Shown here: in pieces, positions 1-64,000 of the stretch | Layout: every line of letters begins with the position of its first letter | Numbering within the stretch: position 1 is the first letter of the stretch | Source: Neisseriaceae bacterium | GTDB lineage: Bacteria > Pseudomonadota > Gammaproteobacteria > Burkholderiales > UBA11063 | Assembly (NCBI GenBank): GCA_003963245.1 | Contig: RXJX01000002.1 | Coordinates: 1-64,000 of the forward strand | DNA: 64,000 bases | Reading direction: 5' to 3' | Notes under the pieces: generated by a model | The model's database searches: none | Seen by the model: the letters and a program-made list of their open reading frames with translations, nothing else | What the model was told of the DNA's origin: nothing | Program-made: the position numbers and the translations under genes

Positions 1-87
1 ACATATCATGACGGTGTTGCAACTCTGACATTTTTGATTCCGGTTAAAATTAATTTACCGTATTTTATCAAATATTTAAATAATTGA
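1..87 (+). CDS. C-terminal fragment of a gene cut by the window edge
   Basis: Frame 1 is open from the first base to a TGA at 85-87 and encodes about 28 residues with a beta-strand-like stretch (TLTFLIPVKI). The rest lies outside the window. Nothing allows a firm family call. A DUF1949-like C-terminus of the YigZ/IMPACT type is conceivable but only a guess. An open frame this short could also be chance. From 88 to 240 I see no further gene, only a possible promoter and the leader of the next gene. Confidence 0.3.
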   Translation, partial: TYHDGVATLTFLIPVKINLPYFIKYLNN

Positions 88-113
88 CGACACTATCTAA
101 AAATTGAGATAAA
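84..113 (+). promoter_or_regulatory. Possible sigma-70 promoter for the CoA-binding protein gene
   Basis: TTGACG at 84-89 is followed after 18 bases by GATAAA at 108-113, a partial -10. The start codon is at 241, so the leader would be about 120 bases. Only the -35 box is good, so this is tentative. Confidence 0.3.
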
Positions 114-240
114 AAGGTTAGATTCAATTTGATGTTAGATATGTACTTAAGTTACAATTACAGGGTATCTCTAATGAAGAACTAAGTAATCTTTGCTACT
201 CTAAATACAGAATCTCTAAATCTTTAGAAGGAAAAATGAC

Positions 241-639
241 ATGCAATCAGCAATTGAGTTATTTTTTAAGTCCAATGCTTACGCGGTGGTCGGAGCATCA
301 ACTAATCGTGATAAATTTGGCAATAAGGTTTTACGTTGTTATCAGCAAAACAATAAAACCGTCTATCCGGTTCATCCTGTGGAAACTATAATTGAAGGGA
401 TTAATTGTTATAAAAGCCTAGCTGAATTACCAGATGAAGTTAAAAGTATTTCAATTATCACGCCACCAAGTTTAACAGAAAAAATTGTTGACCAAGCTTA
501 TGCTAAAGGTATCACAAATATCTGGATGCAACCAGGTGCACAAAGTGAACTTGCCATCCAAAAATGTCATGAGTACGGTATTAATGTTATCGCAGATGGT
601 AGTTGCATCTTAGTAGTCTTGGGTTTTCCAGATCACTAA
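241..639 (+). CDS. CoA-binding domain protein (YccU/COG1832-like)
   Basis: This 132-residue protein is a single Rossmann-type CoA-binding domain. It starts its first strand with AVVGASTNRDKFGNKVL at about residues 15-31, continues with VYPVHP, and ends with a DGSCI segment, in the order seen in the YccU family. That family is related to the nucleotide-binding domain of succinyl-CoA synthetase alpha, but its members have no settled physiological role. The start is supported by GAAGGA eight bases upstream of the ATG. The gene stands alone and converges on the hydrolase gene, with a repeat element between them. Confidence 0.85.
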   Translation: MQSAIELFFKSNAYAVVGASTNRDKFGNKVLRCYQQNNKTVYPVHPVETIIEGINCYKSLAELPDEVKSISIITPPSLTEKIVDQAYAKGITNIWMQPGAQSELAIQKCHEYGINVIADGSCILVVLGFPDH

Positions 640-667
640 GCGAATAGTTAAATATATGCTCATAATA

Positions 668-780
668 TTTGATTCTTGGTCGCAAAGGATTGATAAAAAA
701 AGACAACGTAGTGTAAACAGAACTACTTAAGGAGTCTTTTTTGAAATCGGACAAAGTCCAAGATTCAAAGACGAAAAGTA
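668..780. repeat. Dispersed repeat, copy 1, with near-matching inverted ends
   Basis: About 113 bases match the sequence at 8993-9104 at roughly 85 percent by hand alignment. The ends are inverted copies (TTTGATTCTTGG at 668-679 and CCAAGATTCAAA at 758-769, one mismatch). An inner pair, AAAAAAGAC and GTCTTTTTT, makes a long hairpin-like, MITE-like unit. It lies between convergent genes and could act as a two-way terminator. On the minus strand it supplies the last codons and the TGA of the hydrolase gene. An AAGGAG followed by a TTG opens a short frame in both copies, of unknown meaning. Confidence 0.75.
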
Positions 781-1580
781 TAGCTAATAATTTCATCAGC
801 TAATTCTACCGCGTACTTATGCATAAAGAAATGCCCACCAGTTGGGTAACTAATTAGTTTGGAGCTTGTTAATTTTGCATGTAAATACCAACTTGCTTCG
901 GGCTTGGTAACCATATCATTCCGTGCCGTGGTGATTAAAACTGGCATACTAAGTTGTTCCAATTGCTCGGCTTGCTGTAACCAATTTTTGACAGCATGGT
1001 CTTGCAGCTGTTGTGCATGCTCATTATATGGATAAACATACCCAGCAATATGCAAAATTGATTTAGCTAAATATTTACGAAACTCAATACTAGGTAACTC
1101 AGAAAAAAATAACTCAGTCAATTTCTCACGATTTTCTCGTCCCGGATGCTCACGCAGATTACGCACCAAAGTATGTAAGCCGCCCAAAGTATAGCTATAG
1201 TCAGGCTGACTAGCAATCAACACCATTCCGCTAATTAAGTCAGCTCGTTCATAAGCTAGTGCTTGTGCAATAATACCACCCATAGACCAACCGCATAATA
1301 ATGGTTTATTTAATCGCAAAGCTTCGATAAAGTCAACAACGTCTTGAGCAAGTCCGTCCATCGAAAGATCATTATTTGACTCACTGAGCCCAACTCGACG
1401 ATTATCCGGTAAATAAACAGTAAATTTTTCTGCAAGACGGTAAATTAGCTCACTATTCCAATGAAGTAAGTTGCCAGAATATCCCACCAGCATAACTAAC
1501 GGCTGACCATTACCTAAGCTAACATAGCCAGTTTGACCATGTTTGGTTGTGACTATTTTATATTCTAACTCTTTAGACAT
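765..1580 (-). CDS. Alpha/beta-fold hydrolase
   Basis: A 271-residue alpha/beta hydrolase. The nucleophile elbow is GWSMGG with Ser near residue 98. A later NDMVTKPEAS segment is a candidate for the acid residue, and GGHFFMHK carries the catalytic histidine. The substrate cannot be told from sequence; related proteins include esterases and lactonases. I place the start at the ATG at 1580, behind AGGATAGGTGA, rather than at an in-frame GTG two codons earlier. The gene follows mfd by a dozen bases and is probably co-transcribed with it. Its last codons and stop lie inside the dispersed repeat, so the native C-terminus may have been changed. Confidence 0.85.
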   Translation of the reverse strand: MSKELEYKIVTTKHGQTGYVSLGNGQPLVMLVGYSGNLLHWNSELIYRLAEKFTVYLPDNRRVGLSESNNDLSMDGLAQDVVDFIEALRLNKPLLCGWSMGGIIAQALAYERADLISGMVLIASQPDYSYTLGGLHTLVRNLREHPGRENREKLTELFFSELPSIEFRKYLAKSILHIAGYVYPYNEHAQQLQDHAVKNWLQQAEQLEQLSMPVLITTARNDMVTKPEASWYLHAKLTSSKLISYPTGGHFFMHKYAVELADEIISYTFRL

Positions 1581-1592
1581 ATTCACCTATCC

Positions 1593-4500
1593 TTATTTAG
1601 CGCTAAGTTCAGCCAAGATATATTCAATATTATTAATCTTATTAATTAGGCTACCCGATTTCACTGTCCAGATTAGTTTATTTTTACCATCGTATTTACA
1701 AGTTTTTAGTTTCTGTAAAAGCAGAACAATTTGCAATGGTTCAATCGGCGGCTTATCAATAAAAACCAGATTAATTGAGGCATTGCCAGCATCTAATTTT
1801 TGAATTCCGAGTTTAGCCGCAGCAATTCGTAACTGATGCAGAGTGATGAGATTTTTGACTGGTTCAGGTGGCAAACCATAATTATCAATAATGTCCTGAT
1901 AAACCAATTCAATTTGCTGATTAGATTCAGCTTTTGCCAAGCGTTTGTAATAAACCAAACGTTCATGGATATTCTGACAATAATCAACGGGTAAAATCGT
2001 ACTAACATTCAAATTAATTTCGCAATTTAGCTCTTCTTGGCTAGCTGTGTCTATTTTTTCACCGTGTTTAAGTTTACGAATAGCTTTTTTAAGCATTTCA
2101 GTGTAAAGTGATAGTCCAACCTCTTTGATGTTACCTGCCTGATTATCCCCTAAAATTTCACCGGCACCACGAATTTCCAAATCGTGCATCGCCAGATTAA
2201 ATCCTGCACCAAGCTCGGTAGTCAATAAAATTGCATCCAAACGCTTTTCGGCATCTTTAGTAATTCTTTCCGGTACCAATAAATAACAATAGGCCTGATG
2301 ATGCGAACGTCCTACCCGCCCACGCAGTTGATGTAATTGTGCCAGACCAAATTTATCTGCACGGTAAATCAGAATAGTATTGGCATTGGGAATGTCAATC
2401 CCAGTTTCAATAATCGTTGAACAGAGTAATAAATTATAGCGCTGATGAATAAAATCTTTAATCGTTTGTTCCAACTCTTGTTCTGGCATCTGTCCATGTG
2501 CAATCGCGATCCGAAGTTCTGGGATTAGTTCGCTCAAACGATTATACATTTGCTCAATAGTTGCAACATCGTTATATAAGAAAAACACTTGTCCACCACG
2601 GCGAATTTCACGCAGAATTGCTTCCTGAATAATGCTATTATCATCCTGAACTATTTGCGTATTAACCGCCAGGCGGCGTGACGGCGGTGTAGCAATAATT
2701 GAGAAATCACGTAAGCCGTCCAATGCCATGGAAAGAGTACGTGGGATTGGGGTAGCCGTCATCGTCAAGACATCAACGTTACTACGTAATTGTTTGAATT
2801 TCTCTTTTTGCTTAACCCCAAAACGATGTTCTTCATCAATAATTACCAAACCAAGATTGGCAAATTTAACATCATCTTGAATCAAACGATGCGTACCAAC
2901 AATAATATCAACTTTACCTTCAGCAAGCAGCGTCATGGTTTGGCTAATTTCTTTGCGCGAACGAAAACGTGAAACTTCGGCAATATTTAACGCAAAACCA
3001 GCAAAACGATTAACAAAATTCTGATAAAGCTGCTCAGTTAATAAGGTCGTAGGCGCTAAAATTGCTACCTGATAACCATTGAGCGCGGCAATGAAAGCCG
3101 CGCGCATTGCTACTTCGGTTTTACCAAAACCAACATCACCACAAACTAATCTGTCCATTGGTTTTTGATTGGCTAAATCTTTAATAATTTCATCAAAACT
3201 ATTTTGTTGATCAATCGTTGGCTCATAGCCAAAGCTATGAGCAAATTCATTATATTCTGCTGGAGTTGATAAACGATTGCCCTGCTGCATTTCACGCTTG
3301 GCATAAAGCTCCAACAACTCGGCGGCAACATCATTAATTTTCTGCTCAGTCTTGCTTTTAATTTTATCCCAGCTTTTTGAACCCAACTTGGTTAACTCAA
3401 CCGGACTACCTTCGAGATGAGTGTAGCGACTGATTAAATGCAGGTTTTGTACCGGAATATACAATTTTGAATTATTCTGATATTCAATCTCCAGCATCTC
3501 ATACTCAGTATCGGCTATGTTCTGTATTGATAGACCGACATAACGCCCAACCCCATGGTTGATATGAACCACAAAATCACCGACATTGATCTCAGCCAAA
3601 TCACGAACGATTAAATCATTATCTAATTGCGAATTGCCACGTTGAGTACGGGTTTTACGGCGCACAATGCGACTCTTAGGGTATAAATCAGCTTCGTTAA
3701 GTAAAATATAATTTCCACAGCTAAAACCTTGATAAAGTTCTGCCTGCAATAAAGCTATCGGTTCATTACCGACTTCATCAAAACGCTGCGTTATCTTACT
3801 TACTAACTGTTGAGAGGCAAGGTTTTGGCGTAATATTTCTAAACGCCCAAAGCTTTCACTACAAATTACTAACTGCTTGTTTTTACTAAACTCTTTTAAT
3901 CTAGCAAAAGAAGTATCACTTGAGGAGTTTGCCGCAAGCTCTGGTAATTCTTTAAAACCTTGATAATATTCACCTTCAATCGCAATTTCCCAAACTGTAT
4001 GAGCTTTTAGAGCTGCAAAGATCTTATCAGAACTTAAAAATAAGTCAGTAGGCTTCAGGCATGGATATTGATAATTATAATACTCATAACGCTTAGTAAT
4101 TTCCTGCCAATTTAGGTTTAATTGCGCCAACAAATCCTGAGAATAAATTATTTGCCATTTATCATCTAGATAGCTAAATAAATCCGCGCACGTAACATGA
4201 AATAGCGGCAAATAAAACTCAACTCCGGCGGGCAAAACATTGTTTTTTAAATCCTTAGCTAAATTTGAATCTGCCTGTTTAGGAAAGTATTCAATAAATC
4301 GCGCTGCCATTTGACGAACATTCTGGAGATCATGAGGATATTCGCGTGAGGGTAAGATTTCTATTTCGTTTACTGACTCAATAACCAATTGCGTTTTAGT
4401 GGCAAAATATTGAATACTATCAACTTCGTCATCGAATAAATCAATCCGAATTGCCTGTTTTGAGCCCATTGGTAAAATATCAATAATTGATCCGCGAATC

Positions 4501-4985
4501 GCAAATTCGCCTGCTTCATAAACCTGATGTACACATTGATAACCGGAAGCAATCAATTGGCTACGCAATTGCTCGCTATCTAAACGATCACCTATCTTTA
4601 CCAGCAAGACACGCTTTGCAAAATAATCTTGCGGAGGCAAAAGCATTTGTAAAGTAGTCGCCTGCACTAATAGAATATCAATCTGTTTATGTTGTACTTG
4701 CCACAAGGTTCTAAGACGCTCGGCAATTAGTTCATTATATGGCGATTGACGTTCATAAGGCAAAACTTCATAATCTGGAAATACCGCCAGTCTTAGTTCA
4801 GGTGCAAATAAACTTAATTCACCAACTAAGCGCTGTAACTGATAGCCATCATTAACAATATATAAAAATGGCTTTTGCTGAGCACGAGCTAAATTAGCTA
4901 TAAACAGCGCATCGCCACCAAGCGGAAATTTTGCCAGATGATTTTTTTGTGGATGGACTTTATTGGGCAGTTGAAGTTTTAGCAT
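1593..4985 (-). CDS. mfd: Transcription-repair coupling factor Mfd
   Basis: At 1130 residues this is the usual full length. Mfd binds RNA polymerase stalled at DNA damage, pushes it off using ATP-driven translocation, and recruits UvrA. The N-terminal UvrB-like region is followed by an RNA-polymerase-interacting domain (HINHGVGRYVGL near residue 480). The helicase core has Walker A GDVGFGKT near 615 and DEEH near 717, then TATPIPRT and the RVGRSHHQ motif. A TRCF C-terminal domain closes the protein. It follows the TM2 gene by five bases and precedes the hydrolase gene, forming a three-gene unit. Confidence 0.97.
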   Translation of the reverse strand: MLKLQLPNKVHPQKNHLAKFPLGGDALFIANLARAQQKPFLYIVNDGYQLQRLVGELSLFAPELRLAVFPDYEVLPYERQSPYNELIAERLRTLWQVQHKQIDILLVQATTLQMLLPPQDYFAKRVLLVKIGDRLDSEQLRSQLIASGYQCVHQVYEAGEFAIRGSIIDILPMGSKQAIRIDLFDDEVDSIQYFATKTQLVIESVNEIEILPSREYPHDLQNVRQMAARFIEYFPKQADSNLAKDLKNNVLPAGVEFYLPLFHVTCADLFSYLDDKWQIIYSQDLLAQLNLNWQEITKRYEYYNYQYPCLKPTDLFLSSDKIFAALKAHTVWEIAIEGEYYQGFKELPELAANSSSDTSFARLKEFSKNKQLVICSESFGRLEILRQNLASQQLVSKITQRFDEVGNEPIALLQAELYQGFSCGNYILLNEADLYPKSRIVRRKTRTQRGNSQLDNDLIVRDLAEINVGDFVVHINHGVGRYVGLSIQNIADTEYEMLEIEYQNNSKLYIPVQNLHLISRYTHLEGSPVELTKLGSKSWDKIKSKTEQKINDVAAELLELYAKREMQQGNRLSTPAEYNEFAHSFGYEPTIDQQNSFDEIIKDLANQKPMDRLVCGDVGFGKTEVAMRAAFIAALNGYQVAILAPTTLLTEQLYQNFVNRFAGFALNIAEVSRFRSRKEISQTMTLLAEGKVDIIVGTHRLIQDDVKFANLGLVIIDEEHRFGVKQKEKFKQLRSNVDVLTMTATPIPRTLSMALDGLRDFSIIATPPSRRLAVNTQIVQDDNSIIQEAILREIRRGGQVFFLYNDVATIEQMYNRLSELIPELRIAIAHGQMPEQELEQTIKDFIHQRYNLLLCSTIIETGIDIPNANTILIYRADKFGLAQLHQLRGRVGRSHHQAYCYLLVPERITKDAEKRLDAILLTTELGAGFNLAMHDLEIRGAGEILGDNQAGNIKEVGLSLYTEMLKKAIRKLKHGEKIDTASQEELNCEINLNVSTILPVDYCQNIHERLVYYKRLAKAESNQQIELVYQDIIDNYGLPPEPVKNLITLHQLRIAAAKLGIQKLDAGNASINLVFIDKPPIEPLQIVLLLQKLKTCKYDGKNKLIWTVKSGSLINKINNIEYILAELSAK

Positions 4986-4990
4986 ATAAC

Positions 4991-5536
4991 TTACAATACA
5001 AAATAGCTATCGCTTTGGCTGCCATCCAATTGATTGGTTTTATAATGAACTTCGAGATGGTGAGCTGTTAGGCGCATGTTCAGATAAGCGATTCCCGGCA
5101 AAATTACAGTAAAAATAATGAGTAACACCACTACCCACTCCAGTAGTTTTATCCGTCGTTTACGCAGCTTATTATCGATTAAAAGTAAGTTAGAACTTTG
5201 CTGGTTAAGTTGTTTGATTAGCTCATATAATTCTAATGCCATTTGACGATTGTGACGATTGACCTGCGATGGCAATAAAAATAAATCAAGCAACACTAGC
5301 AATGCTGGAATACCACTCCAACAAAATAACAGATATAGCCAGCCACTGCGTTTGTTTAAATAAAATTTATGGGCACCAAATACACCGAGAAAAATCAGCC
5401 ATAGATATGCTACTAAGATGTTTTTGCGGTGTTGACGGTAAAAAAAAGTAAATTGTACGCGCTCGCCATCATTTAACTGTTGCAGGATTTGTTCCAGATA
5501 GTTAAGTTTTAATTTGCTCATTTTGCTTGTATTCAT
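4991..5536 (-). CDS. TM2 domain membrane protein
   Basis: A 181-residue membrane protein. The central part carries the TM2 signature: a hydrophobic helix ending in LGVFGAHKFYLNKRSGWLYL and a second helix (GIPALLVLLDLFLL). A third strong membrane segment (VVVLLIIFTVILPGIAYLN) lies near residue 140, followed by a short polar tail. TM2 proteins are widespread, and most have no assigned function. An in-frame ATG at 5521 is an alternative start, and neither start has a clear ribosome binding site. It is the first gene of the unit leading into mfd. Confidence 0.75.
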   Translation of the reverse strand: MNTSKMSKLKLNYLEQILQQLNDGERVQFTFFYRQHRKNILVAYLWLIFLGVFGAHKFYLNKRSGWLYLLFCWSGIPALLVLLDLFLLPSQVNRHNRQMALELYELIKQLNQQSSNLLLIDNKLRKRRIKLLEWVVVLLIIFTVILPGIAYLNMRLTAHHLEVHYKTNQLDGSQSDSYFVL

Positions 5537-5642
5537 AAATAATTTAGTCCGAATTTTAGCACATTATAGCCACTTGTTTTTAATCATGGATTCAAATATA
5601 TATCTCAAAAATGATAGAATAACGCTTTAGGGGGTAGGATTG

Positions 5643-6077
5643 ATGACTTGGTTCTGGTTAGCATTAGGCGCTGCAGCTTTATGGGGATTTGGTTACACTA
5701 TCAACCAAGTAACGCTTAAACATTTTAGTGCAGTTGAATTGTTATTATTTGAGTCTTTCGTGGTATTTAGCGTTGCAGCAGTATATTTTATCTGGCGAGG
5801 TGATTTTCATGCTTTCATGCACAAACTTGCCAATCCAAAACAACTAGCTTTGATTATTCTGAGTAGCTTTGTTTATATCGCTGCCAGTTTATTAATTCTA
5901 AAAAGCATCAGCGCTAGTAATGCAGCCCTTGCCGCAATTATTGAATCGTGTTATCCTATCTTTACCGTTCTTTTTGCCTTTATTCTTTTTGGTGAACTCC
6001 AGCTTAATTTAATTTCTGCGTTAGGTTATCTGCTTATTTTGTCCGGTATCATCATTGTTAAAATCTATGGACATTAA
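5643..6077 (+). CDS. Half-size EamA/DMT-family membrane protein
   Basis: About 144 residues with five hydrophobic segments form one EamA domain. Typical drug/metabolite transporters of this superfamily have two such domains (about 300 residues), so this is a single-domain version that would have to work as a dimer. The C-terminal SASNAALAAIIESCYPIFTVLFA region is typical of the fold. The start is the ATG at 5643 behind GGGGGT; a TTG directly before it is also in frame. The substrate is unknown. Its 3' end lies nine bases from the convergent hemY gene, with no terminator between them. Confidence 0.8.
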   Translation: MTWFWLALGAAALWGFGYTINQVTLKHFSAVELLLFESFVVFSVAAVYFIWRGDFHAFMHKLANPKQLALIILSSFVYIAASLLILKSISASNAALAAIIESCYPIFTVLFAFILFGELQLNLISALGYLLILSGIIIVKIYGH

Positions 6078-6086
6078 ATAATCAGC

Positions 6087-7487
6087 TTAAATTTGTGCAA
6101 TAACTTTGTCTGCGATACGATATGCTGCAGCGACACAATCATTGATTCCAACACCGGAATAAGCATTATTATTCAAATGCAGTCCATTAAACTGGGCTGC
6201 ATTTTCCATAATCTGTGCCACTAACTGAGTATGCCCTACACGATATTGTGGAATAGCCTGCTCGTGGCGATAAATGCGTACTAATTCTGGCTTTGCAGTT
6301 ATTTTCATAATCGTTGCTAGGCTATCCTGCACTAGCTGTTGAATTTCACTATCGCTAAGCTTTAAAAGTTCAGGGCGAACCGCCCCCCCGAGCATCGTAC
6401 GGAATAAAATCTTTCCATTGGGAGCGCGTTTGGCAAAAATACTTGAGTCCCAAAGAGTTCCCAAAACTGGGATTTCTTCACCGCGTGCCAATAAATAACC
6501 AAAACCTTGCACATCACAATCTATTTCACGCTCATCATAGCCCAGACAAACCACTGCCAGTGGAGAATAATTTATTTGTTGCAATAAACTAGCTAACTTA
6601 GGCGCAAAACTATAAACCAAATCAGCACTAGCGTATGCTGGTGTAGCTAAGATTACATCATCAGCAAAATAAGCTTGTTCTTTAAGTAAAATTTGCCAAC
6701 CACCAACCGGAGTACGCTTAAGAGCAGTCACTGTACTACCACAAATTATATTTTCTGCACCAATAGCCGAACTTAGTTTATCAGTCAAAACCTGAATACC
6801 ATTGGCAAAAGAAGTTAGTACACCACCCGGACCAGCGGGAGAAGCGCTTACTTTCCCAGCTGATTTTTCTACACGGTGCTGTTTAGTTAATTTTAGCATT
6901 GCTTTGAGTAAACCGCCATATTCTTGCTCAAGCTGGTAGATCCGCGGAAAACAACCTTGTAAAGACATTTGCTCCGGATCTCCGGCAAAAATTCCTCCTG
7001 CCATCGGCGCAATTAACTTAGCCAACGCCTCATCACCAAGTCGTCGTCTGGCAAAATCAGCTAAAGACTCGTCATTTTTTGAATCGCGTTTAGCAACAAA
7101 AAGCTCTCGGGCGATGCATAATTTACCACGCCACGAAATCAAACTATTGGTTAAAAACTCAATTTGATTATGCGGTAATTTATGTAAAACTCCATTAGCA
7201 TAGACAAAACGCTTACGTGCATTATCATTACTGGCAAGCAATTGCTCACTCAAACCTAAGCTTTTACAAAGTTCCAACGTTTGCGGTTTATTGGTTAAAA
7301 AACCATTCGGTCCCCATTCACAGAGATAACCATCTTCTTGACGACTCCATATTTTGCCACCTATCCGATTTTCTTTTTCAAAAACCTTTACTCCAAGAGC
7401 AATATTTTGACTCTTAGCTTTTTCTTGTAATAGGTACGCAGTTGCTAACGCTGATATACCACCGCCGATTATTGCGACTTGGCGCAT
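6087..7487 (-). CDS. hemY: Oxygen-dependent protoporphyrinogen oxidase (HemY/HemG type)
   Basis: This 466-residue FAD enzyme oxidises protoporphyrinogen IX to protoporphyrin IX, the penultimate step of haem synthesis, with oxygen as acceptor. The N-terminus has the dinucleotide-binding motif VAIIGGGISALATAYLL, then EKENRIGGKIWS. A central PMAGGIFAGDPEQMS segment is characteristic of the family. The C-terminal GLHLNNNAYSGVGINDCV closes the FAD site. The start has AGAGG seven bases upstream. It is the last gene of a leftward group and the only porphyrin gene here. Its use of oxygen fits at least part-time aerobic growth. Confidence 0.93.
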   Translation of the reverse strand: MRQVAIIGGGISALATAYLLQEKAKSQNIALGVKVFEKENRIGGKIWSRQEDGYLCEWGPNGFLTNKPQTLELCKSLGLSEQLLASNDNARKRFVYANGVLHKLPHNQIEFLTNSLISWRGKLCIARELFVAKRDSKNDESLADFARRRLGDEALAKLIAPMAGGIFAGDPEQMSLQGCFPRIYQLEQEYGGLLKAMLKLTKQHRVEKSAGKVSASPAGPGGVLTSFANGIQVLTDKLSSAIGAENIICGSTVTALKRTPVGGWQILLKEQAYFADDVILATPAYASADLVYSFAPKLASLLQQINYSPLAVVCLGYDEREIDCDVQGFGYLLARGEEIPVLGTLWDSSIFAKRAPNGKILFRTMLGGAVRPELLKLSDSEIQQLVQDSLATIMKITAKPELVRIYRHEQAIPQYRVGHTQLVAQIMENAAQFNGLHLNNNAYSGVGINDCVAAAYRIADKVIAQI

Positions 7488-7499
7488 AATTAAACCTCT

Positions 7500-7748
7500 T
7501 TATTCTTTCTCAGAGCTATTTTCATTTGACTCATGTGTGGTTAACGCCGTAGAACCTGCTTTAACTACTTTGACGGCAGCACAACCTCCTTTAGCAAGCG
7601 TAGCGCATGCTGCGGTAGTAGCAGCTGGATGTGCTGCAGTTATATTTTCTACTCGAGATTCTACACTTGGGCGTGAACTGGAATTAGGTAAAATATTTAG
7701 CCCTAAAATTCCAAACATAAGACAGGTTTTATTGGCTTTGTTTTGCAT
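7500..7748 (-). CDS. Small Ala/Cys-containing protein of unknown function
   Basis: An 82-residue frame fits exactly between tfoX (seven bases upstream) and hemY (twelve downstream) in the same direction. Residues 9-20 are hydrophobic and could be a weak signal or membrane segment. The middle is rich in Ala, Thr and Cys (TTAACATLAKGGCAAVKVV), and the tail is acidic and polar. I recognise no family. There is no convincing ribosome binding site, so expression may depend on coupling to tfoX. An overlapping plus-strand frame (7537-7791) is open too, but it runs against the operon and into tfoX. Confidence 0.42.
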   Translation of the reverse strand: MQNKANKTCLMFGILGLNILPNSSSRPSVESRVENITAAHPAATTAACATLAKGGCAAVKVVKAGSTALTTHESNENSSEKE

Positions 7749-7755
7749 TATTATT

Positions 7756-8133
7756 TTATTTCAGCTTTGGTTTTTTATTGATTTTACGTGACGGCTTTTT
7801 GGGCGCTTGCAAAGCTACATCCAAAGCTTCTTCAAAACGAGCCTTGATCATCCGCGGATCTTCTAGACTGGCCTCATCAACACTCATATAATTCATCTCA
7901 GTTATTTTTCCATCACTCTTAGCATAGCTAAATGGATGGCAACCAAGAGCAGAATATTTAACTTTTAAATCAGCATTAGCTTTAGCATAAAGTTCACCTT
8001 CAGCAATTAGCGCCACAAAAGCATCATGCCAGTAAATTCCATAACCGCTGAACATAGCTCGTGCACGAATATTACCCAAATGAACTAATACATCATTCAA
8101 GATATACTCTTTAAATCCATTATCACGACTCAT
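7756..8133 (-). CDS. TfoX N-terminal domain protein
   Basis: A 125-residue protein made of one TfoX N-terminal domain: a helix start (YILNDVLVHLGNIRARAMFSG), the strand segment GIYWHDAFVALIAEGELYAKA, and the late YMSVDEASLEDP. The tail is very lysine-rich (KKPSRKINKKPK). In Haemophilus and Vibrio, TfoX/Sxy promotes competence gene expression together with CRP. Single-domain homologues like this are common in other proteobacteria and usually uncharacterised, so competence control should not be assumed. It lies between UPF0149 and the small ORF, all in one direction. Confidence 0.85.
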   Translation of the reverse strand: MSRDNGFKEYILNDVLVHLGNIRARAMFSGYGIYWHDAFVALIAEGELYAKANADLKVKYSALGCHPFSYAKSDGKITEMNYMSVDEASLEDPRMIKARFEEALDVALQAPKKPSRKINKKPKLK

Positions 8134-8160
8134 TATTTATCACCGTTAATTGTAAAATAA

Positions 8161-8928
8161 TTAATGTCTGGTCGCTAATTTGTTCAATAATTTATTTTGC
8201 CCATTGGCAGCAAAACGACTTTCGTCACTCACCCGAATAACGTAAAACACATCATTCAAGGCACCAATTATATCTGCTAGATCCAGCTCTTCAATTGAGT
8301 CACGGATTAGCTCATCCACATCATCTTCGTCTTCTTCGCTCTCCCACATCGATTTCAAATCAATTTGTAACTCAGCAAAGTCTTCGGCTACTTTGGCAGA
8401 GACTTCACCTAAATCAGACTCACCAGCAAGGCTAAAAAAAGCCACACACAAAGTGAACAATGCCGGAAAAAACTTCTCTTCTAAAAGTTGTTCATTCGTT
8501 GCATACTCAGTTATATCACCACCAATTGCCAAATAACCAGTTAGATAACCATAAAGCCACATGGTTAGATTACGGCGTTGTTCAGGAGTAAAACTCAAAG
8601 GATCAAAAGCATTTGGACGCGCAAAATCAATTAAAGGACGAATTAATTTATTATTCTCAAAAATCGCATCAGCCAATTCACTATAAACAGCAACCAAACG
8701 ATCAACTAAAGAGGCAAATTTTTGCTCATCCTTGATTTTATCTTCATCTAAAATCAAATAAGTTGGAATTAACAAATCTTCTTCACTATCACTAGGAGCA
8801 GAGAGATAAGCGCTAAACCAGCCATGCACAAAATGCAGGTCATAACCAGTATAAAGATACTCTTTAAGCTCTTGATTAAGCGTAGCTAGATTTTGTGCTG
8901 GTTTTTTACTCATTATAAATTCTTTCAT
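8161..8928 (-). CDS. UPF0149 (YgfB/YecA) family protein
   Basis: A 255-residue acidic, mostly helical protein. The opening (HFVHGWFSAYLSAPSDSEEDLLIPTYL), the middle (LTMWLYGYLTGYLAIGG) and the acidic C-terminal stretch (SEEDEDDVDELI) match the UPF0149/YgfB layout. It lacks the SEC-C zinc motif found in YecA-type members. The biochemical role is not settled; Pseudomonas YgfB is reported to affect beta-lactamase regulation. An ATG at 8913 is an alternative start. It is the likely first gene of the group ending in hemY. Confidence 0.8.
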   Translation of the reverse strand: MKEFIMSKKPAQNLATLNQELKEYLYTGYDLHFVHGWFSAYLSAPSDSEEDLLIPTYLILDEDKIKDEQKFASLVDRLVAVYSELADAIFENNKLIRPLIDFARPNAFDPLSFTPEQRRNLTMWLYGYLTGYLAIGGDITEYATNEQLLEEKFFPALFTLCVAFFSLAGESDLGEVSAKVAEDFAELQIDLKSMWESEEDEDDVDELIRDSIEELDLADIIGALNDVFYVIRVSDESRFAANGQNKLLNKLATRH

Positions 8929-8992
8929 TTAAACTGTTAATATACTGTATTTTACTATAATAATCTTTAGTTTTTCACCCATAGTCGTGGTA

Positions 8993-9104
8993 TTTGATTC
9001 TTGGGTACGAAGTATTGATAAAAAAAGACGACGCAATGTAACAGAACTACATAAGGAGTCTTTTTTGAAATCCAAGAAATCCCAAGATTCAAAGACGATG
9101 AGTA
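8993..9104. repeat. Dispersed repeat, copy 2
   Basis: This partner of the element at 668-780 keeps the outer inverted ends (TTTGATTCTTGG at 8993-9004 and CCAAGATTCAAA at 9082-9093) and the inner AAAAAAGAC / GTCTTTTTT pair. One base near the middle is deleted relative to copy 1, and the inner GTAGT/ACTAC stem is lost. It sits in the tandem gap between the MHS transporter and the UPF0149 gene. It provides the transporter's last codons and TGA on the minus strand, just as copy 1 does for the hydrolase. Confidence 0.75.
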
Positions 9105-10360
9105 TCGAGTAATTTTTTCTTACTTAAAATCAACACTGTAATCAAACTACACGCTCCGGCAATTGTTAACCATAATGCTGGACTTGCTGGATTATCCGTA
9201 AAATGAATTAAGTTCGTCGCAATAGCAGGAGTGAATCCACCATAAATTGCAGTTGCAATACTATACGCAAAAGAAAAACTAATCGAGCGAATATTTGCCG
9301 GTACAATTTCGGTCAATGCCACAACCATCGCTCCATTATAGCCCGCGTAGAGCAAAGAAAACCATAATTCTACGACCAGCATATGATTAAAGGTAGAATT
9401 GTGCACTAACCAATTTAGCATAGGATACGCAGTTAAAATAAATAAGCTACTGAATATAATCAAGAGTTTCTTACGTCCTATTTTATCTGACAAAGCCCCC
9501 ATTAGCGGAAGAAAGATAAAATTAGCCAAGCCAATGCACATGGTAATAAAAAACGCTTTAGCGCTAGATAGGTGAATGACATCCTTGGCATAGGTTGGAG
9601 TATAGGCAGTAATCATGTAGAATGAAACGGTGGTTAGCATTACCATCATTGAACAGCCAGCGATTAAAGGAAAATTAGCCAAGGTACTTTTAATAATTTC
9701 ATGAATATTTGGGTGATGCTTAGCCTGTTTAAAACTCTCAGTTTCTTGCAAATAACTTCGCATAAAAAACACTACGGGAATTACTAAACAACCAAAAATA
9801 AATGGAATCCGCCAGCCAAAACTTGCCATCTGTTCAATACTTAATATTTCATTCAGTACAAAGCCAAACAAAGCACCACAAACTACCGCAAGCTGTTGCG
9901 AGGCAGATTGCCAGCTAACATAAAATCCCTTATGCCTAACCGGAGCGATCTCTGATAGATAAACCGAAACTCCACCCAATTCTGCACCAGCAGAAAAGCC
10001 CTGAATTAAACGCCCCAATAAAATCAGCAGCGGTGCAGCAACTCCGATCTGTGAATAATCAGGAGTAAAGGCAATGGTAAATGTTCCAAATGCCATTAAG
10101 CCTAGCGTTACTAACAAGCCACGTTTACGTCCATATTTATCAATAAAGCCACCCAATACTAGCGCACCTATCGGACGCATCAGAAACCCGGTACCAAAAG
10201 TAACAAAAGAAAGCATTAGTGATAGATAAGGACTAGAGCTTGGAAAAAAGCTTTTGGCAATCATATGCGCAAACATGCCAAAAACCATAAAGTCGAACAT
10301 TTCAAAAAAATTACCACTAGTCACATTAAAAATTTTAAACCACTGGCGCTGCGTTTTCAT
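9089..10360 (-). CDS. MFS transporter, metabolite:H+ symporter (MHS) type
   Basis: A 423-residue, twelve-helix transporter. The MHS subfamily is indicated by the N-terminus (SGNFFEMFDFMVFGMF), the loop 2-3 motif (GALVLGGFIDKYGRKRG) and GRLIQGFSAGAELGGVSVYLSEIAP. The loop between helices 8 and 9 has GALSDKIGRKK. Family members import organic acids such as citrate, 2-oxoglutarate or tricarballylate, or proline and betaine, with protons; the substrate here cannot be told. A weak promoter (CAGACA, 16 bases, TATAAT) lies in the gap before the gene. Its final residues, DTHRL, and its stop are encoded by the dispersed repeat. Confidence 0.9.
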   Translation of the reverse strand: MKTQRQWFKIFNVTSGNFFEMFDFMVFGMFAHMIAKSFFPSSSPYLSLMLSFVTFGTGFLMRPIGALVLGGFIDKYGRKRGLLVTLGLMAFGTFTIAFTPDYSQIGVAAPLLILLGRLIQGFSAGAELGGVSVYLSEIAPVRHKGFYVSWQSASQQLAVVCGALFGFVLNEILSIEQMASFGWRIPFIFGCLVIPVVFFMRSYLQETESFKQAKHHPNIHEIIKSTLANFPLIAGCSMMVMLTTVSFYMITAYTPTYAKDVIHLSSAKAFFITMCIGLANFIFLPLMGALSDKIGRKKLLIIFSSLFILTAYPMLNWLVHNSTFNHMLVVELWFSLLYAGYNGAMVVALTEIVPANIRSISFSFAYSIATAIYGGFTPAIATNLIHFTDNPASPALWLTIAGACSLITVLILSKKKLLDTHRL

Positions 10361-10440
10361 CGAGAAGCCTAACTATAAGAATTATCTATTAGTAAGAAAT
10401 ATTATATAACTTGACATTAATGTGTCTGAGTTTTTCAAAT

Positions 10441-11709
10441 TTATTGTGATGCTTTATCCAAACTAGCTAAAAAATCCAAACGCTCTCGAATCCGTTGTTC
10501 AAATCCCTGCTCACCCGGTTGATAGAATGACACGGGCGACATATCATCAGGAAAATATTGCTCATTTGGAACATAACGATGTGGGAAATCATGCGCGTAT
10601 TTGTACTCACGCCCGTAACCAAGTTCGGTCATGAGTTTAGTAGGAGCATTACGCAGATGAATAGGCACAGGTTCTGAACGAGCAGTTTGCATAAATTCTT
10701 TAAGCCGTCCATAGGCTAATTCCAAAGCATTACTTTTATTAGTTACAGCCAGATACACCACCGCTCCTGCCAAAGCGATTTCTCCTTCTGGAGAACCGAG
10801 GCGTTCGTAAGTTTGTAAGGCATTATTGACTACCGTTACAGCATTGGTGTCAGCAAAACCAATATCTTCCCATGCCATACGCAATAAACGCCGTCCCAGG
10901 TATAATGGTTCAGCACCGGAGCTTAACATCCGCCCAAACCAATACAAAGCCGCATCAGGATTAGATCCACGCACTGACTTATGTAAAGCTGAAATTTGGT
11001 TGTAAAACTCTTCGCCACCTTTATCAAAGCGCTGAATATTTTTGGGCACAATCTGCGCAATAGTTGCTGCGTCTATTTCTGATAAGTCGGTAGAAGAATT
11101 AAGAACTAATTCCAGCAAATTTAGTAAGCGTCTTGCATCACCATCACTAAGATCAATTAATAATTGCCCTGCTTCGGATGTTAATTTGACATTACCGACA
11201 GAGTTAAGTGCTTTAGTTAATAATAATTGAAGATCAGAAGTCGATAAATTTTCTAAGACATAAACCTGCATTCGCGAGAGCAAAGCATTGTTAATTTCAA
11301 AAGAAGGATTTTCGGTAGTCGCACCGATTAGTATAATTTTTCCTTCTTCCAAATGATGTAAGAAGGCATCTTGTTGTGCCTTATTAAAGCGGTGAATTTC
11401 ATCAACAAAAAGCACAGTTGGTTTGTCAAATAGACCCAAGGCATTTTGTTCGGCTTTTTCCAGTGCATCCTTAATATCTTTGACACCGCTAAATACAGCT
11501 GACAGCTTGATTGCATAACAATCAAAGCTATTCATGATAATATTAGCCAATGTGGTTTTACCAACCCCAGGAGGACCCCAGAGTATCATCGACTGAAGTT
11601 TGCCATTTCTGATTAGATTTGCAAGTGGCGCACCATTTGCAATTAAATGACGCTGCCCGATAACATCGTCTAAACTTTTAGGACGCAATAACTCGGCCAG
11701 CGGCTGCAT
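10441..11709 (-). CDS. rarA: Replication-associated recombination protein A (RarA/MgsA)
   Basis: A 422-residue AAA+ ATPase related to clamp loaders. RarA (WRNIP1 in eukaryotes) acts at stalled replication forks, binding SSB and DNA ends. Walker A is WGPPGVGKTTLA near residue 45 and Walker B is VLFVDEIHRFNKAQQ near 100. Sensor 1 is GATTENPSF and sensor 2 follows in SDGDARRLLNLLE. The C-terminal tetramerisation region (GRMLSSGAEPLYLGRRLLRMAWEDIG) is complete. AGGAG lies upstream of the ATG, and the stop of gloA is three bases before the start. Confidence 0.95.
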   Translation of the reverse strand: MQPLAELLRPKSLDDVIGQRHLIANGAPLANLIRNGKLQSMILWGPPGVGKTTLANIIMNSFDCYAIKLSAVFSGVKDIKDALEKAEQNALGLFDKPTVLFVDEIHRFNKAQQDAFLHHLEEGKIILIGATTENPSFEINNALLSRMQVYVLENLSTSDLQLLLTKALNSVGNVKLTSEAGQLLIDLSDGDARRLLNLLELVLNSSTDLSEIDAATIAQIVPKNIQRFDKGGEEFYNQISALHKSVRGSNPDAALYWFGRMLSSGAEPLYLGRRLLRMAWEDIGFADTNAVTVVNNALQTYERLGSPEGEIALAGAVVYLAVTNKSNALELAYGRLKEFMQTARSEPVPIHLRNAPTKLMTELGYGREYKYAHDFPHRYVPNEQYFPDDMSPVSFYQPGEQGFEQRIRERLDFLASLDKASQ

Positions 11710-11712
11710 AAA

Positions 11713-12093
11713 TTACTCCTGAATCAATTCTACTTTATAGCCATCAGGATCTTCGACAAAAGCAATGACTGTTGAACCATGCTTCATTGGTCCTGGTTCG
11801 CGAACCACTTTACCACCATTAGCTTTGGCAATCTCACAAGCAGCATAAATATCATCGCAACCTAATGCAATATGACCGTAGGCATTACCCAAATCATAAC
11901 TTGCGGTGCCCCAATTGTGAGTCAGCTCAATCACACTTTGCGAACTTTCAGCACCATAACCAATAAATGCCAGCGTAAACTTACCTTCTGGGTAGTCATT
12001 GCGACGCAATAATTTCATCCCAAAAGCGTTAGTATAAAACTGAATACTTTTGTCTAAATCAACCACTCGTAACATCGTATGTAAAATTCGCAT
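11713..12093 (-). CDS. gloA: Lactoylglutathione lyase (glyoxalase I)
   Basis: A 126-residue metal-dependent lyase that turns the methylglyoxal-glutathione hemithioacetal into S-lactoylglutathione. It opens with [20 protein letters not shown], which holds the first metal-ligand histidine. [14 protein letters not shown] supplies the second, and [15 protein letters not shown] ends the domain with the ligand glutamate. The longer frame begins at 12144, but the family start and GAGGAA eight bases upstream support the ATG at 12093. gloB lies 11 bases upstream, so both glyoxalase steps are co-transcribed. Confidence 0.95.
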
Positions 12094-12104
12094 GAATCTA
12101 TTCC

Positions 12105-12854
12105 TCAAAAAGTATTTCTTAGCTGGCGTAATGCCACAAAACAATTCTCTTCATCACTGATTAATTCACCACACTTTGTACCAACCATCGCCCAAACTTT
12201 AGGATCATTGCAGCGCAAAAACAAATTGTAGTGTAATTCGTCAGCAAGTACTGTTGGTAATGAGTTTTGCGTACTGCTAAGTTTCATCAACAAATATTTA
12301 GCATAATCCTGATAATACAAATGATTAGTGTCAACTGAAGTAATAAATCGTAAGTTATTAGCGGTGTATTCATGCGCCGGATAACACAAAGTTGACTCAG
12401 GTAACACTTTAATTTTATTCAACGAACTGTACATCGCAACAAAATCATTGGTAAATACCCGCCCGCAGCCCATTCCAAATAATGTGTCGCCACAAAATAA
12501 ATGTTTATCATCAACTAAATAACAAACATGCTCTAGCGTATGCCCAGGTGTTAATAATACTTTAACTGATAAATCTAAATCAGCAAGATTTAGCATTTGC
12601 CCGTCTGCAAGCTGTTGCACAAAATTATCAATGCACGTAGGAGCATATCGCTCGCACAATGCCTTTACTCCACCAGTATGATCTGGATGATTATGGGTCA
12701 ACAAAATAACCTTAAGCGATAAGTTATGCTGCTGTAGATATTGTTCAACCACATGAGATTCGGTAGGATCAACAGCAACCGCATTCTGCCCATCATGAAT
12801 TAACCAAATATAGTTATCCTTGAGCGCATTCAGTGCAATTATAGTGTAGTTCAA
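12105..12854 (-). CDS. gloB: Hydroxyacylglutathione hydrolase (glyoxalase II)
   Basis: A 249-residue metallo-beta-lactamase-fold hydrolase that splits S-lactoylglutathione into D-lactate and glutathione, the second glyoxalase step. The binuclear metal motif is [10 protein letters not shown] near residue 55, followed by [11 protein letters not shown] near 115 and [15 protein letters not shown] near 135. CYPAHEYT near 170 adds a further metal ligand, and the C-terminus keeps the glutathione-binding NLFLRCND region. It overlaps PPK2 by four bases (ATGA), which indicates translational coupling. Confidence 0.95.
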
Positions 12855-13771
12855 CTTTTTTCTTTTTCCAGATTAATTTTTGACTGTTTAAGTTCAGCGA
12901 TCTCTGCACTGCTAAGCTTGGGAAAATCAATATCTAACCCATTAATTGCATCAGCAATCACGTGTGCCACAATCGCCCGTGCAATTTTTTTGTCATTAGC
13001 AGGTACAACTATCCATGGTGCATGGTCATGTCCAGTTTCAGAAAGCAAATCTTCATATGCAGCAGTATAATCATCCCAGTATTGCCGCTCTTTAAGATCA
13101 GCTGGCGAAATTTTCCAGTATTTATCCTCAATAGTCAAACGCTCTAAAAGACGATTTTTCTGCTCTTCTTTGGAAATATGTAAAAAGAATTTTAAAACTA
13201 CAATTCCACTACGCGCTAAGTGACGCTCAAACGCATTGATATCTTCATAACGCTCTTGCCAGAATTTTTTATTTTTGGCAACCGATAACTCAGCTGGTAA
13301 CTGCTCCATATATTCCGGATGTACTTTGACAGCCAGAACATCCTCGTAATGCGAACGGTTAAAAACGACAACTTCACCACGTGCCGGAACTGCTTTTTGA
13401 TAACGCCACAAAAAGTTATGGGAGTGCTCTTCTGCAGTTGGTACTTTAAAACCTTGGACACGGCAACCCTGAGGATTAACGCCACTCAAAATATGGCGAA
13501 TTGCCCCATCTTTTCCAGCAGTATCCATTCCTTGCAAAACGATCAGAACACCGTATTTCTTACATGCCCATAGCTTCTCATGGGCGCTAATCAAAGCCTC
13601 ACGGCTTTGCTCCAAAACTTCACTGGCAAAACTATGCGCTTTTTTCTTACCTGCTTTTTTAACTTCTTTAACTTTATAATCAGCCGAATGCTTGGCAAGT
13701 TTGACTTTATTTGGTTTATCAATTACAATGTCAGCAAATTGTGGATTGATTTTAGGTTTAGTAATCGCCAT
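12851..13771 (-). CDS. Polyphosphate kinase 2 family protein
   Basis: A 306-residue PPK2-family enzyme, which transfers phosphate between polyphosphate and nucleotides. Walker A is GMDTAGKDGAIRHILSGVNP near residue 80. A lid-type segment FNRSHYEDVLAVKVHP and the later DDYTAAYEDLLSETGHDHAPW complete the family pattern. Its length and single domain fit the one-domain class that phosphorylates NMPs or NDPs, but the substrate class cannot be fixed by eye. GGAG precedes the start, and the gene is coupled to gloB through a four-base overlap. Confidence 0.9.
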   Translation of the reverse strand: MAITKPKINPQFADIVIDKPNKVKLAKHSADYKVKEVKKAGKKKAHSFASEVLEQSREALISAHEKLWACKKYGVLIVLQGMDTAGKDGAIRHILSGVNPQGCRVQGFKVPTAEEHSHNFLWRYQKAVPARGEVVVFNRSHYEDVLAVKVHPEYMEQLPAELSVAKNKKFWQERYEDINAFERHLARSGIVVLKFFLHISKEEQKNRLLERLTIEDKYWKISPADLKERQYWDDYTAAYEDLLSETGHDHAPWIVVPANDKKIARAIVAHVIADAINGLDIDFPKLSSAEIAELKQSKINLEKEKS

Positions 13772-13786
13772 GATAAATCTCCAGTT

Positions 13787-15151
13787 TTAGTTGATAAATT
13801 TACGATGTAAAATTGGAACAACTTCATTTATTTTATCGCTCGGCACAATCATGCTGATATTGATATTACTGGCACTATATGATAACATTTGAACACCGAT
13901 ATTGGATGAATCAAAAATATCAAATAAATCCTGCATGATCCTTGGTGTTGACATAATCTTTTCACCCACAAGAGAAACAGTACCAAACCCTTCAATATAA
14001 TCAGTTTTAGCAAATTTATTTAATTCAACCAATGCCTCATCCAACTTTCCAATGTTATCTAAAGTCACTGACACACTGACTTCTGAAGCAGAAAGCATGT
14101 TTACTGAGATATTTTTATTAGCTAATACTGCAAAGATTTTCTGTAAAAACCCTTTGGATAAAAACATATTTGCCGAGTAAATATTAATCAATGGAGCAGA
14201 TTTCTTCCAAGTAACAGACTTCACCAAGCCATGATCATTATCTGCATTATGCTCAATCAGCGTACCACAATTTTCAATATTAAAGGTATTTAAAACACGC
14301 ACAGGAATACCTGTTTTAACTGCGGGTTGAATCGTACGTGGATGAAGGACTTTGGCACCAAACATCGCTAACTCAGCAGCTTCCTGATATGACAGCTGAG
14401 GTATTAATTTGGCATCACTAATTACACGGGGATCAGCAGAGTAAACACCGTTTACATCCGTCCAAATTTGAATCTCTTCGCTATTTAGCGCATAACCAAT
14501 AATTGCCGCAGAATAGTCAGAACCACCGCGCCCTAAAATTGTGGTTTCACCACTTTGAGTAGCACCGATGAAACCAGTGATTACTGGCACAATATTTTTT
14601 TCAACTATTGGTAAAACTGTTTTTTTACAGTGTTTTTTAGTTGCAGCATCAATAAAATCGGCTCCGCCAAAATGTTTGGTAGTGATAATACATTCAGTAG
14701 CACTAACTTGCTGTGCTAGCGAACCTTTGGATGACAAATATTTACTAATCAGGTGAGAAGACATCATTTCACCAAAAGAAACAACGCTATCATGCAATTG
14801 TAATTGATTGACAAAATTATGACTGTGTAATAGATTTTTCAACTGAGTCAGATAACTTGCAATTGTATTATGTGCAGCAAGCTTCTCAGATTCATTATCT
14901 GCAAAAATAGTATTAATCCATAGGGTATGTTTGTCTTTAATTTGCTCAATTAGAGTGTCTTGTTCATGTGCTAATATACTATGGCTTAGTTTAACTAATA
15001 AATCGGTAATTCCACTTAATGCTGATACAACCAAAATTGGTTTACGTTTAATTTCACGCTGAACTAAGGTATTTATTGCTGCTACACTTTGCGGGTTGGT
15101 AACTGAGGTACCACCAAATTTCATTACTAACATATGCTCTCTCTTACTCAT
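13787..15151 (-). CDS. lysC: Aspartate kinase, monofunctional
   Basis: A 454-residue enzyme that phosphorylates aspartate, opening the lysine, threonine, methionine and diaminopimelate pathways. The start of the kinase domain is VMKFGGTSV, followed by PILVVSALSGITDLL. The central GFIGATQSGETTILGRGGSDYSAA motif and the TDVNGVYSADPR loop are intact. Two ACT domains follow from about residue 310 (INIYSANMFLSKGFLQKIF and VSLVGEKI), so feedback control by lysine or threonine is likely. The length and ACT pattern resemble the lysine-sensitive LysC type. ATGs at 15133 and 15124 are possible starts. Confidence 0.9.
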   Translation of the reverse strand: MSKREHMLVMKFGGTSVTNPQSVAAINTLVQREIKRKPILVVSALSGITDLLVKLSHSILAHEQDTLIEQIKDKHTLWINTIFADNESEKLAAHNTIASYLTQLKNLLHSHNFVNQLQLHDSVVSFGEMMSSHLISKYLSSKGSLAQQVSATECIITTKHFGGADFIDAATKKHCKKTVLPIVEKNIVPVITGFIGATQSGETTILGRGGSDYSAAIIGYALNSEEIQIWTDVNGVYSADPRVISDAKLIPQLSYQEAAELAMFGAKVLHPRTIQPAVKTGIPVRVLNTFNIENCGTLIEHNADNDHGLVKSVTWKKSAPLINIYSANMFLSKGFLQKIFAVLANKNISVNMLSASEVSVSVTLDNIGKLDEALVELNKFAKTDYIEGFGTVSLVGEKIMSTPRIMQDLFDIFDSSNIGVQMLSYSASNINISMIVPSDKINEVVPILHRKFIN

Positions 15152-15193
15152 TAAAATTTTAGCTGAAAGCAGTATTTTACCGCAGTTTGTTAT

Positions 15194-16477
15194 CTAAATT
15201 TGAGTAAAATGCTTGGTATAAATTTTAAGCGCAATAAACCCCAATATAGAGACTACAAGAATAATTATCTCTGGAGCATAATTGTGAAAATTATGAGTAT
15301 ACACGCGAGATAAATCTAAACAAAGCACAGCCAAACTACCAAAAACCGAATAAGCGAAAATATTTCCCAGATATCGTCCAGTTAAACGATTATGTACATC
15401 AAAATCAACAACCCGATATAACACCATTGGAGTCAAACGAACAAATACACCATAAACAAATCCAGCAATATAAACCCACAATACATAATAATGCTTATTT
15501 CCATCAAGCATCATCCAAAGCAAGCTAAACAAAGCCACTAGGATATAAAAGATTTTCATTAATTTGATTGGTGAGAAGAAAAATGCAAGTATCCTTGCAA
15601 AATTAGCACCAATAAATCCCAAAACAGTCACAATAAGAAGGATAACATTAATCCTCGCATATGAAAAGCCCATGGCAAGATGTAGAAAATTTGGTACACG
15701 AAAAATCACTGTCACAATCAAACACACATGCAAAGAAATAATAAGAGAACGCAGTAAAATATAACGCCAATTATGCTTAAGGGTATAAAAAAAACTGCTA
15801 CGCGAAAATTTAGAGTAGTTATTCATAATCTGGCGATGTTTTACTCTAAAGATCAAATTAACTAAAACAAACAAGCCACCAGTTAAAAACTGAAGCCGCC
15901 AAAATAAATCAAACATGTAAACGCTCATTCCATGATCGACAAGTAGGCGATTAAACAAAATACTGACTAAAGCCCCCATCTCTCCAGAAAGCAGAATAAA
16001 GTAGTAGATGAAACGCTTGTTGGTTTGGCTAAAATTCATATTAGAGTAATTAATCGTGAACCCAAGTTCAAAACCAAATGCTCCTCCCTGAATCAAACGT
16101 AAAACCCAAAACACAATAAACGACCATAAACCAATCTGAGAATAGCTAGGAATCAATGCTAGAAAAAAATAACATAAACCTATTGTTTGTGGCGCACGAA
16201 TAATATTACGTCGATATCTGTCTATTAAACGATTGAATAAAATAATTCCAAATACTTTAGATAATTGGACAGTAAACAACACGATAGAAAAAGCTAATAA
16301 CGCTTGAAACAGCTTTAACGGTGGCAAAAGAATAGCGCTAAGGTAGATAGAGTATCCGACAAATAACGCCATATCGTACATATCAAGATATGCACTTGAA
16401 AAGATCAGGAGAAGCGATCTCTTCTCCGACCTATTCAATGGTGCAGATCTAAGTAATAGGAAATTAGTACTGAGCAT
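15194..16477 (-). CDS. MFS transporter of unknown substrate
   Basis: A 427-residue membrane protein with about twelve hydrophobic helices. The loop-2 region NRLIDRYRRNIIRAPQ is a drifted MFS signature, and VLRLIQGGAFGFELGFTINY parallels the GRLIQGFSAGAELGG of the MHS transporter at 9089-10360. It therefore looks like a diverged MHS-type symporter that has lost the standard glycine pattern. The N-terminal SAYLDMYDMALFVGYSIYL also fits that group. No substrate can be named. It lies between the aminopeptidase and aspartate kinase genes, 35-40 bases from each. Confidence 0.8.
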   Translation of the reverse strand: MLSTNFLLLRSAPLNRSEKRSLLLIFSSAYLDMYDMALFVGYSIYLSAILLPPLKLFQALLAFSIVLFTVQLSKVFGIILFNRLIDRYRRNIIRAPQTIGLCYFFLALIPSYSQIGLWSFIVFWVLRLIQGGAFGFELGFTINYSNMNFSQTNKRFIYYFILLSGEMGALVSILFNRLLVDHGMSVYMFDLFWRLQFLTGGLFVLVNLIFRVKHRQIMNNYSKFSRSSFFYTLKHNWRYILLRSLIISLHVCLIVTVIFRVPNFLHLAMGFSYARINVILLIVTVLGFIGANFARILAFFFSPIKLMKIFYILVALFSLLWMMLDGNKHYYVLWVYIAGFVYGVFVRLTPMVLYRVVDFDVHNRLTGRYLGNIFAYSVFGSLAVLCLDLSRVYTHNFHNYAPEIIILVVSILGFIALKIYTKHFTQI

Positions 16478-16512
16478 AATATCCTACTGGGTAAACTCTG
16501 CTCATCTTAATC

Positions 16513-18303
16513 TTACAATAAATCAAGCTGATCAAATAACCAAGCCTGTAATTGAGAATCGAGATGAGGAGCGATTTTTGACCTAATCTTAGCATAATAA
16601 GTATTAATTTGAGCCTTATCTTCTGGACTTAGCAAAGTAGTATCAATTAACTTCTTACAATAAGGTACCAAAGTTAAATCTTCAAAGGTATAAAATGGTC
16701 CATATGGTGATTGCTTAGCTCGTGTATCATCAACTTCGGTTACTAAGCATAGATTTTCAATCCGAATCCCGTATTCACCATCAAGATACAAGCCTGGTTC
16801 GTTGCTTATAATCATACCGGGAACTAGTGGCACATTTGAGTTAGCTTGAGAAATTTTTTGCGGACCTTCATGCACCCCCAAAAAACTCCCTACGCCATGT
16901 CCAGTACCATGACGATAATTAAGAAACTCATTCCATAATGGTGCACGTGCCAGTGTATCCAAATGCTCACCACAAGTACCATGACTAAAGATAGCACGCG
17001 ATAACGCCAAATGACCTTTCAAAACTAAAGTATAATGATGGCGTTGTTGATCACTTGGTGTTCCAAGATGAAATGTACGAGTAATATCAGTAGTTCCTTC
17101 CAGATACTGTCCTCCAGAATCCAGTAAATAAAGATTATCGTCACGAATAACCTTATTAGTGTCTGGTGTTGCACGATAATGAATAATTGCACCATTACTA
17201 GCATAGCCACTTATGGTTGAAAAACTTAATCCATGCAAGTTAGCTTGTGCTTTCCTAAACTCCTCCAATTTATCTGCCGCGCTGATTTCATCAACACCAG
17301 TTTGCCAGTTTTGTTCTAACCAATAAATAAAGCGGATCATTGCCACCGCATCTTTAATATGAGCAACCCTTGCACCTTCTGCTTCAACTGCGTTTTTAAG
17401 TGCTTTACGATAAACAATTGGCGAACGTTGTAACAAAACTTCATTGGACGAACTAACACTTTGTAACATCCAGAAGCTAGCACTACGTTCATCAAGCCAA
17501 ATTTTGGCATGCAATTGTCCAACATATGCAGCAAAACTATCGTAAGATTGAATAGTCACACCCGCCGTTGCAAGTTCAGCAATTAATTCCACACTTAACT
17601 TGGCAGAATCAACAAACCAAATCGCTTCATCCAAACCAATCAATGCATAACTTATTACAAATGGATTAAATTCAACATCGCTACCACGGATATTATATAA
17701 CCACGCAATTTCATCCAATACATTAAGAGCAATATATTCTGCTTGATTGCTTGTTAACTCACTACGAAGCCAAGCTAGACGCTCAACTAAACTCTCACCG
17801 GTAGTTGTTTCGTGTACTGCAAAAGCTTTAGCACAAGGTAAATTGATACTTTCACCTAATTTTGTTTTAGCATTATCCACCAAGTTTTCTTCTAATACCA
17901 CTAGTTCACCATCAATCGAAGACATTATATTACGCAGTATATTAGCCCGACCAATTCCAACTAAACGGGCATCAATTCCAAGGCGCTTACCATGCGCATT
18001 TTCCTGTAGCCATTGTTCAGTTTCAGGAGCAAACCCACCTTGCTTCATCATCGTATAGTGGTTTGAATCTAGCTGTTGCTCTGCTTGTAAAAAGTAACGT
18101 CCATCAGTCCATAAATAAGCGTGGTCTAATGTTACAATAACCTCACCTGCAGAGCCATCAAAATTACTAATCCACGGGCGGCGTTGCCAGCATTCCGGAA
18201 CATATTCGCTATTGTGTGCATCAATTGATGGCACCAAATAGATGTCAATTTTATGTTGTTGCATTTGATTACGTAATACTGAGAGACGCTCTTGAATACT
18301 CAT
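16513..18303 (-). CDS. Long-form Xaa-Pro aminopeptidase (M24B)
   Basis: A 596-residue aminopeptidase P that removes an N-terminal residue preceding proline. Two creatinase-like N-terminal domains (the first with YLVPSIDAHNSEYVPECW and YLWTDGRYFLQAEQQL) precede the pita-bread catalytic domain from about 300. Dimetal ligands are visible in LLDSGGQYLEGTTDITRTFH, in HGTGHGVGSFLGVHEGP and in the SNEPGLYLDGEYGIRIEN segment. The three-domain length matches the eukaryote-like APP1 class rather than the roughly 440-residue E. coli PepP. It is the first gene of the leftward run to 10441. Confidence 0.93.
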   Translation of the reverse strand: MSIQERLSVLRNQMQQHKIDIYLVPSIDAHNSEYVPECWQRRPWISNFDGSAGEVIVTLDHAYLWTDGRYFLQAEQQLDSNHYTMMKQGGFAPETEQWLQENAHGKRLGIDARLVGIGRANILRNIMSSIDGELVVLEENLVDNAKTKLGESINLPCAKAFAVHETTTGESLVERLAWLRSELTSNQAEYIALNVLDEIAWLYNIRGSDVEFNPFVISYALIGLDEAIWFVDSAKLSVELIAELATAGVTIQSYDSFAAYVGQLHAKIWLDERSASFWMLQSVSSSNEVLLQRSPIVYRKALKNAVEAEGARVAHIKDAVAMIRFIYWLEQNWQTGVDEISAADKLEEFRKAQANLHGLSFSTISGYASNGAIIHYRATPDTNKVIRDDNLYLLDSGGQYLEGTTDITRTFHLGTPSDQQRHHYTLVLKGHLALSRAIFSHGTCGEHLDTLARAPLWNEFLNYRHGTGHGVGSFLGVHEGPQKISQANSNVPLVPGMIISNEPGLYLDGEYGIRIENLCLVTEVDDTRAKQSPYGPFYTFEDLTLVPYCKKLIDTTLLSPEDKAQINTYYAKIRSKIAPHLDSQLQAWLFDQLDLL

Positions 18304-18449
18304 AGTTCCAGCCTTATTAAAACGGTAAATAATATTAATCGGATTTTACCATAACTAGCTAAAAGTAAACCTAGGCATAGTATCAGTAATTCATAAAAAC
18401 ACTTATTTCTCCTAAAAATAATATTTAAAACCAACATTAAGCTGATAAG

Positions 18450-18478
18450 TTGGATAATTAAACTAGCACTTGTATAAT
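18450..18478 (+). promoter_or_regulatory. Sigma-70 promoter upstream of acetoacetate decarboxylase
   Basis: TTGGAT at 18450-18455 and a perfect TATAAT at 18473-18478 are separated by exactly 17 bases. Transcription should start near 18485, leaving a leader of about 128 bases before the ATG at 18613. The rest of the gap 18304-18612 is AT-rich and holds no other gene that I can see. Confidence 0.6.
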
Positions 18479-18612
18479 ATTTGAGGGATTTTATAAGGTA
18501 TTCAAAAAATCAATAACCATCCTCTGTTATTTCATGATAAAATTAACAAATTTAGTTAATAAGCCTAGTTAAATAACAACTAATTTTATGTTTTTGTAGA
18601 AAGAAACCACAT

Positions 18613-19359
18613 ATGAAAATCGAAGAAATTCAACAGAACGCATTTGGAATGCCTTTTTGTTCTCCGAGTGCATCTAAAATCGAATACAAAATGACTAATC
18701 GTGAGTATTTCATTATCAAGTATGAAACTGATTATGATGCATTGCAAGCTGTTGTCCCAGAACCGCTAAAAGTAGTTAGTAACATAGTTAAAATGGAATT
18801 TATGAAAATGCCAGATGCAAATGGGTTTGGTAGTTTTCAAGAAGCAGGACAACAAATTGAAGTTGAGTTTGAAGGTAAAAAAGGTGCTTATGCACATGCA
18901 ATGTATGTGAATGATGTGGCATCAATTTCTGCAGGACGTGAGATCTGGGGCTATCCTAAAAAATATGCAAGCCCAGACTTAAGAGTTGACGTTGATACAC
19001 TTTTAGGTACATTGAAATACAACAGTACTGTCGTTGCAGCAGGTTCAATGGGTTATAAATATCAGACTTTGGATAGTGAAGCAATTAAGAAAGATTTGGA
19101 AGAAACACCAATTTTTATGCTCAAGATCATACCGCATGTAAATCTTAAAGAAGCTGCCATTTGCCAATTGACTAAATGCTTTATTGCTGATGTAAAAGTT
19201 CATGGCGCGTGGAGTGGTCCTTGTGATCTTCAGTTATTTAATCACGCTTTAGCAACACTAAATCAATTACCAGTACGTAAAATCATCGGTGCGTCCTACT
19301 TCATCGCAGATGTTAATCTGATTGGCGGAGAAGTTGCATTTGACTATTTAAAAAAATAA
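18613..19359 (+). CDS. adc: Acetoacetate decarboxylase
   Basis: A 248-residue enzyme that converts acetoacetate to acetone and CO2 through a Schiff-base lysine. The motif SISAGREIWGYPKKYASP near residues 105-122 is the family active site, and the first lysine after GYP corresponds to the catalytic Lys of the Clostridium enzyme. GRE supplies the Arg-Glu pair of the active site. The length matches classical Adc. No CoA-transferase or thiolase gene adjoins it, so acetoacetate must come from elsewhere, and a related ketoacid decarboxylase activity is possible. The ribosome binding site is weak (AGAAAGAA). Confidence 0.9.
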   Translation: MKIEEIQQNAFGMPFCSPSASKIEYKMTNREYFIIKYETDYDALQAVVPEPLKVVSNIVKMEFMKMPDANGFGSFQEAGQQIEVEFEGKKGAYAHAMYVNDVASISAGREIWGYPKKYASPDLRVDVDTLLGTLKYNSTVVAAGSMGYKYQTLDSEAIKKDLEETPIFMLKIIPHVNLKEAAICQLTKCFIADVKVHGAWSGPCDLQLFNHALATLNQLPVRKIIGASYFIADVNLIGGEVAFDYLKK

Positions 19360-19440
19360 TATACAATAATAGTAACTGGAAATACTCGGGATAACTCTCC
19401 AAGCTTATCTCAAAGCAATCTACCAGTTAACAACACCTTT

Positions 19441-19480
19441 ATGATGGTTACGGACGGAAAACAACCGTCCGCTACCGATC
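19441..19480. terminator. GC-rich long hairpin between convergent genes
   Basis: The left arm, ATGATGGTTACGGACGG, and the right arm, CCGTCCGCTACCGATCAT, pair over about 17 bases with one bulge and two mismatches, around a seven-base A-rich loop. There is no T-run, so this is not a textbook intrinsic terminator. Its GC content is well above its surroundings. It lies between adc and the convergent kdpD-like gene and may end transcription from both sides or be a REP-like palindrome. Confidence 0.5.
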
Positions 19481-19518
19481 ATCGTGCAAAAGCAATCTTT
19501 TCGCCAAATCAATGTTAT

Positions 19519-21522
19519 CTAAGACAATAAAGAGCTAGGCTTTTGCTTTGCTAATAAAACCTCGGTTTCAATCGCTATCTGAGTAAAGTGAATTCGTTCT
19601 AACGTCGTAGCAAGTGTTGCAATGAAATTTGCTAAGAGCTCTTGTTGCTCTGGTAAGAAAAAATCAAAAATACTATCTGGAACAAAAGCCATAACGCCGC
19701 GCGTTCTAATTTGTGAATTAATCGGGATATAATAAATCAAACTAGCAGCAAAAGTATTAGTGTTAAGTCCAGCATTTTGCCCATGATCAAATACCCACCG
19801 AACAATACTCAAATCAATATCCTGCATCAGAGTATTTTGCTGAATATGCAACTCTTCTTCTAAATTAGGTAGTAGTAACGCGTATTTAACCGTAAATAGT
19901 TTTGGCAAATATTCTTTTATCACTTCAAATGCCTGATTTTCAATCATTGCTTCAGCTAGCTTTCTGCTGGCTTCATACAATAGCTTGGCTTTATTTTGTG
20001 CCTTACGCAACGCACTAATCTGAAAACGTAAATTACCCGTTACAACACTAAATGCAACTCCAACCGCAGCCATAGCAATAAACGTAATAACATATTGAAA
20101 ATCACTAATTGCAAAAGAAAAACGCGGTGGAATGAAGAAAAAATCAAAAGAAACTGTAGCAATCAACGCAGCAATAACTGCTGATAATTTGCCTCGCCCA
20201 TGATTAAGTAAAATAATTATCAGTAAGTACAACATAATAATATTTTCGTTAGCAAGCCACTTACTTACAGGTAATAATACTAAACCCAATAGACTAAAAA
20301 CCAGAACATTGCGTATAACCTTTCTAGCCACATCCTTATAGCTCAGCTGGCGCTGTGTTTCTTGGACAAGTAATGTATTCTTTTGCTGTACCAATTCATC
20401 ATTTACTAAATGTAAACTAATTTCTGGAGCTAATTCACTTATCTTATCGACCCATGAAGCACCGAATAAACGATAATATAAGTTTAAACGGTATTGCGAT
20501 AAAATCATAGTGTTGATATTATGATCACGAGCGAAATTAACTATAACTTCAGTGGGATTAGTTCCAGTTAATGGTTCAACCTCAGCGCCAAGCTGTCGTG
20601 CTAACTCTAGAAGTTCTAGCAATTTCTCACGCTCACGCAATGGTTGTTTTAATAATGCTCCATTATCGACATAAACTACGAACCATTTACTAAAACCTTT
20701 ATCAAACATAGTTTTACCACTACGAATTATCTTTTCACTTGAGTAGCCTGGTTCAATTACCACGAGTAGATTCTCATGACTAGCCCAAACATTATCAATA
20801 GCTTTATCTATGCGATATTCCTGTACTTGCTGCTCAACTTTCTGTGCAGTCTTTAGCAAAGACATCTCACGTAAAGCAGTTAAATTCCCCTTACGAAAGA
20901 AATTCTCCAAAGCCTTTGCCGCCCTATCAGGAGAATAAATCTTACCATCCCGTAGGCGCTCAATTAATTCATCTGGTGTAACATCAATGAGTTTTATTTC
21001 AGCAGCATTTTCAATTATTGAATCCGGAACCGTTTCATTAATTTTAACTCCGGTAATCTGACTTACTATATCATTTAGCGACTCAATATGCTGAATGTTT
21101 AAAGCTGTATAAACATCAATGCCTGCGGACAATAGCTCTAAGACGTCCTGGTAACGTTTAACATTTCGTGAACCAACAACATTACTATGAGCCAATTCAT
21201 CTAAAACAACCAGCTGAGGCTTACGAACTAAGAGTGTATCAATATCTACTTCATAGAGTATATGATTATGATGGGTAAACCCTTTAAGGGGAATTTGTTC
21301 AACATTATTGGGTAGTAAAGCTTGTGTTTCTGCACGCTTGTGGGTTTCCACATAGCCAATTACGACATCAATACCATCATTGATTAATTCAGGAATAGCT
21401 TTGAGCATCGCAGAAGTTTTACCAACTCCGGCTGCTGCTCCCAAGAATATTGTTAATTTACCTATCTTAGGTTTATTGTCATATTTACGCAATAGCTCTT
21501 CGGGGTTAGGTCGGATATTCAT
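19519..21522 (-). CDS. KdpD-like sensor without histidine kinase domain
   Basis: A 667-residue protein with the KdpD N-terminal domain (Walker A GAAAGVGKTSAML near residue 30 and DELAHSN near 117). A universal-stress-protein-like domain follows at about 240-370. Four membrane helices of the DUF4118 type lie at about 400-500, then a GAF-like domain at about 515-655. It stops at ETEVLLAKQKPSSLLS, where full KdpD proteins (about 890 residues) begin the phosphorylated-histidine domain. No kinase remnant is readable in the 159 bases downstream. No kdpE or kdpFABC is present here. The protein may sense potassium or nucleotides, or act on a separate kinase. Confidence 0.88.
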   Translation of the reverse strand: MNIRPNPEELLRKYDNKPKIGKLTIFLGAAAGVGKTSAMLKAIPELINDGIDVVIGYVETHKRAETQALLPNNVEQIPLKGFTHHNHILYEVDIDTLLVRKPQLVVLDELAHSNVVGSRNVKRYQDVLELLSAGIDVYTALNIQHIESLNDIVSQITGVKINETVPDSIIENAAEIKLIDVTPDELIERLRDGKIYSPDRAAKALENFFRKGNLTALREMSLLKTAQKVEQQVQEYRIDKAIDNVWASHENLLVVIEPGYSSEKIIRSGKTMFDKGFSKWFVVYVDNGALLKQPLREREKLLELLELARQLGAEVEPLTGTNPTEVIVNFARDHNINTMILSQYRLNLYYRLFGASWVDKISELAPEISLHLVNDELVQQKNTLLVQETQRQLSYKDVARKVIRNVLVFSLLGLVLLPVSKWLANENIIMLYLLIIILLNHGRGKLSAVIAALIATVSFDFFFIPPRFSFAISDFQYVITFIAMAAVGVAFSVVTGNLRFQISALRKAQNKAKLLYEASRKLAEAMIENQAFEVIKEYLPKLFTVKYALLLPNLEEELHIQQNTLMQDIDLSIVRWVFDHGQNAGLNTNTFAASLIYYIPINSQIRTRGVMAFVPDSIFDFFLPEQQELLANFIATLATTLERIHFTQIAIETEVLLAKQKPSSLLS

Positions 21523-21537
21523 AACACTTTCAATACC

Positions 21538-21565
21538 AAAAAAAATGCAGCCTAAAAGGCTACAT
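21538..21565 (-). terminator. Intrinsic terminator after lpxC
   Basis: Read leftward, ATGTAGCC, a five-base loop and GGCTGCAT form an eight-base stem with one wobble pair, followed by a run of eight T. It sits 15 bases after the lpxC stop and closes the long envelope/division operon just before the kdpD-like gene. Confidence 0.8.
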
Positions 21566-21579
21566 TTCTACATAATTGT

Positions 21580-22494
21580 TTAACGAATATAGTGAAAACT
21601 GGAAGGAACATCATCCGGATCATCAAAGGTAACATACTCCCAAGCATCCGGAGTAGCTAATAACTTGCGTAAAAGTTGATTATTAATAGCATGACCAGAA
21701 CGGTACCCTTCAAAAGCACCAATAAATTGATGCCCAATTATATATAAGTCGCCAATCGCATCCAAAATTTTATGCCGAACCATTTCATCAGGAAAGCGGA
21801 GTCCACCCTCATTCAAAACAGACTCTTCATCTAACACAATAGCGTTATTTAAATTCCCACCTAAACCCAATCCGTTTTTACGCATATATTCAACTTCGTA
21901 CATAAAACCAAAAGTACGCGCCCGACTTATTTCATCAATATAGGAATGCTTGGAAAAATCAGCTTCAAAAGTACTGTACTCTTCTTTAAAAACTGGATGC
22001 CCACCAAAATCAGTAATAATTTTAACTTTATATCCAGCAAATGGTACAAACTTCACCCATTTATTAGCGACCTCATCCTTAACCTCAAGTTCTTGTTTAA
22101 TCCTAATATAGCGTTTTTTAGCACTTTGCTCCGCTATCCCAGCTTGCTCTAGTAAATATAAAAAAGAATTAGAAGAACCATCCATAATTGGTGTTTCTTG
22201 CGCAGAAAGTTCAACAACGATGTTATCAATTCCAAAACAAGCAAATGCGGACATCAGATGTTCAATAGTACCAACACGAACTTTATTTTCATCAACTAGA
22301 GTTGAAGAAAGTCGTGTATCATTTATTAATAACGGATCACAGTGAACTGTAGGATGGTTAGGCAAATCAGTACGCACAAAAGCAATACCATGATCAGCTT
22401 TGGCGGGCTTCAAGGTTAGAGACACTCTACACCCTGAATGAAGACCTACGCCAATTGCACTAATTGGCGCTTTGATCGTTCGCTGAAAAATCAT
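21580..22494 (-). CDS. lpxC: UDP-3-O-acyl-N-acetylglucosamine deacetylase LpxC
   Basis: A 304-residue zinc hydrolase that carries out the committed step of lipid A synthesis in the cytoplasm. The N-terminus (RTIKAPISAIGVGLHSG) and VGTIEHLMSAFACFGIDN hold the first zinc histidine. MDGSSNSFLYLLEQAG follows, and DEMVRHKILDAIGDLYIIG holds the His and Asp ligands. The C-terminal YRSGHAINNQLLRKLL has the catalytic histidine. The start overlaps the end of ftsZ by four bases (ATGA). The ftsA-ftsZ-lpxC order is the classical end of the dcw cluster. Confidence 0.97.
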   Translation of the reverse strand: MIFQRTIKAPISAIGVGLHSGCRVSLTLKPAKADHGIAFVRTDLPNHPTVHCDPLLINDTRLSSTLVDENKVRVGTIEHLMSAFACFGIDNIVVELSAQETPIMDGSSNSFLYLLEQAGIAEQSAKKRYIRIKQELEVKDEVANKWVKFVPFAGYKVKIITDFGGHPVFKEEYSTFEADFSKHSYIDEISRARTFGFMYEVEYMRKNGLGLGGNLNNAIVLDEESVLNEGGLRFPDEMVRHKILDAIGDLYIIGHQFIGAFEGYRSGHAINNQLLRKLLATPDAWEYVTFDDPDDVPSSFHYIR

Positions 22495-23672
22495 GAACGA
22501 TTTTTCCGGAAGAATGCAGGTGTAGAAAATACACTCTTATTGAAATTAGCAAATGGATCCTGTTGCTGCGAGCCTGCGGCAACCTGAGTATCAGATTCAC
22601 TTTGTGCTGTAATAGGATCGCTTGACCCTGCGCTATCTTCACGCATCAACAAAGGCGATTCAGCTACCGTTAAATCATTTAAACCTGTCGCAATAACAGT
22701 CACACGGATTTCTTCCTCATCCATATCTTCAATCTCAGCCATGCCAGCCTTGAAATCGGAATCAGGGTGAATATGACGTTGAATAATTCCGATAATCTCA
22801 TGATACTCACGCATTTTCAATGAACCAGGTGCCGATGAGATATTAACCAAAACACCACGCGCACCATCTAAAGAGACATCATCTAATAATGGACTGTAAA
22901 TCGCTTTTTCCGTTGCCTCTTGTGCACGGCTTTGCCCTTTAGCCGCCCCTGATCCCATCATAGCCAAGCCACGACCGGACATTACTGTTTTAACATCGGC
23001 AAAATCCAAACTAATTAAGCCTGGCGTTTTGATTACTTCAGTAATTCCTGACACCGCGCCGCGAAGTACATCATCAGCAGCAGCAAAAGCTTCACGCATG
23101 GAAACATCTTCATCTAATTCAGTCATTAACTTTTCATTGGGAATAACAATCAACGAATCTACGTATTTACGCATTTCCTCAATTCCAAGATCAGCAGTCT
23201 TACGGCGCTTTTCACCCTCATATTCAAACGGACGAGTTACAACACCAACAGTCAAGATATTTAAACTTCGTGCAATATCTGCAATTACCGGAGCTGCACC
23301 GGTACCTGTACCACCGCCCATACCTGAAGCAATAAACAACATATCAGTACCTTTAAGCAAAGCTGCCATTTTTTCACGGTCTTCCATTGCCGCTTTTTTA
23401 CCAATTTCAGGTTGAGAACCAGCACCCAAACCTCGAGTAAGGCTATGCCCTAATTGCATAAGATGATGTGCACGGTTACGGCTTAATGCTTTAGCATCGG
23501 TATTAGCACAAATAAACTCAACATGCTTTACCCCGCTTTTAACCATATTATCAACGGCATTACATCCACCGCCACCAACGCCAATTACTTTGATTACTTC
23601 ACCAATATGAGTAACTACAGCCTCAATATTATAATTGTTTTCATTATCTGCCACTTCAAAAAATTGATTCAT
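22491..23672 (-). CDS. ftsZ: Cell division protein FtsZ
   Basis: A 393-residue tubulin-like GTPase that forms the division ring. The N-terminal GVGGGGCNAVDNM and the tubulin signature GMGGGTGTGAAPVIA near residue 110 are intact, as is the T7 loop with NAD-equivalent acidic residues (LDFADVKTVM). A variable linker from about 330 leads to the C-terminal tail (DPFANFNKSVFSTPAFFRKNRS), whose TPAFFRK is a variant of the conserved peptide that binds FtsA and ZipA. I chose the ATG at 23672 behind AAAGGG; a TTG two codons earlier is also open. Confidence 0.97.
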   Translation of the reverse strand: MNQFFEVADNENNYNIEAVVTHIGEVIKVIGVGGGGCNAVDNMVKSGVKHVEFICANTDAKALSRNRAHHLMQLGHSLTRGLGAGSQPEIGKKAAMEDREKMAALLKGTDMLFIASGMGGGTGTGAAPVIADIARSLNILTVGVVTRPFEYEGEKRRKTADLGIEEMRKYVDSLIVIPNEKLMTELDEDVSMREAFAAADDVLRGAVSGITEVIKTPGLISLDFADVKTVMSGRGLAMMGSGAAKGQSRAQEATEKAIYSPLLDDVSLDGARGVLVNISSAPGSLKMREYHEIIGIIQRHIHPDSDFKAGMAEIEDMDEEEIRVTVIATGLNDLTVAESPLLMREDSAGSSDPITAQSESDTQVAAGSQQQDPFANFNKSVFSTPAFFRKNRS

Positions 23673-23682
23673 TATCAACCCT

Positions 23683-24930
23683 TTACATGTTTTTAAAAAT
23701 ATTTTTTATTTTTTTAATCATTGAGCCAAACTCAATCCCAGAAGCTGGTTCTGATTGAAAATGCCTATTATTTAGTAAATCATTGGCAAAGTACAATGCT
23801 CCAACTGCACTAGCATATTTAGGGCTACAAACTATATCAGCAAAATCACCCTCATAATTTGGAATTCCAATATGAACAGGCACATCAAAAAAACTGCTAC
23901 CAAATTCTTTCATCCCAGAAATTAATGCCGCCCCCCCAGTTATGACGATGCCGGAGTTGATTATATCATATAAATTACTGTTATTCAATTGCGTTTTAAC
24001 AACACCAAGGATGTCTTTCACTCGTTCATGAATAACATCGTTTAGGAGTTTTTTAGATAAGTTGACATTCTCTCCACGATGGTCGATAATATTAATCATT
24101 TCATTATTATTCTTATTTACTGAATTTCCACATGAACCATGAGTAAGTTTTAAATCTTCAGCAAGGTTTCTAGACACTCTCATCACACTGGCTATATCAC
24201 GAGTAACGTCCTCACCACCAAGAGGAATCGAATTTAGATACCGAATAAATCCATTTTCATAAACCACAATATCAGTAGTGCCAGCACCAATATCAATTAA
24301 ACAGCAACCTAACTCTTTTTCTTCGCGGTTTAAAACTGCCATAGCAGACAAAATACCAGAAGGAACAATTTTGGCAATATCATAACTACTATGACTTATC
24401 GCCTTACGCAAGTTAGATAAGGGGGTTTTACCTGCAATAAACAAATTTAAATTAGCATTAATCGTACTGCAACTCAAATCAAGGGGGTTTATGGTATAAC
24501 GATCATCATCTACTAGGTATTCTTGAATCTCGTAATCAAGTATTTCATAATTAGATGGAATTACAACTTGCTTTGCTTCATTAACCATATAGCGAATAAT
24601 ATCTTCTGTAACTGGATGGCTGCCCATCTCTTGATGACTATGTGAATAGATATTACGCACATGATTTCCAGCTAAATTCACAATCACCGAACCAGCAGAA
24701 CAATCAGCACTAATCTGCGCTTCATGCAAGGTCTGAGCAATTCTGGTACCAGCACGCTCTACTTCACAAATCAGTCCATTGCTAATCATAGTTAAATCAT
24801 TATTACGCGGATTATTTACAAAATGATAACTACTTAGTCCAATAATATTGACCTTATCACCAAGCGTTCCCACCATAGAAATAATTTTGGAACTACCAAT
24901 ATCTAAGCCAAAAATTAATTTACCACTCAT
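23683..24930 (-). CDS. ftsA: Cell division protein FtsA
   Basis: A 415-residue actin-like ATPase that tethers FtsZ to the inner membrane and recruits later division proteins. The phosphate-1 motif is FGLDIGSSKI at the N-terminus. The SHS2-type 1C domain follows, then the phosphate-2 motif CLIDIGAGTTDIVVYENG and the adenosine motif GIVITGGAALISGM. The C-terminal amphipathic end is MIKKIKNIFKNM, expected to be the membrane-targeting helix. It lies between ftsQ and ftsZ, ten bases before ftsZ. Confidence 0.96.
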   Translation of the reverse strand: MSGKLIFGLDIGSSKIISMVGTLGDKVNIIGLSSYHFVNNPRNNDLTMISNGLICEVERAGTRIAQTLHEAQISADCSAGSVIVNLAGNHVRNIYSHSHQEMGSHPVTEDIIRYMVNEAKQVVIPSNYEILDYEIQEYLVDDDRYTINPLDLSCSTINANLNLFIAGKTPLSNLRKAISHSSYDIAKIVPSGILSAMAVLNREEKELGCCLIDIGAGTTDIVVYENGFIRYLNSIPLGGEDVTRDIASVMRVSRNLAEDLKLTHGSCGNSVNKNNNEMINIIDHRGENVNLSKKLLNDVIHERVKDILGVVKTQLNNSNLYDIINSGIVITGGAALISGMKEFGSSFFDVPVHIGIPNYEGDFADIVCSPKYASAVGALYFANDLLNNRHFQSEPASGIEFGSMIKKIKNIFKNM

Positions 24931-24962
24931 TCATTTAACCTTTTTTGATATTGCCATACTGT

Positions 24963-25670
24963 CTAGTTTATTGCTAATGCGTTCTTATAGCAGAAATTCA
25001 CGCTGCTTAAATTAGAGTTAAGCGAGTGAAGCTTATCCCAATAATTATCAAGCAAAACAAGTTTGCTGGTAATGTCTTCATCACAAATTGTAACATTCAA
25101 ATTTTTAACTGTAGTAAACTTAGTAACCCGCGGAGTAGTTAACCAAAGTTTATTAAGTTTATCCCCATGTTTATCTAATACGCTCTCTATTTGTAAATAA
25201 CGCTTCAATGCATCATCTGATGATTTGACTGGTACATAAAATGTAGGTAAGTCAAGACTATCATCTGCCCCATCAAAAACCACACCATTCTCTGCAAGTA
25301 AATTGTCATCACCAATACGCGCAATAGCTTTGTACTCTTTAAGTGTGACTTCTACCGTGTGTGGAAAGTGGCGTTTAACGCTAACATCAGAAACCCAAGG
25401 TAATTCTTCAAACTCTGATTTTAACTCTTGAATATCTAGAGTAAAGAAAGTACCATGCAATTTATTATGCGCAATATATGATAGTTGCACGGGAGTAATA
25501 TGATTAACGCTACCTTCAATTACTATCTTATTAACCGTAAACCAATTTCTAACTACATAATGAGCACCACAATAAATAAAAATAACTACGCTCAAAAAGT
25601 TAATTAAATAAGCTATACGATTATTAAACTGGGTATTCCCAAAGCTTAAATTAGATAGTTTACTTACCAA
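24963..25670 (-). CDS. ftsQ: Cell division protein FtsQ
   Basis: A bitopic divisome protein of about 235 residues. It has a short cytoplasmic N-terminus, one membrane segment (FLSVVIFIYCGAHYVV) and a POTRA domain starting at VNKIVIEGSVNHITPVQLSYI. The FtsQ domain follows with LPWVSDVSVKRHFPHTVEVTLKEY. FtsQ bridges FtsB/FtsL with earlier division proteins. No ATG is available. A TTG at 25670 has GGAG six bases upstream and overlaps the end of ddlB by eleven bases. A further TTG at 25685 lacks a binding site. Confidence 0.92.
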   Translation of the reverse strand: MVSKLSNLSFGNTQFNNRIAYLINFLSVVIFIYCGAHYVVRNWFTVNKIVIEGSVNHITPVQLSYIAHNKLHGTFFTLDIQELKSEFEELPWVSDVSVKRHFPHTVEVTLKEYKAIARIGDDNLLAENGVVFDGADDSLDLPTFYVPVKSSDDALKRYLQIESVLDKHGDKLNKLWLTTPRVTKFTTVKNLNVTICDEDITSKLVLLDNYWDKLHSLNSNLSSVNFCYKNALAIN

Positions 25671-26583
25671 GCCCAGCTCCGTCAAGGATCATCAAGCAAA
25701 GTTGATCAAAATCTATACCGACTGCAGCAACCGATTGTGGCACTAAACTATGCCCAGTCATTCCTGGAATCGTATTAATCTCTAAGAAATATATTTGTCC
25801 ATCCTGATTAATCATAAAATCTGAGCGTGCCACACCACTAGCTCCAACACCATGATAACCAAGCAACGCCAAAGCTTCAATTTGGGGTTGAATCGCACCT
25901 AAATCATAATTACACAGGTACTTAGTTTCATCACTATAATATTTATGCTCAAAATCATATTCACCTTGTGGAGCTTCAATTTTTATAATCGGATAAATCT
26001 TACCATCCACTATCGTAATTGTAAATTCATCACCAATTATCATTTCTTCAATCAAAATTTTATTTGATTTTTCAAATGCATAATTAATAGCAGGAGCTAA
26101 CTCTTCAAGCTTATGAACCTTACTAAAGCCTAAAGTAGAACCATCATCAGCAGGTTTAACTATAACTGGCAAAGGTAAATCTAGTTTAAACGTATCAGAG
26201 TTATACTTAGCTTTTTCTACAAATTGTGATTTTGCAACCGGAATACCCAATGAGTTCCAAATCATTTTAGTCCGATATTTATCCATCCCAATTGCGCTAG
26301 CCATTACACCAGAGCCAGTATAAGGAATTTGTAAATACTCTAAAGCACCTTGTAATTTACCATCTTCACCATTTTTACCATGAATTATAATTAGAGCACG
26401 ATCACAGCCAAGTTGCTTCAAGTTTTCTAAAGGCTCTTCAGCAGGGTCAAAAGCAAAAGCATCAACACCACTTTTGAGAAGTGACGCCAAAATAGCTTTA
26501 CCACTCATAAAGGAGACCTCACGCTCGGTAGTGTTACCCCCCATTAAAACGGCAACTTTTCCATATTTATCTTTATTTGACAT
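25660..26583 (-). CDS. ddlB: D-alanine--D-alanine ligase
   Basis: A 307-residue ATP-grasp enzyme that makes the D-Ala-D-Ala dipeptide for peptidoglycan precursors. VAVLMGGNTTEREVSFMSG opens the protein, IIHGKNGEDGKLQGALEYLQIPYTGSG follows, and LPLPVIVKPADDGSTLG is part of the ATP site. RSDFMINQDGQIYFLEINTIPGMTGHSLVPQ holds the magnesium-binding and substrate residues. Its place between murC and ftsQ fits the DdlB type of dcw clusters. Confidence 0.97.
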   Translation of the reverse strand: MSNKDKYGKVAVLMGGNTTEREVSFMSGKAILASLLKSGVDAFAFDPAEEPLENLKQLGCDRALIIIHGKNGEDGKLQGALEYLQIPYTGSGVMASAIGMDKYRTKMIWNSLGIPVAKSQFVEKAKYNSDTFKLDLPLPVIVKPADDGSTLGFSKVHKLEELAPAINYAFEKSNKILIEEMIIGDEFTITIVDGKIYPIIKIEAPQGEYDFEHKYYSDETKYLCNYDLGAIQPQIEALALLGYHGVGASGVARSDFMINQDGQIYFLEINTIPGMTGHSLVPQSVAAVGIDFDQLCLMILDGAGLGK

Positions 26584-26603
26584 ACTAAGTCTCCAAATAG
26601 CTT

Positions 26604-27986
26604 TTATAACGTATTTAACATTGCAGGTAGTTTTCCAATATTTCCTGCACCCATCGTTACAACTAAATCATTATCTTGTAACACAATATTTAACTTAACT
26701 TTAGCATCTTCAATATCTTCAGCAAAAATTGCATTCTCATTGCCCTGCAAGCGAATTGCACGAACCAGAGATCGCCCGTCAGCCAGAGCAATAGGCTTTT
26801 CGCCTGCGGGATAAACTTCAGTTACTATCAGCTGATCAACACCAGTTAAAACCGAAACAAAATCATCAAATAAATCGCGTGTCCGCGTATAACGATGTGG
26901 CTGAAAAATAACCACCAACCGTTTTTCTGGATAGGCGCCACGTAATGCATTAAGGGTAGCCCTAACTTCTACTGGATGATGTCCGTAGTCATCAATTAAT
27001 AGCGCCGTCTTACCATCTTTGACAATATCTGGATAATGTTGACAGCGTCGTCCAACCCCGTGGAAGTTAGCCAGACCTCTAGCAATATCTTCAATTTTAC
27101 CATCGCACTCTAATGCCAACGCAATTACGGCTAAAGAATTTAAGACATTATGCATCCCTGGCATATTAACTCGTATTGGATAACTTAACTGTAACCATTT
27201 CACGTTAAGAGTATACTCCATTACACTGCCACAAGCTTTAATATCACTAGCATAAATATCAAATTTATCGCTTAAACCATAAGTTGTCAATGGACGATTA
27301 ATCGCAGGAAGAATACTCTGAATCCGGCGATCTTCGCCACAAACAATTGCACGACCATAAAATGGCAGCAAGCGTAGAAAGTCAATAAACGCTTGCTTTA
27401 ATTTATTTTCATCATGATCATAAGTATCCATATGATCCAAATCAATATTTGTCACAACTGAGATCATTGGGTTCAAGAAGAGAAATGAAGCATCAGACTC
27501 GTCTGCTTCAGCAACCAAGTAATCACCTGAACCAAGTTTGGCGTTCGAGCCAGTAGTTGCTAACTTACCACCAATGATAAAAGTCGGATCTAATGCGCAC
27601 TCTTTCAAAACCTCTGCAGCCATACTAGTTGTGGTAGTTTTACCATGTGTTCCTGCAATGGCGATTCCATACTTAAAACGCATCAGTTCAGCCAACATCC
27701 TTGCTCTAGGAACAATCGGAATCCGGTGTTCTAGACCATAAGTAATTTCAGGATTAGATTTGTCAATTGCAGTTGAAGTTACAATTACATCTGCATTGCC
27801 GACATTGCTTGCCGCATGACCAATAAAAACTTTAATCCCAACTTGCTCAAGACGATCAGTATTATAACTTTGACCAGCATCAGAACCAGATACTTCATAG
27901 CCTAAATTGAATAATACTTCGGCGATGCCAGACATCCCAACACCACCAATACCAATAAAATGAATCCGTTTTACCTTATGTTTCAT
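26604..27986 (-). CDS. murC: UDP-N-acetylmuramate--L-alanine ligase MurC
   Basis: A 460-residue Mur ligase that adds L-alanine to UDP-MurNAc. The N-terminal HFIGIGGVGMSGIAEVLFNLG binds the uridine part. The ATP P-loop is GIAIAGTHGKTTTTSM near residue 110. VAEADESDASFLFL and TNIDLDHMD are the expected magnesium and catalytic motifs, and DDYGHHPVEV and FQPHRYTRT mark the C-terminal domain. Unlike many dcw clusters, the upstream neighbour is lolA rather than murG. Confidence 0.97.
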   Translation of the reverse strand: MKHKVKRIHFIGIGGVGMSGIAEVLFNLGYEVSGSDAGQSYNTDRLEQVGIKVFIGHAASNVGNADVIVTSTAIDKSNPEITYGLEHRIPIVPRARMLAELMRFKYGIAIAGTHGKTTTTSMAAEVLKECALDPTFIIGGKLATTGSNAKLGSGDYLVAEADESDASFLFLNPMISVVTNIDLDHMDTYDHDENKLKQAFIDFLRLLPFYGRAIVCGEDRRIQSILPAINRPLTTYGLSDKFDIYASDIKACGSVMEYTLNVKWLQLSYPIRVNMPGMHNVLNSLAVIALALECDGKIEDIARGLANFHGVGRRCQHYPDIVKDGKTALLIDDYGHHPVEVRATLNALRGAYPEKRLVVIFQPHRYTRTRDLFDDFVSVLTGVDQLIVTEVYPAGEKPIALADGRSLVRAIRLQGNENAIFAEDIEDAKVKLNIVLQDNDLVVTMGAGNIGKLPAMLNTL

Positions 27987-28072
27987 ATCTGTCCACGTTC
28001 ATAATTTTATGTATATTTTTTAGATTATTACAGCATCTCAATACTTAGACTGAGAGTCGTCTTACCAAACTA

Positions 28073-28684
28073 CTATTGTTCAGCAACATCCACTCCTGCT
28101 GGAATCTTAAACTGAAAATCACTATCCGGAATTTTAACCCCAGTTTGCAGATTTGAAAACTTCAAATTAGTCTTATTTCCAAAATTATCAGTAAATTTCA
28201 TTGCTTTTAACTGATTTTGCGAATTAAATCCCATCATGACAATCTGAAAACCGTTGTTGTCATTTGCCGCCTTGGGTTGAATCTGAATCCAATTTAAATT
28301 ATCACCTTGACTTGGTAACTCATTAACTTTGTATAAGGAGCGAATATTATTTGCACCTGCTAAAACCGCAGCAGGTGACTTATCAATTGATTTACCTAAG
28401 GCTTTCACCGTGACCTGCTGTAATGGCTGGTCATAAATATATATTTTTTGTGCGTCACTAACAATCAGTTGTTGATCTTGAGTATATTCCCAACGAAATT
28501 TATTTGGTCGCGCTATTTCCATTGTACCAGTGGTCGTACGTGATTTTTTACCACTAATAACAGTCTGACTAAAATCAGCTTTCATCGTTTTAGCCTGACT
28601 TAAAAAACCATCTAAAACACTATTTGCATCAGCAAACACTGCCATGCTAGTAAAGCCCAATATCAAACATAATACTTTTTTCAT
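28073..28684 (-). CDS. lolA: Outer-membrane lipoprotein carrier LolA
   Basis: A 203-residue periplasmic chaperone that carries lipoproteins from LolCDE to the outer membrane. A signal peptide (MKKVLCLILGFTSMAVFA) is cleaved before DANSVL. The family segments MKADFSQTVISGKKS, GTMEIARPNKFRWEY and QQLIVSDAQKIYIYDQPLQQVTV line up in order. It overlaps the end of gpsA by four bases (ATGA). The lipoproteins encoded elsewhere in the window are its natural clients if they go to the outer membrane. Confidence 0.94.
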   Translation of the reverse strand: MKKVLCLILGFTSMAVFADANSVLDGFLSQAKTMKADFSQTVISGKKSRTTTGTMEIARPNKFRWEYTQDQQLIVSDAQKIYIYDQPLQQVTVKALGKSIDKSPAAVLAGANNIRSLYKVNELPSQGDNLNWIQIQPKAANDNNGFQIVMMGFNSQNQLKAMKFTDNFGNKTNLKFSNLQTGVKIPDSDFQFKIPAGVDVAEQ

Positions 28685-29691
28685 GCCTTATCACCTATAA
28701 ACTCACTCTTTGGTTGACGACTCAATAATTGACTAACTTCTTTTTGAATATTAGCTTGCTGATAAATAATCCGATAAACACATTCAACGATTGGCATATC
28801 AATCCCTAATGTTTGCGCTTTAAGAAAGATTTCACGAGCAGTAGAAACCCCTTCTGCTACATGCCCAAGACTGGTAACAATCTCATCTATTGACTTACCG
28901 AGCGCCAGTTCTTGACCAACTTTGCGGTTACGCGACAAATCACCAGTACAGGTTAAAATCAAATCACCAATACCAGTTAATCCATAAATCGTTTCGCGCC
29001 TGCCACCCAATGCCAATACCAAGGATGCTAACTCATTTAAGCTACGGGTAATTAGTGCAGCACGTGCATTATACCCTAAGGACAATCCATCAGCTATTCC
29101 AACCGCAATTGCTAATACGTTTTTAACAGCAGAGCCAACCTCGCTACCAACGACATCGTCATGTGCATAAATACGAAAGTTAGGAATATTTTGCAGTCTA
29201 TTCATCCATGATGTAGCAAACTCAAGAGATGGAGCAGCTAATGTAATTGCTGTCGGCAACCCAAGTGCAACCTCTTTAGCAAAAGATGGTCCAATTAATA
29301 AACCATAGCGATCAAATTTAATTAACTCTTGCGCAATTATTTGATGAGATAATAAGCCACTACTCGCCTCAAAGCCCTTACTTACTAGAAAAATATCTGG
29401 AATATGCTTTGACAACTGTTTTAGTTGCTGTAATATTTCTCGCACAGCATTTAAAGGTGTTGCGATTATTAATAAATCCGCTTCACAACATTCACTGAAA
29501 TCAACGAAAAAAGAGATGTTAGCAGGAAAAGTTATTTCTGCTGGAAGATAGGATGGGTTATTCCGATGCGACTGGAGATAATTAACTTGCTCCAGCTTAT
29601 GTGACCACAGCAAAACATTATCCGCTACATGGCTCATCGCAATAGCAAGAGCTGAGCCCCATGACCCAGCTCCTAAAACAGCAACCTGCAT
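28681..29691 (-). CDS. gpsA: Glycerol-3-phosphate dehydrogenase [NAD(P)+]
   Basis: A 336-residue cytosolic enzyme that reduces dihydroxyacetone phosphate to sn-glycerol 3-phosphate for phospholipid synthesis. The cofactor motif VAVLGAGSWGSALAIAMS is at the very N-terminus. LLIGPSFAKEVALGLPTAITLA and the catalytic-lysine region GSAVKNVLAIAVGIADGLSLG follow. TGIGDLILTCTGDLSRNRKVG closes the substrate site. It lies between secB and lolA, the secB-gpsA pairing being common in proteobacteria. Confidence 0.96.
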   Translation of the reverse strand: MQVAVLGAGSWGSALAIAMSHVADNVLLWSHKLEQVNYLQSHRNNPSYLPAEITFPANISFFVDFSECCEADLLIIATPLNAVREILQQLKQLSKHIPDIFLVSKGFEASSGLLSHQIIAQELIKFDRYGLLIGPSFAKEVALGLPTAITLAAPSLEFATSWMNRLQNIPNFRIYAHDDVVGSEVGSAVKNVLAIAVGIADGLSLGYNARAALITRSLNELASLVLALGGRRETIYGLTGIGDLILTCTGDLSRNRKVGQELALGKSIDEIVTSLGHVAEGVSTAREIFLKAQTLGIDMPIVECVYRIIYQQANIQKEVSQLLSRQPKSEFIGDKA

Positions 29692-29707
29692 TCAATTAAC
29701 AACTAAA

Positions 29708-30166
29708 TTAGTTAACTGACGCTGTACTTGGCGTACTTAATTGTGCTTGCTTTTGTTGGTACAAGTAAGCAAAATTAATCGGCGCCAAAATAACTGGTAG
29801 GAAACCTGCTTTATTTGTTAAGTCCGTAACTGTTTCGCGTAAATATGGAAATAACATATTTGGACACTCAATATTTTGAATCAAATCAATTTGATCTTCA
29901 GGAATATTACGCAATTGAAAAATACCAGCCTGATCAACTTCAATTAAAAACATTTGCTGCTCACCAATTTTAGCATTAACTACGCCATGTAATACAGTTT
30001 GGTAAACACCATCTTCAATTTTCTCTGTATTGAAACTGATGTTTAATTCGATATTAGGCTGCTCACGATTAAGAAAAATTTGTGGAGCATGTGGAACTTC
30101 CAAAGACACATCTTTTACATAAATTTTATCTAGGCTAAATACTGGTTGATTTGCTTGTTCGGTCAT
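29708..30166 (-). CDS. secB: Protein-export chaperone SecB
   Basis: SecB is a tetrameric cytosolic chaperone that keeps preproteins unfolded and hands them to SecA. About 152 residues are read from the ATG at 30166 (MTEQANQPVFSLDKIYVKDVSLEVPHAP). A TTG at 30184 would add six residues. LNISFNTEKIEDGVYQTVLHGVV, CPNMLFPYLRETVTDLTNKAGFLPVILAPINFAYLY and the short variable tail match the family. It sits after grxC and before gpsA. The beta-barrel and lipoprotein genes nearby are plausible clients. Confidence 0.96.
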   Translation of the reverse strand: MTEQANQPVFSLDKIYVKDVSLEVPHAPQIFLNREQPNIELNISFNTEKIEDGVYQTVLHGVVNAKIGEQQMFLIEVDQAGIFQLRNIPEDQIDLIQNIECPNMLFPYLRETVTDLTNKAGFLPVILAPINFAYLYQQKQAQLSTPSTASVN

Positions 30167-30257
30167 AATTACATTCACTTTCAAAAATTTAAATTAACAA
30201 AAATATTCAACACACAACTATTAATTGACTTATCAGATAAAAATCCAAGTCAATTTT

Positions 30258-30515
30258 CTAACTATTCAACAATTTATCCAAATCACCACTGCGATTTAAT
30301 TTAGCCAAATCATCAAAGCCACCGACGTGAGTATCACCGATGAAAATTTGTGGAACGGTCATACGCCCAGTAATCTCAATCATTTTATCACGCTCTTCGG
30401 GTAAAAGATCAATACGAATTTCTTCGATTTCAGATACACCTTTTTGCTTCAATAAATTCTTAGCCATAACACAATACGGACAGGTTTCTTTTGAGTAAAC
30501 AATTACACGCGTCAT
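30258..30515 (-). CDS. grxC: Glutaredoxin 3
   Basis: An 85-residue dithiol glutaredoxin. The active site CPYC lies at about residues 12-15 (KETCPYCVMAK). The cis-proline TVPQIFIGDTHVGGFDDL segment binds glutathione. It reduces disulfides with glutathione. The neighbouring secB is its usual partner in proteobacterial operons, and the two glyoxalases at 11713-12854 use the same thiol. Confidence 0.95.
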   Translation of the reverse strand: MTRVIVYSKETCPYCVMAKNLLKQKGVSEIEEIRIDLLPEERDKMIEITGRMTVPQIFIGDTHVGGFDDLAKLNRSGDLDKLLNS

Positions 30516-30538
30516 TTCACAGACTCCTATTCAATACA

Positions 30539-31189
30539 TCAGAAGTGCCAAGCACCAGCCAGTGTTAAGCTAGTATCTGACCAGCCACCGATAGTAGTAC
30601 CACCACTAGTAATGTTGACTGGCATGATTCCACCGTAGTTCATCATTTCAACATGCATATCCCAGTGGCGGGTAATCATATATTCGAGACCAATCCCACC
30701 GGCGACAGTAAAACCACTACCTGAAGGAAGACCTCCCGTAGCACAAGCAGCACTGGTACAATACTGACCAAATTGAGCACTTGCATATGCCATACCTAAT
30801 TTACCAAACACAGCAAAATTACTGTCTTCAATTGGTAAACGACCAACAGCCAACAAGTCAAACAGTTGGGCATTCAGGTTATAATTACTTGACCCACCTA
30901 GATTACCAATCCCTGCGCCTGTGATATTGGAAGAGTTAAACATATATTGATACCCTCCCTCAATCCCCCAGTGCGGACCAAACATGTATCCAGCAAATGC
31001 ACCAGCTTGCGCACCTGGCGCAGTACCCGAGACAACCAGCCCACTTGAACTAATTTGAGTATTCAACGTCGAATTATTGTAAACGAAGTTCTGGAAGGCC
31101 ACCCCGCCATCAATCCCGACATAAAAACCATCACCAAGTGCATAAGCACAACCAACACTGCATCCCATAAGGATCAAAAATTTACGCAT
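30539..31189 (-). CDS. Outer-membrane beta-barrel protein, OmpA/opacity-like fold
   Basis: A 216-residue protein with a signal peptide (MRKFLILMGCSVGCAYA, cleaved near LGDGFYVG). Repeated amphipathic strands rich in Gly and aromatic residues follow: YVGIDGGVAFQNFVY, AGAFAGYMFGPHWGIEGGYQYMF and LGMAYASAQFG. It ends in a strand finishing in Trp-His-Phe, as BAM substrates do. It resembles the eight-stranded opacity/OmpW-like class. Two cysteines (CTSAAC) in one loop could form a disulfide. The ligand or function is unknown. It is probably the first gene of the run through grxC and secB. Confidence 0.8.
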   Translation of the reverse strand: MRKFLILMGCSVGCAYALGDGFYVGIDGGVAFQNFVYNNSTLNTQISSSGLVVSGTAPGAQAGAFAGYMFGPHWGIEGGYQYMFNSSNITGAGIGNLGGSSNYNLNAQLFDLLAVGRLPIEDSNFAVFGKLGMAYASAQFGQYCTSAACATGGLPSGSGFTVAGGIGLEYMITRHWDMHVEMMNYGGIMPVNITSGGTTIGGWSDTSLTLAGAWHF

Positions 31190-31282
31190 CTAACCAGTCC
31201 ATTTAGAAGAGATTGCCTAATTTTATAAAAATTACAAGGTTTCTTACAACTTTGTCTAGCTGAGTCTTGAACTCAAACTAAA

Positions 31283-31311
31283 TTTTTAAATAAAATCGAA
31301 TAGGATATAAT
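31283..31311 (+). promoter_or_regulatory. Probable promoter of the yicC gene
   Basis: A perfect TATAAT lies at 31306-31311, with a poor -35 (TTTTTA at 31283-31288) 17 bases upstream. Transcription would start about 35 bases before the ATG at 31352. The divergent outer-membrane protein gene starts at 31189. Confidence 0.45.
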
Positions 31312-31351
31312 AATGTGCGTTATTTTAACATAAATTATTGAAAGCAAAATT

Positions 31352-32224
31352 ATGATTTACAGCATGACTGGCTATGCAGCAAACCAGATTCAAATTAATT
31401 CAGCAACCATTCAATTAGAAATTAAATCAGTTAATCACCGGTTTTTAGATATTACGATTAAATCAGCAGAAGAATTTAAGTCATTGGAAAATCAATTACG
31501 AACTTTAATGGCACAATACATCAACCGAGGCAAAATTGACATTAAACTATTTTTGAAGGATAATCAAAGTCAAAACAATACGCTAGAGTTAAATCATGAG
31601 CTATTACAAAAATACTTAAACCTAATGACGCAAATTGAAAAATATGGAATAAGTCAAGCACCATTAACCATCCCACAAATACTTAGCATACCAGGAATTT
31701 TGTCTCAAACACAATTTACAACAGATGAAATACAAGAACCATTGCTTACAGAATTCTCTGTTCTTTTGAGTAAATTTGTTCAAACTCAGTCAATCGAAGG
31801 TGAAAAATTGCAACAGTTACTTAGTTCAAGATTAACTCAGATTGCTGAAGTAGTAACACAAATCAAACCATTGCTTGGTAAAGTAACAGCGGAATACCAA
31901 ACAAAACTCAAGCAGCGGTTAGCAGAATTTATGCGTGAAAGTGAAATTAATGACGCCAGACTACAGCAAGAACTTGCTTTTTTCTGTCAAAAAATGGATG
32001 TCAGTGAAGAACTTGACCGCTTGCAAGCACACGTGAACGAATTTAATGCACTATTAAACAAAGGTGGGCAAATAGGTAAACGCTTAGACTTTATTTGCCA
32101 AGAGATGCACCGTGAAGCCAATACCTTTGGTTCCAAGTCAGTAGCTATTGAAACCACACAAAAGGCAGTTGACCTCAAGGTTCTCATCGAACAAATAAGG
32201 GAACAAGTTCAAAATATCATGTAA
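31352..32224 (+). CDS. yicC: YicC family endoribonuclease
   Basis: A 290-residue protein with the YicC N-terminal domain ([12 protein letters not shown], then [20 protein letters not shown]) and the DUF1732 C-terminus ([22 protein letters not shown], ending in [15 protein letters not shown]). Homologues cut RNA, and YicC in E. coli contributes to turnover of small RNA. The middle is helical and probably mediates multimer formation. It stands alone on the plus strand. Its last codons overlap the convergent engB gene by eight bases. Confidence 0.92.
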
Positions 32225-32810
32225 GCCATTCGTTTAGCTTATTTTCCAATTCAGGAACACCTGTCTTTTTCAAAGAGGAGAAAAGTTGAACACTTAAATT
32301 AACAAAGCCATATTCAGCAATCGCTTTTTGTACTGAGCGCAATGTATTGGTGCGCTCTTGATTGCTTAATTTATCTGCTTTAGAAAGTACAACATGCAAT
32401 GGTTTACCACTATGCGAGAAAAACTCAATCATTTGTAAATCGAGGTCTTTTAGCGGGTGGCGCGCATCCATGATCAAGACTAAGCCAACAATTTCCGCAC
32501 GAAATTGTAAATAATCGCCTAAAAGATGCACCCAATGATCTCGAATTTTCTCTGGCACCTTAGCATAGCCATAGCCCGGTAAATCAACCAAATATATCCC
32601 ATTAGTAACTTCAAAATAGTTAATATGTTGTGTTCTTCCTGGGGTTTTTGATGTGTATGCCAAGCGATTCTGGTTAGTAAGCGTATTGAGTAAACTAGAC
32701 TTACCAGCGTTAGAACGCCCAACAATTGCAACCTCATGGTTTACTTGCGGCAAACTCTTTAAATCGTTTACCGTCGTATAAAACTTTGCTTGTTTATAAT
32801 TATATGTCAT
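32217..32810 (-). CDS. engB: Ribosome biogenesis GTPase EngB (YihA/YsxC)
   Basis: A 197-residue small GTPase needed for assembly of the large ribosomal subunit. The G1 motif is [12 protein letters not shown] near residue 32. G2 is [12 protein letters not shown]3 is [10 protein letters not shown]4 is LSKADKL near 142 and G5 lies in the SSLKKTG segment. All five boxes are intact. It ends a leftward run that starts at asnS and includes both lipoprotein genes, the nearer one stopping two bases before it. Confidence 0.96.
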
Positions 32811-32811
32811 A

Positions 32812-34254
32812 TTACCACGAGCTTAATGATGTTACAATACTTAGACCAGTGACATTTGGACTAAGTGCAGCTTGACCAACTTGTGTACACGCACCACCCC
32901 CTGCCAAATTGCTACAACCATAGATCATACCACCAGAAGTAGTCACATACAATGTCTGCCCAGCATTATCATAAACCATTGCAGCAACTGAAGTTCCACT
33001 AGGTAATGTCCAATTTGTCTTTGCAGTTGCAGAATTACCACCATTGGCAGTCATTACATAAAAATTACTATTAGCATCAACAATGTATAGATTCAGAGAA
33101 TTATCCGCGACAATTTTATTGATCGAAGTAGCGATTGGCGTTGTTGCAGAGACATAAACAGGTAGCCACGAATTAGTTGCCATACCGACCGTGCCAGACT
33201 CTACCCATAAGCCATTATTTGCACCAGCCACAACGCCGGTTAGTGCTGTTTGCCCACCATTTGCTGTTCCTAAATTACTATACGCTAAAACATTAAGTGA
33301 ACTTGCTCCTGGTACAGGAATACCCTCAGCAACGCAGCTTGTAGTACTACTACCCGTAGGATTCAAACAGACAAAAACCGAAGGAACATTGCTTTGACCA
33401 ACAAATATGCGACTACCATTGATTGCACTTACATTCGTTGCCGCATTAGTCAAACCACTGGCATAAGTTTGCCAACTAAATGACTCTTTTTGTATTCCAG
33501 CACTATAAACAGAGGTTGATAATGATCCGGTTGGTATTGCATAAAGAGTCTGACCATTTATAAGCAAATTACTTGCACCCTTGATCGATGTTGATTGGTT
33601 AGTTGCATTAAGTACATAGTTACCATTCCCAGACAGATAGATACCATTATTTCCAGCTAAATACAAAAATCCATAATAATTATCATTAGTATAAGCATTA
33701 ACCACATTTTCAGATTCACCATGATAATTAGCGGATGATGAAAAACCATTGTTGACATTGTAAGACTCAACCCAACCTGTGCTCGTAGAAATCAGCAAGG
33801 ATGGAAGTTCAAATACTGTCAGCGAAGCACTTGCGCTAGAGGATCCTCCACCAAATAAAGTATCATTAATTGAGTAATTAGCGGTTAAACCAATTGCAGG
33901 CTTTTGCCCAATTGCAGCAGACTCACCCTGTAACCACAAGTAAAAGGTACAACTCCCGCCTGGAGAAATTGAACTACCCAAACAATTATTAGGATCAAGA
34001 TTAGACCCTTGCGATGTAGGATAACCAACATTCGAAGGGCCCGATACGTTAAGAGTCAAATTATTAATTGGGAAGTTAGTATTGGTGATCCAATTCTGAC
34101 CACCACTATTATTTTGTATCGTTACCCCCATGCAATACGGTGCATTAATAGTGCCATCTGCGCAATTACCAGTTTGAGTACTAAAGGTAATATTATTTTG
34201 AACCCCACAAGCAACAATTACCAGAGGCGCAAGAAGTAAGCATTTGTTCTTCAT
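32812..34254 (-). CDS. Lipoprotein with four-cysteine N-terminal domain and propeller-like C-terminus
   Basis: A 480-residue predicted lipoprotein. A short signal peptide ends in VIVAC with the lipidated Cys at 16. A domain at about 28-135 has Cys 31, 41, 91 and 102, with the shared motif GGSCTFYL and GES. From about 150 to the end, repeating Ser/Asn/Gly-rich units of about 40-50 residues contain strand patterns such as [31 protein letters not shown] and [12 protein letters not shown]. These suggest a beta-propeller. The upstream gene is a diverged homologue. I do not recognise a named family. Confidence 0.65.
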
Positions 34255-34267
34255 ATTTTACCCTATA

Positions 34268-35869
34268 TCAATATGAGGTTAATTGAGAAGCTGTTTGCAA
34301 GGTTAACACGGCTCCGCCGCCAATCCCACTAATCGCAACCCACGGCGTAGCAGGTATAACCCCCAAATAATTTGATGCAGTATATGCCAAATAAGCTTGC
34401 CCACTAAAATCACTACTAGATAGCGCAACTCCTGAGACAAAAACACCTTGTGCAGCATCAGTTACAACTTGGCTAACTCCACCAGTAACAATAGCATTTG
34501 AAGAACTTAGTAATGGTGCAAATGCCGCGCCATTTGTCTCGGAATAAATAGAACTATTGGTGCTCTCAGTTTGAGTAATTCCTGCATACCACGTAGTTAA
34601 TCCGGTTGAACCATTAATGAATTGCGCTATTGACTGAATATCATTTCCTATTAAACCAGATGCTATTGGAGTCCACCCACCACCACTGTACTGGTAAGCA
34701 TTCTGACTAGTTGCAATTGTTAATGTATTGGTCGCTACCATCTGATTGATAGATTCCCCATTTGGAGCTGGTGCATATGGAGTACTACCGCAAGAATTGG
34801 CTGATATTGAAGCTAAATTACAAGCGTAAACATTACTTCCAGCAGAAACTAGCAAGCTACTACCTGAAAACACTTGCATTGAAGTTGGTGGATTATCTAT
34901 AGTTACAGGAATAGTCCCCATTGAATTAACTGCTAAGTTAGGCGTTACCTGAGAAACTTGACCTGCATTGTTTACTACATATAAATTAGCACTGCTGTCA
35001 GTAGCTAGAGCAGCGACTGGCGACTGACCAGCAGATGGTAAACCACTAATCGCGGTCCAAGAACTGCTTGTGACACCATTATACTTATAGACATTTCCTA
35101 AAATATCACCACTGTACACTATTCCAAATGGATCTCGTGTCAAAGCTGTAACCCCGTATTGCTCAGGGGAGTTCGCTGAAATAACTGAGTTTGCTGTAGG
35201 CGAGGTAGTACCAGCATTAGTAATCGCTATATTTGAGCTAAATATTCCGCCAAGGTATAAATTGGCACGCTGATTGATATTTGTCGCTACCGAATAATTA
35301 GTATTACCATTCGTATAATTTAACGTTAATGATATAGGGTAAACACCAATTGGCATTGATTCGCCACTTAGTTGTAAATAAAAAGTACATGAACCGCCAT
35401 TAGCATTAATAGTTTGCACTTGTGCACCTTGGGTAGTAACGCAATTTCTAGGATCAAATAAACTCAAATTAAATAATTGCTGCTGAGTGTAAGCAAAGCT
35501 GGATTGTGGTATACCCGCCGCATTAAAATCAACCATGCTTGTAGCGCTAGTTACTCCAGCATTATTTGCTAGGCTTGGAAATGAAACAAATAGACCACTT
35601 TGATAAATTTGGATATTATTTGCGTTCTGACCACTATTGTTATTAGTGATAGTTACTGCAGCACAATAAGGAGATGTCCCAGGCAATGAACCATTTATTG
35701 GGAATGCAGCAGAATAGGTGGTTGCCTGACTTTCATAACCAGGATAAGCACCAGTAACACACTGCCCCTGTGTTACAGTTAGACTAACATTGTTGGGAGT
35801 CTGCGCACAACCAATAAGTAAACTACTAAATAACCCTAATGGGGCCATTAATTTGATAATTTTTATCAT
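34268..35869 (-). CDS. Paralogous lipoprotein with the same four-cysteine domain
   Basis: A 533-residue predicted lipoprotein with lipobox LIGC (Cys 21). Its N-terminal domain carries Cys 37, 69, 143 and 161, and it shares [22 protein letters not shown] and GES with the downstream lipoprotein. The C-terminal part has propeller-like repeats (VTALTRDPFGIVYSGDIL, VAALATDSSANLYVVNNA, SMQVFSGSSLLVSAGSNVYACN). A good ribosome binding site (AGGAC) precedes the ATG. It follows asnS by 24 bases and precedes its paralogue by 13. Function is unknown. The arrangement suggests a surface or periplasmic pair produced by tandem duplication. Confidence 0.65.
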   Translation of the reverse strand: MIKIIKLMAPLGLFSSLLIGCAQTPNNVSLTVTQGQCVTGAYPGYESQATTYSAAFPINGSLPGTSPYCAAVTITNNNSGQNANNIQIYQSGLFVSFPSLANNAGVTSATSMVDFNAAGIPQSSFAYTQQQLFNLSLFDPRNCVTTQGAQVQTINANGGSCTFYLQLSGESMPIGVYPISLTLNYTNGNTNYSVATNINQRANLYLGGIFSSNIAITNAGTTSPTANSVISANSPEQYGVTALTRDPFGIVYSGDILGNVYKYNGVTSSSWTAISGLPSAGQSPVAALATDSSANLYVVNNAGQVSQVTPNLAVNSMGTIPVTIDNPPTSMQVFSGSSLLVSAGSNVYACNLASISANSCGSTPYAPAPNGESINQMVATNTLTIATSQNAYQYSGGGWTPIASGLIGNDIQSIAQFINGSTGLTTWYAGITQTESTNSSIYSETNGAAFAPLLSSSNAIVTGGVSQVVTDAAQGVFVSGVALSSSDFSGQAYLAYTASNYLGVIPATPWVAISGIGGGAVLTLQTASQLTSY

Positions 35870-35893
35870 TAAAAAAAGTCCTGCTATAAATAA

Positions 35894-37294
35894 TTAAAAT
35901 GCTGCATTCTTGGGTGTACGTGGGAATGGAATAATATCCCGTACATTTTGTACACCTGTGATATAACTTACAGCTCGCTCTAAACCTAGCCCAAAACCAG
36001 CATGCGGTGCACTACCAAAACGACGCAAGTCCAAATACCAAGCCAATGCCTCAGGCTCAATTCCCATTTCTTTCATCCGCGCAACTAACACATCATAACG
36101 CTCTTCACGCTGCGAGCCACCAATAATTTCGCCAACACCTGGTGCTAAGATATCCATCGCTGCAACAGTTTTACCATCATCATTTTGTCGCATATAGAAT
36201 GCTTTAATATCTTTAGGATAATTAGTTACAATTGTTGGTTTTCCAACAAGCTCTTCACACAAATAGCGCTCATGTTCTGATGCCATGTCAACCCCCCAAT
36301 ATAAAGGGTTTTCAAATTGTTTACCTGAGTTTTCAAGGCGCTTAATAGCATCTGTGTAAGTGATCATTTCAAAATCATCATTAACCATTTGCTCTAAACG
36401 AGTTACTACACTTTGGTCAATAAATTGTGCAAAGAATCCCATATCATCACTATTTTTATTTAATACTGTCTTAAATACATGCTTTAACATACCTTGAGCT
36501 AATGCAGCATCATCCATTAAATCGGCAAAAGCTATTTCTGGTTCAACCATCCAGAACTCCGCCAAATGACGAGTGGTATTAGAATTTTCAGCGCGGAAAG
36601 TTGGTCCAAAAGTATAAACTTTCGATAAGCCCATACAATAGGTTTCAACATTTAACTGACCAGATACAGTCAGGTATGATTCGCGACCAAAGAAATCTTG
36701 CTTAAAATCAACTTTGCCTTTGTCATCACGTGGTGGATTAGCCAAATCTAACGTCGTAACTTTAAATAGTTCACCTGCACCCTCACAATCCGAAGCAGTA
36801 ATCAGAGGTGTATGCACCCAGTAAAAGCCATTACTCTGTAAATAATCGTGAATAGCCATTGATACAGTATTCCTAATCCGCATAACAGAGGAGATCAGAT
36901 TAGTTCTAACTCTAAGATGAGCATGCTCGCGCAAATACTCAACTGTATGACGTTTGGGAGATACCGGATAAGTATCTGGATTTTCAACAAAACCAGTTAC
37001 TTCAACTTTACTTGCCTGAATCTCAAATTTCTGCCCACCACCTTGAGAAGCAACGAGAGTACCAGAAGCAATAATTGCACAGTCTTTAGTTAAATTCAAA
37101 ATTTCTGATTCATAATTAGCTAGTTTTGACTCAATTACCAACTGTACTGTTTCAAAACAAGAACCATCTGATAAAGTAACAAATGATAACCCAGCCTTTG
37201 AGTCACGGCGAGATCTCACCCATCCACGAACACAAACTTCACTGCCAACTTGAACCTCTTCACTCATCAATTGTTTAACTGAATAAACTGTCAT
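35894..37294 (-). CDS. asnS: Asparaginyl-tRNA synthetase
   Basis: A 466-residue class IIb synthetase that charges tRNA-Asn. The N-terminal OB-fold anticodon domain ([27 protein letters not shown]) is followed by the catalytic core. Class II motif 2 is [26 protein letters not shown] and motif 3 is [15 protein letters not shown] near the C-terminus. It ends with [17 protein letters not shown], typical of AsnRS. The two lipoprotein genes and engB follow in the same direction. Confidence 0.96.
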
Positions 37295-37581
37295 TTTTGC
37301 CTCTTAATTAACTTATTTTAAAATTCGTGAATCTTTAATACACATGCTACATTCAACATAAAACCTGCCAACCGCTTCTATAAATAACATAGTCTTCGAT
37401 TAATCTCTGTCATAATAACAAATCAATAATTACAACACAACAAACTGTTTTAATTTATTTTATAGCACATGCGCTAACATAAATTATTTGCTTAGCATAT
37501 AATAATCCGTTTATTATACCTCAGAACATAGTTATATGGGCATGATAATTTAAACTACAGCAGACTACCTCCTGAGGTTTA

Positions 37582-37621
37582 AAAGAAAAATGCCCCGCAT
37601 CCGTAATTATTGCAGGGCATT
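37582..37621 (-). terminator. Intrinsic terminator after pgk
   Basis: Read leftward, AATGCCCTGCA and TGCGGGGCATT pair over eleven bases with one wobble and an eleven-base loop, followed by TTTTCTTTT. It lies about 45 bases after the pgk stop. The remainder of the 37295-37581 gap upstream of asnS is AT-rich, without a gene; no clear promoter stands out. Confidence 0.82.
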
Positions 37622-37663
37622 AATTTAAGCCTACTCACCATTCACTCAGAGGCGAGCGATTAC

Positions 37664-38845
37664 TTAATTAGCATAACGCTTAGTTAACAAGGTTACCGCT
37701 GGTAACTCTTTACCCTCGAGGAATTCCAATAATGCACCGCCAGCAGTAGATACATAACTGATTTTATCAAAAATATCAAATTTATTAATCGCAGCAATAG
37801 TATCACCACCACCTGCCAAACTAAACCCTGTTGATTCAGCAATTGCTTGAGCAACAACTTTAGTTCCATTCGCAAATTGGTCAAATTCAAAAACCCCTAC
37901 CGGACCATTCCAGATTATTGTTCCAGCATTTTTTAGAATATCAGCTAATTCCGCGGCAAATTTTGAACCGATATCTAAAATCATTTCATTCTCAGAAACA
38001 TTAGCTATAGTTTTTTCTATTGCTTTAGCATCAGCACTAAATGCTGTAGCAACAACTACATCTTGTGGTAATGGAACTTTAGCACCACGCGCTTCCATTT
38101 TGTCCATTACTTTTTTAGCTTCAGTAACTAAATCTGCTTCAGCTAAAGAGGCTCCAATTTTAGCGCCCTTTGCTAACATAAAAGTATTTAAGATGCCTCC
38201 GCCAACAATCAAAACATCTACTTTATCCGCAAGATTGTCCAAAATTGTTAATTTGGTCGAAACTTTAGAACCTGCGACTACTGCAACTACAGGCTTAGCA
38301 GGCGTTGCAACTGCTTTTGCCAATGAGTCTAATTCCTTAGACATTAACAATCCGGCACAAACTTGCTTAGCATTATTACCTATTGCATTAGTTGAAGCTT
38401 CTGCACGGTGTGCAGTTGCAAATGCATCATAACAAAAAATATCACACAAGGCAGCGTATTGCTTGCCTAACTCATCAACATTTTTCTTTTCACCTTTATT
38501 ACAGCGCACATTTTCAAGCATCACAACCTTGCCAACTGGAAAATTAACTCCATTACTTTGCCAATCAGAAATTACAGGTACGTCAACTCCCAGCAATTTA
38601 GCTAAATCATCCGCGACAGGTTTCACCATGTCAGCTTGAGTAATTTCACCTTCTGTTGGACGCCCCAAATGGGTAGCAACAATCACATTTGCTCCATTGT
38701 CTAATGCATACTTAATAGTTGTTAACCCTGCCCGAATCCGTGTATCATCACTAACCTTACCATCTTTAAGTGGCACGTTCATATCTGTTCGAATAAACAC
38801 AGTTTTTCCATTTAGTTGTAAATCAGTTATTTTTTTGAATTCCAT
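37664..38845 (-). CDS. pgk: Phosphoglycerate kinase
   Basis: A 393-residue glycolytic enzyme that makes ATP from 1,3-bisphosphoglycerate. [22 protein letters not shown] and THLGRP form the substrate-binding half. [17 protein letters not shown] carries the catalytic and nucleotide-binding lysines. [15 protein letters not shown] and GGGDTIAAI form the nucleotide site, and [13 protein letters not shown] is the C-terminal signature. It stands alone on the minus strand with its own terminator. Confidence 0.97.
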
Positions 38846-38954
38846 ATTCTTTCACCTTTATTTAAATAAACTAAAAACACACAGGATTATGACGTGTTAA
38901 AATGACGCCACTTGATAAATAGAATGAATTTTGAATAGCCTATATTTTACTCCA

Positions 38955-38984
38955 TTGAGTTGCTTTTGGCAATAACCATATTAT
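38955..38984 (+). promoter_or_regulatory. Possible promoter of rdgB
   Basis: TTGAGT at 38955-38960 and TATTAT at 38979-38984 are 18 bases apart. Transcription would begin about 55 bases before the rdgB start. Both boxes are imperfect, so this is a candidate only. Confidence 0.35.
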
Positions 38985-39045
38985 CTCTGGGTAAATTTCT
39001 CTTACGTTATTATTAAAAGAACAAATTCCCCATAAAAGGATACCT

Positions 39046-39645
39046 ATGCAGAAAAGAATAGTGATAGCTTCCGCCAACTTAGGAAAGATTAAAGAGTTTC
39101 AGCAAATATTTGCGCAATATAATATTGAAGTAGTTCCCCAAGCAGATTTGAATGTTTCAGAAATTGAAGAGCCATTCTCTACCTTTGTTGAAAATTCTCT
39201 TCACAAAGCACGCCACTGCTCTCGTGTTACCGGCTTACCCGCACTTGCTGATGATTCGGGTTTATGTGTCACTGCACTGGGTGGTGCGCCAGGAATATAT
39301 TCTGCACGCTATGCTGGTGAACCAAAATCAGATCAAGCCAATATAGATAAATTACTTCACGAGCTACGTGACACTCAAAATCGAGATGCTTATTTTTATT
39401 GCTCATTAGTATTTGTCAGAAATAGCGAAGATCCACAGCCAATTATCGCCGAAGGAATTTTTACGGGAAGTATTGCTGAACACCCAAAAGGTCATAATGG
39501 GCACGGTTATGATCCAATATTTTATGTTGCAGAATATAAGGCAACGGCAGCAGAATTAGAACCAAATACAAAAAATGAAATTAGCCATCGGGGTAAAGCG
39601 CTAAATGAGCTACGTAATAAACTAATTAACGCAAAAATTATTTAA
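39046..39645 (+). CDS. rdgB: XTP/dITP diphosphatase (HAM1/RdgB)
   Basis: A 199-residue nucleotide-pool sanitiser that hydrolyses dITP, XTP and related non-canonical nucleotides to monophosphates. The N-terminal IASANLGKIKEFQQIF binds the triphosphate. TFVENSLHKARHCSRVTGLPALADDSGL and LGGAPGIYSARYAG hold the acidic and base-recognition residues. GHNGHGYDPIFYV and NEISHRGKALNEL are the C-terminal signatures. AAGGA precedes the ATG. The rhodanese gene follows after 18 bases. Confidence 0.96.
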   Translation: MQKRIVIASANLGKIKEFQQIFAQYNIEVVPQADLNVSEIEEPFSTFVENSLHKARHCSRVTGLPALADDSGLCVTALGGAPGIYSARYAGEPKSDQANIDKLLHELRDTQNRDAYFYCSLVFVRNSEDPQPIIAEGIFTGSIAEHPKGHNGHGYDPIFYVAEYKATAAELEPNTKNEISHRGKALNELRNKLINAKII

Positions 39646-39663
39646 TTCAACAAGGAGCATAAA

Positions 39664-40032
39664 ATGCAACATGATATGTCATTTCAAGTATTAGTAGATG
39701 AAGTACGTCCACTTATCAAAGAATTAACTGTTTTACAAGTAAAGCAGAAGTTTGATAACGGTGAACAGTTTGTTTTTATTGATGTGCGTGAGGATCATGA
39801 ATGGATTGTATCGCATATTCCCAAAGCAATTCATATTGGAAGAGGAATTTTAGAACGGGATATTGCAGCAAACATTAGTGATAAAAACACAGAAATCATC
39901 CTTTACTGTGGTGGAGGTTTCCGCTCTGCGCTATCAGCATATAATCTGCAAAAAATGGGTTATAACAATGTTGCATCAATGGATGGTGGAATTCGTGAAT
40001 GGAAAGAACTTGACTTTCCGCTAAGTAAATAA
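39664..40032 (+). CDS. Single-domain rhodanese-like sulfurtransferase
   Basis: A 122-residue rhodanese domain. FIDVREDHEWIVSHIPKAIHIGRG opens the fold, and the active-site loop YCGGGFRSALSAYNLQKMGY contains the catalytic cysteine near residue 88. DGGIREWKELDFPL closes the domain. There is no signal peptide, so it acts in the cytosol, transferring sulfane sulfur to an unknown acceptor. It is probably co-transcribed with rdgB and ends at a two-way terminator. Confidence 0.92.
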   Translation: MQHDMSFQVLVDEVRPLIKELTVLQVKQKFDNGEQFVFIDVREDHEWIVSHIPKAIHIGRGILERDIAANISDKNTEIILYCGGGFRSALSAYNLQKMGYNNVASMDGGIREWKELDFPLSK

Positions 40033-40058
40033 AAAAATGCCCATATGGGCATTTTTTT
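40031..40058. terminator. Perfectly symmetrical two-way terminator
   Basis: These 28 bases form an exact palindrome: seven A, then ATGCCCAT/ATGGGCAT core pairing, then seven T. It overlaps the last bases of both the rhodanese gene (plus strand) and dksA (minus strand) and can end both transcripts. Confidence 0.92.
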
Positions 40059-40494
40059 ATTCTTCAGCAAAGTGTTTTTGCATTTTCTCTCGGCGCTCTT
40101 GTGCCTCAATACTCAAACTCGCAGTAGGACGAGCAAGCAAACGTTTTAGTCCAATCGGTTCACCAGTATCTTCACAAAACCCATAATCACCGTTTTCAAT
40201 TGATTCTAGTGCAGAACGAATTTTTTGCAATAATTTACGCTCACGGTCACGTGTACGTAATTCCAATGCGTATTCTTCTTCGATCGTTGCGCGATCAGAA
40301 GGGTCTGCAATATAATTAGTATCCTGTTCTTGAAACGCTTGCGTAGTCTTCTTGGCATTATCAACCATTTCAGATTCTAATGATAGTAGTCTGTTTTTAA
40401 AAAATGCCAATTGAACTTCATTCATGTAATCATCTTCAGACATATTTAAAATATCAGCATCAGTCATTAATTCAGGATTCAGTAATTTAGGCAT
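40057..40494 (-). CDS. dksA: RNA polymerase-binding regulator DksA
   Basis: About 145 residues from the ATG at 40494 (MPKLLNPE), which has GAGG five bases upstream. The longer frame to 40509 lacks support. DksA binds the secondary channel of RNA polymerase and, with ppGpp, adjusts rRNA and amino-acid promoters. The coiled coil (LESEMVDNAKKTTQAFQ and ATIEEEYALELRTRDRERKLLQKI) with the DPSDRA tip is intact. In the zinc-finger region (YGFCEDTGEPIGLKRLLARPTASLSIEAQERREK) only one of the four E. coli cysteines remains, a form I recall from beta- and alphaproteobacteria. Confidence 0.93.
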   Translation of the reverse strand: MPKLLNPELMTDADILNMSEDDYMNEVQLAFFKNRLLSLESEMVDNAKKTTQAFQEQDTNYIADPSDRATIEEEYALELRTRDRERKLLQKIRSALESIENGDYGFCEDTGEPIGLKRLLARPTASLSIEAQERREKMQKHFAEE

Positions 40495-40615
40495 AAACAC
40501 CTCATGCAAAATATTAGTCTATCATCTCCGTGACAGCTAATTTTATTAAAATGTATGTTCACCAACAACAATAAAGCGGTTAGGAATACCAAACTTCTTT
40601 TTCTTAAAGGTGCAT

Positions 40616-40644
40616 ATTATAGCGGGTATTTTATAAATTAACAA
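40616..40644 (-). promoter_or_regulatory. Sigma-70 promoter of dksA
   Basis: Read leftward, TTGTTA (40639-40644) and a perfect TATAAT (40616-40621) are 17 bases apart. The dksA start is about 115 bases downstream. The gap 40495-40810 holds this promoter, the tRNA promoter and otherwise AT-rich sequence with no gene. Confidence 0.6.
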
Positions 40645-40750
40645 TAATTTATTCCAAAAACGCATATTTATCTCAATTTTATTATCTCAAACAAAGCAAG
40701 AAGTTAATATTAGCAACTACTCTGTAACTGACAATTATTTTAAAATTTAT

Positions 40751-40779
40751 TTGACACAGTAAAGACACTTGGCTATAAT
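40751..40779 (+). promoter_or_regulatory. Consensus sigma-70 promoter of the tRNA array
   Basis: TTGACA at 40751-40756, a 17-base spacer and TATAAT at 40774-40779 match the full consensus. The tRNA-Ser gene begins about 25 bases after the expected start site. The 15 bases from the -10 onward (TATAATACCGTTCTC) recur exactly at the promoter of the other tRNA-Ser gene near 58734. Confidence 0.9.
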
Positions 40780-40810
40780 ACCGTTCTCTAAGCGAAAAGC
40801 TTTGCGGCGT

Positions 40811-40902
40811 GGAGAGATGGCCGAGAGGTCGAAGGCACTCCCCTGCTAAGGGAGCATACGCCCAAAAGCGTATCGAGGGTTCGAATCCCTCTTTCTCCGC
40901 CA
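40811..40902 (+). tRNA. tRNA-Ser (GCT)
   Basis: A 92-base class II tRNA with a long variable arm (TACGCCC/GCGTA pairing). The anticodon loop CTGCTAA gives GCT, which reads AGC and AGU. The acceptor stem GGAGAGA/TTTCTCC, the T arm GAGGGTTCGAATCCCTC and an encoded CCA are present. It is first in the array. Confidence 0.95.
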
Positions 40903-40929
40903 TTACGCTTAGAAACATAAACATACAAG

Positions 40930-41006
40930 GCATCCGTAGCTCAGCTGGATAGAGTACTTGGCTACGAACCAAGGGGTCAGGAGTTCGAATCTCTTCGGAT
41001 GCACCA
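40930..41006 (+). tRNA. tRNA-Arg (ACG)
   Basis: A 77-base tRNA with acceptor GCATCCG/CGGATGC, D arm AGCTCAGCTGGATAGAGT, anticodon loop CTACGAA (ACG, inosine-modified in the mature tRNA, reading CGU/CGC/CGA), T loop GTTCGAATC and encoded CCA. Confidence 0.95.
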
Positions 41007-41031
41007 ATATGTTAATGTTGCACAATATAGT

Positions 41032-41107
41032 GTCCCTATCGTCTAGAGGCCTAGGACATCGCCCTTTCACGGCGGTAACAGGGGTTCGAATCCCCTTAGG
41101 GACGCCA
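41032..41107 (+). tRNA. tRNA-Glu (TTC), copy 1
   Basis: A 76-base tRNA with acceptor GTCCCTA/TAGGGAC, anticodon loop CTTTCAC (TTC), T arm GGGGTTCGAATCCCC and encoded CCA. It is identical to the copy at 41577-41652. Confidence 0.95.
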
Positions 41108-41118
41108 CTATAATCAGT

Positions 41119-41194
41119 GGAGCGGTAGCTCAGCCGGTAGAGCAGCGGACTTTTAATCCGTTGGTCGCGAGTTCGAATCTCGCCCGCTCCACCA
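41119..41194 (+). tRNA. tRNA-Lys (TTT), copy 1
   Basis: A 76-base tRNA with acceptor GGAGCGG/CCGCTCC, anticodon loop CTTTTAA (TTT), T arm GCGAGTTCGAATCTCGC and encoded CCA. It is identical to the copy at 41668-41743, while the Glu-Lys spacers of the two pairs differ. Confidence 0.95.
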
Positions 41195-41213
41195 TTCTTA
41201 AGTTTCCAAAATC

Positions 41214-41567
41214 ATGAAATTTAAGCACCTACTAGTGTTAAGTTGCTGTGTAACAGCTGCTTATGCGTATACACAAAGTGATCTGTTAAGTGCGCAATAT
41301 GCGTACCAAGATAGCTCTAATAATGTAACGCAAGCTAAAAATGAACGAAAAGATGCTTCAGAAGCATTAGCTAAATCTAAGAAAAACTTAGAACAAGCAC
41401 AAAAAGATTTACAGCAAGCACAGCAAAATTTTAATCAGGCACAGACCAGATATTCAAATGCCGAATCAAATTTAGTTCAAACTAATCGCGATTTTGGTGT
41501 TGCTAATGCTAAATTAAATCAAATTTGGAATAGTTTAAACCCGAGCACTACTACTCCAAATAATTAA
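41214..41567 (+). CDS. Small secreted coiled-coil protein inside the tRNA array
   Basis: A 117-residue protein with a signal peptide (MKFKHLLVLSCCVTAAYA, cleaved before YTQSD). An almost uninterrupted coiled coil covers about residues 28-105 (heptads around AKSKKNLEQAQKDLQQAQ and FNQAQTRYSNAESNLVQT), and a short Pro/Thr/Asn tail ends the protein. I know no named family; Lpp-like or periplasmic spacer proteins are possible. It starts 19 bases after tRNA-Lys with no clear ribosome binding site or promoter, and its stop lies nine bases before the second tRNA-Glu. It may be transcribed with the tRNAs and released when they are processed. Confidence 0.65.
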   Translation: MKFKHLLVLSCCVTAAYAYTQSDLLSAQYAYQDSSNNVTQAKNERKDASEALAKSKKNLEQAQKDLQQAQQNFNQAQTRYSNAESNLVQTNRDFGVANAKLNQIWNSLNPSTTTPNN

Positions 41568-41576
41568 ACCACTATT

Positions 41577-41652
41577 GTCCCTATCGTCTAGAGGCCTAGG
41601 ACATCGCCCTTTCACGGCGGTAACAGGGGTTCGAATCCCCTTAGGGACGCCA
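41577..41652 (+). tRNA. tRNA-Glu (TTC), copy 2
   Basis: Identical over all 76 bases to copy 1 at 41032-41107, with anticodon TTC and encoded CCA. The bases just before it (ACTATT) loosely resemble those before copy 1 (ATATAGT). Confidence 0.95.
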
Positions 41653-41667
41653 AATTTTTCTTTCTGT

Positions 41668-41743
41668 GGAGCGGTAGCTCAGCCGGTAGAGCAGCGGACT
41701 TTTAATCCGTTGGTCGCGAGTTCGAATCTCGCCCGCTCCACCA
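41668..41743 (+). tRNA. tRNA-Lys (TTT), copy 2
   Basis: Identical over all 76 bases to copy 1 at 41119-41194, with anticodon TTT and encoded CCA. It is the last tRNA of the array; no strong terminator follows before sodC. Confidence 0.95.
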
Positions 41744-41749
41744 ATTCTA

Positions 41750-41763
41750 TTGATTTAAATCAA
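41750..41763 (+). promoter_or_regulatory. Perfect FNR/ANR-type operator upstream of sodC
   Basis: TTGATTTAAATCAA matches the FNR consensus TTGAT-N4-ATCAA at every fixed position. Its centre (41756.5) is about 43 bases before the start site expected from the -10 at 41788, close to the -41.5 position of activator sites. It follows the last tRNA by six bases. Confidence 0.6.
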
Positions 41764-41764
41764 C

Positions 41765-41793
41765 TTTCTTACAGTCCCACACTTAGTTATGAT
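41765..41793 (+). promoter_or_regulatory. Probable sodC promoter
   Basis: TATGAT at 41788-41793 is a good -10. The element 17 bases upstream, TTTCTT, is a poor -35, as expected for a promoter that relies on an activator. The start codon of sodC is at 41832 behind GGGGAAA. Confidence 0.45.
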
Positions 41794-41831
41794 ATTATTT
41801 GTTCTCTCTTTAAATATTTGGGGAAATTAGA

Positions 41832-42368
41832 ATGAATAATAAATTTTTCAAACTGGCGATTATTGCAGCTAGCACGGGATATGTTAGCGTGACATATGCG
41901 GATCAGATCACAATTCCAATGCATTTAACTAATGAATCACAAACTCTAGTAGGTAGTATTACTGCCAGCGATACTCCTTATGGACTGTTATTAACACCTA
42001 ACTTGGCTAAGCTAGTTCCCGATCTAACGTCTGGAGTTCATGGACTTCACGTGCATACCAATCCAAGCTGCGCTAAAAATGGTATGGCTGCGGGGAGTCA
42101 TCTCGACCCACAAAAAACAGAACATCATTTAGGTCCATACAATGATAAAGGACATTTAGGTGATCTACCAGCAATATACATCAATGCTGATGGTAGTGTA
42201 ACTACTCCTGTCTTAGCTCCTAGGTTAAAAGTAAGTGACATTATTGGGCATAGCTTAATGATTCATAATGGTGGTGATAATTATTCTGACACCCCTCAAC
42301 TTGGCGGTGGCGGAGCACGAATGATCTGCGGTGTAATTACAAAAGAAGGTGCAGAAAGTGCAAAATAA
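41832..42368 (+). CDS. sodC: Periplasmic Cu/Zn superoxide dismutase
   Basis: A 178-residue secreted enzyme that dismutates superoxide in the periplasm. The signal peptide is MNNKFFKLAIIAASTGYVSVTYA. Copper and zinc ligands are visible in GVHGLHVHTNPSC, in GSHLDPQKTEHHLGPYNDKGHLGDLP and in HSLMIHNGGDNYSD. The disulfide cysteines sit in NPSC and MICGVI, and GGGGARMICGV is the C-terminal signature. It is monocistronic, with an FNR-type box upstream and a two-way terminator downstream. Confidence 0.96.
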   Translation: MNNKFFKLAIIAASTGYVSVTYADQITIPMHLTNESQTLVGSITASDTPYGLLLTPNLAKLVPDLTSGVHGLHVHTNPSCAKNGMAAGSHLDPQKTEHHLGPYNDKGHLGDLPAIYINADGSVTTPVLAPRLKVSDIIGHSLMIHNGGDNYSDTPQLGGGGARMICGVITKEGAESAK

Positions 42369-42409
42369 TTTCTGCAAATTATAAAAGCGATGTTTTGCGA
42401 TATCAAACA

Positions 42410-42450
42410 TAAAAAGCTACTTGACTACATATTACCAAGTAGCTTTTTAT
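42410..42450. terminator. Two-way terminator between sodC and the methyltransferase gene
   Basis: AAAAAGCTACTT and AAGTAGCTTTTT form a twelve-base stem around a 14-base loop, with T-runs in both directions. It separates sodC from the convergent RNA methyltransferase gene. Confidence 0.85.
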
Positions 42451-42466
42451 TAATTATATTAGACTC

Positions 42467-43609
42467 TTAGGCTTTACGATTTGAACCACTAACCATTTCA
42501 AATTTAAATAACCGACATTCTAAAGCCCCATTAAATAGTGGCGTTTTACGGCTTGGTTTTAACCGCACCAATTTTGGCAAGCGCAAGTCTGCGGTAAAAA
42601 AATAGCAATCCCAGCCTGCAAACTCCTTCTTAAGCGTACTGCCAAGTAACGGATATAATTCAGCCAAACGATCAAGTTCATCTAAACGTATCCCATAAGG
42701 TGGATTAGTTACTAAAACCCCTCTTTCAGCTGGTGCTGTTTTTTTGATAAAATCACCATGACTAAACTGAACATAATGATCTAACTTAATTTGCTGAAAA
42801 TTCTGTCGCGCAATTTCCACTGCCGTACGATTAATATCGCTGGCAAATATCTGTAATTTTTGCTCATAATTAATTGCATTTTTTGCCTGGACCTTCATTT
42901 CTTCAAATTTAGCTAAGTCAAAATCTATAAATTTCTCAAAAGCAAAATTACGATTAAGCCCAGGTGCAATATTTAAACCATAACTAATCGCTTCAACTAC
43001 TAAAGTTCCACTACCGCACATCGGATCATAAAATGGTTTATCCGGTGTCCAGCCACTTAATTTGATCAAACCAAACGCCAGATTTTCACGAATAGGCGCT
43101 TCCAATTTTAATTTACGATAACCACGCTTAAACAATGTATCACCAGAAGTATCCAGATAAATAGTTGCAGTATCTTTGGTTAAAAAAGTATAAATCCGCA
43201 TATCAGGCTCAGCTTTGTCTACATTTGGTCGGGCGTCAACTTGCTCAACAAAGTAATCACAAATTGCATCTTTTACTTTTAATGTTACAAAATCTAAGCT
43301 CTTTAATGGGCAAGCAATCGCATTGGTTGCAACTTTGATACTATTACCAACATGAAACCATTTATCCCACTTTATTTTCATTGCCAAAGCATAAATATCT
43401 TCTTCGAAGCGGTAACCACTGAATGCCAAACGTATCATTACTCTGCTTGCTAAACGTGAATGAAGATTAATCCGCATCACACTCTCTAAATCAGCCTTAA
43501 ATTCCAAGCCTGCATTAACCGCAACAATATCAATTGCACCTAAAGCAGTGATCTCTTCTGCCAGTAATTGCTCTAATCCACGCACCGTAGTTACAAAACA
43601 TGCTAACAC
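42467..43609 (-). CDS. THUMP-domain 23S rRNA (guanine-N2) methyltransferase, RlmL N-terminal type
   Basis: A 380-residue class I SAM methyltransferase. The N-terminal THUMP domain covers about residues 1-155. The catalytic part has YDPMCGSGTLVVEAI near 200 (SAM motif I), FASDINRTAVEIARQNF near 270 and the catalytic TNPPYGIRLDELDRL near 305. This layout equals the first half of E. coli RlmL, which makes m2G2445; the RlmK half is absent. The exact target base is therefore likely but not certain. Confidence 0.9.
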   Translation of the reverse strand: MLACFVTTVRGLEQLLAEEITALGAIDIVAVNAGLEFKADLESVMRINLHSRLASRVMIRLAFSGYRFEEDIYALAMKIKWDKWFHVGNSIKVATNAIACPLKSLDFVTLKVKDAICDYFVEQVDARPNVDKAEPDMRIYTFLTKDTATIYLDTSGDTLFKRGYRKLKLEAPIRENLAFGLIKLSGWTPDKPFYDPMCGSGTLVVEAISYGLNIAPGLNRNFAFEKFIDFDLAKFEEMKVQAKNAINYEQKLQIFASDINRTAVEIARQNFQQIKLDHYVQFSHGDFIKKTAPAERGVLVTNPPYGIRLDELDRLAELYPLLGSTLKKEFAGWDCYFFTADLRLPKLVRLKPSRKTPLFNGALECRLFKFEMVSGSNRKA

Positions 43610-43715
43610 TATATATCCAATTCAAAACAAATAATTAGGCGGATTGTAGCACAATAAGCTTATTTTTTTAATAAATATCTTTAAAAATTTTGCGCAAAGC
43701 TTATTAATTTAGAGC

Positions 43716-43763
43716 TATAATAGCCCTATAAGTCAACAACTATGTTGGCTTGACAGTTTTTTT
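43716..43763 (+). promoter_or_regulatory. hpf promoter -10 and terminator-like leader hairpin
   Basis: A perfect TATAAT lies at 43716-43721 with no good -35. The expected transcript start is followed at once by a hairpin (GTCAA and CAAC pairing with GTTG and TTGAC, 43732-43754), then seven T at 43757-43763. No plus-strand gene lies upstream for it to terminate. It may attenuate hpf. A second reading is that TTGACA at 43750 is a -35 box, but no fitting -10 follows. Confidence 0.45.
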
Positions 43764-43798
43764 ATCTGTTATGTGTATCAAAGACGAAAGGAACGTCC

Positions 43799-44167
43799 AT
43801 GAAAAACTTATCGATTTTATGCAAAGATTTTGACTTAACTGACGCGATTAAACTTTACGCAACAGAGAAGTTGTCTGCACTAAATAAATATTTTCCAAAT
43901 AATGGTTCGGAAGCAAGTTTTAATTTACGCCTAGGAAAAGTTACGCAAAGCCAACACAGTGGTAAGATATATTACGCTGAAGTTAGTATTAAATCACCAG
44001 AGAAGAATTTTGGTGCGTTAGTTGAATCTGACGATGTCTATTCAGCGCTAGACATGTTAAAAGACGACTTGGCTCATAATATTGCTCATTATAAAGATAA
44101 AGAACATAGTAAAAATATTCGCAGCGCGCGCAAATTTAAGGAAGAACTCCATACAACTGCAGAATAA
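43799..44167 (+). CDS. hpf: Ribosome hibernation factor, short HPF/RaiA type
   Basis: A 122-residue protein of the short HPF/YfiA fold. The beta-alpha-beta start is LSILCKDFDLTDAIKLYATEKLSALNKYF, and YYAEVSIKSPEKNFGALVESDDVYSALDMLKDDLAHNIAHYKDK follows. It binds the decoding centre of idle ribosomes in slow growth. The tail (ARKFKEELHTTAE) is short, so this is not the long dimerising form. Calling it HPF rather than RaiA is uncertain. AAGGAA precedes the ATG. Confidence 0.9.
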   Translation: MKNLSILCKDFDLTDAIKLYATEKLSALNKYFPNNGSEASFNLRLGKVTQSQHSGKIYYAEVSIKSPEKNFGALVESDDVYSALDMLKDDLAHNIAHYKDKEHSKNIRSARKFKEELHTTAE

Positions 44168-44180
44168 TGTTTACAATATA

Positions 44181-44226
44181 AAAAATAAAACATCCAGATA
44201 TTTTATCTGGATGTTTTATTTTTTAT
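44181..44226. terminator. Two-way terminator between hpf and nifJ
   Basis: AAAACATCCAGATA and TATCTGGATGTTTT form a stem of about fourteen bases with a tight TTT loop, flanked by A- and T-runs. It serves both hpf and the convergent nifJ gene, whose stop codon lies inside the T-run. Confidence 0.88.
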
Positions 44227-47200
44227 ATTGTAGTATTACTTGGCATATTTGCCAAATATTGGTAGCGCTCAAAACGCTGCATCACATTCTCTTGTGCTTG
44301 CTCCAGAAATTCAGAAGCTAATTTTGTATCTAAATTACTAACACTACGAAAGCGATTTTCCGAGCTAAAATACTCACTTAAAGGTAAGATTGGCGCCTTG
44401 CTATCTAGTTGTAATGGCTGCTTATTTTGACTATTTAATGCCGGATTAAAACGATAAAGTAGCCAATAACCACTGTGCACTGCTCGACGCTGTTGTTCGG
44501 CACCGTGAGTCATATCAATTCCATGAGCAATACATTGTGCATAAGCGATTACAATTGCCGGACCATCATAAGATTCAGCTTCGCTTAATGCTCGGATAGC
44601 TTGCATTGGATTTGCTTCTAATGCAATTTGAGCAACATAGACATTACGATAGCTCATTGCGAGCATTCCCAAGTCTTTTTTGAACATATTCTTACCTGTA
44701 CTAGCAAACTTAGCAATTGCACCAAGAGGAGTTGCCTTGGACATTTGTCCGCCAGTATTAGAGTAGCTCTCGGTATCTAAAATCAAAAACTTAACTTTTT
44801 TACCGCTGGCAATTACGTGATCCAAGCCACCATAGCCAATATCATAAGCCCAGCCATCTCCGCCAAGCGCCCATATGCTCTTATCGAGGATATGATCAAT
44901 AATTTCAAGTAATTGTTTACTCTCAGAGATATTCTGAGTTTGTAGCTGAGCTTTTAGTTTAATGATACGTTGACGTTGCTCATCAATTTCCTGCGCACTT
45001 TGCGGTGTAGCATTTAGTATAGCTAAAATCAATTCATTAGCAGTCACTAACTGACGGCTATTGATTAAGTTTAACAGCATGATCCGCGCTTTTTCTTGCA
45101 GTTGATCTTGTGCTAGGCGCATGCCAAGCGCAAATTCAGCATTATCTTCAAAGAGTGAGTTTGCCCATGCCGGACCACGCCCTTGATCATTGGTACAGTA
45201 TGGAGTGGTTGGTAAGTTTCCACCAAAAATTGAAGAACAACCAGTAGCATTAGCAATCATTAATCGATCACCAATTAATTGGGTTAGTAATTTGATATAT
45301 GGAGTTTCACCACAGCCGGAACACGCACCGGAAAACTCAAAGAGAGGCTGCATCAGCTGGCTACCTTTAAGATTATTAATGCCACCAGCTACTTCCGCAG
45401 CATGAGTTTCACTTAACCTAGTAAAAAATGCAAAGTTTTCACGCTCCGCTGCCATAACCGAAGCAGGTGCTATCATATTAAGTGCTTTGCGACCGTTAAA
45501 TTCGCCAGCTGTATTTTTTTCTAAAACCGGGCAAATATTATAGCAAGCATCGCAGCCAGTACAATCTTCAGGTGCTACTTGCAATGCATATTGCTTATCT
45601 TGAAAACCCTTGATTTTAGCTTTCTGATGTTTAAAACTATGTGGAGCGGTAGTTAACTCATCTTCTGCAAAAACTTTACTGCGAATCGCCGCATGTGGAC
45701 AAACCAAAGTACACAGTCCACATTGGGTACATAAACTTTGATTCCATTCTGGAATTTTAGCCGCAATATTTCGTTTCTCATATTTAGAAGTTGCACTTGG
45801 CCATGCTCCATCATCGGGCAAGCTGGAAACCGGAAGCTGATTACCTTGAAGTTTAAGCATTGGTGCAACTATTTTTTGGACAAAAGGACTCGCATCAGCG
45901 CTAATCGGGTTGGACATAGAGATAGTGCTGGTAACTTGCTCTGGTATGTTAACTTCTTCAATTGCAGCAAGTGCAGAATCAACTGCTGCAATATTCTGTG
46001 CAACCACATCGCTACCCTTACGCGCATAAGTTTTTTGGATTGACTCTTTGATTGCATTAATCGCAATTTTCAGCGGTAACACTTTGCTAAGTGCGAAAAA
46101 TGCGCATTGCATAATTGTATTGATTCGTTTCCCAAGCTGATGCTGTGCTGCAATCTTATGTGCCTGAACATTGAGTAAACGAATTTTTTTAGTAATCAAT
46201 TGCGCTTGGAGCTGTTGGGGTAATTGAACCCAGAGTTCATTAGCATTAAATGAGCTTGCCAGTAACAGTGTTGCGCCTTCTTCTGCATCGGCTAAAATAT
46301 CATATTTGAACACAAAGCTAAAATTATGACAAGCAATAAAGTTAGCTTTTTGAATTAGATAACTGCTTTGAATTGCCTGTTTGCCAAAACGCAGATGTGA
46401 AATGGTATAGGAGCCAGATTTTTTGGAATCATATTCAAAAAAGCCCTGTACTGCCAAATCACTATGTTCGCCAATAATTTTGATTGAGTTTTTATTGGCG
46501 CTAACTGTACCATCTGAACCTATACCGTAGAATTTACCACGGAAGTTATCCAGACATTCACTGGTAAAATTGGTACCATAGTTTAAACTAAGATTAGTTA
46601 CATCATCATTGATTCCGACTACGAATTTACGCTTTTGCTGCGTCTTGCTAAGTGATAGATTATCAAAAACCGCTTTAACCATTGCAGGAGTGAATTCTTT
46701 GGAACTTAGTCCGTAACGCCCACCAATGATATTTGGTAACTGTTTAAATGATGTTTGCCCAGTTTCCCATGCTTCAACCACCGCGGTTTTAATATCCAAG
46801 TAAAGTGGTTCACCAAGAGAGCCAGATTCTTTGCTGCGATCTAATACCGCAATTGCTTGTGTGCTAGCTGGTAACTGACTGATAAAATCTTCGGCGTAAA
46901 ATGGACGATATAAACGAACTTTAATTGCACCAACTTTTTCACCGTGTTGATTGAGTGTAGCGATGGTTTCATTGATGGTTTCACAGGCTGAACCCATGGC
47001 AATAATTACTCGTGTTGCATCCTCTGCACCATAATATTCAAATGGTAAATAATTGCGTCCAGTAATCTCAGCAAGGCGCTGCAGATTATTTTTAATTATA
47101 CCTTGAGCTTCCTGATAATAACGATTACCAGCCTCTCGTCCCTGAAAGAACACATCCGGATTTTGCGCCGTACCTAAAATATGTGGTTTATCCGGTGTTA

Positions 47201-47819
47201 GCCGTCGGCTACGATGTGCCAAAAGTGCTTCTTGATTAATAAAAGATTTAATCGTAGCACGATCAATAACTTCAATTTTATTTAGCTCGTGAGAAGTACG
47301 AAAACCATCAAAAGCTAACATAAACGGAATCCGTGATTCTAGCGTTGCATTTTGTGCAAGCAAAGCCAGATCCATTACTTCCTGTACGCTACTGGCAAAC
47401 AAAATTGCAAAACCAGTATTTCTGGCAGCCATTACATCTGAGTGATCACAGAAGATAGATAAGGCATGACTGGCAATTGTCCGTGCGGTTACGTAAAAGA
47501 CAGTTGGCGTTAGCTCTCCAGCAATTTTATGCATATTAGGTAGCATCAAAAGTAAACCTTGTGATGCAGTAAAAGTGGTACTCAATGATCCGGCAGCCAA
47601 TGCACCATGCACAGTAGCAACTGCACCAGCTTCTGATTGTAATTCGGTAACTGAAGGAATTTGTCCCCAGATATTGGTCTCGCCATTTGCTGATTTCTCA
47701 TCAGCAATCTCGCCTATTGTTGAAGAGGGCGTGATTGGATAAATTGCAATTACTTCATTAGTTGCATGTGCAATGTAAGCGGCAGCTGCATTACCATCCA
47801 TTACCTGAAGTTGTTTCAT
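44223..47819 (-). CDS. nifJ: Pyruvate:ferredoxin (flavodoxin) oxidoreductase
   Basis: A 1198-residue single-chain PFOR that converts pyruvate and CoA to acetyl-CoA, CO2 and reduced ferredoxin or flavodoxin. The N-terminal pyrimidine-binding domain begins with MDGNAAAAYIAHATNEVIAIYPITPSS. Two [4Fe-4S] motifs lie near residue 698 (CTQCGLCTLVCP) and 755 (CTGCDACYNICP). The proximal cluster region GCGETPYIKL is near 832, and the TPP-binding GGDGWAYDIG and LDTESYSNTGGQ lie near 985. All cysteines needed are present. Upstream are a possible -10 (TATAAT at 47856-47861, minus strand) and an inverted repeat at 47907-47924. Confidence 0.96.
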   Translation of the reverse strand: MKQLQVMDGNAAAAYIAHATNEVIAIYPITPSSTIGEIADEKSANGETNIWGQIPSVTELQSEAGAVATVHGALAAGSLSTTFTASQGLLLMLPNMHKIAGELTPTVFYVTARTIASHALSIFCDHSDVMAARNTGFAILFASSVQEVMDLALLAQNATLESRIPFMLAFDGFRTSHELNKIEVIDRATIKSFINQEALLAHRSRRLTPDKPHILGTAQNPDVFFQGREAGNRYYQEAQGIIKNNLQRLAEITGRNYLPFEYYGAEDATRVIIAMGSACETINETIATLNQHGEKVGAIKVRLYRPFYAEDFISQLPASTQAIAVLDRSKESGSLGEPLYLDIKTAVVEAWETGQTSFKQLPNIIGGRYGLSSKEFTPAMVKAVFDNLSLSKTQQKRKFVVGINDDVTNLSLNYGTNFTSECLDNFRGKFYGIGSDGTVSANKNSIKIIGEHSDLAVQGFFEYDSKKSGSYTISHLRFGKQAIQSSYLIQKANFIACHNFSFVFKYDILADAEEGATLLLASSFNANELWVQLPQQLQAQLITKKIRLLNVQAHKIAAQHQLGKRINTIMQCAFFALSKVLPLKIAINAIKESIQKTYARKGSDVVAQNIAAVDSALAAIEEVNIPEQVTSTISMSNPISADASPFVQKIVAPMLKLQGNQLPVSSLPDDGAWPSATSKYEKRNIAAKIPEWNQSLCTQCGLCTLVCPHAAIRSKVFAEDELTTAPHSFKHQKAKIKGFQDKQYALQVAPEDCTGCDACYNICPVLEKNTAGEFNGRKALNMIAPASVMAAERENFAFFTRLSETHAAEVAGGINNLKGSQLMQPLFEFSGACSGCGETPYIKLLTQLIGDRLMIANATGCSSIFGGNLPTTPYCTNDQGRGPAWANSLFEDNAEFALGMRLAQDQLQEKARIMLLNLINSRQLVTANELILAILNATPQSAQEIDEQRQRIIKLKAQLQTQNISESKQLLEIIDHILDKSIWALGGDGWAYDIGYGGLDHVIASGKKVKFLILDTESYSNTGGQMSKATPLGAIAKFASTGKNMFKKDLGMLAMSYRNVYVAQIALEANPMQAIRALSEAESYDGPAIVIAYAQCIAHGIDMTHGAEQQRRAVHSGYWLLYRFNPALNSQNKQPLQLDSKAPILPLSEYFSSENRFRSVSNLDTKLASEFLEQAQENVMQRFERYQYLANMPSNTTI

Positions 47820-48012
47820 TCTTTTATGCTTTCTTTTATAATGATTTAGATCGTAATTATACCATTGATGTGTATTTGCCGCTCAAATTAACCACTTTAT
47901 ATAAAAGGTTAATTTTTGTTAACCTAAGTCTAACTCTAGCTCATTTAATAGCCAGAGTATGATAAAATCAGCGGGCTTCACCATTACCACTTCTAAAATA
48001 TAGCTTGGGCAA

Positions 48013-48040
48013 CTTGAAAAATAAGTTTCATACACTATAT
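48013..48040 (+). promoter_or_regulatory. Candidate heat-shock (sigma-32) promoter of grpE
   Basis: CTTGAAA at 48013-48019 and CACTATAT at 48033-48040 are 13 bases apart; the second matches the CCCCATNT consensus at six of eight positions. The grpE start is 38 bases downstream. A sigma-70 reading of the same bases is also possible. The rest of the 47820-48077 gap holds nifJ control sequence and no gene. Confidence 0.4.
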
Positions 48041-48077
48041 GTATAGCATTGGTATTTAATTTTACGAAAGTACAAAA

Positions 48078-48638
48078 ATGGAAAATCAACAAACAACTAA
48101 TAAACCAGATGAAACAACTCAAACAACAGCCGCAGAAAACCAAAACGCCGAGAATATTACTGAAGTTCTAGAAGAGATCGTTCAAGAAGAAACCAACCAA
48201 GTTCTTAAATTGGAACAAGAATTAGCTGAACTAAAAGATACTAATTTACGCTTAATTGCGGAAATGCAAAATACGCAACGCCGTGGTGCAGAAGAAACCA
48301 AAAAAGCTCGTGATTATGCAATTAGTAATTTTGCCAAAGAAATAATCACCGTTAAAGATTATCTTGAGATGGCTCTTAAAGATCAATCAGGTAATTTTGA
48401 GATGTTAAAAATGGGGGTTGACTTAACTTTGCAACAGTTAATCAAAGTCTTTGAAGCGCATCAAATCAAAGATATTAACCCGCAAGTGAAAGAAAAATTG
48501 GACGCTAACCTACATCAGGCAATGAGCGTAATTGAAGAACATGAACAAGAAACTAATACTATCGTCAGCGTTATGCAAAAAGGATACTTACTGAATGGTA
48601 GAGTATTGCGACCTGCGATGGTCACCGTGGCTAAATAA
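48078..48638 (+). CDS. grpE: Nucleotide exchange factor GrpE
   Basis: A 186-residue co-chaperone that releases ADP from DnaK. The acidic, disordered N-terminus leads into a long coiled coil (EQELAELKDTNLRLIAEMQNTQRRGAEETKKARDYAI). The beta-domain follows with HQAMSVIEEHEQETNTIVSVMQKGYLLNGRVLRPAMVTVAK. dnaK and dnaJ are not adjacent, so the gene is separated from its usual partners. Its own terminator follows. Confidence 0.95.
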   Translation: MENQQTTNKPDETTQTTAAENQNAENITEVLEEIVQEETNQVLKLEQELAELKDTNLRLIAEMQNTQRRGAEETKKARDYAISNFAKEIITVKDYLEMALKDQSGNFEMLKMGVDLTLQQLIKVFEAHQIKDINPQVKEKLDANLHQAMSVIEEHEQETNTIVSVMQKGYLLNGRVLRPAMVTVAK

Positions 48639-48644
48639 ATAATG

Positions 48645-48670
48645 AGCAACCATAATCTGGTTGCTTTTTT
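48645..48670 (+). terminator. Intrinsic terminator after grpE
   Basis: GCAACC, a seven-base loop and GGTTGC are followed by six T. It starts a few bases after the grpE stop. Confidence 0.85.
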
Positions 48671-48742
48671 AATCTGCTTAGAAGATTCAGAGTGCATGTA
48701 AATATGCTATAATCCCGAAAATTTCTTAAAAAAGACGAATAA

Positions 48743-49399
48743 ATGCGTTTAGTTTTATTTGATATGGATCATACTTTAGTTCCTTGTGATAGCGGAACTT
48801 TATGGGCACAATTTCTTCGCGAACAAAATTTGATAAGTCAGGAAAAAGCAAAGCAGCGCGCAACTTTCTTACAGGATTACCAAAACGGAACGCTCGATGT
48901 TGAAGCTGCTTATCGTTTTGAATTTGAGCAGCTAAGAAGTTTGCACGCTCGCGAACGTAATGACTTGTTGCAAGGATTTTTTACGCATAAAATTCGCCCT
49001 CTCATAACTGAATCAGCACAACGCTATGTTGAACGACATAAAGAGGATGGTGATTATGTGGTTATCATTACCGCAACAGTTGAAGACATTGCTCGTCCGA
49101 TCGCTAATTTTTTTGGTGTAGATGCCTTGATTGCTGGGCGTGGTAAGCGGGATGAATTTGGCGAATATACCGGTGAAGTTGAACTTGAGCCATGCATGGG
49201 GCGAGGAAAATTGGTACATTTAGAAGAATGGCTGACCCAAAATGACTACCATCCCCTACACTATGTTTTCTATTCAGATTCACACAATGACTTGCCATTG
49301 CTAGAACAGGTTGATGATCCAATTGCCGTTGATCCGGATGAAAAACTCCGTCAGATGGCACTCGAAAACAACTGGCAAATTATTTCTTTTCTTGATTAA
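48743..49399 (+). CDS. HAD superfamily IB phosphatase (SerB-like)
   Basis: A 218-residue HAD hydrolase. The nucleophile motif LFDMDHTLVPCDSGTLW is at residues 3-19, motif II is VVIITATVEDIARPIANFFGVD near 110, and motif III/IV is FYSDSHNDLPLLEQVDDPIAVDPDEKL near 175. The layout is of the HAD-IB type, which includes phosphoserine phosphatase and related phosphatases of unknown substrate. A TATAAT at 48708-48713 may be its -10. It is followed three bases later by a GT39-type gene. Confidence 0.88.
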   Translation: MRLVLFDMDHTLVPCDSGTLWAQFLREQNLISQEKAKQRATFLQDYQNGTLDVEAAYRFEFEQLRSLHARERNDLLQGFFTHKIRPLITESAQRYVERHKEDGDYVVIITATVEDIARPIANFFGVDALIAGRGKRDEFGEYTGEVELEPCMGRGKLVHLEEWLTQNDYHPLHYVFYSDSHNDLPLLEQVDDPIAVDPDEKLRQMALENNWQIISFLD

Positions 49400-49402
49400 T
49401 CA

Positions 49403-51070
49403 ATGAGCGAGCAGCATATCCTTAACCTGAAATACTCTTGCTGGTGGTTGATTATTCTGCTATTACTGACCAACGCCTGCGCAATGTTCTCGCCAGTGCT
49501 CAACAGTAATGATGCATATTTTTATGCGGTTATTAGTAAAACCATGGTAAATAACCATGATTGGGTAAATCTCTACTATGGGGGTCAAGATTGGCTAGAC
49601 AAGCCGCATCTGCCATTTTGGCTCACCGCCCTTTCATTTAGAATTTTTGGAGTCTCGGCATTTGCTTATGTACTACCAGGGTTCATTTTTCATTGCATTG
49701 GTGCCATTTATACCTATCGCTTAGGAAAACTACTCTACTCTGAATCAACGGGAATTATCGCAGCGCTAATTTATGTTAGCAGTTTACATTTACTCCTATC
49801 TAGTATGGATATTCGCGCAGAAGCCTTTCTGTTAGGTGAAATTATTCCCGCTTGTTACTATTATTTACGTTATGATCGTATTGGTAATCTCAAGAATCTA
49901 TTACTTGCAAGTAGCTTCACCGCCTTAGCTCTCATGACTAAAGGTCTGTTTGTAGTTATCACAATTTTTAGTGGCTTAATTGCAATGTGGATATATAGCG
50001 GTGAATTACGCAAAATAATTCAGCCTAAATGGTTGTTAGCGTATGCTTTAAGTTTAGTCGCGACACTTCCAGAGCTAGTTTGCCTCTATTTACAATTTGA
50101 CCTCCATCCTGAAAAACTTGTTTTTGGACAGCATCAAGTGTCGGGAATCCGCTGGTTTTTCTGGGGCAGTCAATTTGGGCGATTCTTTAATAGCGGTCCA
50201 ATTGTCAATAATCACGGTAATCCAAGCTTTTTTATTCATACTTTTTTATGGGCATTTTTGCCATGGTCCTTGCTATTTATTGCCAGCATTGTTGCAGCAT
50301 GTCACCGCTTTAAAAACGAGAGTACAAAACAACGAGCGGCATCTATTTATCTGCAAAGCAGCTTTTGGCTGACATTTATTATGTTTAGCGCCACTAAATT
50401 TCAGCTCGATCATTACACCAATATTATCATGCCTTTTGCAGCAATTATTGTTGCCAATTACCTGCTAAATCAAACCACACATTTAGCAATAATTACAAAG
50501 TCTCAGCAAATACTTACTTTACTTATCTTACTCTTAAATATTGTAATTAGTATTTTCTTTTTTAGGACGAACTGGCTTATAATCAGTACACTCCTGCCAG
50601 CAGCACTTTTAGGATATAGTCTGCTTAATTTTCGTAAAACAGCACCAATAAGAACAATTTTAGTGCTGCCAGCACTGGCAGTTACGTCAAGCTTTACTGT
50701 ATTAATGCTAGTGAATGCCACGATTTACCGCAACTTTGATGCAGGATATAATATTGCACAATACTTACAAGGGAAATCGGTTGCAACCGTATATAATTTG
50801 GAAGTGCCAGGACTGATAAATAATCTGGAATTTCATACAAAGATGCCGACATCAGAAACACATCTGCCAATACCCAATAATTACCCTTACTATCTTGCAA
50901 TCAAGAACGAAAATCTTCCTTGGCTAGAAAGCTATAATTATCAAAAATTAGCTACATTTAACGAATTAGAAATGACTAAATTTATCCCAGCCATGCTAAA
51001 TAATAATAAATATCAACAGAGCTTAATTATTATTGATTTAGTAAAAGTTACTGGTTTACGGAGTAATTAA
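49403..51070 (+). CDS. GT39/ArnT-like membrane glycosyltransferase
   Basis: A 555-residue protein with about twelve membrane helices. The first periplasmic loop holds the family acidic motif (NSNDAYFYAVISKTMVNNHDW) and DWLDKPHLPFWLTALSFRIFG, as in ArnT and protein O-mannosyltransferases. Such enzymes move a sugar from a polyprenyl-phosphate carrier to lipid A or protein on the periplasmic side. The C-terminal soluble part covers about residues 440-555. It starts three bases after the HAD phosphatase gene. Acceptor and sugar are unknown. Confidence 0.85.
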   Translation: MSEQHILNLKYSCWWLIILLLLTNACAMFSPVLNSNDAYFYAVISKTMVNNHDWVNLYYGGQDWLDKPHLPFWLTALSFRIFGVSAFAYVLPGFIFHCIGAIYTYRLGKLLYSESTGIIAALIYVSSLHLLLSSMDIRAEAFLLGEIIPACYYYLRYDRIGNLKNLLLASSFTALALMTKGLFVVITIFSGLIAMWIYSGELRKIIQPKWLLAYALSLVATLPELVCLYLQFDLHPEKLVFGQHQVSGIRWFFWGSQFGRFFNSGPIVNNHGNPSFFIHTFLWAFLPWSLLFIASIVAACHRFKNESTKQRAASIYLQSSFWLTFIMFSATKFQLDHYTNIIMPFAAIIVANYLLNQTTHLAIITKSQQILTLLILLLNIVISIFFFRTNWLIISTLLPAALLGYSLLNFRKTAPIRTILVLPALAVTSSFTVLMLVNATIYRNFDAGYNIAQYLQGKSVATVYNLEVPGLINNLEFHTKMPTSETHLPIPNNYPYYLAIKNENLPWLESYNYQKLATFNELEMTKFIPAMLNNNKYQQSLIIIDLVKVTGLRSN

Positions 51071-51080
51071 TAATCACGCT

Positions 51081-51407
51081 ATGAATAACATCAATATAAA
51101 ATCCAAATTGAATGCATTGCTCATCCTTTACACCATCGGAGCACTAATCTTTCAGCCACTGGCAAGTATAATTCAGATGGGAATGTTAATCTACTTGAGC
51201 ATCAAGAAAGAATGGAAATACTTTACTTACGGCATAATACTTTTTATCTGTTGGACAATAATTAGTACAGCATTCTATAAGCACAATAACTTAGCACAAA
51301 ACGAACAATTTTATATAGTAGCGCTCACCGTAAGCGTTTTCGCTAATTTGTTTTGGTTTGCAGCAACAATTAAACAGCTAAAACGAATTTTATATACTGA
51401 AGAATAA
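51081..51407 (+). CDS. Small four-helix membrane protein, unknown function
   Basis: A 108-residue protein with four hydrophobic stretches: LNALLILYTIGALIF, SIIQMGMLIYLSI, YGIILFICWTIISTAF and FYIVALTVSVFANLFWFAA. Short basic loops and a polar tail (KQLKRILYTEE) complete it. It resembles no family I can name. It starts ten bases after the GT39 gene, so it may assist or accompany that transferase. Confidence 0.65.
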   Translation: MNNINIKSKLNALLILYTIGALIFQPLASIIQMGMLIYLSIKKEWKYFTYGIILFICWTIISTAFYKHNNLAQNEQFYIVALTVSVFANLFWFAATIKQLKRILYTEE

Positions 51408-51434
51408 CTTAATTAAGAATAAGGTAAATATTTA

Positions 51435-51965
51435 ATGGCAATCAAACCGCGGGTTTTCAAAGCTAATATACAAATTGCTGACATGAATCGTCACTATTAT
51501 CAAGATCATTTATTGACTATCGCACAACACCCATCAGAAACCGATGAGCGGATGATGATACGTATTCTAGCCTTTGCGCTTAATGCAGATGACAATCTAA
51601 GTTTTGCCGAAGGTATAACAGACCAAAATCATGCAGATTTATGGGATAAAGATCACAATGAACATATTGCACTCTGGGTTAGTGTTGGATTACCTGATGA
51701 GAAGTTAATTCGCAAGGCTTCAATTCGTGCAGACCAAGTAATTGTTTATAGTTATGGTGGACGTCCAGCAGAAATTTGGTGGAGCAAACTTAATGTAGCT
51801 GATTATACGAATTTGGCAGTAATCAATCTAGCAGATGAAGAAACTAAACAACTAGCAGCCATGTTTTCGCGTGGCATGAAAATGAGCTTTACGATTCAAG
51901 AAAACGATGTCTTAATTACTAATGAAACCACAACACTTAATTTGACACTACGCAAACTAAAGTAG
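51435..51965 (+). CDS. yaeQ: YaeQ family protein
   Basis: A 176-residue YaeQ protein with a PD-(D/E)XK-like fold. FKANIQIADMNRHYYQDHLLTIAQHPSETDERMMIRILAFAL is the family N-terminus. LWVSVGLPDEKLIRKASIRADQVIVYSYGG and WWSKLNVADYTNLAVINL follow. The family is common in gamma- and betaproteobacteria. An early report linked it to RfaH suppression, but no activity is firmly established. It is the last gene of the rightward block and ends at a strong terminator. Confidence 0.93.
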   Translation: MAIKPRVFKANIQIADMNRHYYQDHLLTIAQHPSETDERMMIRILAFALNADDNLSFAEGITDQNHADLWDKDHNEHIALWVSVGLPDEKLIRKASIRADQVIVYSYGGRPAEIWWSKLNVADYTNLAVINLADEETKQLAAMFSRGMKMSFTIQENDVLITNETTTLNLTLRKLK

Positions 51966-51988
51966 CTTTTTTTAACCTCATCTTTACT

Positions 51989-52021
51989 AAAAAAGCCTCA
52001 TGATAATCATGAGGCTTTTTG
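51989..52021. terminator. Two-way terminator between yaeQ and rplS
   Basis: AAAAAGCCTCATGAT and ATCATGAGGCTTTTT pair perfectly around a minimal one-base loop. It ends both yaeQ and the convergent ribosomal protein operon. Confidence 0.9.
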
Positions 52022-52047
52022 CTTTATTGCGAAAAGTAATTTTATGC

Positions 52048-52422
52048 TTAAGATGCAGCAACAACTTTACGAACAAGTTTTTCTTTAATACGTGCTGATT
52101 TACCTGAACGATCACGTAAATAGTACAATTTAGCACGACGAACGTCACCACGGCGTTTAACTTCGATTGATTCTACTAGTGGCGAATATGTTTGGAATGT
52201 TCTTTCAACACCTTCACCGGCAGAAATTTTACGTACGATGAATGCTGAGTTAAGACCACGATTACGTTTAGCGATTACTACACCTTCATACGCCTGCAAA
52301 CGCTCACGGTTACCCTCTTTTACTTTAACTTGCACAACAACAGTATCACCAGGTGCAAATGAAGGAATAGTTTTATTTAAACGAGCAATTTCTTCCTGCT
52401 CAAGAATTTGAATGATGTTCAT
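52048..52422 (-). CDS. rplS: Ribosomal protein L19
   Basis: A 124-residue large-subunit protein at the 30S-50S interface. [46 protein letters not shown] and [48 protein letters not shown] are the family signatures. It is the last gene of the rpsP-rimM-trmD-rplS operon, in the standard order. Confidence 0.98.
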
Positions 52423-52468
52423 TATTTTTTCCTTATCTTGTTCCTACTATTTAATGGCTAAGGTGTTG

Positions 52469-53221
52469 CTAATCTTGCGATTTGGCCAACATCTCAGATA
52501 GTAGCCGAGATTCTTCTTTGGTTAATTTACGCGTTTGCAATAATTCCGGGCGCCTTTGATAAGTTCGCCACAAGCTTTGCTGCAAGCGCCATTTTCTAAT
52601 TTGTTCGTGATTTCCCGAAAATAACACTTCCGGTACTTTGGCATCCTGATAATCGCGTGGAATGGTATAATGCGGACAATCCAGCAAACCATTCATAAAC
52701 GAATCACATTCAACCGACTCTTGAGAATTCATCGCTCCAGGTATCTGACGCACAACGGCATCCATTATCAGCAAAGCCGGTAACTCACCACCCGAAACCA
52801 CAAAATCGCCAACCGAGAGTTCTAAATCAACATTACGTTCAATAAATCTCTCGTCAACGCCCTCATAGCGCCCACAAACAAAAATCACGCCTGTTTCTTG
52901 GGCTAATTGATTAATTAGCTCTTGATCAGCACGTTTACCCTGTGGTGACAAATACACCACGGTAGGTTTTGCAACTCCACGCACTGCTTGTTTCGCTTTA
53001 GCCGAAGCTAGTGCTAATTCAAGCGGTTCGATTTTCATGACCATACCAGGCCCACCACCGAAAGTCTTATCATCAATCCGACGATAATTATCGGTAGTAA
53101 AATCACGCGGGTTTATCGCATCTAATTGATACAAATTATTTGCCAATGCACGGGCAACAATACCATGTTGGTTTGTCGCTGCAAACATCTCTGGAAAAAT
53201 GGAAATGACACTAAAAATCAA
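52469..53221 (-). CDS. trmD: tRNA (guanine37-N1)-methyltransferase TrmD
   Basis: A 250-residue SPOUT methyltransferase that makes m1G37 in tRNAs reading CNN-type codons and prevents frameshifting. FSVISIFPEMFAA opens the protein, DDKTFGGGPGMVMKIEPLELAL follows, and the knot region holds LSPQGKRADQELINQLA and CGRYEGVDERFIE. DYVLSGG-type residues appear as SVGDFVVSGGELPALLIMDAVVR. No ATG fits. A TTG at 53221 overlaps the rimM stop as TTGA and gives the usual family length. Confidence 0.96.
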   Translation of the reverse strand: MIFSVISIFPEMFAATNQHGIVARALANNLYQLDAINPRDFTTDNYRRIDDKTFGGGPGMVMKIEPLELALASAKAKQAVRGVAKPTVVYLSPQGKRADQELINQLAQETGVIFVCGRYEGVDERFIERNVDLELSVGDFVVSGGELPALLIMDAVVRQIPGAMNSQESVECDSFMNGLLDCPHYTIPRDYQDAKVPEVLFSGNHEQIRKWRLQQSLWRTYQRRPELLQTRKLTKEESRLLSEMLAKSQD

Positions 53222-53730
53222 TAATCCAGACCCCAATCAACAATAATTTGTTTATTTTGCATATCGACTTTGACAACATACTGCGCAACAAATGGAATTA
53301 AACGTTCTTCTTGTTCTAGCTTAACAACCAGTACATCATTAGCACCAGTTTCCATCAGGTCTTTTACAATCCCGAGAGATTCACCTTGAACATTAATAAC
53401 ATTCAGACCGATTAAATCAACCCAGTAAAATTCATCATCATCTAAATCTGGAAACTCTTCCCGATCAACTGCAATAATTATCCCTTTAAGAGCAAAGGCA
53501 GCATCCCGATCATTAATTCCAGCAAGCTTTGCATGAAATACACCATCTCGCGCAAAACTTTTTTCAATTTTTTTGCTAAGAATTGTTCCATCTTTAAGTT
53601 TGAGATATACTTGCGCATACTCATCTAAAGAATCGCTATATTCTGTAGCGGTCTTAATTTTTACCCAACCTTGAATACCAAAAGCATTGGCTATATAGCC
53701 CATGTCAATCAGATTTGCAGGTCTCGACAT
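53218..53730 (-). CDS. rimM: Ribosome maturation factor RimM
   Basis: A 170-residue two-domain factor for 30S assembly that binds S19. The N-terminal domain begins with MGYIANAFGIQGWVKIKTATEYSD. The PRC-barrel C-terminal half holds FYWVDLIGLNVINVQGESLGIVKDLMETGANDVLVVK and ERLIPFVAQYVVKVD. The ATG at 53730 follows a TTG directly and is the likelier start. It begins three bases after rpsP ends and couples to trmD through a TTGA overlap. Confidence 0.96.
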   Translation of the reverse strand: MSRPANLIDMGYIANAFGIQGWVKIKTATEYSDSLDEYAQVYLKLKDGTILSKKIEKSFARDGVFHAKLAGINDRDAAFALKGIIIAVDREEFPDLDDDEFYWVDLIGLNVINVQGESLGIVKDLMETGANDVLVVKLEQEERLIPFVAQYVVKVDMQNKQIIVDWGLDY

Positions 53731-53733
53731 CAA

Positions 53734-53973
53734 TTAAGCGTTATTTTTGATTAGTTTTTTAACTGCAGGAGATACTTGCGCACCAACTGAAGTCCAATGA
53801 GCAACGCGTTCGCTATTAATACGAACAGCTTCAACACCCTCAGATGCAACTGGATTGAAGAAACCTAATTTCTCAATAAAACGTCCATCACGACGCGCAC
53901 GAGAATCAGCAGCAACGATGCTGAAATATGGACGGTGTTTATTACCACCACGTGCCAAACGAATAACTACCAT
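53734..53973 (-). CDS. rpsP: Ribosomal protein S16
   Basis: A 79-residue small-subunit protein. [40 protein letters not shown] is the family signature, and the C-terminal [23 protein letters not shown] fits too. It is the first gene of the operon, with a good promoter just upstream. Confidence 0.98.
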
Positions 53974-54019
53974 TGTGTTATTTCCTATTAAATATAAAGA
54001 TTAAACAATAAAGCACGTG

Positions 54020-54049
54020 ATTTTACATCATTTTACCTTCATACGTCAA
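54020..54049 (-). promoter_or_regulatory. Promoter of the rpsP-rimM-trmD-rplS operon
   Basis: Read leftward, TTGACG (54044-54049) and TAAAAT (54020-54025) are 18 bases apart. The rpsP start is about 45 bases downstream, a short leader fitting a ribosomal protein operon. Confidence 0.55.
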
Positions 54050-54077
54050 GAACAAAAACCACCAACCACCAGTAGAT

Positions 54078-55610
54078 TTACTGACTGAGGATGACTTGCT
54101 TATCACTAAAAACTAAATATTGAATATTAGTTAAGGTTTTTACTCCATCTATACCGCTTACAACAGTAATCCCATTTACTGTGTTTATCGCATACAGGCT
54201 TGAACTTAATTCAAAAACTACGCCATTATACCCGCTACCGCCGTCAATGACATCATCTCCTGCATAAGGATAAAATAAATCATTGCCACTACTCCCGTAC
54301 ATTTGATCATTGCTTAAAGTACCATTTATTCTGCCACCAGCTTCAGTTATCACCAATGGTAATACACCCGTCGGAATAGCTTGTTGAGCGATACTTCCAC
54401 CATTATTACCATTCCAGTAAATCATACTGTAGCCAAGATCAGCATTATCGCGCAAATCCATAAAAATAGCACTTGGATAGGATTCATTGCCGTAATTGTT
54501 GTATGTTGGAGCGGAATATAGGTCTTGCTCCAGATAAGCACTAGATTTGTTCCAACCAGCAGGAAATACTGCAGATTCAAACCTTGCTGCGATCTGCTCG
54601 GTGGTTTGATCAGCAGAATTACTTGATTTAACAATATATACGTTCCCCCACTGATCAGTCACAAAAAAACGTAAAATTGGCTTTCCATCTTTATCATTTT
54701 TGGTAAATAAAATTAACTGATTTTTATTGATTGATGAATACTTTACCTGAGCTGGTGGTACATACACACCAGTTTGCCCAGCTTGCCAGCCATTAACTGG
54801 TTGTGGAGCAGGATATACAGAAGACTCAAATGGCCAGATATAACTGATATTTTGAACAATCAAACCCCAGGTATGCCCCTGACAATCGGTATAAGGAAGA
54901 AGTGGACCTGATGCTGCATTTGGGCTACCTAATGTATTAGCATAATCAAAAACGGCATTACGCGGCGTATTTTGTACCCAGCTTTCACCACAATTAAAGG
55001 CGCGAAATTCCTCATCATTAGTAATTGGGTTTGAACCATAGTCAACATAAACATAGACAAAACCCTGAAAATTAGAACCTATGTCGCCAATATACGCAAC
55101 TTCATAGCCACTTTTAGCTTCCGTGCTTTTATATCCTGCAGATTCTGCTGCCGCAATTGAAGATGTAACATTAAATGGATTACTTGTTACCGAACTAATA
55201 CCATTAGCGCTAGCAACTAAAGTATAACCAACACCTGGCTGACTAACAGAAATATTATTAAAACTAGCTACTCCATTAGCAGAAGTAACTGTGGTTGTTC
55301 CATTTAGGTACCCAGTATAAATTTTACCATTGGGCAAATTTGCATTTGGTTGATTCCCAATTGTTAAGGTAATAGGAACAGTAGCACTCTTATCTAAATT
55401 GCCATTGCTGTCAACTACTTTTACCTGGACAGCTGGCGCAACAAAGCTATTCGTTCCAGCTGGAGTACTATTACTGCTTGGTTGAGTTGTAAAAACCAGC
55501 TGCAAATTATTATCAGCATTAACACTACCGCCACCACTACAACCCCAAAGCGTAGCCGAAATAATACAAAATAATATAGATTTTAACTGAATAGAAATTT
55601 TTTGCATCAT
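54078..55610 (-). CDS. Lipoprotein with Ig-like domain and RTX-type C-terminal repeats
   Basis: A 510-residue predicted lipoprotein with lipobox LWGC (Cys 24). Residues 35-150 form a bacterial Ig-like (Big) domain (VFTTQPS, PAVQVKVVDSNGN, GVASFNNISVS). The middle, about 155-425, is a large domain I do not recognise, with FNCGESWVQ and YTDCQGHTWG. From about 430 to 460 a short RTX-type, calcium-binding-like run (MYGSSGNDLFYPYAGDDVIDGGSG) is followed by a strand-rich cap. RTX repeats normally mark type I secretion without a signal peptide, so their place on a Sec lipoprotein is unusual. It ends the surface cassette from 58460. Confidence 0.72.
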   Translation of the reverse strand: MMQKISIQLKSILFCIISATLWGCSGGGSVNADNNLQLVFTTQPSSNSTPAGTNSFVAPAVQVKVVDSNGNLDKSATVPITLTIGNQPNANLPNGKIYTGYLNGTTTVTSANGVASFNNISVSQPGVGYTLVASANGISSVTSNPFNVTSSIAAAESAGYKSTEAKSGYEVAYIGDIGSNFQGFVYVYVDYGSNPITNDEEFRAFNCGESWVQNTPRNAVFDYANTLGSPNAASGPLLPYTDCQGHTWGLIVQNISYIWPFESSVYPAPQPVNGWQAGQTGVYVPPAQVKYSSINKNQLILFTKNDKDGKPILRFFVTDQWGNVYIVKSSNSADQTTEQIAARFESAVFPAGWNKSSAYLEQDLYSAPTYNNYGNESYPSAIFMDLRDNADLGYSMIYWNGNNGGSIAQQAIPTGVLPLVITEAGGRINGTLSNDQMYGSSGNDLFYPYAGDDVIDGGSGYNGVVFELSSSLYAINTVNGITVVSGIDGVKTLTNIQYLVFSDKQVILSQ

Positions 55611-55638
55611 TAATAGCCTCCATGGGTTTAGTTTAAAA

Positions 55639-56367
55639 CTAATTTTTACGGCGAATAAAGCTATCCCTGTTGGTACGAAGTTTAAGAACCATCAAAATAG
55701 CTTCTTTAAAAATACTACCTGACATTTTTGATTGCCCCAATACTCGGTCTTCAAAAATAATTGGCAATTCTTTGATTTTAAAACCATTTAGATAGGTCTT
55801 GTAGGTGGTTTCAATTTGAAATGAATACCCTGTTGATTGAAGCTCATTAACTCCAATTGTAGCTAAAACTTCTCGGCGAAAACATTTAAAGCCACCAGTT
55901 AAATCATTAAACGGTAAACCTAAAATAATTTTTGCGTAAAGACTACCACCACGACTAATAATTTTGCGCTTCAGGCTCCAATTAACGACGCCACCGCCAG
56001 CCACGTAACGACTACCTAAAACTAAGTCATAACTCTCTAAACTTTTAAACATTTCTGGCAGGTATTTAGGACTATGCGAAAAATCAGCGTCCATTTGTCC
56101 AATTAAATCGTAATCACGCTCCAAGCCCCAGTTGAAGCCTGCAACATACGCCGTACCCAAACCAAGCTTACCAGCTCTTTTCATCAAAAAAAGTTGTTCA
56201 GGATATTTCTCTGCCATCAAGCGTTCAACAATTTCATAGGTTTTATCCGGTGAATTATCGTCAATCACCAAGATATGTGTGTCCGGTACATAACTAAAGA
56301 CTTCTGCTAATAATTTCTCAATATTATCTTTTTCATTGTACGTTGCAATGATTATCATTTTTTTCAT
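55639..56367 (-). CDS. Polyprenyl-phosphate glycosyltransferase, DPM1-like GT2
   Basis: A 242-residue cytosolic-face glycosyltransferase. IIATYNEKDNIEKLL and the nucleotide-sugar motif LVIDDNSPDKTYEIVERL start the GT-A fold. GQMDADFSHSPKYLPEM carries the metal-binding DAD. LTGGFKCFRREVL and GYSFQIETTYKTYLNGFKIKELPIIFEDR fit the dolichol-phosphate-mannose synthase branch. No membrane helices follow, as in the short soluble-domain type. It probably loads a sugar onto undecaprenyl phosphate for the GT39 gene nine bases upstream. Confidence 0.9.
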   Translation of the reverse strand: MKKMIIIATYNEKDNIEKLLAEVFSYVPDTHILVIDDNSPDKTYEIVERLMAEKYPEQLFLMKRAGKLGLGTAYVAGFNWGLERDYDLIGQMDADFSHSPKYLPEMFKSLESYDLVLGSRYVAGGGVVNWSLKRKIISRGGSLYAKIILGLPFNDLTGGFKCFRREVLATIGVNELQSTGYSFQIETTYKTYLNGFKIKELPIIFEDRVLGQSKMSGSIFKEAILMVLKLRTNRDSFIRRKN

Positions 56368-56376
56368 AATTACCCC

Positions 56377-57792
56377 TTAGTTACTTAGCCGATACACATA
56401 AAGTTTATTATTTACAAAACTATCTCGATAACTTACCGTCGGTAATGCCTCGATATTTTTAAAGTATGTTTTAAGCTGTTCTTGATAAATTGGATCATTG
56501 CCATCACAAAAATACACAGCATGTTTAATTGGAAAGCTCAGATTTTTATTCCAGTCACTATAACTATTACTAAATTTAAAATTACTTAGTACATAAACAC
56601 GCCCATGATTCAAATAGTACCAACCACGCGAAGCATTGCCATAATCACAAGCCAAAATTATATCATCAGGCTGCAAATAATTAATATCGATCTTATGATA
56701 GAGCTGGGCATTACCCATAAAAGCGTTAATTGCTGGAATCTTGCTACGGTACTCGCGCGGGACAAAAGTCCCTGGCATCTTAACTATCGGTAGTAAAATC
56801 AGCACTAATGTAATTGCCACACGATATGTCCATTTGATATTATATTCATCAAGACACGCTGCTAAAAAAACAATTCCACTAATGAATGCTGGAGCTACCC
56901 AGTTAGCTTCCATAAATTTATACAGGCTATTATAAGCAAAGAATAAAACCACAAAAACAAAGATACTCACAGGCAAGAGATATTTCGGATTATTGATCAA
57001 CTGCTTACGCTTAATAAATAAGAAAGTTAGCAATGGTAACGAAATAAATGGATTAGCCGCACCAATCGTTGCGCCAATATAATCCCAAAGCCCGGCAAAA
57101 TTTATTTGTCGTTCACTAGCTACTCCGTGGTGGAACTGAAAGGCGAATGACACCCAATCATGCTGGTAATTCCAGATAATTACCGGACTAAATACCAGCA
57201 ACGCCAAAACTAATGCTAAGTAAACATCTTTTCTAAAAAGTAAATGGCGCTTTTGTGGACTTAGCAATAAGAAAATCAATACACCCGGCAAAATTAAAAT
57301 CGCGGTATATTTAGATAACAACGCACAACCTAGAGCAACTCCTGCCGCATAAATTGCACTTTTTCTTTCAAAAACCAGTCCCTGAATTAAAAAGTACAGT
57401 GTTATACTCCAGAACATCATCAGCGGACAGTCAATTGTAGTAATAAAAAAATCACCCTCCAAAATTGGCCATGCCAACGCCATAATTACCGAAATATCTG
57501 CTGCTCTTTGTCCAAATAAACGCTTAGTGCTCAAATAAATCATGATAATCGTAATAGTGCTGCACAACACAGCAGTCAGACGAATAAATAATTCCTGATC
57601 TGATACCAAAGTAGTTAAACGAATCAAATAGGCGATCATAGGTGGATGATCATAATACGAAAGCTGAAGATTCTTACTCCACACCCAATAATACGCCTCA
57701 TCAAAGTGTAGCTGCAAATATTGGTTAAATATTGTGTGTATAAAAACCACTAAAACAAATAGCAATAAAACTTTTACATTCATTCGTTCCAT
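56377..57792 (-). CDS. GT39/PMT_2-type membrane glycosyltransferase
   Basis: A 471-residue integral membrane protein with about ten to twelve helices. The first loop holds the family acidic residues and YYDHPPMIAYLIRLTT (LHFDEAYYWVWSKNLQLS just before). The FITTIDCPLMMFWSITLYFLI region is also typical of the family. A small C-terminal domain follows (LACDYGNASRGWYYLNHGRVYVLS). Such enzymes take sugar from a polyprenyl phosphate in the periplasm. It lies two bases after the PAP2 gene, so the three are almost surely one operon. Confidence 0.9.
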   Translation of the reverse strand: MERMNVKVLLLFVLVVFIHTIFNQYLQLHFDEAYYWVWSKNLQLSYYDHPPMIAYLIRLTTLVSDQELFIRLTAVLCSTITIIMIYLSTKRLFGQRAADISVIMALAWPILEGDFFITTIDCPLMMFWSITLYFLIQGLVFERKSAIYAAGVALGCALLSKYTAILILPGVLIFLLLSPQKRHLLFRKDVYLALVLALLVFSPVIIWNYQHDWVSFAFQFHHGVASERQINFAGLWDYIGATIGAANPFISLPLLTFLFIKRKQLINNPKYLLPVSIFVFVVLFFAYNSLYKFMEANWVAPAFISGIVFLAACLDEYNIKWTYRVAITLVLILLPIVKMPGTFVPREYRSKIPAINAFMGNAQLYHKIDINYLQPDDIILACDYGNASRGWYYLNHGRVYVLSNFKFSNSYSDWNKNLSFPIKHAVYFCDGNDPIYQEQLKTYFKNIEALPTVSYRDSFVNNKLYVYRLSN

Positions 57793-57794
57793 AG

Positions 57795-58460
57795 TTAGTC
57801 AACTCGCTTATTCATAAAATATTTATCTACTAATTTAGTTACCAAAATATTAACGATCCAAACCAAGATTGCCGCCATAAAAATATCACTGATATAATGC
57901 CCGCCCTGCAAAAAACGGACAATACCAACAAGAACAAAACCTATTCCACACAAAGTTATGCCTAGTTTACGCCTTCTTGCAGCAATAAACGGGACACCAA
58001 TAAAAGCACCAATTGAGACATGTCCAGAAGGGAAACTATTATCTTTTGGACGACCTAAATGAGGTTGCCAAGGAAATGAAAAAGGATGATGATCACGAAT
58101 TACCTGATAAGGTCTTGCACGCCCCCAGTTATCTTTAAACAAGGTATTCACCAACAACCCCGGGCCAAGCGCCAAACTTAAATAGCTAATTAGCACCATC
58201 CGACGTACTACATTTTTTTGTTGCGCAGAAGATTTACGCTTACGAATTAGAATAACTAGCGGCACAAGGATTAACAAAACAGTTGATACAGATACCCCGT
58301 AATAAACCACCTTACACCAAAGACTTACCTCACCATAAAAATGATTAGTATTATAATTAAAAGGAACTATGGCGTACTGTTGGTCGATGTATGGGCTTAA
58401 AGCAAAGACTATCAAACTACAAAAAAACAAAATTATCAGATATTTTTTTAGAGGTGTCAT
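57795..58460 (-). CDS. PAP2 family membrane phosphatase
   Basis: A 221-residue PAP2 enzyme with about six helices. The three-part phosphatase signature is complete: KDNWGRARPYQV, FPSGHVSIGA and RFLQGGHYISDIFMA. Members dephosphorylate lipids such as undecaprenyl pyrophosphate or lipid A; LpxE-type phosphatases share the layout. With the two glycosyltransferase genes after it, lipid A or carrier-lipid processing is the likely role. It is the first gene of the cassette; the 160 bases upstream show no strong promoter. Confidence 0.88.
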   Translation of the reverse strand: MTPLKKYLIILFFCSLIVFALSPYIDQQYAIVPFNYNTNHFYGEVSLWCKVVYYGVSVSTVLLILVPLVILIRKRKSSAQQKNVVRRMVLISYLSLALGPGLLVNTLFKDNWGRARPYQVIRDHHPFSFPWQPHLGRPKDNSFPSGHVSIGAFIGVPFIAARRRKLGITLCGIGFVLVGIVRFLQGGHYISDIFMAAILVWIVNILVTKLVDKYFMNKRVD

Positions 58461-58621
58461 ATTTTATTCTACTAAATGTTTAGCATGATTCTAACATGAT
58501 TTAATGGCTTCTGTGCCGAATGATAAAGCACACAAGTTTATGTAAATATAATAATCTGAACTAACAGATAATTTTATAATATTAATTTTTTGAGTGGATA
58601 TAGCGAAGAAAATATTTGATG

Positions 58622-58711
58622 TGGCGGAAGCTGTGAGATTCGAACTCACGAAGGACTCGCATCCTTGCCGGTTTTCAAGACCGGTGCATTCAACCGCTCT
58701 GCCAAGCTTCC
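58622..58711 (-). tRNA. tRNA-Ser (TGA)
   Basis: A 90-base class II tRNA on the minus strand with acceptor GGAAGCT/AGCTTCC, a long variable arm, anticodon loop CTTGAAA (TGA, reading UCA and wobble codons), T arm GTGAGTTCGAATCTCAC and encoded CCA. Confidence 0.95.
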
Positions 58712-58728
58712 TTTAGGTTGAGAACGGT

Positions 58729-58758
58729 ATTATAACCACTTCCAATTATTTTTTGCAA
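58729..58758 (-). promoter_or_regulatory. Promoter of tRNA-Ser (TGA)
   Basis: Read leftward, TTGCAA (58753-58758) and a perfect TATAAT (58729-58734) are 18 bases apart. From the -10 onward the bases TATAATACCGTTCTC are identical to those of the tRNA array promoter at 40774-40788. Confidence 0.75.
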
Positions 58759-58866
58759 CTTTTTTTGTAATTTAGTATTTCCTCTTACTGCGCTGCAATA
58801 AAATACCTGACTTAAAGCGTGATACAATCCGGCATTTATTATTAAACAAAAGGCGGGTAACATCTA

Positions 58867-60291
58867 ATGATGCTAAAACAAAAACAGCCTCATGGCTTTT
58901 CAATTTTTTTCCTGACAGAGATGTGGGAGCGTTATGGTTTTTATATCTTACAGTCTCTTCTGGTTTTCTATGCACTGGAAAAAATTCACTTAAGCGATTC
59001 AGAAACTTATGCAATGGTTGGGTCTTTCACCGCTTTGGCGTACGTGAATAGTATATTCGGCGGTTTAATTGCTGATCGCTTTATTGGATATGATAAAGCT
59101 ATCTTAGCTGGCGCAACACTATTATGTATCGGATATACACTTCTAACCTTTGCTCTTGATCATAATATCTTTATCTTAGGGTTAGCAATTGTAACAGTTG
59201 GTACGGGAATGTTAAAACCAAATATTTCAAGTATGCTTAGCATGATTTATCAAAAGAGTCCAGAAAAAAAAGAAATAGGCTATACCCTATTTTATGTTGG
59301 TATTTATTTTGGAGCAATCGGCGGGAGCTTCCTAGGTGGATTTATTAAGACTTATTTAGGCTGGCATGCTGTTTTTGCTTCTGCAGCAATCGGGCTAGCA
59401 ATTGCCTTTACTACTTTTTTTATTGGAAAAAGAAAATATCAGCTAAGTGATTCACGAAACATAACGCATAATAAAAGCAAGATACTTAAAGCCTTTATCG
59501 CGATAATTTTTCTAATTGTTACCGCTTTTTTTGGTATCCACAATAAAACCATGTCCGACATATTTTTTACTTTGATTGGACTACTAAGCCTCGCTTTTTT
59601 AATCTATAACATCAAAGCACACACTGGAAATGAACGTAAGAAACTCACAGCCTTTACTGTCTTAACAATCTTTTCAGGATTGTACTGGGCGGTATATTTT
59701 CAACAATTCTTCTCTGTCAGTCTTGCAGCGGAAAGAGTAACTAGACTAACTATGCCAGCAAGCTCTCTCACTGCATTTGAATCGCTAGGAGTAATTATTT
59801 TTGGACCTTTGATTAATGGGTTATGGCTGTGGTTACAGCATCGTAATAAAGATTTGTCAATTCCAGCAAAGTTCAGCTTAAGTTTTTTATTTAACAGTCT
59901 TAGTTTCTTTACATTGATTGTGAGTTTACAATATGCAATTAACCATAATTCAGCGCTACTTCAGATCTTTATCATCATAAGTTATTTAATGATTGCATTT
60001 GGTGAATTGCTGATTGCTCCGATCGGTTTGGCAATGGTGAGCACCTTGACACCATACCGATTAAATGGTGCCATGATGGGGATATTCTTAATGTCAATTG
60101 GACTTGGTGGTAAACTTGCGGGTATCTTGGCACAAAGTGCTGCAAGCGCTCAAAATAGTACCATAAATCAGCTAGAACACATTTACCGCAACTCATTTAT
60201 GATTTATTGTGGTTTTAGCCTGTTAATTTTTATCATCTGTCTGATAATGATTAAACCAATTAATAAACTAATTCAGGGAACAACCAAGTGA
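58867..60291 (+). CDS. POT-family proton-dependent oligopeptide transporter
   Basis: A 474-residue, twelve- to fourteen-helix symporter for di- and tripeptides. The family opening is FFLTEMWERYGFYILQSLLVFYAL, with the ExxER-type proton-coupling motif. GGLIADRFIGYDKAILAGATLLCIGY and FYVGIYFGAIGGSFLGGF follow. The FSGLYWAVYFQQFFSVSLAAERV segment is the PTR2 signature region. It is closest in type to bacterial Dtp proteins. The stop overlaps the xseB start as GTGA. Confidence 0.93.
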   Translation: MMLKQKQPHGFSIFFLTEMWERYGFYILQSLLVFYALEKIHLSDSETYAMVGSFTALAYVNSIFGGLIADRFIGYDKAILAGATLLCIGYTLLTFALDHNIFILGLAIVTVGTGMLKPNISSMLSMIYQKSPEKKEIGYTLFYVGIYFGAIGGSFLGGFIKTYLGWHAVFASAAIGLAIAFTTFFIGKRKYQLSDSRNITHNKSKILKAFIAIIFLIVTAFFGIHNKTMSDIFFTLIGLLSLAFLIYNIKAHTGNERKKLTAFTVLTIFSGLYWAVYFQQFFSVSLAAERVTRLTMPASSLTAFESLGVIIFGPLINGLWLWLQHRNKDLSIPAKFSLSFLFNSLSFFTLIVSLQYAINHNSALLQIFIIISYLMIAFGELLIAPIGLAMVSTLTPYRLNGAMMGIFLMSIGLGGKLAGILAQSAASAQNSTINQLEHIYRNSFMIYCGFSLLIFIICLIMIKPINKLIQGTTK

Positions 60292-60512
60292 CTAAAAAAA
60301 ATTCAGATACGTTTGAAAGTGCAATTAACCAACTAGAAATCATTATTCAGCAGATTGAAAATGAGCAAATTGACTTAGAAAGTGCATTAAATCAGTATAA
60401 GCATGGCATGGAACTGGTAAAATTCTGTCAGGACAAACTTCGTGATGTTGAACAAAAGATTAAAATTCTCGATCATGAAACTAATCAATTAAAGAATTTT
60501 CAAACGGAATAA
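60288..60512 (+). CDS. xseB: Exonuclease VII small subunit
   Basis: A 74-residue helical subunit that binds several-fold to XseA to form exonuclease VII, a single-strand DNA exonuclease. TFESAINQLEIIIQQIENEQIDLESALNQYKHGMELVKFCQDKL is the family domain. The start is GTG, overlapping the transporter stop by four bases. ispA and dxs follow, the same trio order as in E. coli. Confidence 0.95.
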   Translation: MTKKNSDTFESAINQLEIIIQQIENEQIDLESALNQYKHGMELVKFCQDKLRDVEQKIKILDHETNQLKNFQTE

Positions 60513-60513
60513 T

Positions 60514-61398
60514 ATGCCAAATTTAGAACAATGGCGCGCACGGACTCTTAATGAAATTGAACAATGCCTAGACCAAATTTTAACTATCTCAAGTAGCTGC
60601 CCGTATTTGCTTGAAGCTATCCGTTACTCAACGTTGAATGGCGGAAAGCGAATTCGCCCTCTATTTACGATTGCAGCAGGGAGTCTGAATAATGCGAATC
60701 CACTAAATTGCCGCTTAATCGGTTGTGCGATTGAAATGATTCACTGTTTTTCACTGATTCATGATGATCTTCCAATCATGGATAATGATGATTTACGGCG
60801 TGGCAAACCAACCAATCATAAAGTCTATGGAGATGCTGTAGCGCTTCTGGCAGGAGATGCCCTCCATGCACTATGTTTTGAAGTATTAACGTCAGATCAA
60901 TTAGCTATAAGCCCAGAGCGTAAATTACGGATTATTGGATTAATCGCTCAGTCGATAGGGATAGAAGGAATGGTTGGCGGACAAACCATTGATTGGCTTA
61001 GTACGGGTAAGCAAATTGACTTGCAACAATTGCAACAAATGCATACCTTAAAAACCGGAGCATTACTCCGTGCTGCTATTTTAGCGGGCTATCTCGCAGG
61101 AAATGAATTTGATTCACCACAATATGCAGCGATTGATGTAATTGCTCAAAAAATTGGATTATTATTTCAGATTGTAGATGATATTATTGATGTTACTGAA
61201 GACACAAGTACTCTGGGTAAAACGGCAAATAAAGACTCAGAACAAGATAAAGCTACATACGTCAATATTCTAGGGCTCGCAGTAGCGCAGCAAACAGCCA
61301 AAAATCTTCATTCCGAAATATTAGAACTGCTAAGAAAACTAGAGAATAGTTCACAACTAAAATTTTTAGCTGATTCAGTCTATTATCGCAATTTCTAA
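60514..61398 (+). CDS. ispA: Farnesyl diphosphate synthase / short-chain polyprenyl synthase
   Basis: A 294-residue prenyltransferase that condenses IPP with DMAPP and GPP. GGKRIRPLFTIAAG binds the diphosphate. The first aspartate-rich motif lies in HDDLPIMDNDDLRRGKPTNH near residue 87, and the second lies in FQIVDDIIDVTEDTSTLGKTANKD near 225. The residues before the first motif fit a C15 product. It lies one base after xseB and supplies precursors for carrier lipid and quinone synthesis. Confidence 0.95.
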   Translation: MPNLEQWRARTLNEIEQCLDQILTISSSCPYLLEAIRYSTLNGGKRIRPLFTIAAGSLNNANPLNCRLIGCAIEMIHCFSLIHDDLPIMDNDDLRRGKPTNHKVYGDAVALLAGDALHALCFEVLTSDQLAISPERKLRIIGLIAQSIGIEGMVGGQTIDWLSTGKQIDLQQLQQMHTLKTGALLRAAILAGYLAGNEFDSPQYAAIDVIAQKIGLLFQIVDDIIDVTEDTSTLGKTANKDSEQDKATYVNILGLAVAQQTAKNLHSEILELLRKLENSSQLKFLADSVYYRNF

Positions 61399-61419
61399 TC
61401 AAATAAAAGATAAATATAC

Positions 61420-63273
61420 ATGACCCATCAACAACTACTGAATAAGATTAACTACCCTCATGAGTTGAGGCAATTAAATCGTCAAGAACTTTATACATTA
61501 GCCCAAGAGCTACGCAGCTTTATCCTGAGTAATGTAAGTAAAACAGGTGGACATTTAGCATCAAATCTAGGATGTGTTGAATTAACCATTGCTCTACATT
61601 ACGTCTATAATACGCCGGATGATGCATTGGTTTGGGATGTCGGTCATCAATCTTACCCACATAAAATTTTGACTGGACGTCGGGAAAAAATGGATAGCCT
61701 GCGCCAAAAAGGAGGATTGTCTGGCTTTCCAAAACGAGGAGAAAGCGAATACGACACTTTTGATGTTGGTCATTCATCAACTTCAATTTCTGCTGCACTA
61801 GGAATGGCTGTTGCCAATCAACTTCGCGGACGAGATAATAAAGTAGTCGCCATAATTGGTGACGGCTCGATGACTGCTGGGCTTGCTTTCGAAGGCTTGA
61901 ATAACGCAGGATGGCTCGATAGTGACATGCTAGTAATCTTAAATGATAATGAAATGTCTATTTCTGAGAGTGTTGGCGCAATTAGTTCCTATTTATCTCA
62001 AATTCTCGCAAGTAGATTTTATAATAAAGTCAAGGGCACCGCAAATAAAGCACTTAGCGTCATGCCTGGCATGCAAAAGCTTGCGCACAAGGTAGAGGAG
62101 CATATGAAAGGCATGGTAATGCCAAGCACAATGTTTGAAGAGCTTGGCTTTAATTACATTGGACCAATTGATGGACATGACTTAGATCAGCTTATTGACA
62201 CCTTGAGCGAGCTTAAAAATTTATCGGGCCCGCAATTTTTGCACGTCGTGACAAAAAAAGGGCAAGGTTATAAGTTAGCTGAAAATGACCCGATCGGTTA
62301 TCACGGTGTAAATAAATTTAACCCACAGGAAGGCATGATTAGCAGCAAAAGCAATGCATTAAGCTATATGCATGTTTTTGGCAAGTTTCTCTGTGATATC
62401 GCCAAGATTGATGATGAATTTATCGCAATTACTCCTGCGATGCGTGAAGGTTCTGGGATGGTCGAATTTGCCAAGCTTTATCCTGAAAAATTTTTTGACG
62501 TCGGTATAGCTGAACAGCATGCAATAACTTTTGCAGGAGGTGCTGCTACTAAAGGAATTAAGCCTATTGTAGCAATCTACTCAACCTTTTTGCAACGTGG
62601 CTATGATCAGCTTATTCATGATGTTGCTTTACAAGAAGTTTCAGTTTTGTTTGCAATTGACCGTGCCGGAGTGGTCGGCGCAGATGGTCCAACTCATATT
62701 GGTGCCTTTGATTTAAGTTTTCTACGTTGCATACCCAACCTGATAATCATGACACCAAGTGATGAAAATGAATGTTATCAAATGCTCTACACGGGTTTCA
62801 GAATCAATAACCAGTCATGCGCAGTACGCTACCCTCGTGGCGCAGGAATTGGGCGAGAATTAGATAGTGAATTTAAAATGATTCCGGTTGGTAAAGGACG
62901 TGTAGTTAGAGAAGGTAGCAAAATTGCTATTCTGGCATTTGGTTCAATGCTGCAGGCAGCCAGTGAGGCAGCAACGGAAATCAATGCAACTGTTTGTGAT
63001 ATGCGCTTTGTTAAACCTCTAGATCGCGATTTACTATTACAAATCGGTAAAACGCATGAGTTTATTGTAACTATTGAAGAGAATGTGATTGCCGGTGGTG
63101 CTGGTTCTGCCTGTGCAGAGGCATTGCAGGATTTGAATATCCAACTCCCAATTTTACATTTAGGAATCCCTGATCAATTTATTGAACATGGAGATCCTAA
63201 GCAATTACTATCTTTAATTGGTTTAGATAAAAATGGAATCATTAACTCAATCAAGCAAAAAGGCTGGGTTTAA
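61420..63273 (+). CDS. dxs: 1-deoxy-D-xylulose-5-phosphate synthase
   Basis: A 617-residue thiamine-diphosphate enzyme that makes DXP from pyruvate and glyceraldehyde 3-phosphate, the first step of the MEP pathway. [20 protein letters not shown] and [16 protein letters not shown] come first. The TPP motif is [18 protein letters not shown] near residue 145. [18 protein letters not shown] holds the catalytic glutamate, and [26 protein letters not shown] follows. The C-terminal transketolase domain is intact. It directly follows ispA. Confidence 0.97.
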
Positions 63274-63302
63274 AATAATAAATACTGAAAGGAAATAATA
63301 CG

Positions 63303-63962
63303 ATGAAAAAAATACTTATCGCGCTTACTGCTACTGCTTCAGTGCATGCTTTTGCCGACAAAATTTATCTTGAACCACAATATACCGTCGCAATTGAATC
63401 AGCTAGCTTAGAATCAGGTACTCAAAATTACATTACTAAAACATTAACTCCTATTGTTTATGAAGACCGCTTATTGCCAGCAGGAGAAAGTGTTGTACTG
63501 AGTTGCGAAGATAATAAACCTGTAATTCGCAAAATTGATCAACAAGAACTAAAAATCCCCGTGCAAATTGCCAACAATACCAAACAACCAGTCAACTGTA
63601 CTAGCGCAAATCTTGGTTTATTTTGGACTTTAGATGAATATAAAGTTAAAAATGATGGAATTATAACTATTGATGATAAAAAATTTAGCATAATTCCTTT
63701 TAGCGCAACAATACCACCTTCACTAGATGGTAAAATTGTAAGTGTTACCAGTGATGGCAACCTGACCAATGTACTGGTTAATAAAGTAAAATATTTTAAA
63801 AAAGCTCAATTTTATGGTACTATCAATGGAGTCAGCTACCTATTGCAAGCTAGTAATGATGATAAAAAATTTACCGTACATGCGGCTAATTTACAAAAAT
63901 TACTGGTTACCGATGAAAATGGACAAGTTCTGGCAAGCATTGATTTCCCAAGCTATGAATAA
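63303..63962 (+). CDS. Secreted protein of unknown function
   Basis: A 219-residue protein with a signal peptide (MKKILIALTATASVHAFA, cleaved before DKIYLEPQ). The mature part is strand-rich, with many Lys, Asp and Thr and two cysteines (VVLSCED and PVNCTSA) that could form a disulfide. No catalytic motif or known domain is recognisable. A good ribosome binding site (GAAAGGA) lies before the ATG. It follows dxs by 29 bases and may be read with it, although no functional link is evident. Confidence 0.7.
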   Translation: MKKILIALTATASVHAFADKIYLEPQYTVAIESASLESGTQNYITKTLTPIVYEDRLLPAGESVVLSCEDNKPVIRKIDQQELKIPVQIANNTKQPVNCTSANLGLFWTLDEYKVKNDGIITIDDKKFSIIPFSATIPPSLDGKIVSVTSDGNLTNVLVNKVKYFKKAQFYGTINGVSYLLQASNDDKKFTVHAANLQKLLVTDENGQVLASIDFPSYE

Positions 63963-63975
63963 TTAATACTACAAT

Positions 63976-64000
63976 AAAAAAAGTATAGCGCAATCGCTAT
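63976..64000. terminator. Left part of a terminator cut by the window end
   Basis: Seven A, then ATAGCG, a CAAT loop and CGCTAT up to the last base. The visible arms pair perfectly, and an outer arm with a T-run would be expected just beyond the window. Confidence 0.5.

Follow-up and report, generated by a model that had tools for sequence, protein, structure and literature searches.

Why should two unrelated proteins end in nearly the same residues, each time inside a copy of the same short repeat? In the window (the whole stretch of 64,000 nucleotides analyzed here), the reading frames of an alpha/beta hydrolase and an MFS transporter, called by a simple script and not by a gene finder, run into the repeat and end there as ...IISYTFRL and ...KLLDTHRL, respectively, directly before the stop codon. 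A preliminary description of this DNA had pointed out the endings T-F-R-L-stop and T-H-R-L-stop and two copies of around 85% identity (668-780 and 8993-9104), with inverted ends and an inner AAAAAAGAC/GTCTTTTTT pair. Both copies lie at these places and are 85% identical to each other in a BLAST comparison; the endings, the inverted ends and the inner pair were found as described, but the true extents of the copies are wider (655-782 and 8981-9105). The repeat is very probably a MITE of the IS630 (Tc1/mariner-like) family that is mobilized in trans, inserts at TA and is purged where it lands deep inside genes.

Thirteen copies from the same genome, aligned with their flanks, outline a conserved unit of about 127 bp that runs from TATACTC[AG][AT]AGTATTTGATTCTTGG to CCAAGATTCAAAGACGA[AT]GAGTATA, in the middle of which A6-GAC and GTC-T6 flank the inner stem. 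The ends of the window copies measure around 25 nt, including the TATACTC-type tips, and form imperfect inverted repeats (TATACTC-N7-TTGA...TTGGAC) with TA borders. The features by which a MITE is recognized are present: a size below about 300 bp, the absence of a transposase gene, many dispersed copies, and terminal inverted repeats, the outer helices of which are 93-96% paired. With no gene of its own and with element-free sites in relatives, the repeat is indeed the small non-autonomous mobile element that had been suspected.

Table 1. Positions in the window of the two MITE copies, the genes that end in them and one element-free site.
Feature	Position	Strand	Remarks
MITE copy 1, full length	655..782	+	left end 655, right end 782, counting the TA borders; same left-to-right orientation as the family consensus
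Copy 1, left inverted end, TATGCTCATAATATTTGATTCTTGG	655..679	+	from inverted-repeat detection and TIR search
Copy 1, central hairpin, AAAAAAGAC ... GTAG/CTAC-type inner stem ... GTCTTTTTT	696..742		pairing kept across the genus
Copy 1, right inverted end	758..782	-	minus-strand TATACTTTTCGTCTTTGAATCTTGG encodes Y-T-F-R-L-stop of the hydrolase
Alpha/beta hydrolase gene	765..1586	-	last five codons and stop (TAC/TAT ACT TTT CGT CTT TGA) from the element
MITE copy 2, full length	8981..9105	+	tips drifted: TAGTC; GAT replaces TAT on the gene strand
Copy 2, central hairpin	9021..9066		inverted repeat, fold prediction, genus-wide pairing
MFS transporter gene	9089..10360	-	last codons D-T-H-R-L-stop inside the element
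Spacer between two ORFs, element-free	30203..30238		G014 carries a copy there (L213:1428-1550)

The element is repeated far beyond chance, because BLAST retrieves 21 matches from its own genome (G000; 2.82 Mb in 54 contigs) and the end pattern, with up to three mismatches allowed, occurs at 19 places, compared to none for a reversed control pattern. At least 23 matches to an HMM, 13 of them full-length, were found in the retrieved regions of this genome, and the whole-genome search that had been proposed thus did uncover further copies. Several are internally deleted and in one (G000:C39) the middle has been replaced. Within the freshwater genus Aquella (Neisseriaceae), 11 out of 23 genomes carry the family; the 38 genomes sampled from other families in the order all lack it, and phage and plasmid records gave no match. 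Exact matches to the ends in named genomes fall in MAGs labelled Neisseriaceae and Burkholderiales. As far as searched, the family is restricted to Aquella. A spread beyond the genus was considered for a single match on a viral contig, which was dismissed as chance (24 positions, E = 0.008). The median best match among copies reaches 99% in G009, 98% in G003 and 97% in G022, compared to 86% (maximum 91%) in the window's genome, in which the family is old and searches gave no intact partner. At three loci of G022 (L218, L219 and L225), element copies adjoin head to tail, as would result from new insertions into the TA tip of older copies. The stretch L010:3131-3157 is a mini-copy (about 28 bases; TACACTCAAAATATTTGATTCTGAGTATA) that adjoins a full copy, and the same is seen in G014 (L188).

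TA is the commonest border on either side of the 85 full copies (52 and 60, respectively) and occurs on both in 39; copies without a plain double TA have either drifted or belong to a subfamily whose left end is longer. At the hydrolase, the closest relative (G014) lacks the element and reads ...GAAATTATTAGCTA followed by TTTTCAATAG, with one TA. The window's genome reads ...GAAATTATTAGCTA followed by TACTTTTCGTCTTTGA...GAGCA and then TATATTTAAC; the sequence just beyond the element has diverged from that of G014, and the duplication is not letter-perfect. The double TA borders and the single TA of this empty site identify TA as the target that is duplicated. The reverse case also occurs, namely a copy in G014 that is missing from a window spacer (Table 1, last row). 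Insertions at RmlB and at L020/L214 are common to both genomes, and the L214 copy has since lost its middle. Relatives hence present sites both with and without the element, and from the reciprocal, shared and middle-less copies it follows that sites have been gained, inherited and decayed. Insertion exactly into the stop codon was rejected as a rule: the hydrolase was hit in the Tyr codon just before its native stop and RmlB in a conserved Tyr. What was earlier phrased as insertion at gene ends is more aptly seen as insertion at TA with subsequent selection.

Element-free relatives also reveal how the affected proteins used to end. The hydrolase ends as SYFQ in G014 and as FFN or FFQ in other relatives, compared to SYTFRL here; the transporter ends as SARIRNAI or SKTTNLAK, and a dehydrogenase-like protein as GKIVIDIP, GKIILKIS or GKIVINFNEVK. 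The earlier claim that unrelated proteins share a C-terminal tail derived from the repeat is therefore borne out, and the finding that could have overturned it, the same C-terminal residues in relatives that lack the element, did not turn up for any of these three proteins. They also contradict, for three of the four own-genome fusions, the extremely improbable notion that the shared residues are native and are overlapped by the repeat through chance, for which one can point to RmlB, as its native end in relatives (NYTxR) resembles the element-encoded YTQRI. The RmlB insertion itself (L047:1502-1601 and L205:1455-1579) is common to two genomes, with the tail YTQRI/YTRRL, and this tail is a chance repair of the C-terminus.

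A total of 108 element sides face the 3' end of a gene, of which 19 overlap the gene and 30 more lie 0-9 bp from the stop codon. These 30 out of 89 non-overlapping sides compare with 7% at random intergenic TA sites of the same loci (P = 1e-12), in line with the 3'-end bias proposed from the two window copies, and no excess was found for sides facing gene starts. Many copies lie in plain intergenic DNA or before genes, and most are away from stop codons. Among the 16 fusions that overlap a gene by at least 10 nt, the overlap is exactly 17 nt in 13, which encode Y-T-x-[RS]-[LI]-stop or a tail close to it. If shared insertions are counted once, 12 out of 15 use one frame (P = 3e-4 against equal frames), and 13 genes in four genomes have this common frame and a similar tail. 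The frame is fixed because the element end reads TAT ACT NNN NNN NTT TGA when TA opens a codon. An insertion at TA, with duplication of the TA, would thus let a TAT, TAC, TAA or TAG codon gain Tyr-Thr-x-x-x-stop from either end of the element, because TTGA stands at a fixed distance from the tip. Such an insertion in the last few codons would swap no more than a short tail and be tolerated, while deeper ones in genes would be purged; as a consequence, insertions would crowd at stop codons. At one locus of G022 (L225), a gene runs through one partial copy and stops inside the next.

Eight genomes were searched for transposase genes of the IS630 type (Pfam DDE_3). An intact gene of 354 aa is present in G009 (NCBIfam transpos_IS630; 199 bits, cut-off 100) and stops 12 bp before the 3' end of its element, TATACTCAATCAACTTGAAAGTTGGACT; the element is cut by the contig edge and its 5' end lies outside the contig. 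A degenerate IS630 element of 1.2 kb in G014 (L275:1018-2239) has both ends, TATACTGCTCGTAATTGAAATGTGGACT and TATACTCTTTTAACTTGAAAGTTGGACT. Remnants with similar ends occur in G000, G007, G009 and G014, and only one or more fragments of this transposase were found in the window's genome. A strict search for MITE ends at the IS630 genes gave nothing clear; a looser end motif did find matching ends, which have the same order and spacing as those of the MITE (TATACT[CG], N7, TTGA, then TGGAC). Beyond the tip, the MITE ends of G009 match IS630 ends at up to 16-17 of 22 bases, compared to a mean of 5.6-6.0 for 22-mers from the window with the element copies masked, of which about 1 in 100,000 or fewer reach 16-17. 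The ends of the MITE are IS630-like in this sense, i.e., similar and not identical. In a hybrid subfamily of G022 (L220, L226, L241 and others), the left end, TATACTGTTCGTAATTGAAAGCTGGACTAA, departs from the usual MITE end and resembles the IS630 5' end instead. The intact transposase and near-identical MITE copies are both found in G009. To judge from these ends, the IS630 transposase most likely mobilizes the MITE in trans via the common motif (TATACT[CG]-N7-TTGA...TGGAC). As the IS630 ends carry TTGA at the same distance from the tip as the MITE, the stop codon is probably a by-product of a transposase-binding motif.

The element is further characterized by its fold. In an alignment of 68 diverse full-length copies, 92.7% of the cells form a structure in which both the ends and the centre are paired. 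Changes on both sides occur in 28 of its 36 pairs, for a total of 241 cells compared to 69 in shuffled and 23-55 in slid controls; these cells are not independent, as the changes of a subfamily founder are inherited by many copies. The central stem, for instance, is AAAAAAGAC/GTCTTTTTT in G000 and G014 and ATAAATTGC/GCAATTTAT in G009 and G016. Within a single subfamily (19 copies of the G000/G014 type), double changes are near chance (7 vs 5.3), pair-breaking single changes outnumber pair-keeping ones (44 vs 24), and paired positions change less than unpaired ones (6% vs 10%). Because covariation is found between subfamilies and not in excess within one, the pairing is kept in multiplying lineages and scarcely or not at all in resident copies. 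This pattern agrees better with selection on the mobile lineage than with a function for the host at each site: the end-to-end fold is most likely kept since those copies that still fold would be the ones to multiply. Identity with a known RNA family was ruled out, as an Rfam scan of the window gave tRNAs only and no RNA family above cut-off at the element. Two neighbouring tRNA genes in the window (41032-41191 and 41577-41740) have equal scores and are apparently a repeated pair.

Two further explanations address the upkeep of the fold. Template switching during replication, which corrects one arm of a palindrome from the other and would keep it without selection, agrees with the appearance of paired changes in subfamily founders; yet it should act on resident copies too, and double changes are not in excess among the single copies of a subfamily, which leaves it improbable. 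An RNA role, in which co-transcribed copies would place a long hairpin at the mRNA 3' end, either as a substrate of RNase III or as protection of the message (as reported for Correia/NEMIS), appears slightly less probable again. It would account for the compensatory changes across the genus, for a predicted RNA fold that is more stable than shuffles and for the greater stability of one strand in 65 out of 68 copies. However, the corresponding strand test (168 GU to 72 AC) was discarded because its excess is carried mainly by three family-wide positions, double changes are at chance within the subfamily, and most fused genes enter the element from its right end and hence carry the less stable strand. 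On a par with this RNA role, and just as doubtful, is a mobile cassette of stop codon plus 3' hairpin, which would supply the gene it hits with an in-frame stop that does no harm and with a new RNA structure at the 3' end; element lineages sparing or tuning the host would then be favoured and the fold maintained by compensation.

The preliminary description had also raised a terminator role, and retention at gene ends as a two-way intrinsic terminator, with A6GAC...GTCT6 providing a stem and U-run on either strand, would be suggested by the strong 3'-end bias and by the T-run and stem of the own-genome copies. Terminator scans nevertheless called no terminator-like site at either window copy. 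The T-run is confined to some subfamilies and missing from the stem of G009 and G016 in which pairing is kept, so a stem with T-run is not conserved throughout the family; single copies lack a compensatory excess, and the location of most copies away from stop codons also argues against it. We consider this role very unlikely and retain the IS630-type MITE, inserted at TA and then selected, as the explanation.

By description, the Aquella element is most like RUP of pneumococcus, an AT-rich element of around 107 bp with ends like the resident IS630, a TA target, an end-to-end fold and stops in all frames (PMC2229807, PMC3049150). By analogy, the Aquella MITE appears to work like RUP with IS630-Spn1, although the host phylum differs and reports place RUP between genes and close to IS elements, whereas the Aquella copies crowd at stops with a fixed tail. 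Correia/NEMIS elements of Neisseria, in the same bacterial family, are comparable in size (107-155 bp), TA tips and fold, with a TIR of about 24 bp and an RNA hairpin (PMC2229807). They lie mostly upstream of genes and carry promoters (PMC10969869), while the Aquella element is biased to 3' ends and not to starts, and its partner IS is identified. Enrichment near gene 3' ends is shared with SPRITE, a small pneumococcal repeat near the 3' ends of convergent genes (PMC3049150); SPRITE is terminator-like with AAAA/TTTT ends, in contrast to the end-to-end fold and non-conserved T-run in Aquella. In enterobacteria, a 127-bp RU-1/ERIC element at a gene 3' end replaced the stop and added a C-terminal tail (PMC2759123). 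The rewriting of the gene end is the likeness here, and the difference is in the tails, which are long and open-frame in RU-1 and stop after five residues in Aquella. We know of no link between RU-1 and IS630 ends. Gene-end replacement by a small repeat was thus already known; the novelty lies in the host group, the partner and the constant tail of five residues, and a search of the open-access literature turned up no description of a comparable element from Aquella. The present case adds a resolved IS630/MITE pair from Neisseriaceae outside Neisseria. It is also a clean example, backed by element-free sites in close relatives, of a transposon end that rewrites protein C-termini with little harm, and covariation between subfamilies but not single copies offers a usable test of whether the benefit of a MITE hairpin goes to the element or to its host.

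Finally, a second, distinct MITE-like family of 107 bp with the ends TATACTCAAACTGATTCG...ATTGAGTATA was observed in G014 (L213:1563-1669) and, outside the window, in G000 (C32:129921-130024 and 131751-131857). It has 20 matches in the window's genome, 28 in G014, 10 in A. oligotrophica, 5 in G020 and 19 in G003, and in its tips it is similar to further IS630-type ends from the genus (L270, L274).
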